From positions 360,915 through 424,914 of the forward strand of contig JASEIU010000002.1 of NCBI GenBank assembly GCA_030017715.1: a stretch of DNA of 64,000 bases, read 5' to 3'. This document shows positions 1 through 64,000 of this stretch, one piece after another. The translations under genes and the position numbers were made by a program. The notes under the pieces are model-generated. The model was not told where the DNA came from and made no database searches. It saw only the letters and a list, made by a program, of their open reading frames with translations. Positions within the stretch are counted from its first letter, which is position 1; every line of letters starts with the position of its first letter. This DNA comes from Candidatus Saccharicenans sp. Lineage in GTDB: Bacteria; Acidobacteriota; Aminicenantia; Aminicenantales; Saccharicenantaceae.

Positions 1-262
1 GCAAGACCCCCTCTCTTCCGAACATTTCTGCAGTGATCGAATTGTTCAGGTAGACGACATATTTGCCGAGCGGCCGGTCCGAGAGAAAGTGATAGAAACT
101 GATAACGCCTTCAACTTCGGCCGTGGAGAGGCCCAGATTTTCGACCACAGCCGGGACGGCTTTTCCGGGGATGAACCCTTCCGCCCGCTGGATTTCTTTC
201 AGGATGTCAATCAGCCGGGTTCTGTCTTTTTTGTATTTTCTCAGTATGTCTCTATAACTCAT
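1..262 (-). CDS. HoxF/NuoE-like diaphorase subunit, N-terminal part (runs off the left edge)
   Basis: The 87 visible codons start at ATG 262-260, preceded by AAAGGGG. The protein begins MSYRDILRKYKKDRTRLIDI and continues with FIPGKAVPAVVENL, SFYHFLSDRPLGKY and YLNNSITAEMFG. This matches the N-terminal NuoE-like domain of HoxF, the flavin diaphorase subunit of NAD-reducing [NiFe]-hydrogenases, which also has SDRTRLIDIL and SFYHF...SGKY...YLCNS. That domain typically lacks the full cysteine set of true NuoE, and here too no cysteine is visible. Whether a NuoF domain follows cannot be seen. A stand-alone NuoE/HydC-type protein is the alternative. It is divergent from gatC across an AT-rich gap. 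Confidence 0.7.
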   Translation of the reverse strand, partial: MSYRDILRKYKKDRTRLIDILKEIQRAEGFIPGKAVPAVVENLGLSTAEVEGVISFYHFLSDRPLGKYVVYLNNSITAEMFGREGVL

Positions 263-517
263 ATAAATCCCCTTTATTAAATAGAATTATTTATATCATA
301 AATTTATTAATTTATAAACTTAAAAAGAAGCCTGTTTTTACGCCGGCGGGGATAATTACTGGTCGAATATCTCCGTTCCCGGCCTCTTTGGGCCCGCCGG
401 GCGACAATTTTGCCGCCGGCGATGGGGACAGCGATGGTCGAGGCAGAAGCCGGCGGCAGCCGCCCCCTCCATATTAGCCAGCGCAAAAACAGATTGGCCG
501 TATCGACAGGGGTTATC

Positions 518-546
518 TTGTGGAATTCCGGCTTATTTTCTATAAT
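518..546 (+). promoter_or_regulatory. Sigma70-type promoter of gatCA, leaderless arrangement
   Basis: TTGTGG (518-523), a 17 bp spacer and a perfect TATAAT (541-546). Seven bases follow before ATG 554, so transcription should begin at or next to the A of the start codon. No Shine-Dalgarno sequence is visible. Confidence 0.7.
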
Positions 547-553
547 GCTAAGC

Positions 554-835
554 ATGAAAGTTGACCTTGAACATCTCAGCCGCCTGGCCTGTCTGGAGCT
601 GACAGAGGAAGAAAAAGACCTTCTGCCCGCTCAGATGGAAAAGATAATTGACTGGGTCGGGCAGCTTTCCAGTCTGGCCACCGGCGAGGAAGAAGAAGAG
701 GCCTCGCCGGGTTTTACTCTGCGGCTGCAGGAAGACGAGATTCAACCATCCCTGCCCCAGGCCGAGGTTCTGGTAATGGCCCCGGATAAACAGGGGGATT
801 TCGTCAAAGTGCCGAGGGTGTTAAAAGAAAAATGA
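554..835 (+). CDS. gatC: Asp-tRNA(Asn)/Glu-tRNA(Gln) amidotransferase subunit C
   Basis: GatC stabilises GatA and joins it to GatB in the complex that converts Glu-tRNA(Gln) or Asp-tRNA(Asn) to the correctly charged tRNA. The 93-residue protein has the family pattern: KVDLEHLSRLACLELTEEEK near the start, a middle helix and the C-terminal LVMAPDKQGDFVKVPRVL. ATG 554 gives the usual length. An in-frame ATG at 545 lies inside the TATAAT box and would be upstream of the transcript start. The stop codon overlaps the gatA start (ATGA). gatB is not in the window. Confidence 0.93.
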   Translation: MKVDLEHLSRLACLELTEEEKDLLPAQMEKIIDWVGQLSSLATGEEEEEASPGFTLRLQEDEIQPSLPQAEVLVMAPDKQGDFVKVPRVLKEK

Positions 836-2304
836 ACTACCCTGAACTTGGCCTGAGGGAAGCGGTTGACCTGGTCAGGCAAGGCCAGCTTAAAGCCGCA
901 GAAATAGTCGAATCCTACATCAGCCATATAGAATCGACCGACGGAAAAATCAGAGCTTTCCTGACTACCACCTTTGACCGGGCGCTGGCCCGGGCCAGAG
1001 AAATTGACGGCAAAAAAGAAAAAGGCCGACTGGCCGGGGCGGTGGTGGCCGTCAAGGACAACATCGTCACCCGGGGCATCAGGACGACCTGCGGCTCCAG
1101 AATCCTGGAGAACTTTGTGCCGCCGTACGATGCCACGGTGGTCGAGCGCCTGGAAGCTGAAGATGCCATCATCATCGGAAAAACCAACCTGGATGAGTTT
1201 GCCATGGGCTCTTCGACCGAAAACTCAGCCTTTTTCCCCACCAGGAATCCCTGGGACCCGGAAAGAGTGCCGGGTGGTTCCAGCGGCGGGTCGGCCGCGG
1301 CAGTGGCTGCGCTGGAGGCCATGGCGGCTCTGGGCTCTGATACCGGCGGCTCGGTCCGGCAACCGGCCGCTTTTTGCGGGATCGTCGGATTGAAGCCTAC
1401 CTACGGGCGGGTTTCAAGGTACGGTCTGGTGGCTTTCGCCTCGTCCCTGGACCAGATCGGGCCGCTGACCCGTTCGGTCGAAGACTGCGCTCTAATAACC
1501 TCGGTCATGGCCGGTTTTGATGCCCGGGATTCAACCTGTGCCGAGATTCCCGTCCCCGATTATTCAGCTGACCTGCGGGAGATTCCGGGCAGGATAAAGG
1601 TCGGTCTGCTGGGCGAGACTTCTTTGAAAGGCCTTCATCCCGAAGTTGCCGCCAGCTACCTCCGGATTCAGGAGATGCTTGCCGGACTGGGCCTGGAAAT
1701 TGTTCATCTGGATTTTCCGTCCTGGGAAGTAGCCCTGCCCTGCTATTACATAATTGCTCCTTCTGAAGCCAGCTCAAACCTGGCCAGGTACGATGGCGTC
1801 CGCTATGGCTTGCGGATTGAAGCCGGAGAACTGGCTGACATGTATGTCAAAACCAGGACCGCCGGTTTTGGCAGCGAAGTTAAGAGAAGAATTCTGCTGG
1901 GCACATTTGCCCTCAGTTCCGGCTACTACGACGCTTATTATGTGAAAGCTTCCAGAGCCCGCCGGGCCATCGCCGGGGAACTAAAAGCGGCTTTTGACCG
2001 GGTTGACTTTATCCTGACCCCGACCACTCCGGAGCCGGCATTCAGGCTGGGAGAAAAGCAGGACCCGCTGGCCATGTATCTTCAGGACTATTTCACGGTG
2101 GGTGCCAGCCTGGCCGGAATTCCCGGGCTGTCCATACCATGCGGCTTGACTACAGACGGCCTGCCTCTGGGGCTCCAGATATTATCGCCTCATTTTTCCG
2201 AGGCCCGTTTATTTAAATTTGCTTTTTTGCTTGAAAATAATATAAAATTCAAAAATAATATGTATGGAATTAATAACCGAGGAAGGAGGAAGAATGAAAA
2301 TTAA
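832..2304 (+). CDS. gatA: Asp-tRNA(Asn)/Glu-tRNA(Gln) amidotransferase subunit A
   Basis: GatA is the glutaminase/amidase subunit of GatCAB. It hydrolyses glutamine, and the ammonia is channelled to GatB. The amidase-signature triad is intact: Lys75 in VAVKDNI, cis-Ser150 in PGGSSGGS and nucleophile Ser174 in GSDTGGSVRQPAAFCG, the same spacing as characterised GatA proteins. The 490-residue length is normal. The last about 25 residues are Asn/Lys/Arg-rich and lie over the start of the next gene, which overlaps by 11 bases. It is translationally coupled to gatC by a 4-base overlap. Confidence 0.96.
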   Translation: MNYPELGLREAVDLVRQGQLKAAEIVESYISHIESTDGKIRAFLTTTFDRALARAREIDGKKEKGRLAGAVVAVKDNIVTRGIRTTCGSRILENFVPPYDATVVERLEAEDAIIIGKTNLDEFAMGSSTENSAFFPTRNPWDPERVPGGSSGGSAAAVAALEAMAALGSDTGGSVRQPAAFCGIVGLKPTYGRVSRYGLVAFASSLDQIGPLTRSVEDCALITSVMAGFDARDSTCAEIPVPDYSADLREIPGRIKVGLLGETSLKGLHPEVAASYLRIQEMLAGLGLEIVHLDFPSWEVALPCYYIIAPSEASSNLARYDGVRYGLRIEAGELADMYVKTRTAGFGSEVKRRILLGTFALSSGYYDAYYVKASRARRAIAGELKAAFDRVDFILTPTTPEPAFRLGEKQDPLAMYLQDYFTVGASLAGIPGLSIPCGLTTDGLPLGLQILSPHFSEARLFKFAFLLENNIKFKNNMYGINNRGRRKNEN

Positions 2305-2989
2305 AAGCCTTTGGTTGATCGGTCTTATCACAGTTGCCGTCCTGATTTACGCAGCCTGCACCTCCGCGCCGGAAAAAACTCTGCTGGATAAATATTTCCA
2401 TGCCGTTTCCATGAAGGATAATCAGACCATGGCCGCCATGGCCTGGAAACCGCTGGAGATTGACTACGCCAGCTTTGCCATTATCGAGACCAGTCCGGAG
2501 AAGGTCGAACCCGTAAGTCTGCCCGCCCTGAATGAAAAAGAAGCCGAAGCCAAGAAGAAAGTCGATGACCACATCGGGCCGGTGGTGGACGCCAAGGACG
2601 CTCTGGATGCGGCCAAAGACGACCTGGACAATGCCAGAACCTCGGCGGCCAGGGCGGCCCTCAAGAAAAAAGTTGAACAGCTGCAGGCCAAGTATGACGA
2701 AGAATACAACGTCCATAAAGAGCTGCAGAAAATGTACGGCGAGGCCAAGGATGCCGCGGCCAAAGAAGAACAGATTACCCTCTTCTCCCTGGGTTTGAAA
2801 AATCTCCCCGGAATCCGGAGCCTGAACGGCGACGTTCATATCAAGGAACTGGTTATCAGCGTTAAGAACAAAGCCGGGGCCGAGCGGAAGTATAAAGTCG
2901 AGATGAGGAAGTACGTGCTGAAGGATGAAACCGGCAAGACTGCCTATAACGGGCAGTGGAAGATCATCGACTTCGTGCCGGTCAGTTAA
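2294..2989 (+). CDS. Predicted lipoprotein with a central coiled coil, function unknown
   Basis: I do not recognise the family. The 231-residue protein opens with a lipoprotein signal, MKIKSLWLIGLITVAVLIYA followed by AC, so Cys22 should be lipidated. Residues about 75-150 are rich in Ala, Lys, Glu and Asp in a heptad-like pattern, suggesting a coiled coil. The C-terminal part (VHIKELVISVKNKAG to WKIIDFVPVS) looks beta-rich. ATG 2294 is preferred over an in-frame ATG at 2264 because GGAAGGAGGAAGA lies just before it and the signal peptide then starts at residue 1. It overlaps gatA by 11 bases and is probably cotranscribed. Confidence 0.75.
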   Translation: MKIKSLWLIGLITVAVLIYAACTSAPEKTLLDKYFHAVSMKDNQTMAAMAWKPLEIDYASFAIIETSPEKVEPVSLPALNEKEAEAKKKVDDHIGPVVDAKDALDAAKDDLDNARTSAARAALKKKVEQLQAKYDEEYNVHKELQKMYGEAKDAAAKEEQITLFSLGLKNLPGIRSLNGDVHIKELVISVKNKAGAERKYKVEMRKYVLKDETGKTAYNGQWKIIDFVPVS

Positions 2990-3035
2990 AAGATCAGAAG
3001 ACCGAACGGATTTTTAGAATCGTCGTCGGTCGTTA

Positions 3036-3063
3036 TTGACTTTTTGCAATTTTCAGCTATAAA
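3036..3063 (+). promoter_or_regulatory. Promoter of the tRNA-Lys/tRNA-Glu pair
   Basis: TTGACT (3036-3041), a 16 bp spacer and TATAAA (3058-3063). The predicted start near 3070 leaves about 20 bases before the mature tRNA-Lys. Confidence 0.65.
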
Positions 3064-3088
3064 TAATCTTTCCTGCGGTCTGGAAAAG

Positions 3089-3160
3089 GGGCCGTTAGCT
3101 CAGAGGGAGAGCACCGGCCTTTTAAGCCGGGTGTCGCTGGTTCGAGTCCAGCACGGCTCA
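3089..3160 (+). tRNA. tRNA-Lys (anticodon TTT)
   Basis: A cloverleaf is readable. The acceptor stem GGGCCGT pairs with ACGGCTC (one G-T pair). The anticodon stem CCGGC/GCCGG encloses the loop CTTTTAA, giving anticodon TTT. The T arm is GCTGG-TTCGAGT-CCAGC. The discriminator is A and CCA is not encoded. Only five bases separate it from tRNA-Glu. Confidence 0.95.
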
Positions 3161-3165
3161 TTTGC

Positions 3166-3240
3166 GCCCCTGTCGTCTAGCCCGGCCTAGGACATCGCCC
3201 TTTCAAGGCGGCAACACGGGTTCGAATCCCGTCGGGGGCG
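3166..3240 (+). tRNA. tRNA-Glu (anticodon TTC)
   Basis: The acceptor GCCCCTG pairs with CGGGGGC. The anticodon loop CTTTCAA gives TTC, and the T arm is ACGGG-TTCGAAT-CCCGT. The discriminator is G and CCA is not encoded. A T-rich run (CTTTTTTATTTTT) follows at once and may help end the transcript. Confidence 0.95.
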
Positions 3241-3672
3241 CTTTTTTATTTTTGGTTCATCTCCCGATTAGTTGGTCAAAAGAAAAATATCTGGTTGAAT
3301 GACTATAAGATTTAATTGGACCGGGAGCGGCCTTTAGAAGCACAGCCTCAAAGAGAGATTAAAAGAGGTGTCTTCGCAGCCTTTTGATCAGCCCCGGCTC
3401 CAACCAAACGAGGAAGCCTCTCTATTTCCTTGACCGGCGGTAATAAAGGCAGGAGGGTGGCACGGGGTGTCTCCGAACCGCCCGCAGCGGAAGGGGTTTC
3501 CCGAATTTCAGCCAAAAAGGAAACGGCGAGGCTATCACAAAAAGAAAAATTCATTAATTTTCTCTCATTTAATAGATATAGCATTTTGTCAACTAATTTG
3601 GAGAAGATTCTTATTTTTAAATTATCCGGCAGGGGTAAATGCTGATGGGGTGGGGCAGCCAGGCAGAAAAAA
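3241..3672. other. Gene-free gap between tRNA-Glu and the HD-GYP gene
   Basis: No credible coding region is seen. The gap holds the T-run after tRNA-Glu and one truncated copy of the interspersed GC-rich repeat (3451-3502), flanked by AT-rich sequence. Short frames crossing the repeat lack start signals and family resemblance. Confidence 0.7.
3451..3502 (+). repeat. Interspersed GC-rich repeat, copy A (truncated)
   Basis: Starts AGGAGGGTGGCACGG, continues GTCTCCGAACCGCCCGCAGC and breaks off after GGAAGGGGTTTCCC. The same string occurs at 54996-55092 and, in reverse complement, at 16411-16508 and 25771-25878. This copy keeps only about the first half of the conserved module. Confidence 0.85.
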
Positions 3673-5016
3673 TTATTCGAGGGAAAATCCTTTTTGCTCG
3701 ATTAATTTCACACAGGCGTCGACCTCATCGGGACCGTAAAGCCGGCCGCGGTTGAGCTTGATTTCCTCAAGCGCCCGGTCAAGGCCGAAGGCCGGGCGAT
3801 AAGGACGGTGAGAAGCCATTGCTTCCACCACGTCGGCCACCGCCAGGATGCGGGCTTCAAGCAGTATCTGGCCGTTTTTCAGCCCGCGGGGGTAACCGGA
3901 GCCATCGATTCTTTCATGATGCTGGAGCACAATCTCGGCAATCGGCCAGGGGAATTCAATGGTCTTCAGGATTTCATGTCCTGCCTGGGGATGGGTTTTA
4001 ATGATGGTGTATTCCAGTTCGGTGAGCTTGGTCGGTTTGCTAAGAATTTCTGAGGGCACATAAATCTTACCGATGTCATGAATTTCGGCCGCCAGCTTCA
4101 GCCCTTCCAGCTGGGCTTCCGACATTCCCAGTTCCTTTCCGATGGCTTCGGCCAGCTTGGCCACCCGGCGCTGGTGGCCAGCGGTGTAGGGGTCCCGCAT
4201 TTCAATGGTGATGGAAATAGCCTGGATGGTACCCTGCAGGGCGCGCTGCAGCCTGGCCCAGCTGTCCTGGAGTTCCCGCTCTGCTTTTTTGCGGGCGGTT
4301 ATATCGCGAAAAACGATGACCTGACCGGGGCCGACTGCCATGTCCGGGGGCAGAGGGGCGACGGTTTGTTCGATTGGAATTTCCTGCCCGTCTTTGGAAA
4401 TCAGAACAGACTCCCGGAGCGAAAAAGGTTCGAAGTCAGCGGGTTGTCGGTTTTGGTCTTTCAGGCGGAAAACCTGTTCGAATTTCCGGCCCAGGGCTTG
4501 CTTTTCATCCAGGCCCGTCATCCTCTGGGCCACCGGGTTTATGAACGATATTAATCCTTCAGAATTAAGAACTATTATCCCATCGCCGATGCTTCTAAGA
4601 ATGGTTGACAGCCATTGTTCTTTCTCTCTCAGCAGCAGCTGCATTCTGGCTTTGTAGAGGGCGGTCTCGATGGTCAGCTCCAGCTCCCTCTCTTCAAAGG
4701 GCTTGATCAGGTAACCGAAGGGCTCGGTCAGCTTGGCCCGCTCGAAAGTCAGGTCGTCGGCAAACGAGGTTATGTAAACCACAGGAATGCAATATTCTTC
4801 CCAGACAACCGCGGCCACCGATATACCGTCAAGTTTGCCCTTCAGGACGATGTCCATCAAAACCAGGTCCGGCTTTTTCTGGTTGAGGCTGGCGATGACT
4901 TCTTCCCCGGTCTGAACCACACCGGTAACTTCGTAGCCGAGAAGCCTGACCATGTTATGGAGGTCCCTGGCCACCAGGTTTTCGTCTTCGACAATCAGCA
5001 CTCTGGCCTTGCTCAT
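3673..5016 (-). CDS. Response regulator with PAS and HD-GYP domains (cyclic-di-GMP phosphodiesterase)
   Basis: The 447-residue protein has a receiver domain (residues 1-120; phospho-acceptor Asp55 in LVLMDIVLKG, Lys105), a PAS domain (about 130-245) and an HD-GYP domain (about 265-440). The metal and signature residues are intact: His313-Asp314 in HDIGK, HHERIDGSGYP at 366-376. Such proteins hydrolyse c-di-GMP. The receiver is closely similar to that of the GGDEF protein at 7117-8394. It follows the histidine kinase gene by 66 bases, with a possible own promoter (TTGACC 5086-5081, 16 bp, TATGCT 5064-5059). Confidence 0.93.
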   Translation of the reverse strand: MSKARVLIVEDENLVARDLHNMVRLLGYEVTGVVQTGEEVIASLNQKKPDLVLMDIVLKGKLDGISVAAVVWEEYCIPVVYITSFADDLTFERAKLTEPFGYLIKPFEERELELTIETALYKARMQLLLREKEQWLSTILRSIGDGIIVLNSEGLISFINPVAQRMTGLDEKQALGRKFEQVFRLKDQNRQPADFEPFSLRESVLISKDGQEIPIEQTVAPLPPDMAVGPGQVIVFRDITARKKAERELQDSWARLQRALQGTIQAISITIEMRDPYTAGHQRRVAKLAEAIGKELGMSEAQLEGLKLAAEIHDIGKIYVPSEILSKPTKLTELEYTIIKTHPQAGHEILKTIEFPWPIAEIVLQHHERIDGSGYPRGLKNGQILLEARILAVADVVEAMASHRPYRPAFGLDRALEEIKLNRGRLYGPDEVDACVKLIEQKGFSLE

Positions 5017-5082
5017 CTTGACCTCAAAAGCCTGATATCATAAGCGGACAGCAGCACGAGCATAATCTTATTATTTTGGTGG

Positions 5083-6924
5083 TCAATTTTCAAACTGTTT
5101 AGAGCCGGGAGCGGGGAAAGATACCGTAGCCAGGGTTCCCCCGCCGGTTAAGCCGCTGATAGCGAATTCTCCTCCCAGCTGAGCCGAGAGCAGCCGGACG
5201 ATTTCCAGGCCAAATCGGCTGCCGGCCCCCGGTTCATATCCCCGGCCGTCGTCCCTGACCCTCAGCACCAGCTTTTCCCCCTCAGGCTCAAGGGAAACCA
5301 CAATCGTGCCTCTCTGCCCGGGATGGAAAGCGTGCTGCAGGCTGTTGGAAACCAGCTCGGTCAGGATGAGTCCCAGCGGGATGGCCAGATCGACGGTCAA
5401 GAACGGGGCCTCAACCCTGACGGAAAAGCTTACCCCCTCGCTCCTCGGAATATGCACCTGGAACAGGTGAACCAGCAATTTTTCGGCGTAATCTCCGAAG
5501 TCGATCGAGGCCAGATCCTTTTCCCGGTAGAGTTTATCATGGACCAGGGCCATGGAATAGATTCGGCTCTGGCACTCCTTGAGGGCGGCGCGGGCTTCCG
5601 GGTCCTTCAGATAACTTGATTGCAGGTTGAGCAGGGAAGAAATGATTTGCATGTTGTTTTTGACCCGGTGGTGGACTTCTTTCAAAAGAATTTCTTTTTC
5701 TTTAAGCGAGGCCAGCATGGCGTCCTGGGCTTTTTTTCTCTCGGTAATATCCCGGACATATTCAATTACGCCTTTTAACCGGCCGGTGTTGTGGTCGATC
5801 AGGGGGAAAGAAAAGAGTTCCAGCCAGCCGGTAACCTGTCCGCCCGGCCCGGTTTTAGGGACAATTTCGCAGGCCGGTTTCATGGTTCGCAGAGTCTCAA
5901 GGCTCGGGCAATTGTTACAGAAATCATCCCTCCCGTGATAGGCCAGGTAGCATTTCTTTCCCACCAGCGGCAGGGCATGGGCATACCATTTTTCCATGAC
6001 CGGGTTCACCCGGACTATCTTCAGCTCCAGGTCCAGGATGGAAATTCCGTCCTGAATGGAAGCAAACGAGTCGGTCAGCAGGCGCTCTGTTTCTTTCCTC
6101 AGCTCCTCGGCCAGATTCTTTTTTATCACCAGGGCGGCCTGGCTAGCCACAAAGGATAGCACCCGGAGATGTTCTTCGGTGTATCTTACTCCGCCGGTAT
6201 AGCTTTGAACGACCATTACTCCGAAGACTTCATCCTGAACTTTAAGCGGGACTCCCAGCCAGTCAATGGAGGGAGCGCCGACCGATTCCACCTGGCCCTC
6301 GCTTTCCAGCCTCGAAAAAACCTCCGGAGAAGCCAGGAGGGGAACGCCTGTCCTGAGCACGTACTCGGTAAGCCCGCGGCCGGCCTTCTGTGGCGAGGGA
6401 GGCTGGTCGTACTCATCGACGAAGTAAGGAAAGGAAACGATACCACTGTTTTTATCGAACAGGGCGATATAAAAATTCTCGGCTGGCATCAGGTTCCTGA
6501 TGGTGAGGTGAATGGCCTGGAGCAATTCTTCCAATTTCTCTTTTTCAACGCTCATCCTGGCGATCTCATAGAGCGCTTCCTGAACCCTGAGCGATTTGCG
6601 CCCGGCTTCGGCCGGGACCAGAAATCCCTGGACGAGCTTTTTCCCGCTGACCTCAACGGCTATTTCCTGTCTGAAATCTTCCACCTCAAAGTATTCCGAC
6701 TCAGAGCGTCTTAACCGGTAAGTCAAGCTGCCGGCAGGCTGGCCGGTTATTTTCCTGGCCGCTATTTCTGCCCTCTGCCGGTCATCGGGATGCACCAGAT
6801 TCAGCCATTTTTTGTATTCAAGCCAGAGGGGGCCCGGTTCGGGCAGCCTCAGTAGCTGCACCAGGTCTTCGGACAGCCAGATTTTCTTGAAAGAAGGCCT
6901 AAGGATATATGAATAGATTTTCAT
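5083..6924 (-). CDS. Sensor histidine kinase, PAS-GAF-PAS-HisKA_2 type
   Basis: A cytoplasmic kinase with no membrane segment. Its order is an N-terminal PAS-like region, a GAF domain (about residues 120-280), a PAS domain (about 285-400, ending in a DITERKKAQ linker), a HisKA_2 phosphorylation domain (KEVHHRVKNNMQIISSLL) and an HATPase with ELVSNSLQHAF and DDGRGYEP. Kinases of this class typically phosphorylate stand-alone receiver proteins, and two receiver-output genes flank it. ATG 6924 is used. A TTG at 6948 is the alternative; neither has a well-placed Shine-Dalgarno sequence. The bound ligand of the GAF/PAS domains is unknown. Confidence 0.88.
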   Translation of the reverse strand: MKIYSYILRPSFKKIWLSEDLVQLLRLPEPGPLWLEYKKWLNLVHPDDRQRAEIAARKITGQPAGSLTYRLRRSESEYFEVEDFRQEIAVEVSGKKLVQGFLVPAEAGRKSLRVQEALYEIARMSVEKEKLEELLQAIHLTIRNLMPAENFYIALFDKNSGIVSFPYFVDEYDQPPSPQKAGRGLTEYVLRTGVPLLASPEVFSRLESEGQVESVGAPSIDWLGVPLKVQDEVFGVMVVQSYTGGVRYTEEHLRVLSFVASQAALVIKKNLAEELRKETERLLTDSFASIQDGISILDLELKIVRVNPVMEKWYAHALPLVGKKCYLAYHGRDDFCNNCPSLETLRTMKPACEIVPKTGPGGQVTGWLELFSFPLIDHNTGRLKGVIEYVRDITERKKAQDAMLASLKEKEILLKEVHHRVKNNMQIISSLLNLQSSYLKDPEARAALKECQSRIYSMALVHDKLYREKDLASIDFGDYAEKLLVHLFQVHIPRSEGVSFSVRVEAPFLTVDLAIPLGLILTELVSNSLQHAFHPGQRGTIVVSLEPEGEKLVLRVRDDGRGYEPGAGSRFGLEIVRLLSAQLGGEFAISGLTGGGTLATVSFPAPGSKQFEN

Positions 6925-7116
6925 ATTTTGGTTGGCGGTTGAAACCAACTTTCTATTTTACTCCATCCAGGCTTTTTCCTATTCTACAGAAAACCGGAGC
7001 TGCAAACAAATTATTTTTTTTCTGCCGCTGTGGGCGGCAGGAGAGGGACCCGGCTACTCCTGGACCGTCGCGGTCAACAATCATGGAAACTAAATGGTTT
7101 CATTGACGATTATTTA

Positions 7117-8394
7117 TCAAATTTTTTCGGAATAAAGGTGAACCCGATTCCGGCCGGCGTCTTTGGCCGCGTAGAGGGCCAGGTCGGCCTGTTTCAGCAG
7201 CTCTTCCGGCTCCTGACCATGGTCCGGGAAGAAGGCCAGGCCCAGGCTGGCGGTTATCACCATTTTTCTGTTATCGACGGTCATCGGCAGGTTGAAGGCC
7301 TGAACAATTCTTTCCGCTATCTGAAGGCCGGTCTCGGCTGTCTGCAGTTCCCCCAGAAGCACGGTAAACTCATCGCCGCCGAAACGAGCTACGGTGTCGG
7401 TTTTTCTGGTCAGTTGTTTTAATATCTTCCCGGCTTCTATGAGCACCAGGTCGCCAAAGGAGTGCCCGTATGTGTCGTTGATTACCTTAAAGAAATCCAG
7501 GTCCAGCATGATGACCCCGAGCATCAGGTTTTTCCGCCGGGCCTGTTCCAGGCCGATTCTCAACCGGTCATTGAACAGCAGGCGGTTGGGCAGGTTGGTC
7601 AGGGCATCGTGGATGGCCAGGTAATTAAGACGTTCTTCCTGAAGTTTTCGCTGGGTAATGTCCCTGAAGACCAGGACCAGGCCCGCCAGCCCGCCGGCTT
7701 CGTCCCGAATCAGGGAGCTGCGGAGCTCAACCGGCAGCCGGTCTTCCCCCCGAAGCAGGTAAAAATCCTGTTCGTTCGAGAAACCCGAGCTAAGAGATTC
7801 GAGATTAAGACCCAAGGTTCTGCCGACCGACCCTTCCTGGACCAGAAAAATTTTTTCCAGCGGCTGGCCGACCGCGGCCTCAGAGCTTTTGCCAAGCAGT
7901 TTTTCGGCCACCGGGTTGATAAAGTTGATTATTCCCGCCCGGTCGGTGGAAATAACCCCGTCGGTGATGCTGGACAGGATGGCGTTCAGCCAGCGCCTCT
8001 TCTCTTTGTTTTCAGTCTCCACCTGGTGTTTGTAAAAAGCCAGTTCGATGGCCACCAGAAGCTCTTTTTCGTCAAAGGGCTTGATCAGGTAACCGAACGG
8101 CTCGGCCAGGGTGGCCTTTATCAGCGTATCCTCATCGGCATAGGCCGTCAGGTAGACTATCGGGATGGAGTGCTGCTTCCAGATTCTGGCGGCGGCCTCA
8201 ATCCCGTCGAGCTGGCCCTTTAACCTGATATCCATAAGAACCAGGTCGGGCGATTTTTCTCCGGCCAGTTGAATAGCCCGCTCGCCGCTTTCCACCACCT
8301 CTTCCACCTGATAGCCCAGATTCTTGACCATCTGTTCAATGTGGCGGGCTATCAGCAGTTCGTCTTCGACCAGCAGGATCTTTTTGCCTTTCAT
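7117..8394 (-). CDS. Response regulator with PAS and GGDEF domains (diguanylate cyclase)
   Basis: The 425-residue protein has a receiver (1-120, Asp55), a PAS domain (about 130-245) and a GGDEF domain (about 255-425). The active-site loop RFGGDEF is at residues 338-343, and an RxxD inhibitory site (RKTD, 330-333) lies the usual five residues upstream, so product inhibition is expected. It should make c-di-GMP when phosphorylated. The gene starts 35 bases after tRNA-Val on the same strand and is the first of three minus-strand signalling genes ending with the HD-GYP phosphodiesterase. Confidence 0.93.
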   Translation of the reverse strand: MKGKKILLVEDELLIARHIEQMVKNLGYQVEEVVESGERAIQLAGEKSPDLVLMDIRLKGQLDGIEAAARIWKQHSIPIVYLTAYADEDTLIKATLAEPFGYLIKPFDEKELLVAIELAFYKHQVETENKEKRRWLNAILSSITDGVISTDRAGIINFINPVAEKLLGKSSEAAVGQPLEKIFLVQEGSVGRTLGLNLESLSSGFSNEQDFYLLRGEDRLPVELRSSLIRDEAGGLAGLVLVFRDITQRKLQEERLNYLAIHDALTNLPNRLLFNDRLRIGLEQARRKNLMLGVIMLDLDFFKVINDTYGHSFGDLVLIEAGKILKQLTRKTDTVARFGGDEFTVLLGELQTAETGLQIAERIVQAFNLPMTVDNRKMVITASLGLAFFPDHGQEPEELLKQADLALYAAKDAGRNRVHLYSEKI

Positions 8395-8429
8395 CCCCTT
8401 CCTCGCTGCTCGTTCCCATGGCAGTGAGA

Positions 8430-8504
8430 TGGTGGGCGGTACTGGGTTCGAACCAGTGGCCTCCGGTTTGTAAGACCGACACTCTGCCCCTGAGCTAACC
8501 GCCC
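8430..8504 (-). tRNA. tRNA-Val (anticodon TAC)
   Basis: On the minus strand the acceptor GGGCGGT pairs perfectly with ACCGCCC. The anticodon stem TCGGT/ACCGG holds the loop CTTACAA (anticodon TAC), and the T arm is ACTGG-TTCGAAC-CCAGT. The discriminator A is followed by an encoded CCA, unlike tRNA-Lys and tRNA-Glu here. A TTGACA at 8544-8539 is a plausible -35 box. Confidence 0.95.
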
Positions 8505-8636
8505 TGGTTGACTATAACTTAAGAGAAAGAAAGCGGATTGTCAAGAATCGGCCCGTCTCCTGGCCGGGAAAAATTACGGCGGCGGCCGGGACGAGGATTT
8601 TTTGTGTTAAGATTCCCCTCCCCTGAAAGATGCAAA

Positions 8637-8680
8637 GTCAGGTTTTGGTGCGGTCATGAAACCGGTGACGCTAACCTGAC
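8637..8680. repeat. Inverted repeat just upstream of the rplU promoter
   Basis: Perfect 8-base arms GTCAGGTT (8637-8644) and AACCTGAC (8673-8680) enclose 28 bases, which contain a shorter CGGT/ACCG pairing. The right arm ends six bases before the -35 box of rplU, so the element is probably outside the rplU transcript. It may be an operator or the end of another transcript. Confidence 0.5.
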
Positions 8681-8685
8681 CGAGG

Positions 8686-8714
8686 TTGACATAAATAGCC
8701 ATATATGTTAAATT
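8686..8714 (+). promoter_or_regulatory. Promoter of rplU-rpmA
   Basis: Consensus TTGACA (8686-8691), a 17 bp spacer and TAAATT (8709-8714), about 38 bases before the rplU start. Confidence 0.7.
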
Positions 8715-8752
8715 TAAGCTCCAATTTTTATCTTCCTGGAAGGTGAAATCCA

Positions 8753-9229
8753 ATGTTTGCGGTAATCAAGACAGGCGGAAAACAGTATCGAATTAAAGAG
8801 GGCGATATCCTCTCCATCGAGAAACTTGAGGCGGAAAAAGGACAGGTGGTTTATTTTAACCAGGTTCTGCTGCTGGAAGATGGCCAGCAGGTCCAGGTCG
8901 GCACTCCCCTTCTGGAGAAAGCCAGAGTGGCGGCTGAGGTCCTGGATGATTATAAAGGTGAAAAAGTAATTGTTTTCAAAAAGAAAAGACGCAAAGGTTA
9001 CCGTCGCAAAAAAGGACATCGTCAATTGCTGACCAGGGTCAGAATTTCCGGAATTTACCCCGAGGGACAGGCTGTTGAAGGCGAAAAACCGGCTGCCGAA
9101 CCGGCTCCCGGAAAGGCCAGGAAAAAAGAAACAACTGCTAAAGCCGAAAAACCGACCGGCGGCAAGACTGCTTCAACCGCCAGGAAGACAGCTAAAAAAG
9201 AAACAACCGGCAAATCCAAGGAGAAATGA
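8753..9229 (+). CDS. rplU: 50S ribosomal protein L21 with a basic C-terminal extension
   Basis: Residues 1-103 are a standard L21, beginning [18 protein letters not shown] and carrying the rRNA-binding [16 protein letters not shown] segment. The remaining about 55 residues are a low-complexity Ala/Lys/Thr/Pro/Glu tail resembling histone H1 tails; most L21 proteins stop near residue 103. GGAAGGTG precedes the ATG. The stop overlaps an ATG four bases before the rpmA start region, and rplU-rpmA-obg is a common gene order. Confidence 0.96.
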
Positions 9230-9231
9230 CC

Positions 9232-9501
9232 ATGGCTCATAAAAGGTCAGGCGTAAACGGCAGAGATTCCAATCCCAAACGTCTGGGTGTAAAGAGATTC
9301 GGCGGCCAGCTGGTCAAAGCCGGCTCAATCCTGGTGCGCCAGCGGGGCACGCCTTTCCGGCCCGGCCTGAACGTTGGCCGGGGCAGCGATGACACTCTAT
9401 TTGCCCTGGTTACCGGCGTGGTCCGATTTGAAGATAAAGGAAGGATGGGCAAGTACGTCTCGGTTATCCCCGTGGAGGAGTCGACCGGGACAGCCTCTTG
9501 A
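9232..9501 (+). CDS. rpmA: 50S ribosomal protein L27
   Basis: The 89-residue protein contains [18 protein letters not shown] and [15 protein letters not shown], diagnostic of L27, whose N-terminal arm reaches the peptidyl-transferase centre. The arm is [13 protein letters not shown], about four residues shorter than the usual MAHKKGGGSTRNGRDS. ATG 9232 is chosen over ATG 9226 because the GGAG at 9220-9223 lies eight bases away from it but only two from 9226. Confidence 0.96.
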
Positions 9502-9605
9502 GATGGGACGAGTTCCCGATAGGACCTTTTTTTCGACGGAAGTTTACCACAGTTTTGCTGTCCCCCCGGTTGACTTGACCGATTCCCGGTCAGACAGGTG
9601 ATAAA

Positions 9606-10664
9606 TTGTTCGTTGACCAGGTCCGTGTGATTCTGATTGCCGGAAAGGGCGGGGACGGCTGCGTCAGCTTTCGGCGGGAATACCGGGTTCCGAAGGGCGG
9701 CCCGGACGGCGGCCGCGGGGGAGACGGCGGAAGCGTTTACCTGGTGAGCGACTCCAACCTCAATAGCCTTTCCTATTTCAGGTATCATCCGATTAACAGG
9801 GCCAGAAAGGGGGCCCCGGGCCAGGGTTCTAATAAACAAGGCAAGAGAGGGCGGGACCTGTATCTAAAAGTTCCGGTGGGGACAATGGTTCGGGATGCCG
9901 CCAGCGGAAAGGTACTCCACGACTTCTTAAAGCCGGGAGAGATATTTCTGGCGGCCAGGGGCGGCCGGGGCGGTCGGGGGAACGCTTCCTTCGCCACCTC
10001 CACCCATCAGGTGCCCAGGGAATTCGAAAAAGGAAAGCCGGGAGAAGAGAAAGAACTGATCCTGGAGTTGAAATTGATAGCCGACGTGGGGCTGGTGGGC
10101 TTTCCCAACACCGGCAAATCCACCCTGATTTCCAGGATTTCCGCGGCCCGGCCGGAGATAGCCGATTATCCCTTTACCACTCTGACCCCCAAGCTGGGAG
10201 TGGTGGATGTGGACCAGGAGAGGAGTTTCGTGGTAGCCGACATACCGGGTTTGATTGAGGGAGCTCATCAGGGGCATGGACTTGGCATCCAGTTTTTAAG
10301 GCATGTCGAAAGAACCAGAATACTGGTGCATCTGGTCGATGTTTCCCCGTTAAGCGGTCGCGACCCGGTTAAAGATTACCGCATCATTCAGGCTGAGCTT
10401 GAGGCCTTCAACCCGGAATTGGCTCAGAGAAAACAGGTGATTGTGGCCAATAAGATCGACCTGCTGGCTGAAGACAGGAAAAGGCTCCAGGCAGTCAGAC
10501 GGCTGGCGGCCAGGGAGAAGAAACCGTTTCTGGCTATTTCCGCCCTGACAGGCGAAGGTTTAAGAGAACTGGTCGGTTTGCTGGCCGCCCTTCTGGCGGA
10601 AACGAAGTCTGAGCCCTGCCCGGAGAAAATAACTGAGGAAGAAGTAAAGAGGCCCAGGCGATGA
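9606..10664 (+). CDS. obg: GTPase Obg, ribosome assembly and stress
   Basis: The 352-residue protein has the glycine-rich Obg fold (1-158) followed by a GTPase domain with GFPNTGKST (G1), [16 protein letters not shown] (G3), NKID (G4) and SAL (G5). Obg acts in 50S maturation and growth control. The start is TTG 9606, five bases after an AGGTGA; no better in-frame start exists. The C-terminus ends in a short charged tail instead of an OCT or TGS domain. It overlaps nadD by four bases (ATGA). Confidence 0.95.
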
Positions 10665-11311
10665 GTTTGACCGGTCTGTTCGGCGGAACTTTTAATCCCG
10701 TCCACCTCGGGCACCTGAAAGTTGCGGAAGAGGTCATCAGGCGGTTTCCTCTGGACCGGATTCTGTTCATCCCGTCTTATATCCCTCCGCACAAAAGCCC
10801 GGGAGAGGTGGTCCCGGTCAGGCATCGTCTGAAAATGTTAGCAATCGCCTGCCAGGCTCACCCGTCTTTTGAGGTTTCAGAGGTTGAGGCCCGTCGCCCC
10901 GGGCCCTCGTACTCCATAGTTACTCTGAGAAGATTAAAGCGCGCCAGGCCTGAAGACCGGTTTTTTTTCATCGTCGGGTCGGACGCTTTCCTGGAGATTG
11001 AAACCTGGAAAGATTATGAGCGGCTCCTGACAGAATGTTCATTTATTGTTGTCAGCCGACCCGGATTCGGGATAAAATTGGTGGAGAAAGTGATAGCCAG
11101 AATCAATCTGACCGCCTTACCGATCCCGGGCCGCCGAACTGCCATCAAATCCGAGAACCTGAAGCCGGGCAGCCTCTTTCTGCTGGAGGTCAGGACGCCG
11201 GATATCTCGTCCACCGAGGTCAGGAGGCGGATTAAGGCCGGGTTGCCCGTTACCGGCCTGGTACCGCCGGGAGTGGAGCAATACATGGCAAAACATAAAC
11301 TTTATAGCTGA
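10661..11311 (+). CDS. nadD: Nicotinate-nucleotide adenylyltransferase
   Basis: NadD adenylates nicotinate mononucleotide to deamido-NAD in NAD synthesis. The nucleotidyltransferase motif is [13 protein letters not shown] (residues 8-20); further family marks are [23 protein letters not shown] and the C-terminal [10 protein letters not shown]. The length (216) is normal. It lies between obg and rsfS, a widespread order. The deamido-NAD it makes is the substrate of the NAD synthase at 14693-15505. Confidence 0.95.
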
Positions 11312-11318
11312 GGAGAAA

Positions 11319-11696
11319 ATGGCCGACAAGCAAGAGAAACCGAAAAAATTCAGCAAAAGAAGTCTGCCCGCTGAAGTTCGAAAATCGATCAAGGCCGCGC
11401 TGGCCAAAAAAGCCGAAGAGCTGTGTGTGCTGGACCTCCGCGAGCTCACCAGCTTCACCGATTTTTTTGTCATCATGCACGGCAATTCATCCCGCCAGAA
11501 CGTGGCCATTTATGAGAGCATTGAGGAAGAGCTGGCCGGGGATAAAATTAAACCCTTCGGCATAGAAGGCCTGGAAACGGCCGAATGGATACTCCTGGAT
11601 TATGGCAGCTTTGTGGTTCATATTTTCTCCCGGAGAGCCCGGGATTTTTACGGGCTGGAGAAACTCTGGGCCGATGCCCCACGGCTGGATTACTGA
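11319..11696 (+). CDS. rsfS: Ribosomal silencing factor RsfS
   Basis: RsfS binds L14 and blocks subunit joining when nutrients are short. The 125-residue protein has the family core: DLRELTSFTDFFVIMHGNSSRQN, then EGLETAEWILLDYGSFVVHIF (each shown in part) and an FYGLEKLW end. GAGGAG sits before the ATG. It follows nadD by seven bases. Confidence 0.95.
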   Translation: MADKQEKPKKFSKRSLPAEVRKSIKAALAKKAEELCVLDLRELTSFTDFFVIMHGNSSRQNVAIYESIEEELAGDKIKPFGIEGLETAEWILLDYGSFVVHIFSRRARDFYGLEKLWADAPRLDY

Positions 11697-11721
11697 ATCT
11701 GAAAAATTCCAAAAAAATCTC

Positions 11722-11750
11722 TTGACTTTTTTGCCGTAATCCATTTAATT
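11722..11750 (+). promoter_or_regulatory. Promoter of rlmH with a very short leader
   Basis: TTGACT (11722-11727), a 17 bp spacer and TTAATT (11745-11750). The predicted start near 11757 leaves about eight bases before ATG 11765, too few for a Shine-Dalgarno sequence, and none is present. Confidence 0.55.
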
Positions 11751-11764
11751 AAATCCCGTTTCTG

Positions 11765-12232
11765 ATGGAACTGGTTTTTTTATGGCCTGGAAAAACTAAG
11801 AATCGACACCTGCGGGCGTTACAGGAGGAATTTCTGTCCAGACTGCAGTTTTTCTGCCGGGCCCGGATAGTGGAAACGGCCGAGGCCAGGGGGGTCAGAG
11901 AAAACCAGCCCGGCCGGGTTCTGGAGGCGGAAGCCAGGGGGCTTGAAAAACATCTCCAGGATGGCTATATTATCTGCCTTTCAGATAAAGGAAAAATGAT
12001 GACTTCGGAAGAACTGGCTGGATTGCTGGAGAAGCAGGCCATGTTTTCTGCCAGGAAAATCGTATTCCTGGTCGGAGGCTTTCTGGGACTGTCTCCCGAC
12101 CTCCTTAAGAGAGCCGACCTGCAGTTATCGTTATCCAGGCTGACTTTTTCGCACGAACTGGCCAGAGTGGTTCTGCTGGAGCAGGTCTACCGGGCCATGA
12201 ACCTGATTAAGGGATATTCTTATCCAAAATGA
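11765..12232 (+). CDS. rlmH: 23S rRNA pseudouridine-1915 N3-methyltransferase
   Basis: RlmH is a SPOUT methyltransferase acting on helix 69 of 23S rRNA in assembled ribosomes. The 155-residue protein has the family landmarks CLSDKGKMMTSEELA, IVFLVGGFLGLS, LSLSRLTFSHELARVVLLEQ and the end YRAMNLIKGYSYPK, in which the usual terminal HK is replaced by PK. The next gene follows after 11 bases. Confidence 0.93.
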   Translation: MELVFLWPGKTKNRHLRALQEEFLSRLQFFCRARIVETAEARGVRENQPGRVLEAEARGLEKHLQDGYIICLSDKGKMMTSEELAGLLEKQAMFSARKIVFLVGGFLGLSPDLLKRADLQLSLSRLTFSHELARVVLLEQVYRAMNLIKGYSYPK

Positions 12233-12243
12233 GAGGGGGTTAA

Positions 12244-12621
12244 ATGCCGGCTAAAGCCAAACTGAGCAAGAAAGAGAAAGAAGAACTCAAAAAATTACTG
12301 CTGGAAAAAAAGAACAGCATCGTCAAAAAGCTGAGCCAGTATTACAATGACAGCAAGGAAATCGAAACTGACGAAGCTCTGGACCTGGTGGACAAAGCCG
12401 AAACTTCTTATACCAAGGAGTTCTTGCTGGGGCTGACCGACAGCGAACGGGAACAGCTGTCTCTGATTGACCAGGCGCTGGAGAGACTTCAGAAAAGTGA
12501 ATTCGGTTTGTGCCTGGTCTGCCATAAAGAAATCAGCAAAAAGAGATTGAAAATCATTCCCTGGGCTCCGTATTGCATTGAGTGTCAGGAAAAGAAAGAG
12601 GGCGAGTCAAAGGAGCGGTGA
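12244..12621 (+). CDS. TraR/DksA-family zinc-finger protein
   Basis: The 125-residue protein has a charged helical N-terminal half (coiled-coil-like, residues 5-85) and a C4 zinc finger, CLVCHKEI...CIECQ (about 93-116), as in DksA/TraR/YteA proteins, which bind the RNA polymerase secondary channel or act as stress regulators. The coiled-coil tip residues of true DksA (DxxDxA) are not clearly conserved; EALDLVDKAE is the nearest match. GAGAGGGGGT precedes the ATG. It overlaps comF (GTGA). Confidence 0.85.
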   Translation: MPAKAKLSKKEKEELKKLLLEKKNSIVKKLSQYYNDSKEIETDEALDLVDKAETSYTKEFLLGLTDSEREQLSLIDQALERLQKSEFGLCLVCHKEISKKRLKIIPWAPYCIECQEKKEGESKER

Positions 12622-13358
12622 AACTGCGCTTCCGTCTGAGCCGGGCGTTTCACCCGGTGACCGTTACTGTCTTCCCTTCCTTCTGCCGGCTGTGCGGCCG
12701 GGCTCTGGATGATCCGGACGAAAAAATAATCTGCGCCCGCTGCCTGGAGACGGTAGAAATCCATCGCGGCCCCGTCTGTCCGGTCTGCGGCCGTTTTTAT
12801 CAGCAGGCGGCGGCTTCGGGTCAGCCCTGCGGCCAGTGCCTGGAACGGGCCCCTGAATTTTCCCGGCACCGCTCGCTCGGTCCCTATTCGGGTCGGCTGA
12901 AAGAGGTTATCCTGCTTTTCAAGTATAGAAGCTATGAAATTCTCAGCCGGCCGCTGTCGGCCATGGCCTTCCGGCATTTTGCCGGCGGCGACCTGTTTGA
13001 AGGCCTGGATTACATAGTGCCGGTTCCGCTTCACCGGAAAAGGGAAAAGCAACGCGGTTTCAACCAGGCTGAACTGCTGGGACGAGGGCTGTCCGACCTG
13101 AGCGGCCTGCCTTTGCTCTCGGGAGTTCTGGTTAAAATCAGAAATACCCCGCCCCAGGTTTCACTGGAGGCGGCCGAAAGGGAAACGAACCTCCGGAAGG
13201 CCTTCATGGTAAAAAAGGCCGGGAAGATCGCCGGCCGGAGGGTCTTGCTGGTTGATGACGTTTTCACCACCGGCTCGACCCTGAGAGAATGCGCCGCCAG
13301 GCTCCGAGCGGCGGGAGCCATAGAAATCCGGGCACTGACCCTGGCCAGGGCAGCTTAA
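12618..13358 (+). CDS. comF: ComF family phosphoribosyltransferase-like protein
   Basis: An N-terminal double zinc-finger-like region (CRLCGRAL...CARCLE, CPVCGRF...CGQCLE) precedes a type I phosphoribosyltransferase fold with YIVPVPLHRKREKQRGFNQA and the PRPP loop VLLVDDVFTTGST. ComF proteins function in DNA uptake and fork repair. GTG 12618 overlaps the previous stop (GTGA) and follows AAGGAG. An in-frame GTG at 12582 is possible but would overlap the zinc-finger gene by 40 bases. Confidence 0.9.
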   Translation: MKLRFRLSRAFHPVTVTVFPSFCRLCGRALDDPDEKIICARCLETVEIHRGPVCPVCGRFYQQAAASGQPCGQCLERAPEFSRHRSLGPYSGRLKEVILLFKYRSYEILSRPLSAMAFRHFAGGDLFEGLDYIVPVPLHRKREKQRGFNQAELLGRGLSDLSGLPLLSGVLVKIRNTPPQVSLEAAERETNLRKAFMVKKAGKIAGRRVLLVDDVFTTGSTLRECAARLRAAGAIEIRALTLARAA

Positions 13359-13361
13359 AAT

Positions 13362-13388
13362 AAAAAGCCCCCGTCAGGAGACGGGGGC
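13362..13388 (-). terminator. Intrinsic terminator of the small heat-shock gene
   Basis: GCCCCCGTC (13367-13375) and GACGGGGGC (13380-13388) form a 9 bp stem with an AGGA loop. Read on the minus strand it is followed by CTTTTTATTTT, so it terminates the minus-strand gene; it may also slow comF readthrough. Confidence 0.88.
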
Positions 13389-13403
13389 GGGACTGGCGAC
13401 CTG

Positions 13404-13889
13404 TTATTTAGTGTTTTTTTCGCCGGATTTTTCGGCTGTCTGAGGCTTTACTATTTTGACCTTGCGGGGTTTGACTTCGGCTTTCTTGGGCATATGGACC
13501 TTGAGCAGTCCGTTTTCATACTCGGCGCTGATCTTCTCCTGGTCAACGTAGTTCGGCAGGCTGAAGGACCGGTAGAAGGAGCCGTAGGCCCGCTCGATTC
13601 GGTGGTAATTCTCTTCCCTGGTCTCCTTTTCGAATTTTCTTTCACCCCGCAGGCTCAGGGTGTTATCCTCAACCTTGATCTCAACGTCTTTTTCCTCGAC
13701 GCCCGGAAGCTCGGCCGTCAGAACCAGCTCGTTCTCGGTTTCGTAGATATCGACAGCCGGAGACCAGGTGCTCTGGATGATGTCCGAGTCTTCGAACTTG
13801 GGGGAAGAAACCAGGTCCTCAAACAGCCGATTCATCCTGTCGCGCAAAACCATGATGTCCCTGAAAGGATCCCATTTAGTGATGGCCAC
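13404..13889 (-). CDS. Small heat-shock protein (Hsp20/alpha-crystallin family)
   Basis: The protein (161 residues) begins with the typical MAITKWDPFRDIMVLRDRMN and has the alpha-crystallin domain (about 45-140) with VDIYETENELVLTAELPGV and SFYRSFSLPNYVD, then a Lys-rich tail. These ATP-independent chaperones hold unfolded proteins. The start is GTG 13889: a perfect AGGAGGTGAT lies before it, and a TTG at 13907 would place that site inside the gene. No CIRCE operator is visible upstream. Confidence 0.94.
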   Translation of the reverse strand: MAITKWDPFRDIMVLRDRMNRLFEDLVSSPKFEDSDIIQSTWSPAVDIYETENELVLTAELPGVEEKDVEIKVEDNTLSLRGERKFEKETREENYHRIERAYGSFYRSFSLPNYVDQEKISAEYENGLLKVHMPKKAEVKPRKVKIVKPQTAEKSGEKNTK

Positions 13890-13925
13890 GATATCACCTC
13901 CTATCAAAATATTTAGTGCATTATT

Positions 13926-13954
13926 AATATATATGTTGAGTATGTTTTTGTCAA
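13926..13954 (-). promoter_or_regulatory. Promoter of the small heat-shock gene
   Basis: On the minus strand TTGACA (13954-13949), a 17 bp spacer and TATATT (13931-13926). It is of sigma70 type; the about 30-base leader carries AGGAGGTGAT. Confidence 0.75.
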
Positions 13955-13971
13955 GTCTTTTTTAAAAAAAT

Positions 13972-14649
13972 TTATTTTCCCCTTATCAGGATGGTGGATT
14001 CACCCCTGAATCTGTCTTCTGTCACGGCTTCGCCCAGGGTTTCCAGAGTCCCCCGGACAAACTCTTCGTGGAGCTTGGTCAATTCTCTGGCCAGTACGGC
14101 TTCTCTTGGTCCCAGAACATCCTTCGCGACCTCAAGGAATTGTTTCAGCTTGCGCATCGGTAGAAAAAAGACCAGGGTCCCTTCCACCTCTCGTAACTTT
14201 GCCAGAAAATTCTTAAGGCTCCCTCTTTTGGGTGGGGGGAAACCGGCAAAAACGACCCGATGGGTGGGTAGGCCAGAGGCCGATAGGGCGGCGGTCAGGG
14301 CGCTCGGGCCAGGTATTGGGATTACGTTTATGTTTCTTCTGATGGCTTCTCTTATCAACGGGAATCCGGGGTCGGAAACCCCGGGTGTGCCGGCGTCGGA
14401 CACCAGGGCCACATCCCGTCCTGCTTCCAACCAGGACAGGATTTCAGGAAGCCTCTGATTTTCCCGGGGATGGAAATATGAGATTAGACGTTTCTTGAGG
14501 CCGTAGGCATTGAGGAGTTTTAACGTCTGTCGGGTATCTTCGCAGGCAATGATTTCGACTTCCTTCAGAATTCTCAGGGCCCGAAGGGTAATGTCTTCCA
14601 GATTGCCAATGGGAGTGCCGACCACATAAAGAGAGCCTTTCTGCTTCAT
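13972..14649 (-). CDS. rsmI: 16S rRNA (cytidine-1402-2'-O)-methyltransferase
   Basis: RsmI methylates C1402 in the decoding centre. The family signature is complete: LYVVGTPIGNLEDITLRA, CEDTRQT, VALVSDAGTPGVSDPG and VIPIPGPSALTAALSASG. The 225-residue length is slightly short because the small C-terminal domain found in some members is missing. It lies between the heat-shock gene and nadE. Confidence 0.95.
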   Translation of the reverse strand: MKQKGSLYVVGTPIGNLEDITLRALRILKEVEIIACEDTRQTLKLLNAYGLKKRLISYFHPRENQRLPEILSWLEAGRDVALVSDAGTPGVSDPGFPLIREAIRRNINVIPIPGPSALTAALSASGLPTHRVVFAGFPPPKRGSLKNFLAKLREVEGTLVFFLPMRKLKQFLEVAKDVLGPREAVLARELTKLHEEFVRGTLETLGEAVTEDRFRGESTILIRGK

Positions 14650-14692
14650 TTTTTATGTCCGCTTTCAGCTGGCTCGCGGGCCGGCCGCCTGT

Positions 14693-15505
14693 CTATTTAT
14701 CCCAATCATATGGATAAAGAAAATCGTGACCGACCGTCCGGGCGGAGATCTTGGCGACAGGCGGCATTTTTCTCTTGAACTCGGACTTCTTGATCATCTC
14801 CACGATCCGCCAGACCTTTTTCCGCTCAAATCCGGCCTTAATTATCTCTTCGGGCTTCCGGCGGCGGTCGACCAGGAGATAAAGTATCCGGTCCAGCTCC
14901 TCGTAGGTCAGGCCAATTTCTCCCTCGTCGGTCTGTCCCGGCCACAATCCGGCGGTCGGCTTCTTGGCCAGTATTTCTTCCGGGATTTTGAGCTGACGGC
15001 CGAGCTCCCGGACCTGGGTCTTGTAAAGGTCGCCCATGGGATTAATGCCGCAGGCCATATCGCCGTGTATCGTTCCGTAGCCTATGAGCAATTCGGTTTT
15101 GTTGCTGGTTCCCAGGATCAGGGCCTTCTCCCGGGCTGAAAAATCGTAGAGAATGGACATCCTTTCCCTGGCCATCTTGTTTCCCTTGAGGACCGGGTTA
15201 TCGGTTGGATAAGCGGCAAAATAGGTGTCAATCTGGGGAGAGATATCTATTTCTCTGGATTTAACCTTCAGCAGGCCCGCCACCATTCGGGCCTGGCTCA
15301 CCCCTTCTTTATCCAGGTCGCCGTAAGGCATGATGAGCGTCAGCACTTTTTCAGGCTTAAGGGCCATGACCGCCAGGTAGGCGCAGACTGTCGAGTCCAG
15401 ACCACCGGAGAGTCCGAGGATGACCTGGTGGAAGCCGGCCTTTCTGGTTTCTTCCCTTATAAAACCGGTTAAGGCTTTAATGGCCAGAGAAACGTTAATC
15501 TTCAT
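14693..15505 (-). CDS. nadE: NAD synthase, synthetase domain only
   Basis: NadE adenylates deamido-NAD and replaces the carboxyl by an amide. The ATP pyrophosphatase loop LSGGLDSTV is at residues 32-40; GTSNKTELLIGYGTIHGD and LPYDWDK-like C-terminal YPYDWDK fit the family. No glutaminase domain is attached, so by itself it would use ammonia. Its start overlaps by 11 bases the end of a nitrilase-fold gene, a strong hint that the two form a glutamine-dependent pair. Confidence 0.93.
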   Translation of the reverse strand: MKINVSLAIKALTGFIREETRKAGFHQVILGLSGGLDSTVCAYLAVMALKPEKVLTLIMPYGDLDKEGVSQARMVAGLLKVKSREIDISPQIDTYFAAYPTDNPVLKGNKMARERMSILYDFSAREKALILGTSNKTELLIGYGTIHGDMACGINPMGDLYKTQVRELGRQLKIPEEILAKKPTAGLWPGQTDEGEIGLTYEELDRILYLLVDRRRKPEEIIKAGFERKKVWRIVEMIKKSEFKRKMPPVAKISARTVGHDFLYPYDWDK

Positions 15506-16358
15506 GGCTATCTCTTATTATTTTCTCCAGAGACTGCCAGATAACTTCAGGCCGCTCGTCGCGCCTGAAAGGCCAGCTTTTTCTGGCCCGGGTGATTTCT
15601 GCCAGTTCAACTTCCAGCACCGCGAAATCTTCTTCCAGGTAGGGCAGCCGGGCTATCAGTTTACCGAAGGGATTATAGATGAAGGAGCCGCCGGCAAAGA
15701 CTGCTCCGTCTTCGTAGCCCACCCGGTTGTTGTAGACAACCACGGCGCTGGAGAAAAAGGATACCGACTCGCCCATCAATTCCCACATCCGGCTGGTCTC
15801 GAATCCCTGGGCCTGAGGGTCATCTATTCCCCGTCCCGGGGCGGCTGAGATGGTAATTATCATTCCGGCTCCGCCGGCAAAATGACAGTAGCTCGAGCCA
15901 TAATGCAGAAAATCCCGGCAGACCAGTAATCCGGTCTTGACCCGCCCGGTGTTAAAGGGCCTGAACTGTCGGCCGGCGGCAAAGAACCGGCCCTCCTCAA
16001 ACATGCCGGAAGTCGGCAGGAACACTTTCCGGTGGATATGGAGAATACGCCCGCGGGAGAGATAGGCGGCCGAGTTGTAAACCAGGCCCGGGTCGTCAGT
16101 CGCCTCTTCCACGAAACCGAAAACCAGGTCTATCCTCCGGGAAGCCTCGAGTAGTTTCTTGAAGACCGACGATTTCCTCGGGTTGATGGCGATTTCGACC
16201 GCCAGGTCTTTAAGGTTATAGCCGGTCAGGCTGAGCTCGGGGAACACGATCAGGTCTGCCTTTCTGGACACGGCTTTCCTGATATAGTCCAGATGAAGCT
16301 TGAGGTTTCGTTCCGCGTTGCCGAGAATTGGTGAAATCTGGGCCAGAGCAATTTTCAT
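15495..16358 (-). CDS. Nitrilase/CN-hydrolase family protein, probable glutaminase partner of NadE
   Basis: The 287-residue protein has the carbon-nitrogen hydrolase triad: Glu41 in IVFPELSLTGY, Lys111 in HRKVFLPTSG and Cys147 in GLLVCRDFLHYGSS. In glutamine-dependent NAD synthetases this domain is fused N-terminally to the synthetase; here the two are separate, overlapping genes. Glutaminase activity is therefore inferred. ATG 16358 starts the conserved domain. An open frame extends to 16664, but that part is the interspersed repeat and has no protein similarity. Confidence 0.88.
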   Translation of the reverse strand: MKIALAQISPILGNAERNLKLHLDYIRKAVSRKADLIVFPELSLTGYNLKDLAVEIAINPRKSSVFKKLLEASRRIDLVFGFVEEATDDPGLVYNSAAYLSRGRILHIHRKVFLPTSGMFEEGRFFAAGRQFRPFNTGRVKTGLLVCRDFLHYGSSYCHFAGGAGMIITISAAPGRGIDDPQAQGFETSRMWELMGESVSFFSSAVVVYNNRVGYEDGAVFAGGSFIYNPFGKLIARLPYLEEDFAVLEVELAEITRARKSWPFRRDERPEVIWQSLEKIIRDSHED

Positions 16359-16364
16359 AAGTTG

Positions 16365-16395
16365 AAAATAGCACAAATCAGGATGTTCTGTCCAA
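16365..16395 (-). promoter_or_regulatory. Leaderless promoter of the nitrilase-nadE pair
   Basis: On the minus strand TTGGACA (16395-16389), 18-19 bp, then TATTTT (16370-16365). Six bases separate the -10 box from ATG 16358, so the transcript should start at or beside the start codon. The -35 is weak. Confidence 0.5.
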
Positions 16396-16402
16396 TCCGG
16401 GG

Positions 16403-16656
16403 GAGAGGGTCCTGTCGCGGCGCGCCCCCTCCCGTCCTCGCTCCACCCATCCCCCCGTGGGGAACCCCTTCCGCTGCGGGCGGTTCGGAGACACGCCGCG
16501 CCACCCTCTGAAAAAGCCTGGCTTGCCGATTCCTGATTGGCCCGGGTTAGAAAAAACGTCATGCGGGGCTGTGTGGCGCTCGGGACATCGCATTCTCGCC
16601 GGTTCAATGGTGGCTGAAATTGTAAAGGGGGGCCTGTCGCGGCGTGCCACCCTCCG
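16403..16656 (-). repeat. Interspersed GC-rich repeat, copy B (long form)
   Basis: Reverse-complement orientation relative to copy A. The conserved module (16411-16508) runs from CCTGTCGCGGCGCGCC to ACACGCCGCGCCACCCTC. A variable segment of about 120 bases follows, then a second CCTGTCGCGGCGTGCCACCC near 16633-16652. It nearly matches copy C over its whole length and fills the gap between two divergent genes. Confidence 0.88.
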
Positions 16657-16771
16657 TCTATCACAACGGCAAATTATTGCCACAGGGGCGCTTACACAAA
16701 AAAAGGACAGGGGTTGAAAAATCGGTGGTGATTATATAAATTAGTAAAAGAATTCTATAAAGGGCCTGATT

Positions 16772-18229
16772 GTGAGTTCAATAAACCATATTGGCGTTTT
16801 CCTGAAGGAAATCTTTTTCGGCAACCGGACAGGCCGTCTGTCATTCAAGCGTCAGGAAGTAGAAAAACATTTTTTCTTTGTCAAGGGAAAGCCAATCAAG
16901 GTCATGACCAACGTCAGGTCCGAAAGACTGGGCGAAATCCTTTTCAAGCTTCAGAAGATACAGGCCCAGACATTCAACAACATAGAAGATTTCATCCAGG
17001 TCAACCAGCCTCTGGGAGAATCGCTGAAACGGGGCGGAGTCATCAAGGAAAGTGACCTCAGGGAGGCCCTGAGCTTCCAGATCCGCGAAGCCCTGCTGGG
17101 AATCTTTTCCTATTTTGACGGCGAGCTAAACTTTCAGGAGAAGGAGATCCCGCCCCTGGCTGAAGAAATGCCGGTAGTCGACATCCCCTTCGTCATCGAT
17201 TACGGGCTGCGGCGAATGAAGTACGATTCCAACCTGCAGAAGTATTTCTCCGGCCGCAAGGTGGTCCTGAAAAACATCCGCTATGCCTATTTCCTGACCG
17301 AGGAAGAAAAGACCCTGCTGGAGAGGTTTTCCACCGCCCAGGTTATAGACCGGATGGCTGTGCCGGCCCGGTTCAGCAACGAGAATTTTTTCCGCTGTCT
17401 GTACCTTTTTTACTGCCTGGACATGGTAGAAATTTCAACCGCCGACAGCAGTTATAAGAAAGACGATTACGCTTCCGAGAGCCGCAAAAAGCTGGAGCTG
17501 GACGAACTTGAAGCCCGGATTGAAGAGCTAAAGGAAATAAAATCCCAGCTCCGGACGCGGAATTACTACGAGTTGCTGGGCGTTTCAAGAGTAGCCAACG
17601 AGGAAGAAATAAAAAGAGCTTATTTCAACCTGGCCAGAAAGTACCATCCCGACCGGTTCAACGCCGCTCTGGCCGACCACAGCCTGGTCAATGAGGTTTT
17701 CAACGCTATCACTACTGCCTACCGGACGTTGAGCGAGCCCGACAAGAGAAAGCAGTATGACCAGCAGCTGATGGCCCCATCCCAGGAGACGGCCGACGAC
17801 CTGGCCAAAAAGGCTGAGATTAAGTACCGGCAGGGTCGGACCCTCTACAACCAGGGCATGTATGAAGAGGCGATCATATTTCTGGAAGAAGCTCTTCGCC
17901 TGAAAAAAGCCAAGGCGGATTATTATTTGCTCCTGGCCATGGCCGAATCCAAACTTCCGGCCTACAAGAAAAAAGCCGAGGAAGATTTCCTGCGGGCTAT
18001 TGAGATGGAGCCCTGGAACGCCGAAGGCTATGTCGGCTTGGGTTTGCTCTACCTGGGAGAGGGCTTGAAGGTCAGGGCCAAAAAACATCTGCTGAAGGCT
18101 CTGGAAATTGACCCTGACCACAATCAGGCCCGGGCGGCGCTGGAAGAGCTGGAAAAAGGTGAGAAAAAGACCGGCCTCAAGGGCCTGATGGGTCTGGATA
18201 TATCAAAACTCTTTAAGAAAAATAAATAG
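16772..18229 (+). CDS. DUF4388 - DnaJ domain - TPR fusion protein
   Basis: Residues 1-150 resemble the DUF4388/PATAN region common in two-component and social-motility proteins (GVFLKEIFFGNRTGRLSF). A J domain follows at about 265-330 (YYELLGVSRVANEEEIKRAY, with the HPD motif in KYHPDRF), then three or four TPR units (about 350-465) and a Lys-rich end. The J domain should stimulate a DnaK-type ATPase; the PATAN-like part suggests a link to signalling. The start is GTG 16772, ten bases after a TATAAA at 16756-16761, which gives almost no leader. It is not chaperone DnaJ: Gly/Phe and zinc-finger regions are absent. Confidence 0.85.
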   Translation: MSSINHIGVFLKEIFFGNRTGRLSFKRQEVEKHFFFVKGKPIKVMTNVRSERLGEILFKLQKIQAQTFNNIEDFIQVNQPLGESLKRGGVIKESDLREALSFQIREALLGIFSYFDGELNFQEKEIPPLAEEMPVVDIPFVIDYGLRRMKYDSNLQKYFSGRKVVLKNIRYAYFLTEEEKTLLERFSTAQVIDRMAVPARFSNENFFRCLYLFYCLDMVEISTADSSYKKDDYASESRKKLELDELEARIEELKEIKSQLRTRNYYELLGVSRVANEEEIKRAYFNLARKYHPDRFNAALADHSLVNEVFNAITTAYRTLSEPDKRKQYDQQLMAPSQETADDLAKKAEIKYRQGRTLYNQGMYEEAIIFLEEALRLKKAKADYYLLLAMAESKLPAYKKKAEEDFLRAIEMEPWNAEGYVGLGLLYLGEGLKVRAKKHLLKALEIDPDHNQARAALEELEKGEKKTGLKGLMGLDISKLFKKNK

Positions 18230-18230
18230 T

Positions 18231-20270
<2,040 letters not shown>

Positions 20271-20342
20271 TTAGGAGAAAAGACGGATGGTGTGAAGCGA
20301 AACTGAGTTAATCCGACGGCTGTGGAATTAAGCGGCTGCCGA

Positions 20343-21518
20343 TTATTTGCCCAGCCGGCGCTTGGTTTCTTCCATCAGCTGGTTGAACTTGGCGATGGCC
20401 GCCTCCTGCTGTTTTTTGAGCTTTTCGATTTCGGCCTGGATGGCGTCGATGTCGGCCTGGAATTCCTTCATCTTCTTCTTGTCCTTATCGGTCAGCTCGT
20501 CTTCGCTCTTGCCGCCGAACCGCTCATTGAATATCTTGGTCAGCTCCTCCAGTTCTTTGACCTTGTTCTGGATGGCCAGCACCGTTTCGTTGTACTTCAG
20601 CTCCTTGTTCATGGTAAAGAACAGGCCCTCGGCCATCTCCCTGGCTTTTTCGGAGTTGGGGTTGGGCAGAAAGGCAGCCTCCAGGGAGTAACGGACAGCT
20701 TCGTTAACCACCGACGGGTCGGTCTTGGCCTTGTTGGCCAGGATAACGGCAATGGAGAAAGCCACCTCCCCGGCCTTCTTCTTGCCATAAGCTTCTTTGA
20801 GCAGAGCCAGGGCTTCGTCGTTCTTTCCGGCCCTGTTCAGAAGCTGACCCAGGATTATGGCATCGTTGGGGTCCTTGGTCAGGTTGTAGATGGCCCGGTA
20901 GACTTTTTCCGCCTCGGCAAAATTTTTGGCGTCGGCGTAGGTCTTGCCCATCTTGCGGACTGAAGCCATTATGCTCTTATCTTTACTCAGGGAGTATGCG
21001 TTGAGATAGGCTTCGACCGCGGCCGCCGTGTCCTTTGATTTTTCGGCGGCGTTGCCCAGGATATAATATCCGGCCGCGGTTATTTTGTTCCATTTGTCGG
21101 GGTTAGCCCCCTCCTTGGATTTTTCGGTCCTGGCGATTTCGATCAGCTGGTTGCCATAGTTTCGGGCCTTATCCAGGTTCTGCCCCTGGTTGACATAGTT
21201 ATTGGCCAGAAAAACCATCAGCGAAACCCTGACCTCGGCATCCAGCCCGCCGGCAGAAAGAGCTTTCTCTCCGTAATTAAGAGATTCCTGAAGGCTCTTG
21301 CTCGGACACGGAATCAAACAGAGATAAGCGTAAGCATAATTTTCGTACTGCGAACCTTTGCCAGCGTACTGATTTATGAATTCTTTCAGCAACTTGACCT
21401 TCTCGCAGTTGTCCTGGACGGTCATAGCCTTGATGTAGGCTTCATCAGCCGGGTTCTGGGCCCAGACCGTTCCGGCCGCCAGCAGTATTAATAGTGAAAA
21501 CAGTAAAGTTTTTTTCAT
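20343..21518 (-). CDS. Exported TPR protein with a C-terminal coiled coil
   Basis: A cleavable signal peptide (MKKTLLFSLLILLAAGTVWA, then Q) sends the 391-residue protein across the inner membrane. TPR-like helical pairs fill residues about 30-290, with motifs such as AEKVYRAIYNLTKDPNDA. The last 90 residues are Glu/Lys/Gln-rich and probably a coiled coil. No enzymatic motif is visible. GAGGTCAGAG precedes the ATG. A TTGACA lies near 21584-21579 but its -10 box is unclear. A partner-binding role in the periplasm is likely but unproven. Confidence 0.82.
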   Translation of the reverse strand: MKKTLLFSLLILLAAGTVWAQNPADEAYIKAMTVQDNCEKVKLLKEFINQYAGKGSQYENYAYAYLCLIPCPSKSLQESLNYGEKALSAGGLDAEVRVSLMVFLANNYVNQGQNLDKARNYGNQLIEIARTEKSKEGANPDKWNKITAAGYYILGNAAEKSKDTAAAVEAYLNAYSLSKDKSIMASVRKMGKTYADAKNFAEAEKVYRAIYNLTKDPNDAIILGQLLNRAGKNDEALALLKEAYGKKKAGEVAFSIAVILANKAKTDPSVVNEAVRYSLEAAFLPNPNSEKAREMAEGLFFTMNKELKYNETVLAIQNKVKELEELTKIFNERFGGKSEDELTDKDKKKMKEFQADIDAIQAEIEKLKKQQEAAIAKFNQLMEETKRRLGK

Positions 21519-21645
21519 CTCTGACCTCGCTCAAAAAATTAATTTGCTCAATATCTTGCCCGTTAACAGAAAAAATGTCAATAGAGGATTTTTTATTTTA
21601 AGCCCTCTATTATTGTCTGCTGCAATTAATGTGCCAGATAGCCAG

Positions 21646-21675
21646 TTAGACTTAATCTTAGCTATTCAATATAAT
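21646..21675 (+). promoter_or_regulatory. Promoter of murB with a very short leader
   Basis: TTAGAC (21646-21651), an 18 bp spacer and a perfect TATAAT (21670-21675). The expected start at about 21682 leaves about seven bases before ATG 21689 and no Shine-Dalgarno sequence. Confidence 0.6.
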
Positions 21676-21688
21676 ATATATGTAATAT

Positions 21689-22633
21689 ATGGAAGAGTTT
21701 CAAGACTTCAGCCGACACTTTTTTGAGGAGACAGGCCTGTCCCTCAGCCGGCAGGTTCTGCTGGCCGACTATTCGAGCTTCCGCATCGGAGGCCCGGCCG
21801 ATTATTTTCTTGAGGTCCGGGGGCTGGGCGACCTGGCCAGGGCCGTGCAGGCTGCACGTAAATTCAGATGTCCATTTTATATGATCGGCGGAGGTTACAA
21901 CCTTCTTTTTGACGATGCCGGTTATCGGGGGTTGATAATCAGGAATTCGGCCGCCGGCCTGCGTTTCCGGCCTGAGAGGGGCTGCCTGGAAGCCGACAGC
22001 GGCACCCATCTTTCTGACCTGGTCGAGCAGGCCCTTAAAGACGGCCTGACCGGGCTGGAGTTTCTGGCCGGGATTCCCGGCACCGTGGGCGGAGCCGTTT
22101 TTGGCAATGCCGGAGCTTTCGGGCAGGCGATAGGAGACCGGGTAGTTGAGGTGACCGTGCTGTCCGATGGGGGGCGGGAACAATCGCTGGGCCCGGAAAA
22201 ACTGAATTTCGAATATCGCCATTCTTCCTTGAAAACGGAGCATAAAATCATACTCAGGGTTGCCCTTAAGGTCGAGCCCGGTTCCAGGGCGGAGATCCTC
22301 AAAAAGATGGAAGATTATCTAAATCAACGGGCCAGGAAACATCCTCCCGGCGAAACTCCTTGCGCCGGCAGTTACTTTAAGAATCCGATTCTGCCGGGGG
22401 GCCGAAAGATTCCGGCCGGTCAGCTGCTGGAACAGGCTGGGGCCAGGGGGATGAGAGTTGGCCAGGCAGCTGTTTATCCGGGACACTGTAATTTTATCAT
22501 CAACCTGGGTGGGGCTACCGCCCGTCAGGTGCTGACCCTGGCGGCGGAACTAAAAGAAAAAGTCTGGCAGACTTCAGGCCTCAGGCTGGAAGAAGAAGTC
22601 ATCTTCGTTCCAGAAGACGCTTCAATGCTCTGA
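21689..22633 (+). CDS. murB: UDP-N-acetylenolpyruvoylglucosamine reductase
   Basis: MurB is the FAD enzyme that completes UDP-MurNAc after MurA. The flavin-binding loop is IGGGYNLLF (the usual Ser-Asn pair appears as Tyr-Asn), GIPGTVGGAVFGNAGAFG is typical, and the proton-donor Ser228 lies in PCAGSYFKNP, with the late glutamate in LEEEVIFVP. The length of 314 is normal. Its 3' end overlaps the convergent DUF2520 gene by 35 bases. murA is on the other strand 1.7 kb away. Confidence 0.95.
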   Translation: MEEFQDFSRHFFEETGLSLSRQVLLADYSSFRIGGPADYFLEVRGLGDLARAVQAARKFRCPFYMIGGGYNLLFDDAGYRGLIIRNSAAGLRFRPERGCLEADSGTHLSDLVEQALKDGLTGLEFLAGIPGTVGGAVFGNAGAFGQAIGDRVVEVTVLSDGGREQSLGPEKLNFEYRHSSLKTEHKIILRVALKVEPGSRAEILKKMEDYLNQRARKHPPGETPCAGSYFKNPILPGGRKIPAGQLLEQAGARGMRVGQAAVYPGHCNFIINLGGATARQVLTLAAELKEKVWQTSGLRLEEEVIFVPEDASML

Positions 22634-23459
22634 TTTTTTCCCGGCTCAAACCTCTTTTCTCAGCCAGTTTCAGAGCTTCGAGAGCCATTGCCCGGTAGAG
22701 CCTATCCAGCCCCGGCTTCCGAGCGGTTACGGCCAGATGTTTTTCCACTGTTTTCAGGTCCCCGCGAACTACGGGCCCGGTCAGGCCTGGCTCGACACCA
22801 AGGTTTTTTACGTTCTGTAAAGTTTTGTTTAGAAGGGGAGTCAGAATGTCCAGAACGGCTGCTTCCTCCAGCCCGACAGCCGCCAGGATTTCCTTTACCT
22901 CGTGGAGCAGAACCACCAGAAAGTTGGAGGAAATGGACAGGGCCAGATGATAGAGCGGTTTTTCCGCGGCCGACAGCAATAGAGCCTGAGCTCCCAGCCG
23001 GGCGGCCAGCCGTTTCCCGAACTCGACAGCCTCCGGCTGGCCTTCAAGGCCTATGTAGATTCCTTTGAAGATTTCGGGTGGGCTCAGGGAGCCGGCGAAA
23101 GTCTGGATGGGGTGAAAGGAAGCTATCCGGGCTCCCTTTTCGGCCAGGGGGAGGAGCAATTCCGAAGAGCAGGCGCCGCTGGTATGAAAGACAAATTTGC
23201 CTTTCAGGTCAAGGACCGATATTTCCCTGACCACTTCCGGTATGCGGTCATCCGGGACGCAGATAAAAATCAATCTGGCCGAGCCGGCGGCCAGCCGGTT
23301 ATCGGTTGTGGCTCGCCCCCGGCCTACTAATTTCCTGGCCAGCCTGGCCCGGGCCGACGAGCTATCGGCCAGGTATTTCAGCTCCAGGCCTTTTCGGCAG
23401 AGAGCCAGAGCCAGGGCCGTACCCACGCTTCCGGAACCGATAACCGAATAGTCTTTCAT
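22599..23459 (-). CDS. Rossmann-fold DUF2520 oxidoreductase-like protein
   Basis: The 286-residue protein has an N-terminal dinucleotide-binding motif (YSVIGSGSVGTALALAL) and a C-terminal helical DUF2520 domain with AEKPLYHLALSISSNFLVVL and GPVVRGDLKTVEKHL. The fold resembles pyrroline-5-carboxylate and ketopantoate reductases, but the substrate is unknown. ATG 23459 overlaps the preceding stop (ATGA); a GTG at 23483 is less likely. It is the last gene of the murA-HIT-NYN-DUF2520 operon. Confidence 0.88.
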   Translation of the reverse strand: MKDYSVIGSGSVGTALALALCRKGLELKYLADSSSARARLARKLVGRGRATTDNRLAAGSARLIFICVPDDRIPEVVREISVLDLKGKFVFHTSGACSSELLLPLAEKGARIASFHPIQTFAGSLSPPEIFKGIYIGLEGQPEAVEFGKRLAARLGAQALLLSAAEKPLYHLALSISSNFLVVLLHEVKEILAAVGLEEAAVLDILTPLLNKTLQNVKNLGVEPGLTGPVVRGDLKTVEKHLAVTARKPGLDRLYRAMALEALKLAEKRGLSREKIRALKRLLERR

Positions 23460-23929
23460 TTTTTCCTGAACAGCTCGGTCCACAGAGATATTTCCAGGGG
23501 AGTGGAATCGTCGGTTTGCTTTTGCAGTTCCCGCTCCAGTCGGTTGTCTTTAAGGGTCTGCTTCAGCTGTTTTAAAAATTCGGGCGTGCCGATCGACCTG
23601 GCTCCATGGACCCGGGCGATTTCCCGGAGACCCCGGTCGGAGCTGACCACCAGAAAATAGCGCCGGTCTCTTTTTCCGGAAAGCATTTCCTCGATCAGGC
23701 TGTCGGCCGTCTGACCCGGTTCGGGGAAAATAACGGTGAATTTCGGGTTGAGTTTTATCCGGCGTTCATCGAGAGGCGGCCGGCCGTCGAACACCAGAAA
23801 AATTCTGGAGCGGGTTATCTTCTGGAAAAGAAGCAACCGGGCCACCAGCTGGTTGCGGCTGGTCGGGTCAAACTTGAAATAAGGGTCAGCCTGTCCCATC
23901 AGGTTGTTGCCGTCAATCAAATAAGCCAT
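23456..23929 (-). CDS. NYN-domain (YacP/Rae1-like) predicted ribonuclease
   Basis: The 157-residue protein has the PIN-like acidic positions of the NYN family: MAYLIDGNNLMG, LVFDGRPP, TADSLIEEML and VVSSDRGLREIA. YacP/Rae1 in Firmicutes is a ribosome-associated endoribonuclease; the same activity here is inferred. It lies 49 bases after the HIT gene and overlaps the DUF2520 gene by four bases. Confidence 0.85.
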   Translation of the reverse strand: MAYLIDGNNLMGQADPYFKFDPTSRNQLVARLLLFQKITRSRIFLVFDGRPPLDERRIKLNPKFTVIFPEPGQTADSLIEEMLSGKRDRRYFLVVSSDRGLREIARVHGARSIGTPEFLKQLKQTLKDNRLERELQKQTDDSTPLEISLWTELFRKK

Positions 23930-23978
23930 AGCGAAAAATTGTCTTCCCTGGAAACCTTCGCCCTGAAAATCTGGGCGA

Positions 23979-24323
23979 TTACCCCGGCGGCCAGCCCAGC
24001 CGTCGTCCTCCCAGCAGATGAAAATGGATGTGGTAAACTTCCTGCCCGGAATCGGGGCCGGTATTGACCACCACCCGGTAGCCGCTGCTGTCTATACCCT
24101 TGAGGCCGGCGATTTCCCTGGCCCGGATGAGGATTTTTCCCAGAAGCCCGGCCTGGTCGAGTTCGGCTTCTTTCAGGCTGCTCAGGTGGGTTTTGGGAAT
24201 TATCAGCGTATGAACCGGCGCTTGCGGCCGGATGTCATCGAAGGCCAGGATGTCCTCGTCTTCGTAAACGATTCGGGCCGGAATTTCCTTGCGGATAATT
24301 TTGCAGAAAATACAATCGCTCAT
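23979..24323 (-). CDS. HIT-family nucleotide hydrolase (HinT-like)
   Basis: The 114-residue protein begins CIFCKIIRKEIPARIVYED and ends with the histidine triad HIHFHLLGGR (His98, His100, His102). HinT-type enzymes hydrolyse AMP-lysine or AMP-amine adducts. Two cysteines near the start (CIFC) and a histidine elsewhere may bind zinc, as in many family members. The start overlaps the murA stop by four bases. Confidence 0.94.
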   Translation of the reverse strand: MSDCIFCKIIRKEIPARIVYEDEDILAFDDIRPQAPVHTLIIPKTHLSSLKEAELDQAGLLGKILIRAREIAGLKGIDSSGYRVVVNTGPDSGQEVYHIHFHLLGGRRLGWPPG

Positions 24324-25612
24324 TTTTTGTCCCCCGCCCTGTGATTATTGTTGTTTTTCAGTCGCTCGATCTTTACCCCGAGCTTTATCAACTTGTCTTC
24401 AATCTTTTCATAGCCGCGGTCTAAGTGTTCAATATCATTGATGGTCGTCTGCCCGGAAGCCACCAGGCCGGCCAGCACCAGGCTGGCTGAGGCCCTGAGG
24501 TCAGTAGCCATCACTTCGGCTCCCGACAGCGGGGTGCGGCCCCGGATTATGGCTTTGTCTCCCTGGATTTCTATGCTGGCTCCGAGTCTTATGAGTTCGT
24601 TAGCATGGGCGAAACGGCGGTCGAATATGGTTTCGGTGATGATGGAAGTCCCGTCAGCCTGGGTCATGAGGACCATGAACTGGGCCTGCATGTCGGTGGG
24701 GAAACCGGGGTAAGGGGCAGTGGTTACGTCCTGCGGTTTTATTTCCTGGCTGCCGATAACCCTCAGTGAGCGTTTGCTGATTTTTTCGATTCTGGCCCCG
24801 GAAATCATAAGCTTGTCGATCAGGGCTCCCAGGTGAGCCGGCTCTACCTCATTTATGATCAGGTCGCCCTGAGTCAGAGCGGCGGCCACCATGAAAGTTC
24901 CGGCTTCAATCCGGTCGGGGATGATCCTGAAGGCGGCCGGGCCCAGTTCCTCCACACCCCTGATGCGGATTGTTTCTTCTCCTATCCCCTCAATTTTGGC
25001 GCCCATTTTCACCAGCAATTCGCACAGACTGCTGACTTCGGGTTCCAGGGCGCAGTTTTTGAGTATGGTTTCGCCCCGGGCCAGGGCGGCGGCCATCACC
25101 AGGTTTTCCGTTCCGGTGACCGTCTTCTTCTCAAATTCAAATTCTGCTCCTTTAAGCTTTTTAGCCTTAGCAAGTATGTAGCCGTGTTCTATTTTGATGT
25201 CGGCCCCGAGTTTCTGCAGCCCGTTTATATGCAGGTCGACCGGCCGGGTTCCTATGGCGCAGCCTCCCGGAAGGGCCACCGCGGCCTTGCCCTTCCTGGC
25301 CAGCAGCGGACCCAGCACCAGGATTGAAGCCCTCATGGCCCGGACCAGCTGGTAGGGAGCCCGCTCGGAGGCAATTTTCTCGACCCTTATTCTCAGGGAT
25401 TTCTTCTTAAGCTCGTATTCCGCCCCCAGTTCGGACAGCAGGGTCAGCATCGTCTGGACATCTTTGACCAGAGGGATGTTGCTGAGGGCGATTTCTCCGG
25501 AAGTTAAAAGTGTGGCCGCCAGCGCCGGCAGGACGGCATTTTTGGCGCCGCTGATGGTCACCTGGCCGCGAAGCTGATAGGGTTTTTCGGTGTAGATCCG
25601 CAACGATTCCAT
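24320..25612 (-). CDS. murA: UDP-N-acetylglucosamine 1-carboxyvinyltransferase
   Basis: MurA transfers enolpyruvate to UDP-GlcNAc, the first committed step of peptidoglycan synthesis. Lys24 in SGAKNAVLP and the fosfomycin-reactive Cys118 in [15 protein letters not shown] are present, so the enzyme should be of the fosfomycin-sensitive Cys type. [16 protein letters not shown] and the C-terminal [15 protein letters not shown] fit the family. It heads a four-gene operon (murA, HIT, NYN, DUF2520) driven by a leaderless promoter. Confidence 0.97.
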
Positions 25613-25618
25613 GCCCTG

Positions 25619-25647
25619 ATTTTAGTTTACCCCCTGCGAAAATTCAA
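25619..25647 (-). promoter_or_regulatory. Leaderless promoter of the murA operon
   Basis: On the minus strand TTGAAT (25647-25642), exactly 17 bp, TAAAAT (25624-25619), then six bases to ATG 25612. No room exists for a Shine-Dalgarno sequence. Confidence 0.65.
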
Positions 25648-25731
25648 ATGCCCTGAATTTATGGTTTGAGGCTCCGTCTTCATGAGGGCCCGGATTGGAT
25701 TTAGGGAGTCATTGCGTCGTGCCGGTTTCCA

Positions 25732-26105
25732 GAAATCCATCCCTCTCCGTTCCGTTGCAGGCTTGAATTAGCAAGAGGGTCCTGTCACGGCGCGCCCCCT
25801 CCCGTCCTCGCTCCACCCATCCCCCCGTGGGAAACCCCTTCCGCTGCGGGCGGTTCGGAGACACGCCGCGCCACCCTCCTGAAAACCCCGTCCCTCCGAT
25901 TCTTTATTGGCCCGGATGGAAAAGAACTTTCTGCCGGGCTGGGCCGCGCTCCGGACATCGGATCCTGGCCGTTTCTTTGCCGGTTGAAATCATAGGCCCG
26001 GACCTGTCGGGTCCTGCCGCCCTTCCGAAATCCATCCCTCTCCGTTCCGTTGCAGGCTTGAATTAGAAAGAGGGTCCTGTCACGGCGCGCCCCCTCCCGT
26101 CCTCG
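25732..26105 (-). repeat. Interspersed GC-rich repeat, copy C (one full unit of 295 bp plus a partial unit)
   Basis: The conserved module (about 25771-25878) matches copies A, B and E. The 79 bases from 25732 to 25810 recur at 26027-26105 with one mismatch, giving a unit period of 295 bp. The segment between module end and the next module includes a diverged second GTC-CGG-GTCCTGCC stretch near 26003. Confidence 0.88.
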
Positions 26106-26252
26106 GTCACCGATCCTCAGGCAGGAAACTTCTATCTCCTTACTCCGGGGCGGAACAAGGCCGGGGGCCGGCCACCCTGCTGCCGCCATTGTTGCCAGTG
26201 AAGAAAAGAGAGACGCTTCAGAATATAAAATCAGCCCGGTCCCGGCGATTAA

Positions 26253-27659
26253 TCAGAGCGAATTAAGGGCCTGGTTGAGGTCTTCTATGATGTCGTCCGG
26301 GTTTTCGGCTCCCACGCACAGCCTGATGAGCTGAGGCGGAATGTCGGCCATACGCCGGGCTTCTTCGCCCTGCTGCTGGTGGGTGGAGATGGCCGGAATG
26401 GTGGCCACGCTCTTTATGCGGCCGAGGTCGGTCGCCCGAAATATAATCTTAAAGCGGTCAAAAACCTTTCTGGCATTTTCTGGCGGGCCGTCGACCCGGA
26501 AACTCATCAGATGCCCGTAGCGGTTGACTTCCTGACCGGTGCCGTCGTCGGAGTCCACCAGCTTCATATATTTTTTAGCCAGGGAATGAAGTTTGTAGCT
26601 GGGCAGCCCGAGATAATCCACCTGATAGACGCGGGGATGCTTTTCTAAAAATTCAGCCACTTTCTGACAGTTCTGACTGACGATGTCCATTCTCATTCTG
26701 AGGGTGCGCAGGTCATTCAGGGCCATCAGGGCGTTGAAGGGAGAAGCGGCCGGGCCGTTGTCGCGGTAAGGCCAGAATTTAACATATTCGGCGAAGCTGG
26801 CCTTAAAATTGGGGTCATCATTTTTAATCTTGGTGACTATCGGTTTCTTGCTGATGAGCGCTCCACCGATGGCCAGTCCGCCGGTGGTTATCGATTTGGT
26901 GAGGGAGTGGACCACTATGTCGGCGCCGTGAGCAATGGGCCGCATCAGGGCCGGGGTGGCGCAGGTGGCGTCAAAGATCAACGGAATTTCCCAGGAGTGG
27001 GCCAGGTCGGCTAAGGCTTTCACCTCGCAGAAAGATTGCTGGGGATTGCTGGGAGCTTCCACATACAGGAAACGGGTGCTTTCGTCGATTTTCTCTTTCC
27101 ACTCATCGATGTTTTCCGGGCGCAGCACCCAGCGGACCTCAATCCCTCTTTCTTTCATTTTCCGAACTGAAAAATGCTGAAAGGTTCCGCCGTAAAGCTG
27201 GATTGAGGAAACAAAATTAATCTTTTCCGGTCCCTCTTTCTGTTTTACCAGAAACGGGTCGACGGCCATCATTATGGCAGCCATGCCGGAGGCGGTGACG
27301 ACACAGGAAGTATCGAAGCCAGTCTTATAACCTTCGAGCAGGGCCAGGACATATTCCAGATAGTAGGTAGTGGGGTTAGCGATTCTGGTGTAGCACCAGG
27401 TCGGAATGAGGTAAGCTAAAGCCGCTTCCAGCTCATCGGAATCCCGGTAGCCCTGCGAGGTGGCTAAATACATGGGTTCGACTATTGCTCCCTGGTTCCG
27501 GTCGAGGGCTTCCTCAAGCGAGTATAGCCCGTGAACGGCGATGGTGTCGAACTTCATCCGCTGCATCCGGCCTTTGATTTCTTGTTGCTGGGCTAAAAAG
27601 AGCCGGGCTTGCTGAATGTACTTTTCTACTCCAGGAGAATATTTTTTGTCTTCAGACAT
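26253..27659 (-). CDS. Cys/Met-metabolism PLP-dependent enzyme (methionine gamma-lyase / O-acylhomoserine sulfhydrylase-like)
   Basis: The 468-residue protein is a trans-sulfuration family enzyme. The PLP lysine is Lys255 in HSLTKSITTGG, the aspartate that holds the cofactor is in LIFDATCATP, and CYTRIANPTT plus VTASGMAA form the substrate and phosphate sites. It carries a 30-residue N-terminal extension. The exact reaction (gamma-lyase, cystathionine synthase or sulfhydrylase) cannot be read from sequence alone. Homoserine dehydrogenase 4 kb away would supply the homoserine precursor. GGGAGG precedes the ATG, and the leader is long and may be structured. Confidence 0.88.
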   Translation of the reverse strand: MSEDKKYSPGVEKYIQQARLFLAQQQEIKGRMQRMKFDTIAVHGLYSLEEALDRNQGAIVEPMYLATSQGYRDSDELEAALAYLIPTWCYTRIANPTTYYLEYVLALLEGYKTGFDTSCVVTASGMAAIMMAVDPFLVKQKEGPEKINFVSSIQLYGGTFQHFSVRKMKERGIEVRWVLRPENIDEWKEKIDESTRFLYVEAPSNPQQSFCEVKALADLAHSWEIPLIFDATCATPALMRPIAHGADIVVHSLTKSITTGGLAIGGALISKKPIVTKIKNDDPNFKASFAEYVKFWPYRDNGPAASPFNALMALNDLRTLRMRMDIVSQNCQKVAEFLEKHPRVYQVDYLGLPSYKLHSLAKKYMKLVDSDDGTGQEVNRYGHLMSFRVDGPPENARKVFDRFKIIFRATDLGRIKSVATIPAISTHQQQGEEARRMADIPPQLIRLCVGAENPDDIIEDLNQALNSL

Positions 27660-27699
27660 GATGCCTCCCTTGCGGCTAAAGGTTTATTATGGTTATTTT

Positions 27700-27805
27700 G
27701 TGATATGGCTCAGGCGGGAAAATAGCGGCTCCGGGCCGCATCAGGTATTCTAAGCTGGAACTCATGAAGAGATAAGCATATCACAGGGGCGGTATGGTCA
27801 GTCAA
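27700..27805 (-). promoter_or_regulatory. Promoter region and paired leader of the PLP enzyme gene
   Basis: TTGACT (27805-27800) lies 17 bp from a weak GATATG (27782-27777). Perfect 8-base inverted arms GTGATATG (27784-27777 on the minus strand) and CATATCAC (27707-27700) enclose about 70 bases, within which GCGGC-CCGGA-GCCGC can form a hairpin. The left arm overlaps the candidate -10, so it may be either an RNA closing stem (if transcription starts farther upstream) or two operator half-sites. It does not match a SAM-I consensus. Confidence 0.4.
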
Positions 27806-27863
27806 GCCCGATTTTTTTGGTTAGGAGATGGCATCAGGTTAATTAATCAGACCATCCCGCAAA

Positions 27864-28403
27864 TTAAAACGGACCTCTCTTCTGCCCCCGGCTCCGGCTC
27901 CAGGAAGGGAAGCCGCGGCGATCTCTCAGAGTGATGGTCTGGTTGTTGATTCTTACCTCCCGGGCGACCACCACCTTTTTCCCGTCCTTCTGGTCTTCGG
28001 AGAGCGAACCTATCAGCCTGATTTTCTCGCCTTTATGAATGTCAGATCTGAAAAACCAGGCCGGAGCTGTTTCCACCTCCAGAAGCTCCTGACTGTTCTT
28101 ATCCCTGACCAGCAGAACCAGAAAGGACCCTTTCCCCTCATACCTGGCTTCAATTTTCAGGTCTTCAATCTGTCCTTCGACTTTAATTTCCCGGTCGACG
28201 TTATAATAACGTGCTTGAGCCTGATCGGCCTGATTCTCCGAGCCCGGGCTGAACCAGGAACCCTCGGCGGCAGTCAGCGCTGTCGCTAAGAAAAGGACGG
28301 CAATGGACCGGAAGAATTGTCCGCCCGATCTCCGGTCTGGCTTTGATTTCCTGCCCCGGTATTTCCTTTTTTTAATCTTTTCATTTTTATTCGGCGCCTT
28401 CAT
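27864..28403 (-). CDS. Exported small basic protein, possible OB-fold, function unknown
   Basis: I do not recognise the family. The 179-residue protein starts with a very basic stretch (KKRKYRGRKSKPDRR), then one hydrophobic segment (IAVLFLATALTAAEG) that could be a signal anchor or late-cleaved signal. Residues about 68-155 are predicted beta-rich (IKVEGQIEDLKIEARYEGKG...KGEKIRLIGSL...VVVAREVRI), consistent with an OB-like barrel. It ends in an Arg/Gly/Ser-rich tail with RGFPSWSRSRGQ. It lies 12 bases after the beta-barrel gene, so the two are probably cotranscribed. Confidence 0.6.
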   Translation of the reverse strand: MKAPNKNEKIKKRKYRGRKSKPDRRSGGQFFRSIAVLFLATALTAAEGSWFSPGSENQADQAQARYYNVDREIKVEGQIEDLKIEARYEGKGSFLVLLVRDKNSQELLEVETAPAWFFRSDIHKGEKIRLIGSLSEDQKDGKKVVVAREVRINNQTITLRDRRGFPSWSRSRGQKRGPF

Positions 28404-28415
28404 AGCTATACTCCA

Positions 28416-29768
28416 TTACTTAGATGGAGAAACCTGAAGATTCCAGACCAGCCCTCCACTTATGATATTGCCGTTCCAGGTAAACCACGGGTCGGTGGAA
28501 GAATTTTTCAGGTATGAATAATTTATGAAAAAGGAAACCTGGCGCAGGTCAAGCTGAATCCGGGCACTGAACTGATGCCTTTTATCCTGCCTGCCCAGGC
28601 CCAGGCTGTTGCCTTCCAGGTCGAGGCTGTCGATTCCGGGAAATTTTCTGGAAAAATAATCATACTGAAAGGCAGAGTTCAGATTTTCAGACAGCAGAGC
28701 CGTCAATCTGGCGGTCAGAGAATAACCTTCCCAGCTGAACTGATCATAAGTCGGGTTTTCAACCATGAACAATTCGTCGCTGGAAGCGAATGGGTTTTCC
28801 CCTCTGAGGTTCCACTGCTTGAGGGCGCTCAGGCTCAGGCCAAAGCGGTCGCCGATCCCCTGGGCCAGGAGGCCGCTCAGGGAGACGATCTGGATGTTTT
28901 GACTGCCGGTGTAATAGATGGTCTGGTAGGGGATGCCCCTGATGCTGTAACTCCCGCCCATCTCATAATTCTGCCCGGGCCCTCCGTGGTTGCCGGGGCC
29001 TCCCTGGAGGGTGGCCAGGGGCAAAAGGATTGGTCGACGGTAAGCCAGAACACCCAGGCCGGTTCCGGAAAAAGCTTCCGAAACAACAGGCGGAGTCTCT
29101 TCCCCGGCAGATGAAATTATCCCGGGGTGAAAATAAAGTTTGTAACCGTATCCGGCCTCGATTTTTATGGTAGTTTTTGAGGGAAAGAAATGGTCAAGAG
29201 AAAGGGTCAGGTTTTCTGAAAAATAATCAAATATGGAATATTTGTAGTCCCTTAGCTGGCTGATGGTATCGAGCCGGAGAATGGTGGAAGCATCAAGATA
29301 ACTCTTAAAATTGGCCACCAGCCGGATGGTGCCATGATTGAAGTAGTTGTACAGGCTTCTGAACAGGACGCCCTCTCCCTCCAGGGCAAAATAAAAGGCG
29401 CTCCTGGAACCGGCCGGGACTAAGTAGTCGGCCCCGAGCTTTCCGGAGAACGAACTCAAGCCAGAGTACTTATAAAGAAAACTCAGGTTGAAATCTCCGT
29501 ACAGGGATATTGGTTCCGAATCGCCTCCGAAGGAAAAAGAGGCGTTGGTCAACTGGTCGGAAAGCGGCTGGTAGGATTGAAAGATGTTGCTGGTGGCGTT
29601 GTGGGCCAGGGAGAACTGGACGGTTGACCCGGCTGAATAGCCGACCAGAAAAAGCGACAATAACCACGTGGTCAACCACAAGCCGCAACGCTTTTCCATA
29701 ACCATGTTTCTGCTTGTAGACCCTATCTTAATTATATGATTTTTTGACCTGATACTTAAATCCGCCAT
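28416..29768 (-). CDS. Predicted outer-membrane beta-barrel protein
   Basis: No family is recognised. After a long basic N-region and a hydrophobic signal (LWLTTWLLSLFLVGYSAG), the 450-residue protein consists of alternating polar and aromatic residues typical of transmembrane beta strands (for example LYGDFNLSFLYKYSGL, SAFYFALEGEG, VSFFINYSYLKNS), with a Gly/Pro/Asn loop near residue 265. ATG 29768 is chosen because AGGAGGGG lies just before it. It sits between the Gln-rich exported protein gene and the basic exported protein gene on the same strand. Confidence 0.72.
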   Translation of the reverse strand: MADLSIRSKNHIIKIGSTSRNMVMEKRCGLWLTTWLLSLFLVGYSAGSTVQFSLAHNATSNIFQSYQPLSDQLTNASFSFGGDSEPISLYGDFNLSFLYKYSGLSSFSGKLGADYLVPAGSRSAFYFALEGEGVLFRSLYNYFNHGTIRLVANFKSYLDASTILRLDTISQLRDYKYSIFDYFSENLTLSLDHFFPSKTTIKIEAGYGYKLYFHPGIISSAGEETPPVVSEAFSGTGLGVLAYRRPILLPLATLQGGPGNHGGPGQNYEMGGSYSIRGIPYQTIYYTGSQNIQIVSLSGLLAQGIGDRFGLSLSALKQWNLRGENPFASSDELFMVENPTYDQFSWEGYSLTARLTALLSENLNSAFQYDYFSRKFPGIDSLDLEGNSLGLGRQDKRHQFSARIQLDLRQVSFFINYSYLKNSSTDPWFTWNGNIISGGLVWNLQVSPSK

Positions 29769-29894
29769 TGTCCCCTCCTGTCTTATTTCGGGTATCAATC
29801 ATCTTGTTCCTGTCCAGCGACTGGAAAGATGGCCATTTAAAACAGGAAAGAACCGGGCCTGACATCCCGGTTCTCCCCTGGCTTCCGACACCTG

Positions 29895-30746
29895 TTACCG
29901 GTTTCCTTTTCTGGACACTGCCCCTTTCGGACCGGTGCCGTCACAGATTCTGGCCGCCAGGCTGGTCTGGGTTCTAAAGGCCTGTCTGGACATGGTCATG
30001 TTTCTGTTCATGGACTTATTCATAACCTGACCGGAACCGCTGCTTTCAGGAGAGCCTTTATATCCGGTGCCGTCCTTGGGGGCGGTCCAATCCGGATCCT
30101 GGCAGTTGGGAATTCCGTCGCCGTCATGATCCCGGTAAAAATCATTGATACCATCTCCGTCTTCATCCACGAACGGTCCGCCCTTTTTCACTCTGTTTCT
30201 GGGCTGCTCTTTGATCTGGTTCTGAACCCTGTTTCTTTCTTCGTTGCGAACCTGGTTTTTGGTCTGATTCTGTTCTTTTGCCTTGACCTGCAGATTATGC
30301 TCTGTCACCGGCTTTCCTTCACCCTCTTTATTAATGGAAATCTGATTTTCGACAGCCTGGTTCTGAACCTGATGCTGAATCTGCAGCTGTTGCTTCATTT
30401 CAACCTGACCCTGTTCGTTTTCCTGTCTTTCTACCCGGTTCTGGATCTCGTTTCGCACCTGAGTCTGGGACTTTGAATTTTCGCCGGCCTGGTTCTCGAT
30501 AGTTTTCTGAACCTCGGCCCTGACCTGTTCCTGTTCTCGGTTTTGTTCTCTCTGCTGGGTCTGAGGCTGCTCCTGGCCTTTGTTCTGGACCTGGGCCGTC
30601 TCCTGGTTCTTCACCTGTTCCTTCTGCTCGGTCTTCGCCTTTTCTTTATTCTGTTCGGTGTTTTCCTGAGCGAAGGAATAGGAAGCAACCAGGACGACCG
30701 CCAGTAATCCGATGGCGACCGCCATCAACATTTTTTTAATTCTCAT
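29895..30746 (-). CDS. Exported Gln/Asn/Glu-rich protein with calcium-binding-type repeats
   Basis: A signal peptide (MRIKKMLMAVAIGLLAVVLV, cleaved about at SFA-Q) precedes about 160 residues made almost only of Q, N, E, K, R and V, with recurring QVRNE/QVQNQ-like units. Then DEDGDGIND and DHDGDGIPNCQD form two thrombospondin type-3-like calcium motifs, and a Ser/Met/Arg-rich tail follows. The 283-residue reading starts at ATG 30746, after AGGAGG. The low-complexity part suggests an extended or self-assembling extracellular protein; this is inference. Downstream lie the beta-barrel and basic exported protein genes. Confidence 0.75.
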   Translation of the reverse strand: MRIKKMLMAVAIGLLAVVLVASYSFAQENTEQNKEKAKTEQKEQVKNQETAQVQNKGQEQPQTQQREQNREQEQVRAEVQKTIENQAGENSKSQTQVRNEIQNRVERQENEQGQVEMKQQLQIQHQVQNQAVENQISINKEGEGKPVTEHNLQVKAKEQNQTKNQVRNEERNRVQNQIKEQPRNRVKKGGPFVDEDGDGINDFYRDHDGDGIPNCQDPDWTAPKDGTGYKGSPESSGSGQVMNKSMNRNMTMSRQAFRTQTSLAARICDGTGPKGAVSRKGNR

Positions 30747-31293
30747 GTTTAACCTCCTATCATGAGTCTCGTCCTTAATAATTGCAAACATCGTGCCAAT
30801 TTTTAACTTATTGATTATAAGCAATTTATATTCGCACCCCGGCTATTTTCACTGACAAATTTGTTTGGCACCCGACAATTTTGTAGGATCTTTTGAGATA
30901 TCCATGATGAAAACAATCAAGGAACCACTGGCCCGTTGTAAAGAGTTTGAATTTTACCAGACGGAGATATGAGAGATTCAAATTCATAGCTTCTTTCTTC
31001 TAAGTCAGCCAGAATAGAAAGGCCTGACGGGAGAGAGTAAAGGTGTCATTTTACTTCAGAGCGCGTTTAGTATCACAGTTGCCGAATGAGAATGAATGAG
31101 ATTAGCCCCGGATTCAATCCGAAAAGTAATTCTTCTTGTGGTTATAATCAGCGACTATTTTCTTTTTTTCTGCTATTAATGATCAGGAATTGAAATTATA
31201 ACCACAAACTGGAAAAAGCTCCCGGGCCGGGTTCTTCCGTTTTGCAGCGGGTAATTTTTGTCGGAAGAGCCTTCACTGGAAGTCTGCTTTTTT
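30747..31293. other. Gene-free gap between the Gln-rich protein and homoserine dehydrogenase
   Basis: About 550 AT-rich bases without a credible frame. It contains a perfect 13-base inverted repeat at 31136-31207 and a shorter TTTGAAT/ATTCAAA pairing near 30948-30982. The promoter of the Gln-rich gene must lie in its left part. Confidence 0.65.
31136..31207. repeat. Perfect 13-base inverted repeat, 46-base spacer
   Basis: TTGTGGTTATAAT (31136-31148) and ATTATAACCACAA (31195-31207) are exact reverse complements. The spacer is pyrimidine-rich on its left (TTTTCTTTTTTTCTG) and has no coding capacity. It might be a small MITE-like remnant or an RNA stem; no transposase is near. Confidence 0.7.
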
Positions 31294-32343
31294 CTATCTG
31301 GCAGCGCAGCGAGCGATGGCCAGCATATCGGACAGTATCGAAAAGCCGGTTTCGATTCTCCCGGCGCCGGCGCCCTGTATCGTCACCTTGCCCATCAGGT
31401 CGGTCTCGAAAGTCAGAGCGTTCTGGGCTCCCATCACCCCGGCCAGAGGGTCGGTGAGTGGCAGCTTCTCCGGGGCGACGCTGGCTTCAATTTTCTGACC
31501 GTCTTTTTTGACGCTGGCAATCAGTTTATATCTCAGGCCGGCTTCCCGGGCTTCCTGGATATCTTTCTTTCTCAAATGCGAAATGCCCTGACGCCTGACG
31601 TCATCTGGTTTGATTTTTCCACCCATCAGGGCGTTGGCCAGGATAACCACCTTGGCCACGGCGTCAAATCCTTCCACATCGGCCGTGGGGTCGGCTTCAG
31701 CGTAGCCGAGCTGCTGGGCTAATTTCAGGGCTTCATCGTATTCCATTCCGTCGAGTTCCATCTTGCTGAGTATGAAATTGGTGGTGCCGTTCAGGATTCC
31801 CTTAACCTGATTCAGGTCGTTGCCGGCCAGACCGTTTTCAAACAGATGAAAGACCGGAGTCCCGCTCATGACCGTGCCTTCGATCCGGAAATGACGGCGG
31901 TTTAGGCGGGCCAGTTCTTGCAGCTCGGCGTAATGCAGGGCCGCCGGGCCCTTATTGGAAGTAACCACGTGCTTTCCGGTGCGCAGGGCTTTTTTGATAT
32001 AGGAAGTGGCCGGTTCTCCGGTTTTAATGTCGGTATAGGTCATCTCGGCCAGGATATCGGCTTCGACCTGTTCAATCAGGTCGAGCGGCTCAAGGTAATC
32101 TTCAGTCTTTTCTTTGGGTCCCGGGTAATCGTTAAGTTTTTTGCCTTCTTTCAGGGTGTCCAGCAGGAGTTTAATCTGCAGCCCTTCGGGCCAGATAACC
32201 GTTCCCTTCAGCTTATCGGTTATGGCCACGACTCTGGGCTCGAAATCGTGACAATCCCGAAGAAATTCGGCCTTTTTCTGAAGAATTTCCAGGAGTCCCT
32301 GTCCGACTGTTCCGCAGCCGATCAAAATAATTTTATATTCCAT
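31294..32343 (-). CDS. hom: Homoserine dehydrogenase
   Basis: The 349-residue enzyme reduces aspartate semialdehyde to homoserine for methionine and threonine. The NAD(P) motif is IILIGCGTVGQGLLEIL; VVTSNKGPAALHYAEL, GILNGTTNFILSKM and GYAEADPTADVEGFDA are the family signatures. No C-terminal ACT domain is present, so threonine feedback through ACT is not expected. ATG 32343 follows GGGAGGTCATC; an upstream in-frame extension to 32403 lacks similarity. Confidence 0.95.
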   Translation of the reverse strand: MEYKIILIGCGTVGQGLLEILQKKAEFLRDCHDFEPRVVAITDKLKGTVIWPEGLQIKLLLDTLKEGKKLNDYPGPKEKTEDYLEPLDLIEQVEADILAEMTYTDIKTGEPATSYIKKALRTGKHVVTSNKGPAALHYAELQELARLNRRHFRIEGTVMSGTPVFHLFENGLAGNDLNQVKGILNGTTNFILSKMELDGMEYDEALKLAQQLGYAEADPTADVEGFDAVAKVVILANALMGGKIKPDDVRRQGISHLRKKDIQEAREAGLRYKLIASVKKDGQKIEASVAPEKLPLTDPLAGVMGAQNALTFETDLMGKVTIQGAGAGRIETGFSILSDMLAIARCAAR

Positions 32344-32599
32344 GATGACCTCCCATCGTGCCTGAAATGTTATCACAAAAATATTTTTCTTAAAAGAAGT
32401 CAATCGGCCCGCCTTCCTGACCGGGTCTTTCCGTCTCGCGGCCGGGGTAATCTTAAAGACTGTTCTTCCAGTATCAGTCAGAACAAAACTCGGATGGCTC
32501 CGGCCGGTTGGGGGCGGCGGTCGGCAGGCGTTAGTTATCAGGATGAAAGGTCGGGCCGGACCCGGAATTCCGGCCGGCTGTCAGTCTTGTTTTTAAATT

Positions 32600-32637
32600 A
32601 ATAATAAAATAAAAAGGGCTGCCCCGGAGGGCAGCCC
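32600..32637 (-). terminator. Intrinsic terminator of gltA
   Basis: GGGCTGCCC (32616-32624), CGGA loop, GGGCAGCCC (32629-32637). Read on the minus strand it is followed by TTTTTATTTTATTATT, a classic terminator 25 bases after the gltA stop. Confidence 0.92.
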
Positions 32638-32662
32638 CTTGCTCGATTCAACTTACAGCTTC

Positions 32663-33985
32663 TCAGGCTTTGGGGGCCTGCTGGGAAGCGATGAACTGCT
32701 CGACCCACTCGGTGGTGACACTCTTGGGTCTCTCGATCGGCAGTCCAAGAGCTCTATCCCAGATCAACTGGGCCAGAACACCCATGGCTCTGGAAACGCC
32801 GAAGAACACGGTGTAGAAGTCATATTCTGTTACGCCGTAGTGCCAGAGCAGGCAGCCGGAATGAGCGTCCACATTGGGCCAGGGGTTCTTGGCCTTGCCG
32901 TGCTGGGTCAGGATGTCGGGAGCCACTTCAAAGACCTTGCTGACCACCTTGAAAATCGGGTCCTCAGGCAGGTGCTTGAGGGCGAATTCTCTCTGAGCGA
33001 TGAACCGCGGGTCGGTCTTGCGCAGAACGGCATGTCCGTAGCCGGGAACAACTTTGCCTCCGTTCAGGGTGTCCCAGATGTACTGACTGATCTGTTCTTT
33101 GGTCGGCTCCTGTCCGATCTTCTCCATCATTTCCATGATCCAGCGGAGAACTTCCTGATTAGCCAGGCCGTGCAGTGGACCGGCCAGTCCATCCATTGAG
33201 GCCGACAGGGAATAATAGGCGTCGGACAGGGCTGAACCGACCAGATGGCAGGTGTGAGCGGAGACATTGCCGCCTTCGTGGTCGCAGTGCAGCACCAGGT
33301 AGAGCCTCATCAAATCTTTGAAAGCCGGGTCGTCGGTGACTCCGAGCATGTGGGCGAAGTTTCCGCCCCAGTCCAGTTTGGGGTCAGCCGGGATGTGCTT
33401 TCCGCCCTTGTAGCTCCGGCGGTAGATGTAAGCGGCGATGGCCGGGAGCTTGGCCAGGATGTTCATGACATCCTCGTACATCGGGTCCCAGTAATCCAGC
33501 TTGTGCATGCCCAGGCGGTATCTCTCGGCAAAAACTGATTCCTTCTGCAGCTGCAGGATGGCCAGGGCGAACTGGGTCATCGGATGGGTGTCGGCGGGCA
33601 CGGTGTTCAGAACATCGATCAGATACCTGGGTAGTTCACTTCTCTTGCGCCATTCTTCGGTGATGGCCAGGCAATCTTCGTAGGTGGGGATATCACCTGT
33701 CAGGAGCAGATAGAACATGCCTTCGGGCAGCGGTTCTTCAGTTCCCGGGGCCTTGGGAAGTTTTTCCCTGACTTCCGGAATGGTATAGCCGCGGAAGCGG
33801 ATACCTTCGTTGGGGTCAAGGGCGGAACATTCCCACATCATGCACTTGACGCTGCGCATGCCACCATAACACTGGGCTATGGTCACATCCGAAATTTTCA
33901 GTTCCCCATGTTCTTTGAGAATCTTCTGGATTCTCTCCCTCATGGGCAGCATTTTGGAGACAAACTTTTCCTTTAATGTAGCCAT
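32663..33985 (-). CDS. gltA: Citrate synthase, eukaryote (mitochondrial)-type
   Basis: The 440-residue protein condenses acetyl-CoA and oxaloacetate. It carries the catalytic histidines in VLHCDHEGGN and GYGHAVLRKTD and the aspartate in NVDAHSG. SASMDGLAGPLHGLANQEVL and NVDAHSG are features of the mitochondrial-type group also found in Geobacter and a few other bacteria, unlike the E. coli type. AAGGAGG lies before the ATG. It has its own promoter and terminator and so is a single-gene unit. Confidence 0.95.
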   Translation of the reverse strand: MATLKEKFVSKMLPMRERIQKILKEHGELKISDVTIAQCYGGMRSVKCMMWECSALDPNEGIRFRGYTIPEVREKLPKAPGTEEPLPEGMFYLLLTGDIPTYEDCLAITEEWRKRSELPRYLIDVLNTVPADTHPMTQFALAILQLQKESVFAERYRLGMHKLDYWDPMYEDVMNILAKLPAIAAYIYRRSYKGGKHIPADPKLDWGGNFAHMLGVTDDPAFKDLMRLYLVLHCDHEGGNVSAHTCHLVGSALSDAYYSLSASMDGLAGPLHGLANQEVLRWIMEMMEKIGQEPTKEQISQYIWDTLNGGKVVPGYGHAVLRKTDPRFIAQREFALKHLPEDPIFKVVSKVFEVAPDILTQHGKAKNPWPNVDAHSGCLLWHYGVTEYDFYTVFFGVSRAMGVLAQLIWDRALGLPIERPKSVTTEWVEQFIASQQAPKA

Positions 33986-34022
33986 TCAGAAACCTCCTTT
34001 AGGCTATTGATTGCGATTTTAG

Positions 34023-34081
34023 GTTCTTAAAAAAGAACAAGTTGAGAAAAAAATATAACACGTTTGCGGAAAGCAAGTCAA
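34023..34081 (-). promoter_or_regulatory. gltA promoter with a hairpin in the leader
   Basis: On the minus strand TTGACT (34081-34076), 17 bp, TTATAT (34058-34053). The leader then contains GTTCTT-TTTT-AAGAAC (34038-34023), a perfect 6-base inverted repeat that could be an operator or small hairpin. Confidence 0.65.
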
Positions 34082-34098
34082 TTTATTTTTTGGGAGAC

Positions 34099-34280
34099 AG
34101 GAGACACACCGCGCTACCCTCCTGTAATTATCCATCCCGGTCAGGTTACGACCTGGAATTCGGTAAATATTTTGTGTTTCTTCCGGATAAATACGGCGTT
34201 GATTTTATTTATTTCGTTATGGTTGATGTCGCGCGGCCGGGCCGGTCGCGGCGTGCCAGCCGCCGATTATCATTGCCGCC
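34099..34280 (-). repeat. Interspersed GC-rich repeat, copy D (diverged)
   Basis: AGGAGACACACCGCGCTACC to CCTCCTG (34099-34124) matches the module end of copy C with three differences. After about 115 AT-richer bases, GGTCGCGGCGTGCCAGCCGC and an ATTATCATTGCC stretch (34244-34278) match the right end of copy B. The first part of the module is missing. Confidence 0.7.
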
Positions 34281-34404
34281 CATGACGGCAACGGATGTCT
34301 TTACCGCGGAGTGTCCGATAAAAGGGCTTGATTTTTGAGGGCCGGGCTTATATTCTTAAAAGAAGCTCAATCCTGCGAGCAGGATTATAGGAAAGGAGAG
34401 AAAA

Positions 34405-34959
34405 ATGGGAGCGCTCATTGTATTGCTGATAATCATAGGCGTGCTGGTCGTAATTGCCATCGGCATTTACAACAGCCTGGTGGTTCTCAGAAACCGTTGC
34501 GACAATGCCTGGGCGCAGGTGGATGTCCAGTTGCGTCGCCGCTATGACCTGATTCCCAATCTGGTGGAAACGGTCAAGGGTTACGCCAAGCATGAGAGGG
34601 AAGTGTTCGAGAAAGTAACCGAAGCCCGGGCCAGGGCGATCAACGCTCAAACAGTGAAAGAGCAGGGGCAGGCCGAGAACATGCTGACCGGAGCCCTGAA
34701 GTCGCTCTTTGCGGTCGTGGAAAATTATCCAGAACTGAAAGCCAACCAGAACTTCCTGATGTTGCAGGAAGAGCTCGCCGGCACCGAGAGCAAAATCGCT
34801 TTTGCCAGACAGTTCTACAACGACACGGTCATGAAATTCAACATGAAGCAGCAGGTTTTTCCTTCCAACATAATTGCCAATATGTTTGGCTTTAAGGAAA
34901 GAGATTATTTTGAGATTGAAGAACCCGAGGCCAGGGGCCCGGTTAGGGTTTCATTTTAA
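34405..34959 (+). CDS. lemA: LemA family protein
   Basis: One N-terminal membrane helix (about residues 3-24) is followed by a helical LemA domain with [37 protein letters not shown] and [14 protein letters not shown]. LemA proteins are membrane-anchored with unclear function and often lie next to M48 peptidases or TPM proteins, as here. GGAAAGGAGAG precedes the ATG. The M48 gene follows after 44 bases. Confidence 0.94.
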
Positions 34960-35003
34960 GAGGCGCCGAACTTTCTAAACACGATTTTCAGAAAACACCG
35001 GTT

Positions 35004-35909
35004 ATGTATGAACAGATAACCAGCAACAAGGTCAAGTCTTTCCTGCTGGTTTTGTTTTTTGTGGCCTTTGTTTTTCTGCTGGTCTGGGTTTTTGAGGAAC
35101 TGACCGGCTGGGGAAAGGGCGGCTTTATCCTGGCTGTGGTCATAGCTTCGGTAATGGCCATCGGCAGCTATTATTACAGCGACCGGATTGTCCTGGCCAT
35201 CAGCCGGGCCCGGCCTGTCAGCCGGGAAGAGTTCCCGTATCTTTATCATACAGTCGAAGGTCTGGCCATAGCCGCCGGCCTGCCGGCTCCTCGCTGTTAT
35301 GTGATTGAAGACACGGCTCCCAATGCTTTTGCCACCGGCAGAAACCCGAAAAATTCGGTTATCTGCGTCACCACCGGATTGCTGCAGAAGATGAACCGCC
35401 TGGAACTCGAAGGCGTCATCGCCCACGAGATGTCCCACATCAAGAATTATGATGTGCTTCTCCAGACGGTGGCCGTGGTGATGGTCGGAACCGTGGCCCT
35501 GCTGAGCGACTGGCTGCTGCGCAGTTTCTGGTGGGGCGGCGGCCGCAGGAGAAGCCGCGAGCGGTCGGGCAACGCCGGAGCCGTTCTGCTGCTGGTGGGA
35601 ATTGTCCTGGCCATTCTGTCGCCCCTGATAGCCCAGCTGATGCAACTGGCCATTTCCCGGCGGCGCGAATACCTGGCTGATGCCAGCGCGGCTATGCTGA
35701 CCAGATATCCGGCCGGCCTGGCTTCGGCCCTGCGAAAAATAGCCGCCGACCCGGAACCGCTGGAAGCGGCCAATAAAGCCACCGCCCATCTTTACATAGT
35801 CAATCCCTTGAAAAATGTGGGCGGAAAGGTTAATAAGCTTTTCAGCACCCATCCTCCCATCGAAGAACGCATCGCCGCCCTGGAGAAAATGTCTTTCGAA
35901 AGGGTTTAA
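35004..35909 (+). CDS. htpX: M48-family membrane zinc protease (HtpX-like)
   Basis: The 301-residue protein has two N-terminal membrane helices (about 12-30 and 40-58), the zinc site HEMSH (141-145), two further hydrophobic stretches (about 152-170 and 190-212) and the downstream zinc/active region REYLADASAAMLT. HtpX degrades damaged membrane proteins in stress responses. It is probably cotranscribed with lemA. The ATG has no strong ribosome site, so coupling to lemA may matter. Confidence 0.92.
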   Translation: MYEQITSNKVKSFLLVLFFVAFVFLLVWVFEELTGWGKGGFILAVVIASVMAIGSYYYSDRIVLAISRARPVSREEFPYLYHTVEGLAIAAGLPAPRCYVIEDTAPNAFATGRNPKNSVICVTTGLLQKMNRLELEGVIAHEMSHIKNYDVLLQTVAVVMVGTVALLSDWLLRSFWWGGGRRRSRERSGNAGAVLLLVGIVLAILSPLIAQLMQLAISRRREYLADASAAMLTRYPAGLASALRKIAADPEPLEAANKATAHLYIVNPLKNVGGKVNKLFSTHPPIEERIAALEKMSFERV

Positions 35910-35968
35910 TCTCCCAGAGCAATTAGATTTTCCTGAGAAATTCTGAAGAGTGCAGGCGGTTCGGTCTC

Positions 35969-35997
35969 TTGCAACTTAAATGGTCTTTGTCTATAAT
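35969..35997 (+). promoter_or_regulatory. Promoter of tRNA-Asp
   Basis: TTGCAA (35969-35974), a 17 bp spacer and TATAAT (35992-35997), 15 bases before the mature tRNA. Confidence 0.7.
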
Positions 35998-36012
35998 TTA
36001 GCTACCCCGGGC

Positions 36013-36089
36013 GGGGTCGTAGTTCAGCTGGTTAGAACGCCGGCCTGTCACGCCGGAGGTCGCGAGTTCGAGTCTCGTCGGCCCCGCCA
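36013..36089 (+). tRNA. tRNA-Asp (anticodon GTC)
   Basis: The acceptor GGGGTCG pairs with CGGCCCC. The anticodon loop CTGTCAC gives GTC, and the T arm is GCGAG-TTCGAGT-CTCGT. The discriminator G is followed by an encoded CCA. Confidence 0.96.
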
Positions 36090-36213
36090 TTTTATGTTTT
36101 TCTACCTTATTTCAAGGCGTCAATTTCTCGCCATCTCCAAGGCTGCCCCGAACCAGCGAGCGGTTCTCTTGATCAGGGCGGTAACCGCCGGCAGGCTGAG
36201 GCCTCTAAAGTTC

Positions 36214-36242
36214 TTTAATTGAAGCCGATTGTATGGTATAAA
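36214..36242 (+). promoter_or_regulatory. Candidate promoter of the hydrogenase-regulator operon
   Basis: TTTAAT (36214-36219), 17 bp, TATAAA (36237-36242). A second match, TTGTAT (36229-36234), 17 bp, TATAAT (36252-36257), would start inside the AGGAGG at 36259-36264 and is less plausible for this gene. Confidence 0.5.
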
Positions 36243-36269
36243 TTAAGCTAATATAATCAGGAGGAATTG

Positions 36270-36647
36270 ATGTCTGAACAAACTAAAGTCCTGGTAATAG
36301 ATGACGACCCGGCTATCTGCATCTCGGTGAAAGCCATACTGGAGGCCAGCGGCTATCAAACCTTTACCGCCCTGAGCGGAAAAGAAGGACTGGACCTCTT
36401 CAGGCAGATCAACCCGGACCTCGTCCTGTGTGACATGATGATGGAAGACATCGATGCCGGAGCCAAAGTGGCTAAGGTCATCAAGGAAGAACGGCCTGAA
36501 CTCCCGGTTTTTTTGCTGAGCACCATAGGAGAAGCCACCGCCAGAACAATCGGTCTGGACGAGCTGGGCTTTAACGGAGTCTTTCAAAAGCCAGTCAATT
36601 TTGACCTTCTGCTGAGTGTTCTCGACAAACACCGAAAGAAGAGCTGA
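36270..36647 (+). CDS. Stand-alone receiver-domain response regulator
   Basis: A single receiver domain of 125 residues: acidic pocket IDDDP, phospho-acceptor Asp in LVLCDMMMED, and the late lysine in FQKPVN. With no output domain it probably works by protein contact or phosphorelay. AGGAGG lies before ATG 36270; a TTG three bases earlier is not needed. It is the first gene before the hydrogenase set, which ends with three further two-component genes, so a role in controlling the hydrogenase is likely. Confidence 0.9.
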   Translation: MSEQTKVLVIDDDPAICISVKAILEASGYQTFTALSGKEGLDLFRQINPDLVLCDMMMEDIDAGAKVAKVIKEERPELPVFLLSTIGEATARTIGLDELGFNGVFQKPVNFDLLLSVLDKHRKKS

Positions 36648-36675
36648 GCTTAATTTCTGCCCAGAATTCACACCG

Positions 36676-37188
36676 ATGGATAAATCCCTGGCCGAAATAT
36701 TCCGCCTCCATTCTGACATTAATGGTTTTTTCCAGGAAGTGTTGCAGCTCGACGGGCTGTTCAGTCTTAACCGGGATGACATGGAAGCGCTGGGACAGGC
36801 TTATTTTGAAAAATACCCGGAAAAATTTGTCCAGAGAAATCTGGAAGAGGTCAGGCTGGGCTATCGGATAACGCGGTTTTGCCTTCTGGAAAAAGCCCTG
36901 GCCGGGATGACTGCGGAGACAAAAGAGTTTTTCCGGAAGGCTTTTGAACGGCCGGAAACGATTGCCGGTCAGATGAAAGAGTCCGTCGCCCCGGAAGTTC
37001 TGCCGGAGCTGGTTTCCGGCTTCGAACGTCTTCAGGCAACCCTTAATGAGTTGAAGGCGGCCGTCGACGAGTTGCCCAGGGGCATGATTAAAGAACGTTT
37101 TCTCGGTGGCCTGTCCACCCTGTTTAACGTTTCTTATCTTTTAAACATCCTGCTGGCTAAAAGCGGTCAGAATAGTTTACAAGAATAA
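36676..37188 (+). CDS. Uncharacterised helical protein upstream of the hydrogenase genes
   Basis: The family is not recognised. The 170-residue protein is predicted to be all-helical and soluble, with heptad-like stretches (FERLQATLNELKAAVDELP). It has no cysteine-rich, membrane or nucleotide motifs. ATG 36676 gives a sensible start, with no clear Shine-Dalgarno; a GTG frame opens at 36616 inside the regulator gene. Its position between a receiver gene and the hydrogenase genes suggests an accessory or signalling-partner role. Confidence 0.65.
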   Translation: MDKSLAEIFRLHSDINGFFQEVLQLDGLFSLNRDDMEALGQAYFEKYPEKFVQRNLEEVRLGYRITRFCLLEKALAGMTAETKEFFRKAFERPETIAGQMKESVAPEVLPELVSGFERLQATLNELKAAVDELPRGMIKERFLGGLSTLFNVSYLLNILLAKSGQNSLQE

Positions 37189-37269
37189 ATATTTCTGGTA
37201 TTTTGCCATCTAAAAGCAGGGGAGCAAGAGCTTTAGACTCTCCAGAACCGGCCTGTTGAGGAGAGAGAA

Positions 37270-39288
37270 GTGTCTTATCATCGCGGCATCTGCAATTTCT
37301 GCGGAACCGGTTGCGGACATCTGTTGCTGGTGGAAAACAACCGGGCCCGCGGAGTCTATCCTCTTCCGGGACATCCCTTAAGCCGGGGACGGCTCTGTGT
37401 CCGGGGCTGGCATATACATGAACTTCTGCAGACTGATGAACGGATTATCAGGCCCATGGTCAGAGAGGGTGAAACCTTCCGAACGGTTTCCTATCAGGAA
37501 GCCATCGATTATACCGCCCGGGAGCTTAAAAAGTTTTCTGGCCGGGAAGTGGCCTTTCTCGGGTCGCCCCGGGCCTCCAACGAAGAAAATTATCTATTCG
37601 GCAAGTTTGCCCGGGCAGTAATGAAGAGCAACAATATTAGTCTTTCTTCGGACGCAGGCCTGGAAGAAAGCGCCCGGGTATTGCTGGAAGGCTGCGGCTG
37701 GCCGGCGATGACCGGCTCCCTTTCGGGTTTAAGGCAGGCGGATTTTATTCTGGTGCTTGGCGGGGACCTCACCAGACAGAATCCCATCATAGCCAGCGAA
37801 ATTCATTTTGCCCGACGAGCGGGCGCCTTCCTGGTCACCATCTCGCCCCGGAAAACCCAGATGGCCAGGTTGAGTCGGATTCATCTCAGACCCAGGCCCG
37901 GCACTTTATCGATGTTGCTTCTGGCCATGGCCAGAGTGCTGGCGGATGAAGACCTGATAGACAGAGAGTCTCTTGCCGGCCTGGTTGAAAACTGGCAGGC
38001 CTATTCTGAATACTTAGATTCGGTGGACAGAGATGAAATCTTCCGATTAACAGGGGTGGAGGAGAAAGAAGTAATTTCTCTGGCCAGAAAGCTGACCGCA
38101 GCAAAATCGGCCTTCGCCTTTTATCCAGTAGGAATTCAGAGCCTCGACCGGCAGTCTATGGCCGCTCTGTTCAATCTCTTCCTGCTGGCCGGAAAGGTCG
38201 GAAGGCCAGGCTGCGGGCTCTGTCCGCTAACCGGAATCAGCAATCTTCTCGGGAGTCTGGATATGGGGCTTTCCCCTTCCTTTCTGCCCGGTTATTTCCC
38301 GGCCGACCGCGAAGGCAGCTGGAAGAGGCTGGAAGAACTCTGGCCGGTTCGACTCGAACGGTGGCCGGGGAAAAACGCGGCCGCCTGTTTGCTGGAGGAT
38401 AATCCGGTCAAGGCGCTTCTGGTCGTCGACCACGACGAAGAAATCATCCGCAACCTAAACAGAATAAAAAAGCTGGAGCTGGTGGTTTATTTCGGCGCTT
38501 ACCAGAATGCTTTCTCCCGGCTGGCCAAAGTGATTTTCCCCAGGACCACGTACATTGAAGGAGACGGTACTTACACCAATTCTGAAAGACGGGTGCAGCT
38601 GAGTCAGAAAAAGGTCGACCCGCCGGGGGAAGTCCGTCCGCTCTGGGAAATCTTAAGCCGGCTGGCCGGGTCTCTCGGGCACGACTGGAATTATCGGTCG
38701 GCTGAAGATATTATGAGCGAAATAAGCCGGGTGGTACCTCAATATGCCGGGCTCAGTCACCTGAAACTCAAAGACCGCCTGGGGATTAAATGGCCGGCCG
38801 ACGAAAGACACCCTGAGGGAACAGATTGTCTTCTGGCCGAAGAAGCCAGCCAAAAATTCAGGTTTGTTCTGGACGATCGGGAAAGTTCTGACCGGCCCCG
38901 GCAATCGAGCCCGGGCCAGGAATTCCCGTTCCAGCTGGTAATCGGAAGGAGCAATTATTTCTGGCACCAGAATTCCATCATGAAGAGAACCTTTATCCCC
39001 AGAAGAGAGTACAACGCTCTACTGCTCCTGTACCCGAAAGGTTTTGTGGAAGTCTCGGAAGAAGATGCCCGGGCCCTGGGCTTGAGAGAAAAACAGACGG
39101 TGAAAATCATTTCAGAAAAAGCCGAGGTCAGGCTGGCCGTGCGGATTTCTCCCGACATTCTGCCCGGGATGCTTTACATCCCGTATTTTGTGGATGACAT
39201 GATTCCAGAATTTCTCCACCGTCAGGTGGCCGAACTGGAGAAATACGAAGAATTCTTCCTGCCGGTCCGGCTGGAAAAGGTGGCTTGA
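37270..39288 (+). CDS. FdhF-like molybdopterin oxidoreductase subunit lacking the catalytic residues
   Basis: The 672-residue protein aligns along formate dehydrogenase H. An N-terminal [4Fe-4S] site (Cys8, 11, 15, 43: CNFCGTGCGH...GRLCVRG), molybdopterin domains (VLGGDLTRQNPIIASEIHFA, TYIEGDGTYTNSERRVQ) and the C-terminal dinucleotide-binding domain (LVIGRSNYFWHQNS) are present. But the positions of FdhF SeCys140, His141 and Arg333 are Gly130, Leu131 and Thr321. It should therefore not oxidise formate and may act as an electron-transfer or structural subunit, as NuoG does in complex I. The start is GTG 37270 after GAGGAGAG. The HydB-like gene follows after three bases. Confidence 0.88.
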   Translation: MSYHRGICNFCGTGCGHLLLVENNRARGVYPLPGHPLSRGRLCVRGWHIHELLQTDERIIRPMVREGETFRTVSYQEAIDYTARELKKFSGREVAFLGSPRASNEENYLFGKFARAVMKSNNISLSSDAGLEESARVLLEGCGWPAMTGSLSGLRQADFILVLGGDLTRQNPIIASEIHFARRAGAFLVTISPRKTQMARLSRIHLRPRPGTLSMLLLAMARVLADEDLIDRESLAGLVENWQAYSEYLDSVDRDEIFRLTGVEEKEVISLARKLTAAKSAFAFYPVGIQSLDRQSMAALFNLFLLAGKVGRPGCGLCPLTGISNLLGSLDMGLSPSFLPGYFPADREGSWKRLEELWPVRLERWPGKNAAACLLEDNPVKALLVVDHDEEIIRNLNRIKKLELVVYFGAYQNAFSRLAKVIFPRTTYIEGDGTYTNSERRVQLSQKKVDPPGEVRPLWEILSRLAGSLGHDWNYRSAEDIMSEISRVVPQYAGLSHLKLKDRLGIKWPADERHPEGTDCLLAEEASQKFRFVLDDRESSDRPRQSSPGQEFPFQLVIGRSNYFWHQNSIMKRTFIPRREYNALLLLYPKGFVEVSEEDARALGLREKQTVKIISEKAEVRLAVRISPDILPGMLYIPYFVDDMIPEFLHRQVAELEKYEEFFLPVRLEKVA

Positions 39289-39291
39289 ATT

Positions 39292-40350
39292 ATGTACTGG
39301 CTGGAGAAAGATCAGGTTGTCAAACTGACAGGAAAACTGGCCCGGGATTATGCTCTCTTCGGCCCGAGGCGGGATGAGGTTTCGGGCCAGGTGATTTTTG
39401 ACCGGCTGGATGAGCCGGGTCGGCTTGACCTCCAGGCCGCCATTCCTTACAACCCGCCGAAATTTGTGCTTTTTCCACATTATGAAGAAATCCTAAAATA
39501 CCGCTACCAGAAGCAAACCAGGAAAGTAACCATCGAGAAAATAGATAAGCTCCAGCCGAAAGCCCTGGTCGGGCTGCGCTCCTGCGACCTGACCGGAATT
39601 CTCTGTCTGGACCGTTTTTTCCTCGGGCAGGAATTTGTGGATGAGTTCTATCTTGAGCACCGAAAAAAATTGTTCCTGATTTCCAGCACCTGTGTCCGGC
39701 CTTTTCCCCAGTGCTTCTGCGTCTGCACCGATAGCGGGCCGGCCGCCCGGGAAGGCTTCGACCTGGACCTGACCTTCACCGGAGAGGGCTATCTGGTTCT
39801 GGTCGGTTCAAAAAAGGGACAGAAGCTGGTTGAAGAGTTGCAACTGAAGACGGCGGGTCCGGAAGCTGCGGCCCTGAGAAAAAAGATGGTTGATGAGTCC
39901 GTGTCTTCTTTTGATAGTTTTGCTCTGGAGAATAAAGCCTGGATTTCCCGGGCCACCAACCGCTTGACCACCGGATTTGTAAAACCTGAAGTCTGGGAGT
40001 ATATCGGCCATCAGTGTTTCGAGTGCGGCGCCTGCTCTTTTGTCTGTCCGACCTGTTCCTGCTTTAACGTGGAAGATGTAAACGATAACGACGGCCATAC
40101 CGACCGGGTCCGGACCTGGGATTCCTGCTCGTTCGAGGGTTACACCAGGATGGCCGGGGACCATAATCCCAGAAAACCGGTTGAAGACCGACGCAACAAG
40201 AGATTTTTCTGCAAGCTTTCTTATTCCCAGTCGAAAAAATATCTTCGGCCGGGCTGTGTCGGCTGCGGCCGCTGCGCCCGCGTCTGTCCGGGCGATATCG
40301 GCCTGCCGAATGTGGTGACCTATATTCGCAGGGAAGTTACCGGAGAATAA
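39292..40350 (+). CDS. HydB/AsrA-like 4Fe-4S dicluster electron-transfer subunit
   Basis: The 352-residue protein matches the beta subunit of sulfhydrogenases (HydB) and anaerobic sulfite reductase AsrA. An N-terminal domain carries GLRSCDLTGILCLDRFF and a cysteine cluster CVRPFPQCFCVC; the C-terminal half has two ferredoxin-type sites, CFECGACSFVCPTCSC and CVGCGRCARVCP. It passes electrons between the flavin subunit (next gene, five bases on) and the rest of the complex. In group 3b hydrogenases this pair makes NAD(P)H contact; here it sits with a group 4-type core. Confidence 0.9.
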   Translation: MYWLEKDQVVKLTGKLARDYALFGPRRDEVSGQVIFDRLDEPGRLDLQAAIPYNPPKFVLFPHYEEILKYRYQKQTRKVTIEKIDKLQPKALVGLRSCDLTGILCLDRFFLGQEFVDEFYLEHRKKLFLISSTCVRPFPQCFCVCTDSGPAAREGFDLDLTFTGEGYLVLVGSKKGQKLVEELQLKTAGPEAAALRKKMVDESVSSFDSFALENKAWISRATNRLTTGFVKPEVWEYIGHQCFECGACSFVCPTCSCFNVEDVNDNDGHTDRVRTWDSCSFEGYTRMAGDHNPRKPVEDRRNKRFFCKLSYSQSKKYLRPGCVGCGRCARVCPGDIGLPNVVTYIRREVTGE

Positions 40351-40355
40351 GGAGA

Positions 40356-41195
40356 ATGGAGAACAAATTGGTGCCCATAATTACCGTGCCGGAAGCGGCC
40401 ACGGTGACGGAAATTCGCGACGAAATCGATGAAGTCAAGACTTTCTTTTTCACCTTTGACCGGCCGGAAATAGAGGAAGCCTTCAGAATTCGCTCCGGCC
40501 AGTTCATCATGGGCACGGTTTTCGGGGCCGGGGAATTTGCCGTTTCCCTGCCCTTCAGCCCGGAATCCGACCGGAAACATATTTCTGTCAGAAGAGTCGG
40601 TAAGGTAACGGCTGCCCTCCATGAGCTTCAACCCGGGGACAAAATCGGCATCCGCGGTCCTTTCGGCAATGGTTTTCCTTTCGAGGAAATAAAAGGGAAA
40701 AATATGGTCTATGTGGCCGGTGGAATCGGACTTATTCCGCTTCGTTCCTCCATAGTTCATGTGCTGCAGCACCGCCAGGAATTCGGCCGGGTGATTCTGG
40801 TGTACGGCGCCAGGAGTTCAAAGGACCTGATGTATAAAGAATCGATTCGTGACTGGAAGGCCACCAGCGGTTTTGAGACGTATTTTACCATTGACCGGCC
40901 GGAACCCGGCTGGAACGGCGAGGTCGGTTTTGTCAATCAGCTGGTGGCCAGAATTGACCTGCCGGTCGAGAACACCGTGGCTTTCGTCTGCGGTCCGCCG
41001 GTGATGTTCAATTCGGTGATTAAAGAATTAAAAATAAAAGGAATAAAAGAACAGAATATTTATTCAACGCTCGAAAGACACATGAAGTGCGGTATCGGCA
41101 AATGCCAGCACTGCGCCATCGGCCGGACGCTGGTCTGCGTCGACGGGCCGGTCTATACCTATAAGCAAATCAAAACTCTGGGAGAACAGATTTAA
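40356..41195 (+). CDS. HydG/PyrK-like FAD and [2Fe-2S] NAD(P)H oxidoreductase subunit
   Basis: A ferredoxin-NADP reductase-type fold of 279 residues: FAD site (FAVSLPFSP, PGDKIGIRGPFGNGF), nucleotide site (MVYVAGGIGLIPLRSSI, VAFVCGPPVMF) and a C-terminal [2Fe-2S] motif CGIGKCQHC...C (Cys spacing 4, 2 and about 10), as in the sulfhydrogenase gamma subunit, PyrK and AsrB. It is the likely entry or exit point for NAD(P)H electrons in this hydrogenase. NADH or NADPH preference cannot be judged. It overlaps neither neighbour; one base separates it from the maturation protease. Confidence 0.9.
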   Translation: MENKLVPIITVPEAATVTEIRDEIDEVKTFFFTFDRPEIEEAFRIRSGQFIMGTVFGAGEFAVSLPFSPESDRKHISVRRVGKVTAALHELQPGDKIGIRGPFGNGFPFEEIKGKNMVYVAGGIGLIPLRSSIVHVLQHRQEFGRVILVYGARSSKDLMYKESIRDWKATSGFETYFTIDRPEPGWNGEVGFVNQLVARIDLPVENTVAFVCGPPVMFNSVIKELKIKGIKEQNIYSTLERHMKCGIGKCQHCAIGRTLVCVDGPVYTYKQIKTLGEQI

Positions 41196-41196
41196 G

Positions 41197-41733
41197 ATGG
41201 AATCGCTGGACCTGCTGCGGAAATTGCTGGCCGAGAAAATCTGCCTGGTCGGCATCGGCAATCATCTTCGCGGCGACGATGGCTTCGGTCCTTATTTTAT
41301 AGAAAAAATCAGGGAGAAGTCGCTTCTGCCGGAAGAGAATCTTATGACGGTTGAAGATGTGCCCGAAAATTACGCTTTCCCCATCTCGCGGAAGGACGTG
41401 GGCAGCGTGGTTTTTGTCGACGCCGTAATTCTGGAGGCGCCTCCCGGCACGGTGGTGCTGGGTCCGCTGGAAGAACTGGAAGAGGTCGGACAGATTGCTT
41501 CCACCCACAAACTATCTCTGCGTCTGACGGCCAGGGTGATTGAAGAGGCGGGCAAGAGAGTCTATCTGCTGGGAATGGTGCCCGAGACCATGGAGTTTGG
41601 CCGGGAACTGTCTCCGAAAATCAGGCGGGTTACCGACGAACTCGTTGGCCTGCTGGAAGGAATGATAAAAGATTTGAATCTGCCGGGCGCCGGCGGCCGG
41701 GGTCTGAAGCCGACAGGGAGAAAAAGCCAATGA
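41197..41733 (+). CDS. hycI: Hydrogenase maturation protease (HycI/HyaD family)
   Basis: The 178-residue protein has the nickel-sensing motifs GIGNHLRGDDGFGP and VVFVDAVI plus ASTHKLSLRL, which is the HycI-type STHK/H motif. Such proteases remove the C-terminal tail of the large subunit after nickel insertion; the large subunit at 43622-45313 carries a tail after DPCISCTDR. The C-terminus is extended by a Gly/Arg/Lys-rich stretch that overlaps the next gene by four bases. No hyp genes lie in the window. Confidence 0.92.
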   Translation: MESLDLLRKLLAEKICLVGIGNHLRGDDGFGPYFIEKIREKSLLPEENLMTVEDVPENYAFPISRKDVGSVVFVDAVILEAPPGTVVLGPLEELEEVGQIASTHKLSLRLTARVIEEAGKRVYLLGMVPETMEFGRELSPKIRRVTDELVGLLEGMIKDLNLPGAGGRGLKPTGRKSQ

Positions 41734-43625
41734 CCGGGGCTGAGGGTTTCTGGCTGAGTCTGATCAGCCTGGGCTTATCTTTTCTGATGGCCATCGTTCT
41801 GAGAAAAAAGGCCGGGCTTCTGCGAACAGGCGGGACTCTGCTGGTCTCTCTGAGCTGCCTGTTTCTGGCCTGGCAGTCGGTTATAATTCTCGGAGGCGGG
41901 CAGCCGGTTGAACTGGAAATCAAGACGGGAGTCTTTCATCTTCCTGTTCTCATCGACGGCCTATCGGCTCTTTTCCTGTTGCTGCTTTCGGTCTTAACCC
42001 TGGCTTCGGCCATGTTTGCTTATGGCTACTTTGAGAGAATGCCAGCCGAAAGAATCCGGAAAATTTACCTGGTCTTTCCTGTTTTCATTTTCGGGCTGAT
42101 CGGGCTCCTGACTGTTGATGACCTGGGCCCGGGCTTTGCCCTGGCCTGGCAGATGATGGCCGTTTCCTCCTATTTCCTGGTGAGATGGGGAAGGGATGAG
42201 AAATTGTCAACCAGGCCGGCCCTGACTTACCTGGGCTTTATGGAACTGGCCTGGCTGCTGGTGGCCGGGTCGGCTTTTCTGGCGCCAGGGTATCATTTTG
42301 GCGATTCCCTGGCGGTAATAGGAGAAAAGTTGAACGGCAGCAGTCCCGCAGCCGCGGCGGTGTTCTTCGGTCTTCTGTTGCTGGGCTTTGGGTTGAAGAC
42401 CGGCGTTTTTCCCCTCGGGCAGCTCTGGATACCGGGTGCCTACTCCACGGCCTCGCCCCCGGTTTCGGCTCTTCTGGCCGGAATCCTGGAAAAAACCGGG
42501 GTATTTGGACTGATCCGAGTCTTTTTCTTCGTGGCCAGAGAAGCCGGAACCGTTTTTGAGGCCCGACTGTGGGGCAGAGCGCTGCTGGTCGCCGGAACCC
42601 TGACCCTTTTCATCGGGACGGTTCAGGCGATAAAACAGAGCGATTACTTAAAACTTCTGGCCTACAGCTCGATCGGACAGGTTGGTTATATCCTGTTCGC
42701 TCTTGGCAGCAGCCTGGTGGCCCTGGCTTCAGACTCGATGCCGGCTCGCTCGCTGGCCACGGTCATTTTTATAGGCGCTATTTACCACTCTCTCAACCAC
42801 GGGGTTTTCAAAAGTCTGCTTTTCCTGACAGGAGGAAGCCTGCTCTATGCCACCGGGAGCCGCGACTTAAACCGGCTGGGCGGGCTCCTGGCCGCGATGC
42901 CGGTGACCGGAATCCTGGCGGCCCTGGCCTCCTATTCGATCGCCGGGATGCCGGCTTCCAGCGGCTTTACGAGCAAGTGGCTGATGATTTCCGGAAATTT
43001 TCTGGCCGGGCGGAGCGATCTGTTGTTAACTTTCTCCGGCATCGTGGCTCTGTTCACGGCCGCTTTCACCCTCGCCTGTTACGTGAAATTTTTCGGGCTG
43101 GCTTTCACCTCAGCCGGAGCCGGCTGGAAATTGAAAAAAGAAATAAGAGAAGTCCCATCCTCCCTGCTGGTGCCCAAGGTATTTCTGATGCTGATCTGTC
43201 TGAGCCAGGCCTTTTGGCCGCAGTTTTATGTAAAGCTCATTAACCGTTCGCTTCTTGCTGCTCAAGACTTCCTGCTGGCCGGTTCGGCGGTTGAGGCCCT
43301 TCAGGGCGACCGGTCCGGGTTGAAAATTGTTAAAAATTCAGGGGTTCTGGCTGCTGCCTCTCCGCTCCTGATGCTGCTCCTGATTCTGGCTCTGGTTCTT
43401 CTGGCCCGCTGGTTGAGGCAGGCCGGCGGTTCAGGCCAGGTCCGGGTCCCGGCCTGGCTGTGCGGCTATCAGGAATTGAATCAGGACAATGTTTATGCCG
43501 ACCGGAACATGTTTTCTGACCTGAAGAAATTTTTCAGGTGGACCGGAGCCAACGATAATCGGGTAGTTGAGGACGATGAAAGTATTGACCGGGCTTCTCC
43601 GGAGGAAAAAGAGGTAATTACATGA
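41730..43625 (+). CDS. hycC: Antiporter-like membrane subunit of group 4 hydrogenase (HycC/HyfB/NuoL family)
   Basis: The 631-residue protein has about 15 hydrophobic segments and the proton-translocation family motifs FGLKTGVFPLGQLWIPGAYS, VSALLAGILEKTG and IYHSLNHGVFKSLLFLTGGS. The TM5 glutamate essential in NuoL/M/N and present in HycC (AEIMAL) is replaced by Gln141 in LAWQMMAVSSYFLV, while the lysines of KTG and LEKTG remain. It is the only antiporter-type subunit in the cluster, as in E. coli FHL-1. Start and end overlap neighbours by four bases each. Confidence 0.92.
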   Translation: MTGAEGFWLSLISLGLSFLMAIVLRKKAGLLRTGGTLLVSLSCLFLAWQSVIILGGGQPVELEIKTGVFHLPVLIDGLSALFLLLLSVLTLASAMFAYGYFERMPAERIRKIYLVFPVFIFGLIGLLTVDDLGPGFALAWQMMAVSSYFLVRWGRDEKLSTRPALTYLGFMELAWLLVAGSAFLAPGYHFGDSLAVIGEKLNGSSPAAAAVFFGLLLLGFGLKTGVFPLGQLWIPGAYSTASPPVSALLAGILEKTGVFGLIRVFFFVAREAGTVFEARLWGRALLVAGTLTLFIGTVQAIKQSDYLKLLAYSSIGQVGYILFALGSSLVALASDSMPARSLATVIFIGAIYHSLNHGVFKSLLFLTGGSLLYATGSRDLNRLGGLLAAMPVTGILAALASYSIAGMPASSGFTSKWLMISGNFLAGRSDLLLTFSGIVALFTAAFTLACYVKFFGLAFTSAGAGWKLKKEIREVPSSLLVPKVFLMLICLSQAFWPQFYVKLINRSLLAAQDFLLAGSAVEALQGDRSGLKIVKNSGVLAAASPLLMLLLILALVLLARWLRQAGGSGQVRVPAWLCGYQELNQDNVYADRNMFSDLKKFFRWTGANDNRVVEDDESIDRASPEEKEVIT

Positions 43626-45313
43626 GCCGCGCCGAAGAACTCAGCCGCCGCCTGAGAGAAGAACTGGGCAATCTGGTGCTGGACCTGGAGACCGGCACTC
43701 CGGGCCGTCTCTTTATTGATGTCAGTAAAGAGGCCTTGGGGAAAGTTGCCGCCAGCCTGAAAAACCAGGGGGCCAGGTATCAGGCGGCCGTGGCTTACGA
43801 TGCCAGAAAAACAGGTCAGGGATTTGGGCTGATCCATACTTTTGCTTTTGACAGGGATTCTCTGCTGGTGGCCGTCAGGACTTTTGCTCCAGAAGACGAC
43901 CCGGAGTTTGAATCGATAACGCCTTTAATTCCCGGCGCCGGCTGGTCAGAAAGAGAATACATCGACCTGCTGGGGCTGAAGTTTAAGAATCATCCCGAAC
44001 CCAGGCGGCTGGTTCTCTCCGATGACTGGCCGGAAGGCATTCATCCTCTTCGCCGGGATGTGCCCCACGACCTGATGCCCCCCGCGGCCGAAGAGGTGGC
44101 CTTCAGGCTGGAGAAAGCGCCGGCCGGCACGTCGATCATTCCCTTCGGGCCCTTCCACGCCAGCCTGCATGAACCGGCGCATTTTTCGGTCTATGTCGAC
44201 GGTGAGGACATCAAAGGCTGTGAATACCGCGGTTTTATGACTCATCGCGGTATAGAGAAGCTGGCCCAGACCGAGCTGACTTATAATGAAGTGCCCTTTG
44301 TGGCCGAAAGAATCTGCGGAATCTGCGGTTCGGTGCATTCAGTGAATTATGCCCAGGCTGTGGAAGCGGCGGCCGGTTTGAAGATTCCCCGCCGGGCGGA
44401 ATTCATCAGAACGGTGATGCTGGAAATAGAAAGGTTGCACTCCCACCTTCTCTGGCTGGGGGTGGCCGGCCATCTGATCGGCTTTGACACGGTTTTCATG
44501 CAGAGCTGGCGGATAAGAGAAAAAATCATGTGGCTGGCCGAGAAGATAACCGGAAACCGCAAAACCTACGGAATGGTAATCATCGGCGGAGTTCGCCGGG
44601 ATATCGAGCGGCAGAGGGCGTCGGAAATCAGGGTCGTCCTGACCGAAGTGGAAAAAGAGATGCTGGCGCTGGAGAAAGCCATACTTAAAGATAAAGCAAT
44701 CCACAAAAGGACAAAAGGTGTCGGCCATCTTTCAAAAGAAGCAGCCGTTAGCTGGAATCTGGTCGGCCCGGTGGCCAGGGCCCGCGGACTGGCCATCGAC
44801 GTCAGAAAAGACCATCCCTATGCGGCTTATGATGAAGTTGACTTTGAGGTGGTGACGGCCGACAGCTGCGATGTCTGGGGCACTCTGGTGGTAAGGGTGA
44901 AAGAAGTCTATGAGGCCATCAGAATAATTAATCAGTGCCTGGATAAACTGGGCCGGTTGCCTGAACACGAGCCGCTCTCCCTGGTCCTGGAAGGTCCGGT
45001 TCCTTCCGGTCGCCAGGGCCTGTCGGTGGTTGAAGCTCCAAGGGGCGAAGCCGTCCATTATGTGCTCACCGGCGACGATAACCGGCCGGAACGCTGGCGG
45101 GTGAGGGCGCCCACCTATGCCCATCTTCAGGCCGTTCCGGACATGCTCCTCAACAACAAGCTGGCCGACTTCCCGATCATAGTCGGGCAGATTGACCCGT
45201 GCATTTCCTGCACCGATCGGGTGCTGGTGATCAAGCTGGGCCAGGGAAGAGCAGAGCTGCTTCAAAAGCAGGAACTGGAGAGAATTTCCAGGAGCAGGAG
45301 GAAGGAAAGATGA
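43622..45313 (+). CDS. hycE: [NiFe]-hydrogenase large subunit, group 4, with N-terminal NuoC-like domain
   Basis: Residues 1-150 are a NuoC-type domain (GWSEREYIDLLGLKFKNHPE), and the rest is the hydrogenase large subunit. Nickel ligands are Cys232 and Cys235 in RICGICGSVHS and Cys527 and Cys530 in DPCISCTDR. The 30-residue tail after that arginine should be cleaved by the HycI-like protease. The NuoC fusion is the arrangement of HycE/HyfG. All four ligands are intact, so the site should be active. Start and stop overlap neighbours by four bases. Confidence 0.95.
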   Translation: MSRAEELSRRLREELGNLVLDLETGTPGRLFIDVSKEALGKVAASLKNQGARYQAAVAYDARKTGQGFGLIHTFAFDRDSLLVAVRTFAPEDDPEFESITPLIPGAGWSEREYIDLLGLKFKNHPEPRRLVLSDDWPEGIHPLRRDVPHDLMPPAAEEVAFRLEKAPAGTSIIPFGPFHASLHEPAHFSVYVDGEDIKGCEYRGFMTHRGIEKLAQTELTYNEVPFVAERICGICGSVHSVNYAQAVEAAAGLKIPRRAEFIRTVMLEIERLHSHLLWLGVAGHLIGFDTVFMQSWRIREKIMWLAEKITGNRKTYGMVIIGGVRRDIERQRASEIRVVLTEVEKEMLALEKAILKDKAIHKRTKGVGHLSKEAAVSWNLVGPVARARGLAIDVRKDHPYAAYDEVDFEVVTADSCDVWGTLVVRVKEVYEAIRIINQCLDKLGRLPEHEPLSLVLEGPVPSGRQGLSVVEAPRGEAVHYVLTGDDNRPERWRVRAPTYAHLQAVPDMLLNNKLADFPIIVGQIDPCISCTDRVLVIKLGQGRAELLQKQELERISRSRRKER

Positions 45314-46209
45314 AGGTGGCGGCAGTTTTCATCAACCTCCTTTATTTCCTTCTGCTGGCGCCCTTGCTTGAAGGAGTAATGCGAAAAATCACCGCCAGAA
45401 TTCAGTCCAGACAGGGACCGCCGCTCTATCAGCCCTACCTTGACCTTATCAAGCTTCTCGGCAAGGAAAATCTGAATGCCGCCGGGCACCGGGCTTTCCG
45501 GCTGGCGCCGCTGCTGGCTTTCGCTTCCATCCTGGCGGTGGTGGCTCTCCTGCCCTTCGGGGGCGGCTCCAATTTTCTGGCTCATTCCTCGGACCTGATG
45601 ACCCTGATTTACTTTCTGACTCTGAGCGGCTTCGCCGTCCTGCTGGGGGCCCTGGCCAGCGGCAATCCTTTTGCCAGCGTGGGGGCCAGCCGGGAGATGA
45701 TGACCATCATCATGTTGGAGCCGGTTCTGGCTATGACCTTGATTCTGGGCGCTGTAAGGAGCGGAAGTTTCAGCCTGGCGGAGGCCCTCGGGGGAGTGGC
45801 TGCCCCCGGAGAGCTTTCTTACTTTTTGATGCTGGCGGTTTTTCTCGTGGCTCTGCAGGCTTTTGTTTCCAGACAGCCTTTTGATATTCCAGAAGCCGAA
45901 GTTGAGATTCTGGAGGGCCCTTATATGGAATACAGCGGACCCGATTATGCCCTGTTTCGTTATGCTCTTAATATAAAAAGAATGTTTTACGGCTGGCTGC
46001 TGGCGGCCGGATTCCTGGGGTCCTGGCTTCCCGGCAACCTGATTCTGAGCTGGCTGGTGCAGACGATCCTGATTCTTCTGATATTCGTGGCCATATCGGT
46101 GGTCGGGGCTACCCACCCGCGCTACCGGATGGACCAGGCCTTGAAATATTATGCGGTTCTGATGATTCTGGCCCTGATAGCGGTCGGATTCGGGGTGAAG
46201 GGCTGGTGA
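45310..46209 (+). CDS. hycD: Hydrogenase membrane subunit (HycD/HyfC/NuoH family)
   Basis: The 299-residue integral membrane protein has about eight helices. ARIQSRQGPPLYQPYLDLIKLL, GASREMMTIIMLEPVLAM and PFDIPEAEVEILEGPYMEYSG (parts) are the NuoH/HycD signatures that anchor the soluble arm. ATG 45310 overlaps the hycE stop (ATGA); an in-frame extension back to 45199 lies within hycE and is not needed. A 32-base gap separates it from the ferredoxin gene. Confidence 0.94.
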   Translation: MKVAAVFINLLYFLLLAPLLEGVMRKITARIQSRQGPPLYQPYLDLIKLLGKENLNAAGHRAFRLAPLLAFASILAVVALLPFGGGSNFLAHSSDLMTLIYFLTLSGFAVLLGALASGNPFASVGASREMMTIIMLEPVLAMTLILGAVRSGSFSLAEALGGVAAPGELSYFLMLAVFLVALQAFVSRQPFDIPEAEVEILEGPYMEYSGPDYALFRYALNIKRMFYGWLLAAGFLGSWLPGNLILSWLVQTILILLIFVAISVVGATHPRYRMDQALKYYAVLMILALIAVGFGVKGW

Positions 46210-46241
46210 AATGAGCAATAAACTGGCATGGGAAGAAGAAA

Positions 46242-46787
46242 ATGTGGCTCTGGAATAAAATCAAACAACTGGCGATTTCCTTCAGGGCGGGCAAGGTGAC
46301 CCTGGGTTATCCCTTTGAGCCCAGGCCGGCGCCTGAAGGTTTCCGCGGCCAGCCGGTCTGGGATCATACCAGGTGCATAGGCTGCGCCGGCTGCGCCAAT
46401 CACTGCCCGGCCCGGACGATTTTTCTCAGGGATATCTGCCAGGAGGTCAGGATTCTTCTTTATGATTCATCCCGGTGCACTTACTGCGGCCGCTGCGCCG
46501 ACCTCTGTCCGGAGAAGGCGATAACCATGAGCCAGAATTTCGAGCTGGCCACCGATAACCGGCAGGACATCACCCAGACCATTGAACTGTTCATGATGAC
46601 CTGCCAGCGCTGCGGCCGCTGCTACGACCTGGAGATTAAGAATTACCTGGATAAACTGAGTTCGCTCGGTTACCGTTACGATTGCCTGGAAGTAAGGAAG
46701 GTAATTCACCGGGCCACAGCCGACTTCTCCCCGGATATGCTGGAAAAAACCAGTTCGTACCAGAGACCTGATAGCCTGGAGAAATGA
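46242..46787 (+). CDS. hycF: Hydrogenase iron-sulfur subunit (HycF/HyfH, NuoI-like)
   Basis: The 181-residue protein has two [4Fe-4S] motifs, CIGCAGCANHCPARTIF and CTYCGRCADLCPEKAI, then a third cysteine group MTCQRCGRC that may bind metal, as in HycF/HyfH proteins. It carries electrons from the donor module to the small subunit. GGAAGAAG precedes ATG 46242. Confidence 0.93.
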   Translation: MWLWNKIKQLAISFRAGKVTLGYPFEPRPAPEGFRGQPVWDHTRCIGCAGCANHCPARTIFLRDICQEVRILLYDSSRCTYCGRCADLCPEKAITMSQNFELATDNRQDITQTIELFMMTCQRCGRCYDLEIKNYLDKLSSLGYRYDCLEVRKVIHRATADFSPDMLEKTSSYQRPDSLEK

Positions 46788-46789
46788 CC

Positions 46790-47374
46790 ATGTTGAAAAA
46801 GCTATCCCGGAGAGCCTTCCGCCGTTCCCTCTGGGTTTACCACTGCAACAGCGGAGCCTGCAACGGCTGCGACATAGAGATTCTTAATGTGCTTACCCCG
46901 TATTATGATGTGGAAAGATTTGGCATCAGGCTGGTCGGCTCCCCCCGCCACGCTGACGCTATTCTCCTGTCCGGGGCAGTAACCAGGCCGACGCTGCCGC
47001 TGGTCAAAAAAGTTTATCAGGCAGTGCCGGCTCCCAAGCTGGTCTTTGCCGTCGGTTCCTGCGCCATCGGCGGCGGCTGCTGGTATGATACCTACAACGT
47101 AACCGGAGGCGGGGAAAAAGCCATTCCGGTAAATTATTTTATACCGGGCTGCCCGCCCCGGCCGGAGGCCATTATTTATGGGGTGGCCCTGGCCCTCGGG
47201 CTGGTGGACAAGAAAGTGGTTCCGGTAGAGCTCAAGCAGATGGAGTTTCCGGTGGATATGTACCGATGGCAGCGTCTGCTGGAAACCAACAATGTAATTT
47301 ATAAATTGTTGGGCGAAGAGGATGACCGTCTGAATTTCGGAGGAAAGCGAGATGGCCAGGATTCTGCTGGTTGA
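46790..47374 (+). CDS. hycG: [NiFe]-hydrogenase small subunit, group 4 (HycG/HyfI/NuoB family)
   Basis: The 194-residue protein has the proximal [4Fe-4S] ligands CNGCDIE, GSCAIGGG and PGCPPRPEAI, as in HycG and NuoB, and lacks the extra clusters of uptake hydrogenase small subunits. ATG 46790 is chosen over ATG 46784 because the GGAG at 46778-46781 is eight bases from the former and two from the latter. The 3' end overlaps the next receiver gene by 23 bases. Confidence 0.94.
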   Translation: MLKKLSRRAFRRSLWVYHCNSGACNGCDIEILNVLTPYYDVERFGIRLVGSPRHADAILLSGAVTRPTLPLVKKVYQAVPAPKLVFAVGSCAIGGGCWYDTYNVTGGGEKAIPVNYFIPGCPPRPEAIIYGVALALGLVDKKVVPVELKQMEFPVDMYRWQRLLETNNVIYKLLGEEDDRLNFGGKRDGQDSAG

Positions 47375-47762
47375 CGACGACCGGGACCTGACCGAAAGTC
47401 TCGGCCAGGTTCTCCGGGTTGCGGGTTATCAAGTCGAAGTAGCCCACAGCGCGGCGGAAGGCTTGAAAAAATTGCCGGAGGTTAAGCCGGACCTGATGGT
47501 CCTGGACGTCATGATGGAGACCGACACCGCCGGTTTTGAGGCGGTCTATAAAATCAGGAGTGAACGACCGGATTCAAAATACAGAGAATTCAGGGACATT
47601 CCCATCATCATTCTGACAGCCATCGACCAGGTTACCAATTCCCGCTTCTCCCTTGACCAGGAAGAGAGCTTTCTACCCGGTCACAATGAATTTCTGACCA
47701 AGCCGGTTGAAGTCGAAGAACTGCTGGAGAAAATTAAGTTGGCCCTGGAACAGAGAAAATGA
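47352..47762 (+). CDS. Stand-alone receiver-domain response regulator
   Basis: A 136-residue receiver: LVDDDRD, phospho-acceptor Asp in LMVLDVMMETD, Thr in IILTAIDQV and the late lysine in FLTKPVE. An insert after the acceptor (SERPDSKYREFRDIP) is of the kind seen in receivers associated with hydrogenase loci. It begins within the hycG coding end (GGAGGAAAG before ATG), so expression is tied to the hydrogenase. The kinase follows with a 4-base overlap. Confidence 0.9.
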   Translation: MARILLVDDDRDLTESLGQVLRVAGYQVEVAHSAAEGLKKLPEVKPDLMVLDVMMETDTAGFEAVYKIRSERPDSKYREFRDIPIIILTAIDQVTNSRFSLDQEESFLPGHNEFLTKPVEVEELLEKIKLALEQRK

Positions 47763-49702
47763 GACTGGAAAAGTGGTTAAAAAAAATCGACCACCTCAGG
47801 TCAACCCTGAGGTTCAAGCTGATTTTCGGGTTGCTGACTATAGTTTTTCTTATGGGTGCTCTCTCTATCTATCTCGGGGTCAGTTCGATAAACCGGAATG
47901 TCATCAGGGAAGCCTATGATAATGTCAGAAACAGTCTTAAAGCCATCTCGGACCTCTATCAGGAAGAAATCAGAAATAGAGCCGGCCTGATTGAATATCT
48001 GGCCCGGACCTCGGAAATAGTCAACGCCACGGCCTCAGGCCAGCGAGACTACCTATACGAAAAGCTGATCCAGATAAAAGAAGAGTTCGGTTTTGATATA
48101 GTCAACGTGGTCAAACCGGACGGCACCATCCTGGTCAGGGCCAATAATTTTGAAGCTTACGGAGACAGTGTTATCGATTATAAATATATAAAATGGGTCC
48201 TGACCAACAGGAAACCGGCGGCTGGCACCGGCATTCTGGGCTATGAGAACGTAAGAAGAGAAGGACCGGAACTGGCCGAGAGAACTCTGATCAATATAGT
48301 TCCCACTCCGAAAGCTCGAACCCGGCGGCATGAAATGGAAGAAAGAGCCCTGGTCATGAAAACCGTCTCGCCGATTTTTCAGCGCGGCCGCCTGGTGGGG
48401 GTTCTTTACGCGGCCGTGGTTCTGAATAACAACGACCGGTTCGTCGACCGCTTCAAAAAGCTGATTTTCAAAGAAGAAAAGATTGAGGGCAAAGACGTCG
48501 GCACCATAACCATTTTTATAGATGACGTGAGAGTGGCCACCAACGTGGTCGACCTGACCGGCCGGCGGGCCGTCGGCACCCTGGTTTCCGAGGAAGTTTT
48601 CCGGGAGGTCTTCGAGCAGGGAAAAGACTGGCTGGGACGGGCCTTTGTGGTCAGCGACTACTATCTTTCTGGTTACACCCGCCTGACCGATATCGAAAAC
48701 CAGCCCGTTGGCATGCTCTACGTGGGCATTCTGGAAGACAAGTTTACGCGGCTGCTGTGGCGGACAGCCATCCTTTATTTTCTGCTGATTTTCTTGATGA
48801 CCGGGCTGGCTTTCTATATCTCCACCAAACTGGTGAATCTCTATACCCGACCGATAAACCACCTGATTGAAGCCACGGCCGAGATCGCCCGCGGCAATTA
48901 TCACCTGGTGGACGTTTCGCCCGGAGAAAGCGCGGAAATCAGAGAAGTGGCAGAATATTTTAATGAGATGGTCAGGGCCATTGAAGACCGGGACCGGCGG
49001 CTTAAAGAGCTGGCCGAGAAGACGATTCTGAGGTCGGAAAAGCTGGCCTCGGTCGGCCGGCTGGCTTCGGGCATTGCCCACGAAATCAACAATCCCCTGA
49101 CCGGGATTCTAACCTACAGCAGCCTGCTGCTGGAGGAAATGAAGGGCTCTCCTTACGAGGAAGATTTGAAAACGATCAAAGAAGAGACCCTGCGCTGCCG
49201 CAAAATCGTCAGGGGCCTGCTGGATTTTGCCAGGGATTACAAGCCGGAAAGGCTATCGGTCAATCTGAATTCCCTGATCGAAGAGGTCCTGGGCCTTCTG
49301 GAGAAACATGTCAATTTTCATAATATTAAAATCATAAAGAATTTTGACCCGGTGCTGCCAGAAGTTAAGGTGGATGCCGACGAGTTTCGTTCGGTGATCA
49401 ACAACCTGGCGGTGAACGCCGCCGACGCCATGCCCGAAGGAGGTCGGCTGACCGTATCTACTGCTTATGACCGCGAGCAGAATCAGGTGGTCATAAGGGT
49501 GGCCGATACCGGTGTCGGCATCAGTGAGGAGAATTTGAAAAGAATTTTTGAGCCCTTTTTCACCACCAAGGAGAAAGGAAAGGGAACCGGTTTGGGTCTG
49601 GCCATGGCTTACGGAGTGATCAAGAGGCATAACGGGACCATTGAAGTCAGGAGCCAGGTGGGCGAAGGGACCGAATTTATAATGAAACTGCCGGTCGAAT
49701 GA
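47759..49702 (+). CDS. Membrane sensor histidine kinase with periplasmic Cache domain
   Basis: The 647-residue protein has TM1 (about 23-42), a long extracytoplasmic Cache-type sensor (about 43-335), TM2 (about 340-362), HAMP, a HisKA domain with [20 protein letters not shown] and an HATPase with [25 protein letters not shown] and [15 protein letters not shown]. All ATP-binding motifs are present. The Cache part contains [12 protein letters not shown]-like and [20 protein letters not shown] stretches typical of small-molecule sensors. It is translationally coupled to the receiver gene. Confidence 0.92.
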
Positions 49703-49723
49703 CCGCCGGCAGAAGGGAAAAAC

Positions 49724-50788
49724 ATGAGCAAACCAAGAATATTATTCATCGACGACGAGGAGATCGTCCTGCGGAGCTGTCGCCGGATCTTTGCCGGCGC
49801 GGACTATGAAATTGACACCGCCCTGTCCGGAGAAGAGGGCTTGAGCAAGGCTATCAACCAGGACTATGACCTCGTGGTCACCGACCTTAAGATGCCGGGA
49901 ATCGGCGGGATGGAAGTCTTGACCAGGCTGAGGAAAGTCAGGCCCGACACCACGGTCATCATCTTTACCGGCTATGCCAGCGTGGACACGGCCAGAGAAG
50001 CCCTGAAAAACGGTGCCTTTGATTACATTCCCAAACCTTTCACTCCGGAGGAGATAAGGGAAGTCATCAAAAATGCCCTGGAAGCCCGGGCCGGCAAACA
50101 GAGGACCATGCTGGACCTGATGGCCATCGTCTCCCACGAGCTCAAGAGCCCGGTCTCGGCCCTGCATACCACCGCCTCCACCCTTTATAAGGGCTATTTC
50201 GGGCAGCTTTCGCCCGAGCAGATGAAGATTCTGGAGACCATCATCCGCAACTGTGAATATCTGGAAGATATCATCCGCAGCTATCTGGACCTTTCCAGGA
50301 TGGAGTTGAACCAGCTCGATTCCTTCAAGGAAGAAATATTTTTTGTCAAGGATGTGGTGGAAGAAGTGCTGACTCTTCCGGAAATCGCCGACAACACCAA
50401 AAAGATGACCATTGTCAGGAATTTTTCTGGAGATGTCAGGATAAACGGCGATCCGCGGCTGCTGAAAATCCTGGTCAGAAATCTAATCAGCAACGCCATA
50501 AAGTACGGTAACGAAGGCACTGAAGTGAAACTTGGCCTGGAAGCAAAAAATTCCGAGATGATTTTTTCCGTTTACAACCAGGGGGTGGGCATTAATCCGG
50601 AAGACGGCCAGAGGCTCTTCCGCAAGTTTGAAAGGCTCAAACAAAAAGGAACCGAGGGCGTTAAAGGGTCGGGTCTCGGACTTTACATCTGCAAAAAGAT
50701 AGTCGACAGCCACGGTGGCCGGATCTGGTTCGAATCGGAGCCCGGCCGCTGGGTGACGTTTTATGTTAGCCTGGCGCTGGCTGCCTGA
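49724..50788 (+). CDS. Receiver-histidine kinase fusion protein
   Basis: The 354-residue protein has an N-terminal receiver (IDDEE, Asp in LVVTDLKMPG, Lys in IPKPFTPEE), then HisKA with SHELKSPVSALHTTAS and an HATPase (NLISNAIKYGNEG, GVGINPEDGQRLFRKF, GSGLGLYICKKIV). No membrane segment is seen. It may relay a phosphoryl group received from the membrane kinase 21 bases upstream. It is the last gene of the hydrogenase cluster; no terminator is obvious after it. Confidence 0.92.
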   Translation: MSKPRILFIDDEEIVLRSCRRIFAGADYEIDTALSGEEGLSKAINQDYDLVVTDLKMPGIGGMEVLTRLRKVRPDTTVIIFTGYASVDTAREALKNGAFDYIPKPFTPEEIREVIKNALEARAGKQRTMLDLMAIVSHELKSPVSALHTTASTLYKGYFGQLSPEQMKILETIIRNCEYLEDIIRSYLDLSRMELNQLDSFKEEIFFVKDVVEEVLTLPEIADNTKKMTIVRNFSGDVRINGDPRLLKILVRNLISNAIKYGNEGTEVKLGLEAKNSEMIFSVYNQGVGINPEDGQRLFRKFERLKQKGTEGVKGSGLGLYICKKIVDSHGGRIWFESEPGRWVTFYVSLALAA

Positions 50789-51085
50789 CCGGATAGCAAA
50801 TAATTTATCAGCTTTGGTGGAATACAGTCTCAATAATTATTTCTTTATGATTTCCGTTTCCCGGTTTTTCCAGGCTCCGCACCTTGCGGCCGGGGAACTT
50901 AATTGATAGCTCTCATTTTCCATGATTGACGGCCATAATCGCAGGTTGGTGCGACTTCGGTATTCTCAGGCCCGGGCAAGAGTTCCCCGGGCGGCTCTGT
51001 TAATGGGTATGGCAGGAGACGCGCCGTCAAAGGGTCCTCTCAACAATCTGAATCATTATGGGAACACAACCGCGATCAAGCTCAA
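50789..51085. other. Gene-free gap before tmRNA
   Basis: About 300 bases with no credible frame or clear terminator hairpin. A short GGAGACGCGCCG stretch near 51014 faintly resembles the interspersed repeat, but is too short to call. Confidence 0.5.
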
Positions 51086-51115
51086 TTGACAATTTAACCT
51101 TATCTTCCATATAAT
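51086..51115 (+). promoter_or_regulatory. Promoter of ssrA
   Basis: Consensus TTGACA (51086-51091), an 18 bp spacer and perfect TATAAT (51110-51115); the tmRNA starts 11 bases later. Confidence 0.85.
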
Positions 51116-51125
51116 AATCATTGTC

Positions 51126-51477
51126 GGGGGCGAAATGGACTCGACGGAGGTAGTGAAGCAGAAGCTGCAGGCCGAGGTCCCATCAACCTCGTTAAACAGG
51201 TGGGAAACAATTAACTGCAGAACCTGTTGCAGTCGCTGCCTGATAGAAAGTGCAGCCGTCTCTTGAGGCCTCTCCTGCGGGCCTGAAGAGACGCCGACCA
51301 GCAGGATAGCCTGCCGGGCGTGCTCAGGGTCCGGCGGGCGAAGTTCCACTTGAGCTGGTTGAGCGATACTCTTCCTCTTCGAGAAGCGCTCAATGAGATG
51401 CAATGAGGAGGATAAGCCTGTAGAGGCTGGCTGTGGAATGCCTTCGGACGCGGGTTCGATTCCCGCCGCCTCCACCA
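51126..51477 (+). ncRNA. ssrA: tmRNA (ribosome rescue)
   Basis: The 5' part GGGGGCGAAATGGACTCGAC and the 3' part GGGTTCGATTCCCGCC form the tRNA-like domain: the acceptor GGGGGCG pairs with CGCCTCC and CCA is encoded (51475-51477). The tag frame ends with GCAGAACCTGTTGCAGTCGC, GCC, TGA, reading AEPVAVAA; upstream codons give GKQLT, so the tag is about GKQLTAEPVAVAA (first residue uncertain). Frames on the opposite strand that begin with VEAAGIEPASE are the usual false genes over tmRNA. Confidence 0.95.
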
Positions 51478-51508
51478 TTTTTTTATACCGGGAAATGAAG
51501 AAGACAAG

Positions 51509-52726
51509 ATGCTCAAAGCAGACAGAGTCATAATAGGAGTCCTATTACCGGTCTTTTTGTTATCCTGCCTGATAGTTGTCCCGGTTCTGGCGCAGAAAAA
51601 AAATCAGACGGTGCCGACGATCAGGGTTGAGGTGCAGGACCATAATGCCGGAACCCGCCTTAAAATCAGTTCCGGTTCCACCCTCAATTTCAGCCTGAGA
51701 AAATCTGGAAATATTTTGACCGTCTCCTTCCGTTCCTCAAGCGGCATTCGTTACGACCGGACGCCGTTCACCAGCCGCCTGGTCCAGTCCATTGACCTGG
51801 CCAAGTCTCCGGAAGCCTACCTGTTGCTGATCAAGACCGTGACTGCCGATTTTGCCTACACTCAATCGGCCCGCTGGGATCCTTTTGAGCTGACGGTCGA
51901 GCTCAAGACCGGAGGCACCAGAAGAGTCGCCGCCGAGCCCGGAGCCACAACTCCTGACAACCCGGCCGAAGCCCAGGTTCAGCCCCAGACAACGGCCGCC
52001 GGCGGGCAGCCCGGAGCCGCGGTTCCCGGCGGGAAAAAGCAGGTTAAAACGATTGTCATCGACCCGGGCCACGGTGGAAACGAAGTCGGAGCCAAGGGAG
52101 TATACGGAACGCTGGAAAAAGACGTGACGCTGGCCGTTTCCAGAAAACTGAAAGAGGCTATTGAACGAGGGCTGAAATACCGGGTGGTCATGACCAGAGA
52201 GGCCGACCTCTCGGTGCCGCTGGAAAGGCGGGCGGCCATCGCCAACAACAATAAAGCTGATTTATTCATCAGCATTCACGCTAATGGTTCACGGCGGGCA
52301 AAAGCCACAGGTTCGGAAACTTTTTTTCTGAGCCTGAATGCCAGCGACGAAGAATCGAGGCGACTGGCCTACTTCGAAAACAATACGGAAGAGCTGGAAA
52401 CCCGGGTGCCGGAAAAAGATTTCGACGACCTGAAGCTTATTCTCTGGGATATGGCTCAGTCAGCCTATCTAAAGCAGAGCAGCCAGCTGGCCGAGTTTGT
52501 GCAGCAGGAACTCAACGAACTGCTGAATACCAGAAACCGTGGGGTCAAGCAGGCCCCTTTCAAGGTCCTGACCGGCGCCGCCTGCCCGGCCATTCTGGTT
52601 GAAGTGGCTTTCATCACCAACCCGGAAGAGGAAAAACAGCTGCAGTCGGAAGAGTTCCAGGCCAGAGTAGCCGAGGCCATTTACCGCGGCCTGAACCGTT
52701 TCCTGCAGCTTTACGAAAAACCATGA
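51509..52726 (+). CDS. N-acetylmuramoyl-L-alanine amidase with AMIN domain
   Basis: The 405-residue exported enzyme has a signal segment (residues about 6-28), an AMIN-like beta domain (about 36-135), a Pro/Ala/Gly/Gln linker and an Amidase_3 catalytic domain (about 183-400). The zinc ligands and catalytic Glu are in IDPGHGGNEVGA, SIHANGS and VEVAFITNPEEE. An insert with KLILWDMAQSAYL is typical of the AmiC-like group. It cleaves the stem peptide from peptidoglycan, probably at division. The GerMN gene overlaps its end by four bases. Confidence 0.94.
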   Translation: MLKADRVIIGVLLPVFLLSCLIVVPVLAQKKNQTVPTIRVEVQDHNAGTRLKISSGSTLNFSLRKSGNILTVSFRSSSGIRYDRTPFTSRLVQSIDLAKSPEAYLLLIKTVTADFAYTQSARWDPFELTVELKTGGTRRVAAEPGATTPDNPAEAQVQPQTTAAGGQPGAAVPGGKKQVKTIVIDPGHGGNEVGAKGVYGTLEKDVTLAVSRKLKEAIERGLKYRVVMTREADLSVPLERRAAIANNNKADLFISIHANGSRRAKATGSETFFLSLNASDEESRRLAYFENNTEELETRVPEKDFDDLKLILWDMAQSAYLKQSSQLAEFVQQELNELLNTRNRGVKQAPFKVLTGAACPAILVEVAFITNPEEEKQLQSEEFQARVAEAIYRGLNRFLQLYEKP

Positions 52727-53307
52727 AGCGCAAAAAGAAAAAGCTGACCACTCTGTTCGTCCTGCTGGCCATACTGGCCCTGGTGGTGCTGGTTTTCTTC
52801 TTCGGAGGCCGTCGGGAGAAAATAAAGCACGGCGCCGGCCCGGCGGTTTCGGCCACCGGGAGCGGCGGGCAGACCCAGCCGATCAGAATGAAGACGGTGA
52901 CTCTTTTCTTTTTATCAGAGAGCGACAATCTCCTTCACCCGGAAGAAAGGGAGATTCAGGCCGGGACTCTGAACGAGGAAGCCCGGGAAGTGGTGAAAGA
53001 ATTAATCCGGGGACCCAGGTCCGGGCTGTTGAGCACCCTGCCTGAAACCACCCGCCTCAGGCAGGTTTTTGTGGCTGCCGACGGGACAGCCTACGTTGAC
53101 CTGAGCCGTCAAATACTGGAGGCCAGTTATTACGGCTCCTCCGGCGAAATGGCCGCCGTCTATTCCATCGTCAACTCGCTCACCTACAATTTCAAGAACG
53201 TCAAGAGAGTCAGCCTGCTGGTGGAGGGCAACGAGAGGGAAACCCTGGGCGGCCATATCGACCTGTCGCGTCCCTTCAACCCGGATTATTCGCTGGTCGC
53301 CAGGTAA
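52723..53307 (+). CDS. GerMN-domain exported protein
   Basis: The 194-residue protein has a basic N-terminus and one membrane helix (about 9-28), a short linker and a GerMN domain (about 58-180) with VTLFFLSESDNLLHPEER, VVKELIRGPRSGLLSTLP and AYVDLSRQILEASYYGSSGE (in parts). GerMN proteins act in cell-wall remodelling and often neighbour amidases, as here. It overlaps the amidase gene (ATGA). Confidence 0.9.
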   Translation: MKRKKKKLTTLFVLLAILALVVLVFFFGGRREKIKHGAGPAVSATGSGGQTQPIRMKTVTLFFLSESDNLLHPEEREIQAGTLNEEAREVVKELIRGPRSGLLSTLPETTRLRQVFVAADGTAYVDLSRQILEASYYGSSGEMAAVYSIVNSLTYNFKNVKRVSLLVEGNERETLGGHIDLSRPFNPDYSLVAR

Positions 53308-53333
53308 ACATCTTTCAGGCATAAATTCCGGAA

Positions 53334-54665
53334 ATGAAGAACAGGAAACTTCCTCGCGTGGTCATTCTCGGTTACCCCAACGCCGGAAAATCTACCCTTT
53401 TTAATCGGCTGCTGGGTCAGAAAAAAGCTCTGGTCCACTCTCTTCCCGGGATGACCCGCGACCTGATTACGGGCGTGGCCAGGATAGATGACCGCGAGTT
53501 TCTGCTGGTGGATACCGGCGGTTTTGCCGACGGCCGGGTGGACCCGATTTCTTCCCAGGTCAGAGCCAAGGCCCTGCAGGCTGCCCGGTCGGCCGACCTG
53601 CTGATTTTCCTTTTTGACAGCAAGCGGCCGCTGACCGGGGGCGAAGAAGAACTTTTCCTGGAGATAAAAAAATACGGTCGGCCGTTGTTGCCAGTGGTCA
53701 ACAAGGTGGACACGCCGGAGACGGAACCTGACCTATCCGAATATTACCGTCTGGGGATAAAGGATTTCATAGTCATATCGGCCGAACACAAGCTCAACCT
53801 GGAATACCTGAGGGAGAAAATCCGGGAAGCTTTGCCGGCCGGACCGGGAGAGAGCCGGCCTTCCGAACCGGCTCTGGCGCCGTTAAAAATCGCCATCGTC
53901 GGCCGGATAAACGTCGGTAAATCTTCTCTGGTCAACCGGCTGTGCGGCGAGGACAGACTCCTGGTGTCGGAAATCCCGGGCACCACCAGAGACAGCGTCG
54001 ATACCCTCATCACCCGGAATAAAAAAACTTATTGCCTGGTTGACACTGCCGGCATCAGGAAGTTCGGCGGGACCAAAGATTCCAGGGAAAAAGCCGGGAT
54101 AATCAGGGCCCAGAGAAACATTGAAGAAGCGGACGTCATCTGCCTGGTGCTCGATATTCAGGAATTCCCCACCCGCCAGGATGCTCACATCGCCGGGCTG
54201 GCCCATAAATCAGGAAAACCGATGTTAATAGCGCTGAACAAATGGGACCTGGCGGAAAAGCAGCGGGTTAATCCGAAGGAAGTTCAGGCCCATGTTTTCA
54301 GCCGCCTCAATTTTGTCGATTACGCCCCGCTGGTTTTTATCTCGGCCTTAACCGGGCAGCGGGTGACAAAGATTCTGGACCTGGCCGAAGAAGTCCACCG
54401 TTCGGCTTCCAGGACGGTGGAGACGTCGGTTCTCAACCGTTTCTGGGAAAGGTTTTCCCGGGAGCATCCCCCAAAAACCAGGGATGGGTCGACCCTCAAG
54501 GTAAAGTACATAGTGCAGAAAGGGGTCAGACCCCCGACTTTCGCGCTTTTTGGCCACAGCCGGGCTCCGCTGCTTCCAGCCTACGAAAAGTTCCTGACCG
54601 ACGCGTTTCGCCGGGAGTTTGGTTTCGTCGGCACCCCCCTCAGGTTTTATCTGAGAAAAAGCTGA
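53334..54665 (+). CDS. der: GTPase Der (EngA), 50S subunit assembly
   Basis: The 443-residue protein has two tandem GTPase domains, G1 motifs GYPNAGKST and GRINVGKSS, G3 DTGGF and DTAGIR, G4 NKVD and NKWD, and a C-terminal KH-like domain (KVKYIVQKGVRPPTFALFG). This double-GTPase layout is unique to Der. The first G1 has Ala where most have Val. It lies 26 bases after the GerMN gene. Confidence 0.96.
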   Translation: MKNRKLPRVVILGYPNAGKSTLFNRLLGQKKALVHSLPGMTRDLITGVARIDDREFLLVDTGGFADGRVDPISSQVRAKALQAARSADLLIFLFDSKRPLTGGEEELFLEIKKYGRPLLPVVNKVDTPETEPDLSEYYRLGIKDFIVISAEHKLNLEYLREKIREALPAGPGESRPSEPALAPLKIAIVGRINVGKSSLVNRLCGEDRLLVSEIPGTTRDSVDTLITRNKKTYCLVDTAGIRKFGGTKDSREKAGIIRAQRNIEEADVICLVLDIQEFPTRQDAHIAGLAHKSGKPMLIALNKWDLAEKQRVNPKEVQAHVFSRLNFVDYAPLVFISALTGQRVTKILDLAEEVHRSASRTVETSVLNRFWERFSREHPPKTRDGSTLKVKYIVQKGVRPPTFALFGHSRAPLLPAYEKFLTDAFRREFGFVGTPLRFYLRKS

Positions 54666-55150
54666 ATTGCTGGCTGCGGACTGGTGGAGGGGTTACAGGC
54701 AGGTAAGATGAGGGTCGGATTGCTCCCCGGCCTTAAGAATAAGGATGCCGAAACAAACCCGGACTGGGCGCCGGACGTTGGTGGCAGATTCTTTGTTTTT
54801 ATAATTGGAAGCTAAGACTTCGGAACGTTATAAGCAAGGCCCCTCTCCCCTCGGCTCCTCGGATGGGGTTAAGCGGGGAGGGCGTGTTGTCAGGCTAATG
54901 GAACCCTTTTCCTCAAACAGCCCATGAATTCAACTGTCACCAGATGTTCCTTTCAGAAAAAATTTCGATTTCTCAGAATAGCGGAAACAAGGGAGGGAGG
55001 GTGGCACGGCTGGTCTCCGAACCGCCCGGAGCGGAAGGGGTTCCCCCGGGGGATGGGTGGAGCGAGGACGGGAGGGGGCGCGCCGCGACAGGCTCCTCGT
55101 TCATTACCCTCGGGGGCTGAAACTGAGATGCTATAAAGTTCCATTTTTTC
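54666..55150. other. Gene-free gap between der and a TPR lipoprotein gene
   Basis: About 490 bases with no credible frame. It holds repeat copy E (54996-55092) and, near 54841-54890, a GC-rich stretch CCCCTCTCCCCTCGGCTCC with a partial complement GGGGAGGGCG that may be a weak hairpin. Confidence 0.6.
54996..55092 (+). repeat. Interspersed GC-rich repeat, copy E
   Basis: Same orientation as copy A. GGAGGGTGGCACGG, GTCTCCGAACCGCCCGGAGC, GGAAGGGGTTCCCCCGGG, GATGGGTGGAGCGAGGACGG and GAGGGGGCGCGCCGCGACAG cover the whole conserved module, about 90% identical by eye to the reverse complement of copy B. Confidence 0.88.
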
Positions 55151-55179
55151 TTGACTTTATGGTCTTAATCTTATATAAA
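55151..55179 (+). promoter_or_regulatory. Promoter of the TPR lipoprotein gene
   Basis: TTGACT (55151-55156), 17 bp, TATAAA (55174-55179), about 45 bases before the start codon. Confidence 0.75.
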
Positions 55180-55222
55180 ATATTTCTAATTGTCTGAAGA
55201 CCAGATGTTTAAGGAGGTCATG

Positions 55223-56233
55223 ATGACTCGTCGGAGGATAAACGGCTTGGCAGTTATCCTTTTAGCCTTGGCTGTTCTTGTGACCGCCACCAGTTGCGAG
55301 AAGCTTAAGGTTAACAATTTACAGGCTAATTTTCATTTCAAAAAAGCCAACAATCTGTTCAGGGAGGGTAAATACCGGAACGCGGTGGCCGAGTATGAGC
55401 TGGCCCTGAAATACAAGCCCGATTTGGTTCAGGCTTACCGCTATATCGGTGAGAGCTATAAACAGCTCTATAAACCCGGGGTGGAATCGGCGCTGAACAA
55501 AGAGTTAGAAAAGAAGGCCCTGGAAGCCCTGAACAAAGCTCTGGAAATCGAGCCCAACAACAAGGACATAATCTATTCGCTGGGCGATATGTACGACAAG
55601 CTGAGAAAATTCGCCGAAGCAGAAAAGCTCTACCTGAGGATTCTGGAACTCGACCCCCAGAACATGGACAACTTCTATGTGGTGGCTGAATTTTACAGCC
55701 GCTATGCCGGCGAAATTCCGGATGCCGCCAAGAAAGCTGAAACCATGTATCTGCGCCGAATTGAGGCCGACCCGGAAAATCCGATGGGTTATGCCTACGC
55801 GGCCAACTATTATGAGCACCTGCCGGTTTCGGATCAGAACCTGGAGGGGGCCATCGAAAATTTTGACAAGGCCAACATGTTCTGGGAGAAGCGAATCGTC
55901 CTCGACCCGGAAAATCCTCAGGCCTGGCTGGCCAAGGGTGTTAACCGCTGGAGCCGGGCTTACCGATTCCAGGTGGTGTCAGAGGCCGAACGGCTGGCCA
56001 TTGCCCGCGATGCCCTGCAGGCCATAGAAAAGGCCAGGGACCTCGACCCCAACTATCCTGAACCCTACAGCTGGCTGAGCGTTCTCTACCAGTCAGTTCT
56101 GGCCAAGCTGGAGCCGGACAAAGCCGCCAGGTACACGGCTGAGGGCCAGAAGAATATCGAAAAGTTCCAGGAGTTGAGAAAGAGAGCGGCCGAGAAAAAG
56201 AAACTGGAAGAAGAACTCAAGGGCGTGAAATAA
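55223..56233 (+). CDS. TPR lipoprotein
   Basis: MTRRRINGLAVILLALAVLV, then a lipobox ending TATSC, gives a lipid-anchored protein of 336 residues. Six or so TPR units follow (for example YRNAVAEYELALKYKPDLV, AEKLYLRILELDPQNMDNFY), ending in a charged helix. It probably serves as a protein-protein scaffold in the envelope. ATG 55223 is favoured over ATG 55220 because AAGGAGG (55211-55217) is then at a workable distance. Confidence 0.85.
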   Translation: MTRRRINGLAVILLALAVLVTATSCEKLKVNNLQANFHFKKANNLFREGKYRNAVAEYELALKYKPDLVQAYRYIGESYKQLYKPGVESALNKELEKKALEALNKALEIEPNNKDIIYSLGDMYDKLRKFAEAEKLYLRILELDPQNMDNFYVVAEFYSRYAGEIPDAAKKAETMYLRRIEADPENPMGYAYAANYYEHLPVSDQNLEGAIENFDKANMFWEKRIVLDPENPQAWLAKGVNRWSRAYRFQVVSEAERLAIARDALQAIEKARDLDPNYPEPYSWLSVLYQSVLAKLEPDKAARYTAEGQKNIEKFQELRKRAAEKKKLEEELKGVK

Positions 56234-56249
56234 CAGCTTTGATTCCAGC

Positions 56250-56286
56250 GGGGCAGACGGCGGTGAGCCTCTGCCCCTTTTTTTTG
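56250..56286 (+). terminator. Intrinsic terminator after the TPR lipoprotein
   Basis: GGGGCAGA (56250-56257) pairs with TCTGCCCC (56270-56277), followed by a run of nine T. Confidence 0.95.
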
Positions 56287-56291
56287 CTTAA

Positions 56292-56963
56292 ATGTTCATT
56301 CCGCTAAAAGATGAGAATCCCACCCTCAGGTTTCCTCTGGTCACTATTTTCCTGATTGCGGTCAACTGCCTGATGTTTCTCTATCAGGTTGTCTCTCCCC
56401 AGGGTCTGGAGTACCATGTTCTGAAATTCGGCATCATACCCTATGAGATTACTCACTGGGCAGCCACGGCCGCAGTGCCCAGGGTGTTCTGGCCGCTGAG
56501 CCTGCTCACCGGAATGTTTCTTCACGGCAGCCTGCTGCACCTGGTCGGGAACATGCTTTACCTCTGGATATTCGGCAACAACATCGAGGATTTTCTGGGG
56601 TCGGTCAAATTTGTGTTCTTCTACCTGGCCTGCGGAGTGACGGCCTCGTTGCTTCAGGTAGCCGTCTACCCGAATTCAAAGGTTCCGATGATCGGGGCCA
56701 GCGGAGCGATCGCCGGGCTGCTCGGAGCCTACCTGGTGCTTTTCCCCTCGGCCCGGGTTAAAACCCTGGTGTTCCTCTTTTTCTATATTACTGTCATCTA
56801 CGTTCCGGCCTGGGTGCTGCTGGGCCTGTGGTTTTTTCTCCAGGTTTCCAACGTTGGCCTGGGGGGAGGGGTGGCCTGGTTTGCCCATATCGGCGGTTTT
56901 CTGGCCGGTCTGTCGATGGTGCTGCCGGCTGCCCGCAGACGGCGGAAATACTACTATGTTTAA
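56292..56963 (+). CDS. Rhomboid-family intramembrane serine protease
   Basis: The 223-residue protein has six or seven membrane helices. The catalytic serine is in MIGASGAIAGLLGAYLV and the histidine in WFAHIGGFLAGL; HGSLLHLVGNMLYLWIFGNN is the conserved helix-2 region. The basic C-terminus (RRRRKYYY) faces the cytoplasm. The ATG follows the upstream terminator by five bases with no clear promoter, so its expression probably needs readthrough or an internal start. Confidence 0.94.
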   Translation: MFIPLKDENPTLRFPLVTIFLIAVNCLMFLYQVVSPQGLEYHVLKFGIIPYEITHWAATAAVPRVFWPLSLLTGMFLHGSLLHLVGNMLYLWIFGNNIEDFLGSVKFVFFYLACGVTASLLQVAVYPNSKVPMIGASGAIAGLLGAYLVLFPSARVKTLVFLFFYITVIYVPAWVLLGLWFFLQVSNVGLGGGVAWFAHIGGFLAGLSMVLPAARRRRKYYYV

Positions 56964-56970
56964 TGTAAAC

Positions 56971-57044
56971 TTGAATTTACAGGTCAAAAAGGCTACAATT
57001 AATAGCCTCGGCAGGTTGACAATTTAAGCGTTATTTAGTATCTT
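56971..57044 (+). promoter_or_regulatory. Two tandem promoters of the rplM operon
   Basis: P1: TTGAAT (56971-56976), 17 bp, TACAAT (56994-56999). P2: TTGACA (57016-57021), 17 bp, TATCTT (57039-57044). Both are upstream of rplM with leaders of about 85 and 40 bases. Confidence 0.6.
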
Positions 57045-57089
57045 TATTCATCAAATTAGCCATATTTTTTCATAAGGCAAGGTTGGAAA

Positions 57090-57518
57090 ATGAAGACTTA
57101 TCATCCAAAAAAAGACGAAATTCAACAGAGGTGGTGGCTGATAAACGCCGACGGCCGGATTCTGGGTCGCCTGGCGACCGAAATTGCCGTTCTGTTGAGA
57201 GGCAAGAATAAGCCTCAGTTTGCTCCCAGCGCTGACGTCGGCGATTTTGTGGTTGTGATCAATGCCGAGAAGGTGGCCGTGACCGGCAATAAGCTGGAAG
57301 ATAAGATGTATTATCATCATTCCCAGTATCCGGGCGGAATCAAGGAGAAAAAGCTCAAAGAAATGCTCGAGACCAAGCCGGAAGAAGTTATCAGGAAGGC
57401 GGTCTGGGGCATGATACCCAAGAATAAGCTGGGCCGGGCCATTATCAAGAAACTTAAAGTCTACCGGGGTTCCGAACATCCCCATCAGGCCCAGAATCCT
57501 GAGGAATATAAGTTTTAG
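57090..57518 (+). CDS. rplM: 50S ribosomal protein L13
   Basis: The 142-residue protein has [51 protein letters not shown] and [16 protein letters not shown], all L13 signatures. AAGGTTGG precedes the ATG. It leads the classic rplM-rpsI pair. Confidence 0.97.
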
Positions 57519-57526
57519 GAGGCACC

Positions 57527-57931
57527 TTGAGTCTGATTCAGTACTATGGAACTGGCAAAAGAAAAAACGCCATTGCCCGGATTTTCTTAAGGTCGGGCAA
57601 GGGCGATATCACTCTGGTGGTCAATAAAAAACTCCGTCCCTTTGAAGATTATTTCAAGCTGGAGTCGCTGCGCTACCTCATCCGCCAGCCGCTGATGGTA
57701 ACCGAGACGGAGAATAAGTTTGATATTTTCATGAGAGTGGAGGGCGGCGGGCTCCGGGGTCAGGCTGAAGCGGTCCGGCTGGGCATATCCAGAGCCCTGG
57801 TGGAATTCAACCGGGAGTTGAGGGCGACGCTGAGGACTGCCAGCCTGCTGACCAGAGATTCCAGGATCAAAGAACGGAAAAAGTACGGCCTGCTGGCAGC
57901 CAGAAAGGCGCCGCAGTATCATAAGAGATAA
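57527..57931 (+). CDS. rpsI: 30S ribosomal protein S9
   Basis: The 134-residue protein starts at TTG 57527, after AGGAGG, and has [35 protein letters not shown] (part) and the C-terminal [17 protein letters not shown], whose last residues contact P-site tRNA. The frame upstream offers no ATG. Confidence 0.97.
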
Positions 57932-57955
57932 AGTCCGGGAAAGGGAGGAAATCCT

Positions 57956-58741
57956 TTGGTTTCAGTAACAATGAAAGAGCTCTTGGAAGCTGGCGTTCAC
58001 TTCGGTCATCAAACCAGGCGCTGGAATCCGAAGATGAAGGAATACATCTTCGGTCAGAGAAATGGGATTTACATCATCGACCTGCAGAAGACAATAAAAA
58101 GCTTTAAGGAAGCCCTGCAGTTTGTGAAAGGCGTGGCCGAAAGCGGCCGGCAGATTCTGTTTGTGGGCACCAAAAAGCAAGCTCAGGATATCATCCGGGA
58201 TTACGCCCTGAAGTGCGAATCAAGCTACGTCAACCAGCGCTGGCTGGGCGGCCTGCTGACCAATTTCAAGGTCATTCGGAACAGTGTGGAGAAGCTGGTG
58301 GAGATGGAGGAGATGAGGGAAGACGGCCGCTGGGAACTCCTATCCAAGAAAGAACAATCCCGGAAGGAAAAGGTTTTCCGCAAGCTCCAGAAAAACCTGG
58401 GGGGGCTGAAAACCCTGACAGAACTCCCCGGGGCCGTTTTCATCATTGATTCTTCCAAAGAAGAAATTGCCATCGCTGAAGCCAGGAAGATGAGAATTCC
58501 CATTGTGGCCGTGGTCGATACCAACGGCGACCCGGAAGACATCAATTACCCCATTCCCGGAAACGATGACGCCGTTCGGGCCATCGAGCTTTTTGCCTCC
58601 AAGGTAGCCGAGGCCATAATCGAGGGAAAGAAAGCCAGGCTGGCTCAGGGAATGATGGAAGAAAAAACTGAAGAAGCGCCGGCCGAAACTCAGTCGGCTG
58701 CGGCTGAGCCCCTGACCGAACCCGGCAGCGAGAACGAATAA
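57956..58741 (+). CDS. rpsB: 30S ribosomal protein S2
   Basis: The 261-residue protein has [46 protein letters not shown] and [16 protein letters not shown]. The start is TTG 57956 after GGGAGG; an ATG five codons later would remove the first conserved strand. The last 30 residues are Glu/Ala-rich, as in many S2 proteins. Confidence 0.96.
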
Positions 58742-58763
58742 TCGTCCGGTGAAGGAGATAGAC

Positions 58764-59363
58764 ATGGCGGAAATAAAAGCTGAACTGGTTAAAGCCCTGA
58801 GGGATAGAACCGGAATCGGGATGATGGAATGCAAGGAAGCCCTGCAGGAAGCCGGCGGTGACATTGACAAGGCCATCGAAATCCTGCGGAAGAAGGGGCA
58901 TGCCCGGGCCCAGGATAAGGCCGAGCGGACTGCGGCCGATGGGGCCGTGGGGGCTTATGTCCATGCCACCAATCGCATCGGCGTTCTGATCGAGGTTAAC
59001 TGCGAGACGGACTTCGTGGCCAGGAACGAAGAATTTAAGGAACTGGTCAAGAATCTGGCCATGCAGGTGGCCGCTTCCAACCCCCGGTACATTGCCCCCG
59101 AAGACGTTCCGGCCGAGGTGGTGGACAGAGAAAAAGAAATAATCCGGGCCCAGATCCAGGATGCCAAGAAACCGCCCCAGATTATTGAAAAGATTGTCGA
59201 GGGCAAACTTGGCAAATTTTTTGAGGAAGTCTGCCTGCTTGACCAACCCTATATCAGGGATGATAAAATGAAGGTTAGAGATCTGGTTAACAGCCACATC
59301 TCCAAGTTTGGCGAGAACATCAGGGTCAGGCGTTTTGTCCGTTTTGAAATCGGCAAATATTAA
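58764..59363 (+). CDS. tsf: Elongation factor Ts, short form
   Basis: The 199-residue protein catalyses nucleotide exchange on EF-Tu. LRDRTGIGMMECKEALQEAG and CETDFVARNEEF are the signatures. At about 200 residues it lacks the second half of the core found in E. coli EF-Ts (283), like the short EF-Ts of Thermus. ATG 58764 follows GAAGGAGATAGAC; a GTG at 58749 precedes that site and is rejected. Confidence 0.95.
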   Translation: MAEIKAELVKALRDRTGIGMMECKEALQEAGGDIDKAIEILRKKGHARAQDKAERTAADGAVGAYVHATNRIGVLIEVNCETDFVARNEEFKELVKNLAMQVAASNPRYIAPEDVPAEVVDREKEIIRAQIQDAKKPPQIIEKIVEGKLGKFFEEVCLLDQPYIRDDKMKVRDLVNSHISKFGENIRVRRFVRFEIGKY

Positions 59364-59378
59364 AGAGCGATAAAGAGA

Positions 59379-60098
59379 ATGGACGAGGGCAAACCGGCTT
59401 ACAGGCGAGTGCTGCTGAAGTTATCGGGTGAAGCCCTGCTGGGAGAACTTCCCTACGGCATAGATTTCAAAAGAGCCATGGTCATCGCCCGGGAAATCAA
59501 ACAGGTTCACGAACTGGGCGTGGATATGGCCATCATGATCGGAGGTGGCAATATCTTTCGTGGCTCCCGGGGCGTGGCCGAGGGGATGGACCGGGTAGCT
59601 GCCGACCATATCGGTCTGCTCAGCACGGTCATCAACGGGCTGGCCCTGCAGGATGCCCTGGAAACGGAAGGCGTCAACACCCGCTTGATATCCGCCATTG
59701 AAATCAGGTCCGTGGCCGAGCCCTTTATCCGGCGCCGGGTTCTCCGGCACCTGGAGAAAAGACGGGTGATTATCTTCACTGCCGGACTGGGCAGTCCCTA
59801 TTTCACCACCGACACCGCCGCCGTTCTCCGGGCCCTGGAAATCAAAGCCGAAGTCATCCTGAAAGCCACCAAAGTGGATGGGGTGTACAGCGCCGACCCG
59901 ATGCTTGAAGCCGGGGCTACCAGGTTCGACAGTATTAAGTTTCTGGAAGTAATCCAGCAGGAACTCAAAGTGATGGATAGCACGGCCATCACTCTCTGCA
60001 GGGACAATAACCTGCCGATCATAGTCTTTAATCTAAATGTTCCCGGCAACATCAAGAAGGCCGTCCTGGGCGAGAGTGTCGGGACCAGAGTGTCCTGA
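59379..60098 (+). CDS. pyrH: UMP kinase
   Basis: The 239-residue protein phosphorylates [43 protein letters not shown] (part) and [13 protein letters not shown] are the family marks. It lies in the rpsB-tsf-pyrH-frr order conserved in many bacteria. GTP activation and UTP inhibition are common in the family but not visible here. Confidence 0.96.
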
Positions 60099-60131
60099 AA
60101 ACCATTCCAGTTTCTATCAAGGAGGAGCCTC

Positions 60132-60689
60132 ATGGTTAAGGATGTTCTTAAGGACCTGGAAAAAAAGATGAAGACCTCGATAGAACATTTCCGCAAGGAA
60201 ATCAGCAAGCTTCGCACCGGCCGGGCCAATATCAGCATCTTTGAGGATATCAAGGTCATGTACTACGGGACACCAACCCCGGTCAACCAGGTGGCTACGA
60301 TCGGAGTTCCCGACCCGACCCTGATCACCGTTCAGCCCTGGGACCCTACCCTTATGGAAGCGGTCGAAAAGGCCATCCGCTCTTCCGATTTCGGTTTTAA
60401 TCCCATCAATGACGGTCGGGTGATAAAGGTTCCCGTTCCACCGCTGGATGAAGAAAGACGCAAAGAACTGGCCAAGAAAGTCAGCAAGATGCTGGAAGAA
60501 GAAAAAACTGCCCTGAGAAACATGCGCCGGGAGAGCAAAGAATACATCGAGAAGCTGGAAAAGGACAAGAAGATCACCGAGGACGATAAGTTTCAGGGAT
60601 TGGAAAAATTGCAGGAGCTGTTGGACCAGTACATCAAGCAAGCGGAGGAAGTGGCCGCGGCCAAAGAAAAGGAAATTATGCAGCTCTGA
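60132..60689 (+). CDS. frr: Ribosome recycling factor
   Basis: The 185-residue protein has the three-helix RRF shape with LRTGRANISIFEDIKVMYYG (part), PVNQVATIGVPDP and VPPLDEERRKELAKKV. It splits ribosomes after termination together with EF-G. AAGGAGGAG precedes the ATG. It ends the rplM-to-frr run at a clear terminator. Confidence 0.97.
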   Translation: MVKDVLKDLEKKMKTSIEHFRKEISKLRTGRANISIFEDIKVMYYGTPTPVNQVATIGVPDPTLITVQPWDPTLMEAVEKAIRSSDFGFNPINDGRVIKVPVPPLDEERRKELAKKVSKMLEEEKTALRNMRRESKEYIEKLEKDKKITEDDKFQGLEKLQELLDQYIKQAEEVAAAKEKEIMQL

Positions 60690-60691
60690 GG

Positions 60692-60712
60692 CCGGTCGGC
60701 TGACCGGTTTTT
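60692..60712 (+). terminator. Intrinsic terminator after frr
   Basis: CCGGTC (60692-60697), GGCT loop, GACCGG (60702-60707), then five T. Confidence 0.85.
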
Positions 60713-60804
60713 CGCCCCAGGCTGGTAATCAGGCCCTCACCCGGGTTGCCCGACTGGATTTGAATTTAATCCGCTTAACTAATTTAATTCTGTCCATTTT
60801 CTTT

Positions 60805-61767
60805 TTAACCCTGGTTGCGGGCGAACCAATTGTCCAGGGTTCCGAACCTGGTCCTGATGGCTACTCCCCAGCCGGTCAGACTGACGACCAGAGAGAAGAT
60901 AAGGCCAATTACCGGAATAAGACCCAGGAAAGTCACGATGACCAGCCCTGTGACCGCGATCCAGATAATGTGGGGCATTTTCTTTACTCCCAGTGCTTTC
61001 AGGAAAGATTCACCGAAGAAACAGGAGAAAGCAGTGCCGCCAAAAACTTTTAAGATGATTCCGGCGAAAAGAAACATGAAAAGAAGCGGAATGCCAATAA
61101 TCAGGAAAATTAGCAGGGAGGAAAGAATAATCAGACTGGCATAGATTATCATCGCCAGGAACCCGGTTCCCAGAACTGGCCAGAAATCGGTGCGAATCTT
61201 TTCGGCCGCAAAATAAACCTGCCGGGGGAATATTCCGGCCACAAAAATGGTAAGAAGAATGCCAAAAAACAGGGATATCAGTTTCAGGGCCAGGAAGAAT
61301 GCTCCCAGCGGGAAGAAAATACCCTTGCGGAAGATTTCCGAGATAAATTTTCCACTCGTGGGGATGTAAACCGTGTCCTTGCCGATCGTACAACCGGGTT
61401 CTTTCTCCAGGGTTCCGCCCATGACCACCAGGTCTTCCTTGATGGCGGCTGTAGATTTTATGATTACCCGGCTTCCGAAGCCAACGACTGATTGGCCGAC
61501 CTCACCGCTGACCGTGATCTCGCCTCCGAAAGCCACCACGCTTTCCTCAACTCTTCCTTCCACCACCACCCGGCTGCCGAAAGCCAGAACATTCTTCTGG
61601 GTTTCGCCGGAGGAAATGATGATTTCTTCCTTGAAGGTGGGCTGAGCCGTCCGGTCGAATCTATACCAGGCGGCCGAAGCTTTTCCGGTCAGCATTATGA
61701 CCATGGCCAGTATAAACGCCAGTCTGATGGCGGTGTACGAATTTCCTGGTTTTGTCATTTTTTTCAT
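60805..61767 (-). CDS. Membrane protein with bactofilin-like repeat domain
   Basis: After a signal segment (about residues 14-33), the 320-residue protein has a repetitive beta region (about 45-140) in which VVVEGRVEESVVAFGGEITV and GQSVVGFGSRVIIKSTAAIK resemble the right-handed helix turns of polymer-forming proteins. Then four or five membrane helices follow (about 150-305). The function is unknown. It is the third gene downstream of an ECF sigma and its anti-sigma, so it may be a target or an accessory of that regulon. AGGAGATGA precedes the ATG. Confidence 0.75.
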   Translation of the reverse strand: MKKMTKPGNSYTAIRLAFILAMVIMLTGKASAAWYRFDRTAQPTFKEEIIISSGETQKNVLAFGSRVVVEGRVEESVVAFGGEITVSGEVGQSVVGFGSRVIIKSTAAIKEDLVVMGGTLEKEPGCTIGKDTVYIPTSGKFISEIFRKGIFFPLGAFFLALKLISLFFGILLTIFVAGIFPRQVYFAAEKIRTDFWPVLGTGFLAMIIYASLIILSSLLIFLIIGIPLLFMFLFAGIILKVFGGTAFSCFFGESFLKALGVKKMPHIIWIAVTGLVIVTFLGLIPVIGLIFSLVVSLTGWGVAIRTRFGTLDNWFARNQG

Positions 61768-61770
61768 TTC

Positions 61771-62343
61771 TCATCTCCTGTCTGATAATTTGACCTGTCT
61801 CAGCATTGACCAGAGCAGAGCCAGGCTCCCGGCACCTCCCAGAATCAGGGCGGCCAGTCCCAGGCTGGTTGACGGGAAAATGTTGGACAGAAGTCCGCCC
61901 ACCACTTCTATAAATATGCGCAGGGCTTTGGCTAATCCGTAAGCCTGTTGAATAAGCCTGAAGATGAAGCTGCTGAGATCGGCGGCCAGATTAAAGAGGC
62001 TCTTGAAAATTTTCAGGCAGACAGGAAAAAGAGCAGTCCCGGTGCCCAGGGCCAGAATTGTCACCAGCAGGCTGAATAAAAGATAAGCGCCGCCGGCCAG
62101 CCACAGCCAGAACCTGGCCGAAGACTTAAGGGACGGCAGGCTGGCCATCACCCGGTCGGAGAAGTCGGGCGGCAGCGCCGGCTCCGGCAGGCCGGAAATG
62201 GACTTTAGGTAGAGACAACGGTCGGCCAGCAACCGCCGGCAACGGGAGCAGGCAACGAGATGTTCTTCTACCCGGGCCCGGCCTTCGCCAGGCAACACCT
62301 GCTCCAGGTAAGAGTAAATTTCATTCAGGTCGGGACAGCTCAT
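61771..62343 (-). CDS. Zinc-finger anti-sigma factor with membrane segments
   Basis: The 190-residue protein starts MSCPDLNEIYSYLEQVLPGE and has the anti-sigma zinc motif HLVACSRCRRLL (His, Cys, Cys). The rest has two or three hydrophobic stretches (about 75-100, 105-150 and 160-180) anchoring it in the membrane. Anti-sigmas of this class hold the neighbouring ECF sigma inactive until a signal arrives. ATG 62343 overlaps the sigma stop (ATGA); the frame back to 62370 is within the sigma gene. Confidence 0.88.
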   Translation of the reverse strand: MSCPDLNEIYSYLEQVLPGEGRARVEEHLVACSRCRRLLADRCLYLKSISGLPEPALPPDFSDRVMASLPSLKSSARFWLWLAGGAYLLFSLLVTILALGTGTALFPVCLKIFKSLFNLAADLSSFIFRLIQQAYGLAKALRIFIEVVGGLLSNIFPSTSLGLAALILGGAGSLALLWSMLRQVKLSDRR

Positions 62344-62924
62344 TTTTCCTCCAGCCAGGAGCGAAGCCATTCCCGGGCTTGAAACACCCGGTTTTTGACC
62401 GTGCCCACCGGCAGATGCTTGATGGCTGCGATCTCTTCATATGAAAAATCATTCATATGTCTGAGGACAAACAACTCTTTCAGGCTCTCCGGAAGCCGGC
62501 TTATGGCCTGTTCAATCTTCTCCAGGAGTTCCCTTTTTTCAAAGTTTTCAGAAACCGGCGGCTCGTAATCGGGAACCTGCAGCGGCCGGCGGTCTTCGTC
62601 CTCAGATTGGCTATCGATTGACATCAGGGGCAATTTCTTCTTTCTCCAGTGGTCGATCAGCAGGTTGGAGGCTATCCGGAAAAGCCAGGTGGAAAACTGG
62701 TATTTTTCACGGTAAGTGTGAAGAGCGGCATAGGCTCTCAGGAAAACTTCCTGGGTAAAGTCCAGACTCAATTCTCTCTCCTGCAGCAGCCGGCCGAAAT
62801 AGTTGAACAGCGGCTGCTGGTATTTTTTGACCAGAAGCTCGAAAGACTGCCTGTCTCCTTTGAGACTCTGACGCACCAGAATTCTGTCCTCATCGGGCAC
62901 CATCTTGGGCTTCTGCATATTCAT
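62340..62924 (-). CDS. ECF-family RNA polymerase sigma factor (RpoE-like)
   Basis: The 194-residue protein has sigma region 2 (about 20-90: DFTQEVFLRAYAALHTYREK, FSTWLFRIASNLLIDHWRK) and region 4 (about 130-190: LPESLKELFVLRHMNDFSYE, GTVKNRVFQAREWL), with a charged linker between. It is followed at once by its anti-sigma. No recognisable ECF -35 (GGAAC-like) is seen upstream, so autoregulation is not evident. It starts 37 bases after lolA ends and may be cotranscribed with it. Confidence 0.92.
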   Translation of the reverse strand: MNMQKPKMVPDEDRILVRQSLKGDRQSFELLVKKYQQPLFNYFGRLLQERELSLDFTQEVFLRAYAALHTYREKYQFSTWLFRIASNLLIDHWRKKKLPLMSIDSQSEDEDRRPLQVPDYEPPVSENFEKRELLEKIEQAISRLPESLKELFVLRHMNDFSYEEIAAIKHLPVGTVKNRVFQAREWLRSWLEEK

Positions 62925-62961
62925 ACGAAAAATCGACCGGCGGGTTTAAGAACCCTGAGGG

Positions 62962-63678
62962 CTACTTAATGGAGCCGGTCTCGATTATCTCGCAGTCCGG
63001 CGGGACCCGGAGGTTGAAAATTTCCTCCGGTATTTTTCGGTCGGTTACGATCCGTCTGAAATGATATTCCAGTTTTCCCCCTGCCGGTTCAAAAAAAACG
63101 GCCTTGGTGATAAGCCAGCTATCCCGGTCTATTTCCAGCAGCAGATAGGAGAACTGGCCATCCTCGACGGGGATGAGGCGGAGCTGGTAGACGTTTTTTC
63201 GTTCGCTGGGGAAGGGATTGAACTCAACCCGGTAGCGCTCGGACAGGGATAAATTGCCCGACAGGAGTCCCAGGATTTCCGATTCCTGAACTTCGGACCG
63301 GGCGGCATTCTTGATAAGTTGCTTATCCTCGGGGAAATATAGCCAGAAGTTGCCGTCCTTGACCAGAAAAATCTGTTTTTCGGGGGAGTTGTATTCCCAG
63401 CGCATCCGGTCCGGGCGGCTTATGAAAAGCTGGCCCTGTCCCGTCATGGGCTCGGGCGTGCTGGAGGAATAGTAGAACTGCCGGAACTCGGCTCTCAGGG
63501 TAACGACTGCCTTCAGCCTGTTCTCCAGGCGGCGGGCGACCTGGTCGGCCGTGAGGTCGGCGGCAGCGGTTAAGAGGGGCTGAATAGCGACACAGGCCAG
63601 CAGAACCAGCCGCCGCAGCGGCCTGGCCGAGAAAAGCCCGGCCCTTATCCCGGCCGGAACGGCCTTATAAAATGACAT
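62962..63678 (-). CDS. lolA: Outer-membrane lipoprotein carrier LolA
   Basis: The 238-residue periplasmic chaperone carries lipoproteins from LolCDE to the outer membrane. A long N-region and signal peptide (about 1-42) precede the LolA domain with VVTLRAEFRQFYYSSSTPEP, GQLFISRPDRMRWEYNSPEK (part) and DGNFWLYFPEDKQLIK. ATG 63678 follows GAGGTTTGACC; a TTG two codons earlier is rejected. Its presence supports a diderm envelope and fits the several lipoproteins encoded in the window. Confidence 0.92.
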   Translation of the reverse strand: MSFYKAVPAGIRAGLFSARPLRRLVLLACVAIQPLLTAAADLTADQVARRLENRLKAVVTLRAEFRQFYYSSSTPEPMTGQGQLFISRPDRMRWEYNSPEKQIFLVKDGNFWLYFPEDKQLIKNAARSEVQESEILGLLSGNLSLSERYRVEFNPFPSERKNVYQLRLIPVEDGQFSYLLLEIDRDSWLITKAVFFEPAGGKLEYHFRRIVTDRKIPEEIFNLRVPPDCEIIETGSIK

Positions 63679-63764
63679 GGTCAAACCTCGATTTAAGACA
63701 GGTTAACCTTATTTTCTCCGAGCCTGCGGTCAATGTCAATCAACCCGGCCGGGCAGAATTCTTC

Positions 63765-63793
63765 TTGACAAGGGTGGAGAAAGCGGATAAAAG
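63765..63793 (+). promoter_or_regulatory. Promoter of the TPR gene at the right edge
   Basis: TTGACA (63765-63770), 17 bp, TAAAAG (63788-63793). Confidence 0.65.
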
Positions 63794-63823
63794 ATAAGGG
63801 CAAAATATTCAAGGAGGGAACGG

Positions 63824-64000
63824 ATGTCCACAAAAAGCTTGAGAACAATTCTGACGCTGGTTATAGGCCTCGGTCTGCTGGCCGGTTTCTCTCTGGCCCA
63901 GACAGCTGAGGAGCTTATTAAGAGTGGCGACGAATATTATTCTAAATGGGAAGACCAGAAAGCGCTGGCCGAGTACCTGAAAGCCCTGGAAATAGAACCC
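63824..64000 (+). CDS. Exported TPR protein, N-terminal part (runs off the right edge)
   Basis: The 59 visible codons start at ATG 63824 after AAGGAGGG. A signal peptide (STKSLRTILTLVIGLGLLAG, cleaved near SLA-Q) is followed by the start of a TPR unit (AEELIKSGDEYYSKWEDQKA, EYLKALEIEP). Nothing can be said of the rest. Its promoter faces away from lolA. Confidence 0.8.
   Translation, partial: MSTKSLRTILTLVIGLGLLAGFSLAQTAEELIKSGDEYYSKWEDQKALAEYLKALEIEP

Follow-up and report, generated by a model that had tools for sequence, protein, structure and literature searches.

A conserved operon for an outer-membrane barrel and a calcium-motif protein in Candidatus Saccharicenans, with a predicted sigma-54 switch and a possible role in surface display

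In the functional amyloids curli and Fap a low-complexity subunit is secreted in abundance and has an outer-membrane pore of its own. In type XI secretion (T11SS) a single outer-membrane barrel of the Slam/DUF560 family (PF04575) is encoded next to a small secreted protein. T11SS has been described so far in Proteobacteria and its cargo, which is known to include adhesins and metal-binding proteins, carries a C-terminal 8-stranded barrel domain (PMC12282271). A single OB fold behind a signal or anchor helix is the arrangement seen in MamS and the YgiW/YdeI (BOF) family, E. coli YgiW having served as the template for an OB-fold model of MamS (PMC3905215). Bacterial TSP3 repeats (PF18884) show the calcium-ligand pattern DxDGDGIxN, and NtrB/NtrC-type sigma-54 systems are made up of a HisKA/HATPase kinase, a receiver-AAA+-Fis activator, a -24/-12 promoter and tandem upstream enhancers. 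Here we describe a locus with a likeness to each of these, found in a window of 64,000 nucleotides (the whole stretch of DNA that was analysed) from Candidatus Saccharicenans sp. The literature searched contained no description of the operon, and nothing for its repeat motif or for TSP3 repeats with sigma-54.

The locus consists of three open reading frames, all on the minus strand, in the order gene 1, barrel gene, OB gene, with spacers of 126 and 12 nt given the chosen start codons:

29895..30746, minus strand: gene 1, a predicted exported calcium-motif protein of 283 aa from the ATG, with orthologues directly before the barrel gene in relatives
28416..29768, minus strand: gene 2, an outer-membrane beta-barrel of 450 aa, with about 16 strands in the model
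27864..28403, minus strand: gene 3, a predicted exported OB-fold protein of 179 aa with a distant MamS resemblance

These match the reading frames delimited in an earlier note on this DNA, which left out the promoter and enhancers (reaching to 30887) and an unlinked two-component pair outside the window. The flanking genes are metabolic and unremarkable, coding for homoserine dehydrogenase, citrate synthase, a Cys/Met PLP enzyme and an EPSP-synthase family protein. With the gene 1 protein, the barrel and the OB protein alike, all Pfam and NCBIfam families stay below their cut-offs, in agreement with the earlier view that none of the three belongs to a family that can be named.

Amongst 94 genomes of the order the barrel is present in 51, the OB gene in 49 and both in 48. 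The three genomes with the barrel alone and the one with the OB gene alone all have it at a contig end, so that, wherever the contig permits a judgement, neither gene is found without the other. Gene 1 lies directly upstream of the barrel gene in 19 of 20 relatives' neighbourhoods; in L071 the true gene, masked by a false ORF, is at 3332-4249. One member of the genus, G070 (92% complete), is without the barrel, the OB gene and the regulator discussed below. Amongst 297 genomes of the phylum the gene 1 repeat is found only in its own class; outside the phylum it occurs in Calditrichota, KSB1, Ignavibacteriota, Chlorobiota, Zixibacteria, Neomarinimicrobiota and Bacteroidetes bins. Of the 52 loci L153-L204, which are mostly FCB with some divergent Aminicenantes, 34 have a homologous barrel in the same cluster, 33 have an NtrC-type regulator and 31 have a kinase. 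The OB gene is found only in the Aminicenantes/Acidobacteriota type of cluster and is absent from the FCB versions, and so is not a general part. The expected linkage in relatives is therefore borne out, both by co-occurrence and by a gene order kept in relatives and in other phyla. That three unrelated exported proteins are neighbours by chance, a thought invited by the absence of family names for any of them, has next to no probability, being refuted by the co-occurrence, the gene order, the shared promoter and the trans-phylum recurrence. Judging from these genome comparisons the three genes are one conserved unit, its linkage kept across the order and beyond.

Some variation in the surroundings was also seen. 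FCB loci such as L164, L171, L181, L193 and L196 often have a second small exported DxDGDG protein directly before the barrel, with a different pattern that ends DxDGDGI(C/A)DxRG and a basic tail. Other Aminicenantes families (L072, L077-L081, L134-L137) have an ECF sigma factor gene in divergent orientation to the operon; behind it come periplasmic, membrane-fusion-like, ABC and FtsX-like genes, and in many cases one more small exported protein lies in between. Clusters of Calditrichota and Aminicenantes type also stand on contigs (L169, L135) binned as Heimdallarchaeota and Clostridiales, which are probably misbinned.

The gene 1 protein is made up of a signal peptide, likely cleaved after SFA, a stretch of about 165 residues rich in Gln, Asn, Glu and Lys, two DxDGDG motifs and a short basic tail:

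30174..30668, minus strand: Gln/Asn/Glu/Lys-rich stretch of gene 1, long only in its own genus
30087..30173, minus strand: TSP3-like calcium repeat FVDEDGDGINDFYRDHDGDGIPNCQDPDW, the conserved core of gene 1 by alignment, with homologues in several phyla
29898..29945, minus strand: conserved C-terminal tail CDGTGPKGAVSRKGNR, with a CDGTG-like motif in 60 of 94 homologues

The composition of the first of these (23% Q, 12% N, 15% E, 11% K, 7% R and 9% V) is as the earlier note described it. The QVRNE/QVQNQ units that it named are, however, compositional: Tandem Repeats Finder detected no DNA tandem repeat underlying them, the sole array in gene 1 being a marginal one (12 bp x 2.2, score 33). The two calcium motifs placed after the Gln-rich part are present, as VDEDGDGIND and HDGDGIPN. 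The Gln-rich stretch measures about 165-190 residues within the genus and mostly 10-50 elsewhere, and short Q/N/K-rich linkers recur in the Ignavibacteriota and Calditrichota homologues; on this pattern it is a lineage-specific expansion. The emphasis formerly laid on it was misplaced and we ruled it out as the defining feature. What is conserved is the calcium repeat, in the alignment FVDENGDGINDxxRDHDGDGIPNCQDPDW..DGTGY, together with the C-terminal CDGTGPKG. The best match to the conserved core is from Ca. S. subterraneus (95%), and in the FCB phyla the calcium repeat is present in one to four copies. Although the DxDGDGIxN pattern is that of bacterial TSP3 repeats, the family has the additional conserved QDPDW and CDGTGPKG motifs. 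The Pfam model PF18884 (TSP3_bac) gave no match in the window protein, and the homologue at L186 reached 15 of the required 25 bits. The module resembles curli and Fap in its predicted abundant secreted low-complexity subunit and dedicated barrel; unlike them, its Gln-rich stretch is not kept at length outside the genus, and no curli or Fap component family was matched by any of the three window proteins in Pfam or NCBIfam.

Upstream of gene 1 lie the elements of a putative sigma-54-dependent switch:

30753..30758, minus strand: ribosome-binding site AGGAGG of gene 1, read from the sequence
30783..30798, minus strand: sigma-54 (-24/-12) promoter TGGCACGATGTTTGCA, a strict consensus match with its end 36 nt before the gene 1 start codon
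30852..30867, minus strand: predicted enhancer site 2 CAAACAAATTTGTCAG, a palindrome at -69, 20 bp from site 1
30872..30887, minus strand: predicted enhancer site 1 CCTACAAAATTGTCGG, a palindrome at -89 from the sigma-54 site, with the same position and palindrome in most relatives

Strict sigma-54 sites number two in the window where 0.02 would be expected, and 14 in the genome (G000) against one control match. The strict consensus finds the site in this position in 15 of 20 relatives, and a looser one adds 2 more; it is also present in 34 of 87 homologous genes of loci L126-L204, with none in the reversed control. An enhancer-type palindrome was found in 28 of the 39 upstream regions having a sigma-54 site (0.75 in Markov controls), at about -89/-69 in Aminicenantes and, as TCGAC-N6-GTCGA, at -88 to -134 in FCB. 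When two mismatches are allowed the tandem enhancer pattern occurs once in the 2.9 Mb genome, and, the pair being unique, the regulon seems confined to this operon.

Outside the genus most relatives have a histidine kinase and an NtrC-type regulator after the OB gene, as do the genus members L069-L071, which makes a five-gene operon; the order gene 1, barrel, OB, kinase, activator is that of other families and of these three members of the genus. The "three-gene set" of the earlier note is therefore a real conserved unit but an understated one, as five genes, with the histidine kinase and sigma-54 activator, make up the unit in most extra-genus relatives. The present genome has orthologues of both kinase and regulator, with 54% and 77% identity respectively, but outside the window, about 110 kb away (C11:499987-502603), and a regulator match was obtained in 11 of 18 other genus genomes. 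The regulator has a receiver, a Sigma54_activat (PF00158, 4.5e-68) and a Fis-type domain. The moved pair has no enhancer-type site of its own and the enhancers have been kept here though the pair has moved, which points to one regulator with one target. Orthology and the conserved sites suggest that the unlinked pair would control this promoter. The locus thus has what a sigma-54-dependent operon comprises, namely a -24/-12 promoter at a conserved position, upstream sites and a presumably cognate activator with a Sigma54_activat domain. It differs from the NtrB/NtrC systems in that the pair seems to have one envelope operon as its only target, which in this lineage it would control from a position off the operon, and in the GAYTDA loop described next. 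Distances for barrel and regulator are correlated (Mantel 0.90 overall and 0.78 within FCB), which reflects shared ancestry as well as co-evolution.

The sigma-54 contact loop of the regulator reads GAYTDA in this genome instead of GAFTGA. The form GA[FY]TDA is found in all nine genus genomes with a regulator match away from the operon (L205-L213) and GAFTGA in three where it is linked (L214-L216). The NorR variant G266D is constitutive (PMC2941729). We set aside GA[FY]TDA as a sign of a constitutive activator, and do not rely on it, because two other activators of this genome carry GAFTDA.

The spacer between gene 1 and the barrel gene contains a further element:

29843..29880, minus strand: terminator-like hairpin, 15 bp stem, -26.5 kcal/mol, followed by TTTT

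Hairpins occur at the same position in relatives with unrelated sequences. With uniform scoring a hairpin was called in 30 of 38 loci, in none of the 38 control positions at the barrel 3' end and in 1.6% of shuffled sequences. That the stem sequence varies while the hairpin persists suggests that selection favours either partial termination or stability of the upstream mRNA, and in both cases more calcium-motif protein than barrel would be made. The role of the hairpin could be mRNA stabilisation rather than transcription end. The predicted excess of the gene 1 product would be more in keeping with a pore and the product exported through it than with a receptor pair.

The AlphaFold2 model of the gene 2 protein shows a hydrophobic helix and then strands from residue 48, about 16 in total, with a core pLDDT >90. 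A fold search against the PDB returned outer-membrane barrels of many families with TM scores of 0.32-0.46, AlgE coming first at about 0.45; model and matches both agree with the assignment of the protein as an outer-membrane barrel. The earlier note had named identity with a known porin beforehand as the outcome that would speak against its reading. No known porin family was found by Pfam, by PDB sequence search with a profile or by the fold search, in which the matches are generic, and we rejected such an identity for the window barrel.

The resemblance to Slam barrels is weak. A few FCB barrels exceed the PF04575 cut-off of 22 bits (L168 28.0, L185 27.9 and L178 22.6) and that of L168 aligns through residues 125-381 with profile positions 45-285 of 288, while the PF04575 SlipAM barrel model has no match in the window barrel and none in its own class. 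Unlike the Slam barrels, the window barrel, with its approximately 16 modelled strands, lacks an N-terminal periplasmic TPR region, no TPR family having been found in it by Pfam or in the model. The gene 1 protein lacks the C-terminal 8-stranded barrel domain of T11SS cargo. We therefore did not file the locus as T11SS, since the window class fails PF04575 and both the TPR part and the cargo handle domain are absent.

An alternative is that the barrel is a nutrient or ion porin, with the calcium-motif and OB proteins as periplasmic partners for ligand capture, gating or as a plug, and with the two-component system sensing the nutrient. Solute and polysaccharide channels of the AlgE, FadL and OprD type do come first in the fold search, the Slam similarity is confined to a few FCB members whereas the matches of the window barrel are generic, and the OB and gene 1 proteins, which have signal peptides and no further sorting signal that we recognised, would fit the periplasm. 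However, for a porin and its binding protein a hairpin-driven excess of the small protein over the barrel would be out of the ordinary, the above-cut-off matches of some barrel relatives are to Slam and not to porin families, and the gene 1 protein, being largely low-complexity and calcium repeats, is unlike a ligand-binding protein. We regard the porin as unlikely, though with a real chance of being correct.

For the gene 3 protein AlphaFold2 gives an OB fold behind an N-terminal hydrophobic helix (core pLDDT >90) and the PDB matches are mostly OB folds, as expected from its prior description as exported and OB-like. Though it shares this architecture with MamS and the YgiW/YdeI family, it falls far below the threshold of MamS, with 20.8 bits (NF040991, cut-off 200), and below that of the YgiW/NirD stress OB family, with 16.9 bits (NF033674, cut-off 35). 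The MamS model is weakly matched by 22 of 29 gene 3 relatives (best E 5e-8). There are no magnetosome genes in the neighbourhood examined, where the neighbours are metabolic and regulatory, and MamS membership was rejected on the score. A 308-aa ORF with two OB matches is present at G014:C145:10783-11514, and a second OB copy, broken by stop codons, at G076:C4:38745-39051.

The below-threshold similarity to YgiW would suit an envelope-stress or metal-response operon, in which the acidic DxDGDG protein would bind metal ions in the periplasm or at the surface and have a role in resistance. So would the divergent ECF sigma factor with its downstream periplasmic and efflux-like genes in some relatives, and the KSB1 locus L162, where the operon lies between an efflux-like set and an ABC exporter. 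Such neighbours are, however, not common to the genus itself or to most FCB loci, and the unique enhancer pair, with a regulon seemingly confined to this operon, also argues against it; we consider this explanation improbable. Much less probable still would be a redox or extracellular electron-transfer accessory set, with the barrel, the MamS/MamX-like OB protein and the calcium protein serving outer-membrane cytochromes. Multihaem cytochromes or a CxxCH barrel do stand beside some FCB clusters (L157, L172 and L177) and a DUF4405 membrane protein is found in L156 and L195, but the three window proteins contain no CxxCH motif and no recognisable cytochrome is beside the operon in the Aminicenantes loci listed.

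We give an even chance to the reading that a dedicated sigma-54 operon, with these three genes as its structural part, serves barrel-mediated export or surface display of the calcium-motif protein. The earlier proposal of a surface protein with its own outer-membrane partner is still the best reading and is strengthened by the sigma-54 control and the hairpin, while the export itself we infer. Barrel-mediated export or anchoring is the most economical reading, with thin support beyond the linkage; for the linkage and the regulatory anatomy the computed evidence is strong, which is not so for a transport function.

The gene linkage, promoter, enhancers, activator domains, hairpin, and barrel and OB folds are the parts supported by sequence and models, and around them a mechanism can be proposed. 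The membrane histidine kinase would sense an envelope or environmental signal and phosphorylate the NtrC-type activator, which would bind the two palindromic enhancers and open the sigma-54 promoter. Leaky termination at the hairpin after gene 1 would cut read-through, so that the calcium-motif protein would outnumber both the barrel and the OB protein. The barrel would most likely move the calcium-motif protein across the outer membrane, or hold it there, perhaps assisted in folding, docking or gating by the periplasmic OB-fold protein. At the surface the DxDGDG repeats, if they bind calcium, may become ordered by it and form a matrix or an adhesive layer. It is possible, at somewhat less than even probability, that this constitutes a new export or display system of Aminicenantes and FCB, in which a TPR-less barrel delivers a calcium-repeat protein under a sigma-54 two-component switch and the hairpin sets the excess of cargo. 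If so, there would be a compact cross-phylum secretion or display module in Aminicenantes, Calditrichota, KSB1, Ignavibacteriota and Chlorobiota, groups of almost unknown surface biology, and dedicated one-barrel export would exist beyond the described range of T11SS. The reading makes exact, testable predictions about its parts: a single promoter with two enhancers, one activator, a single attenuating hairpin, and one barrel for one cargo.

The window contains a second perfect sigma-54 promoter, TGGCACATTAATTGCA, at 21621-21636 on the minus strand, upstream of the gene for an exported 391-aa protein (20343-21518, minus strand). This site lacks the tandem enhancer pattern and therefore probably answers to a different activator. 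Behind other sigma-54 sites of the genome (L082-L089) are genes which, named by eye, encode exported carboxypeptidase-regulatory or receptor-like proteins, a type IV pilin-like protein and a FecR-like exported protein, and by the same inspection the sigma-54 regulon of this genome would appear to be mostly cell-surface.
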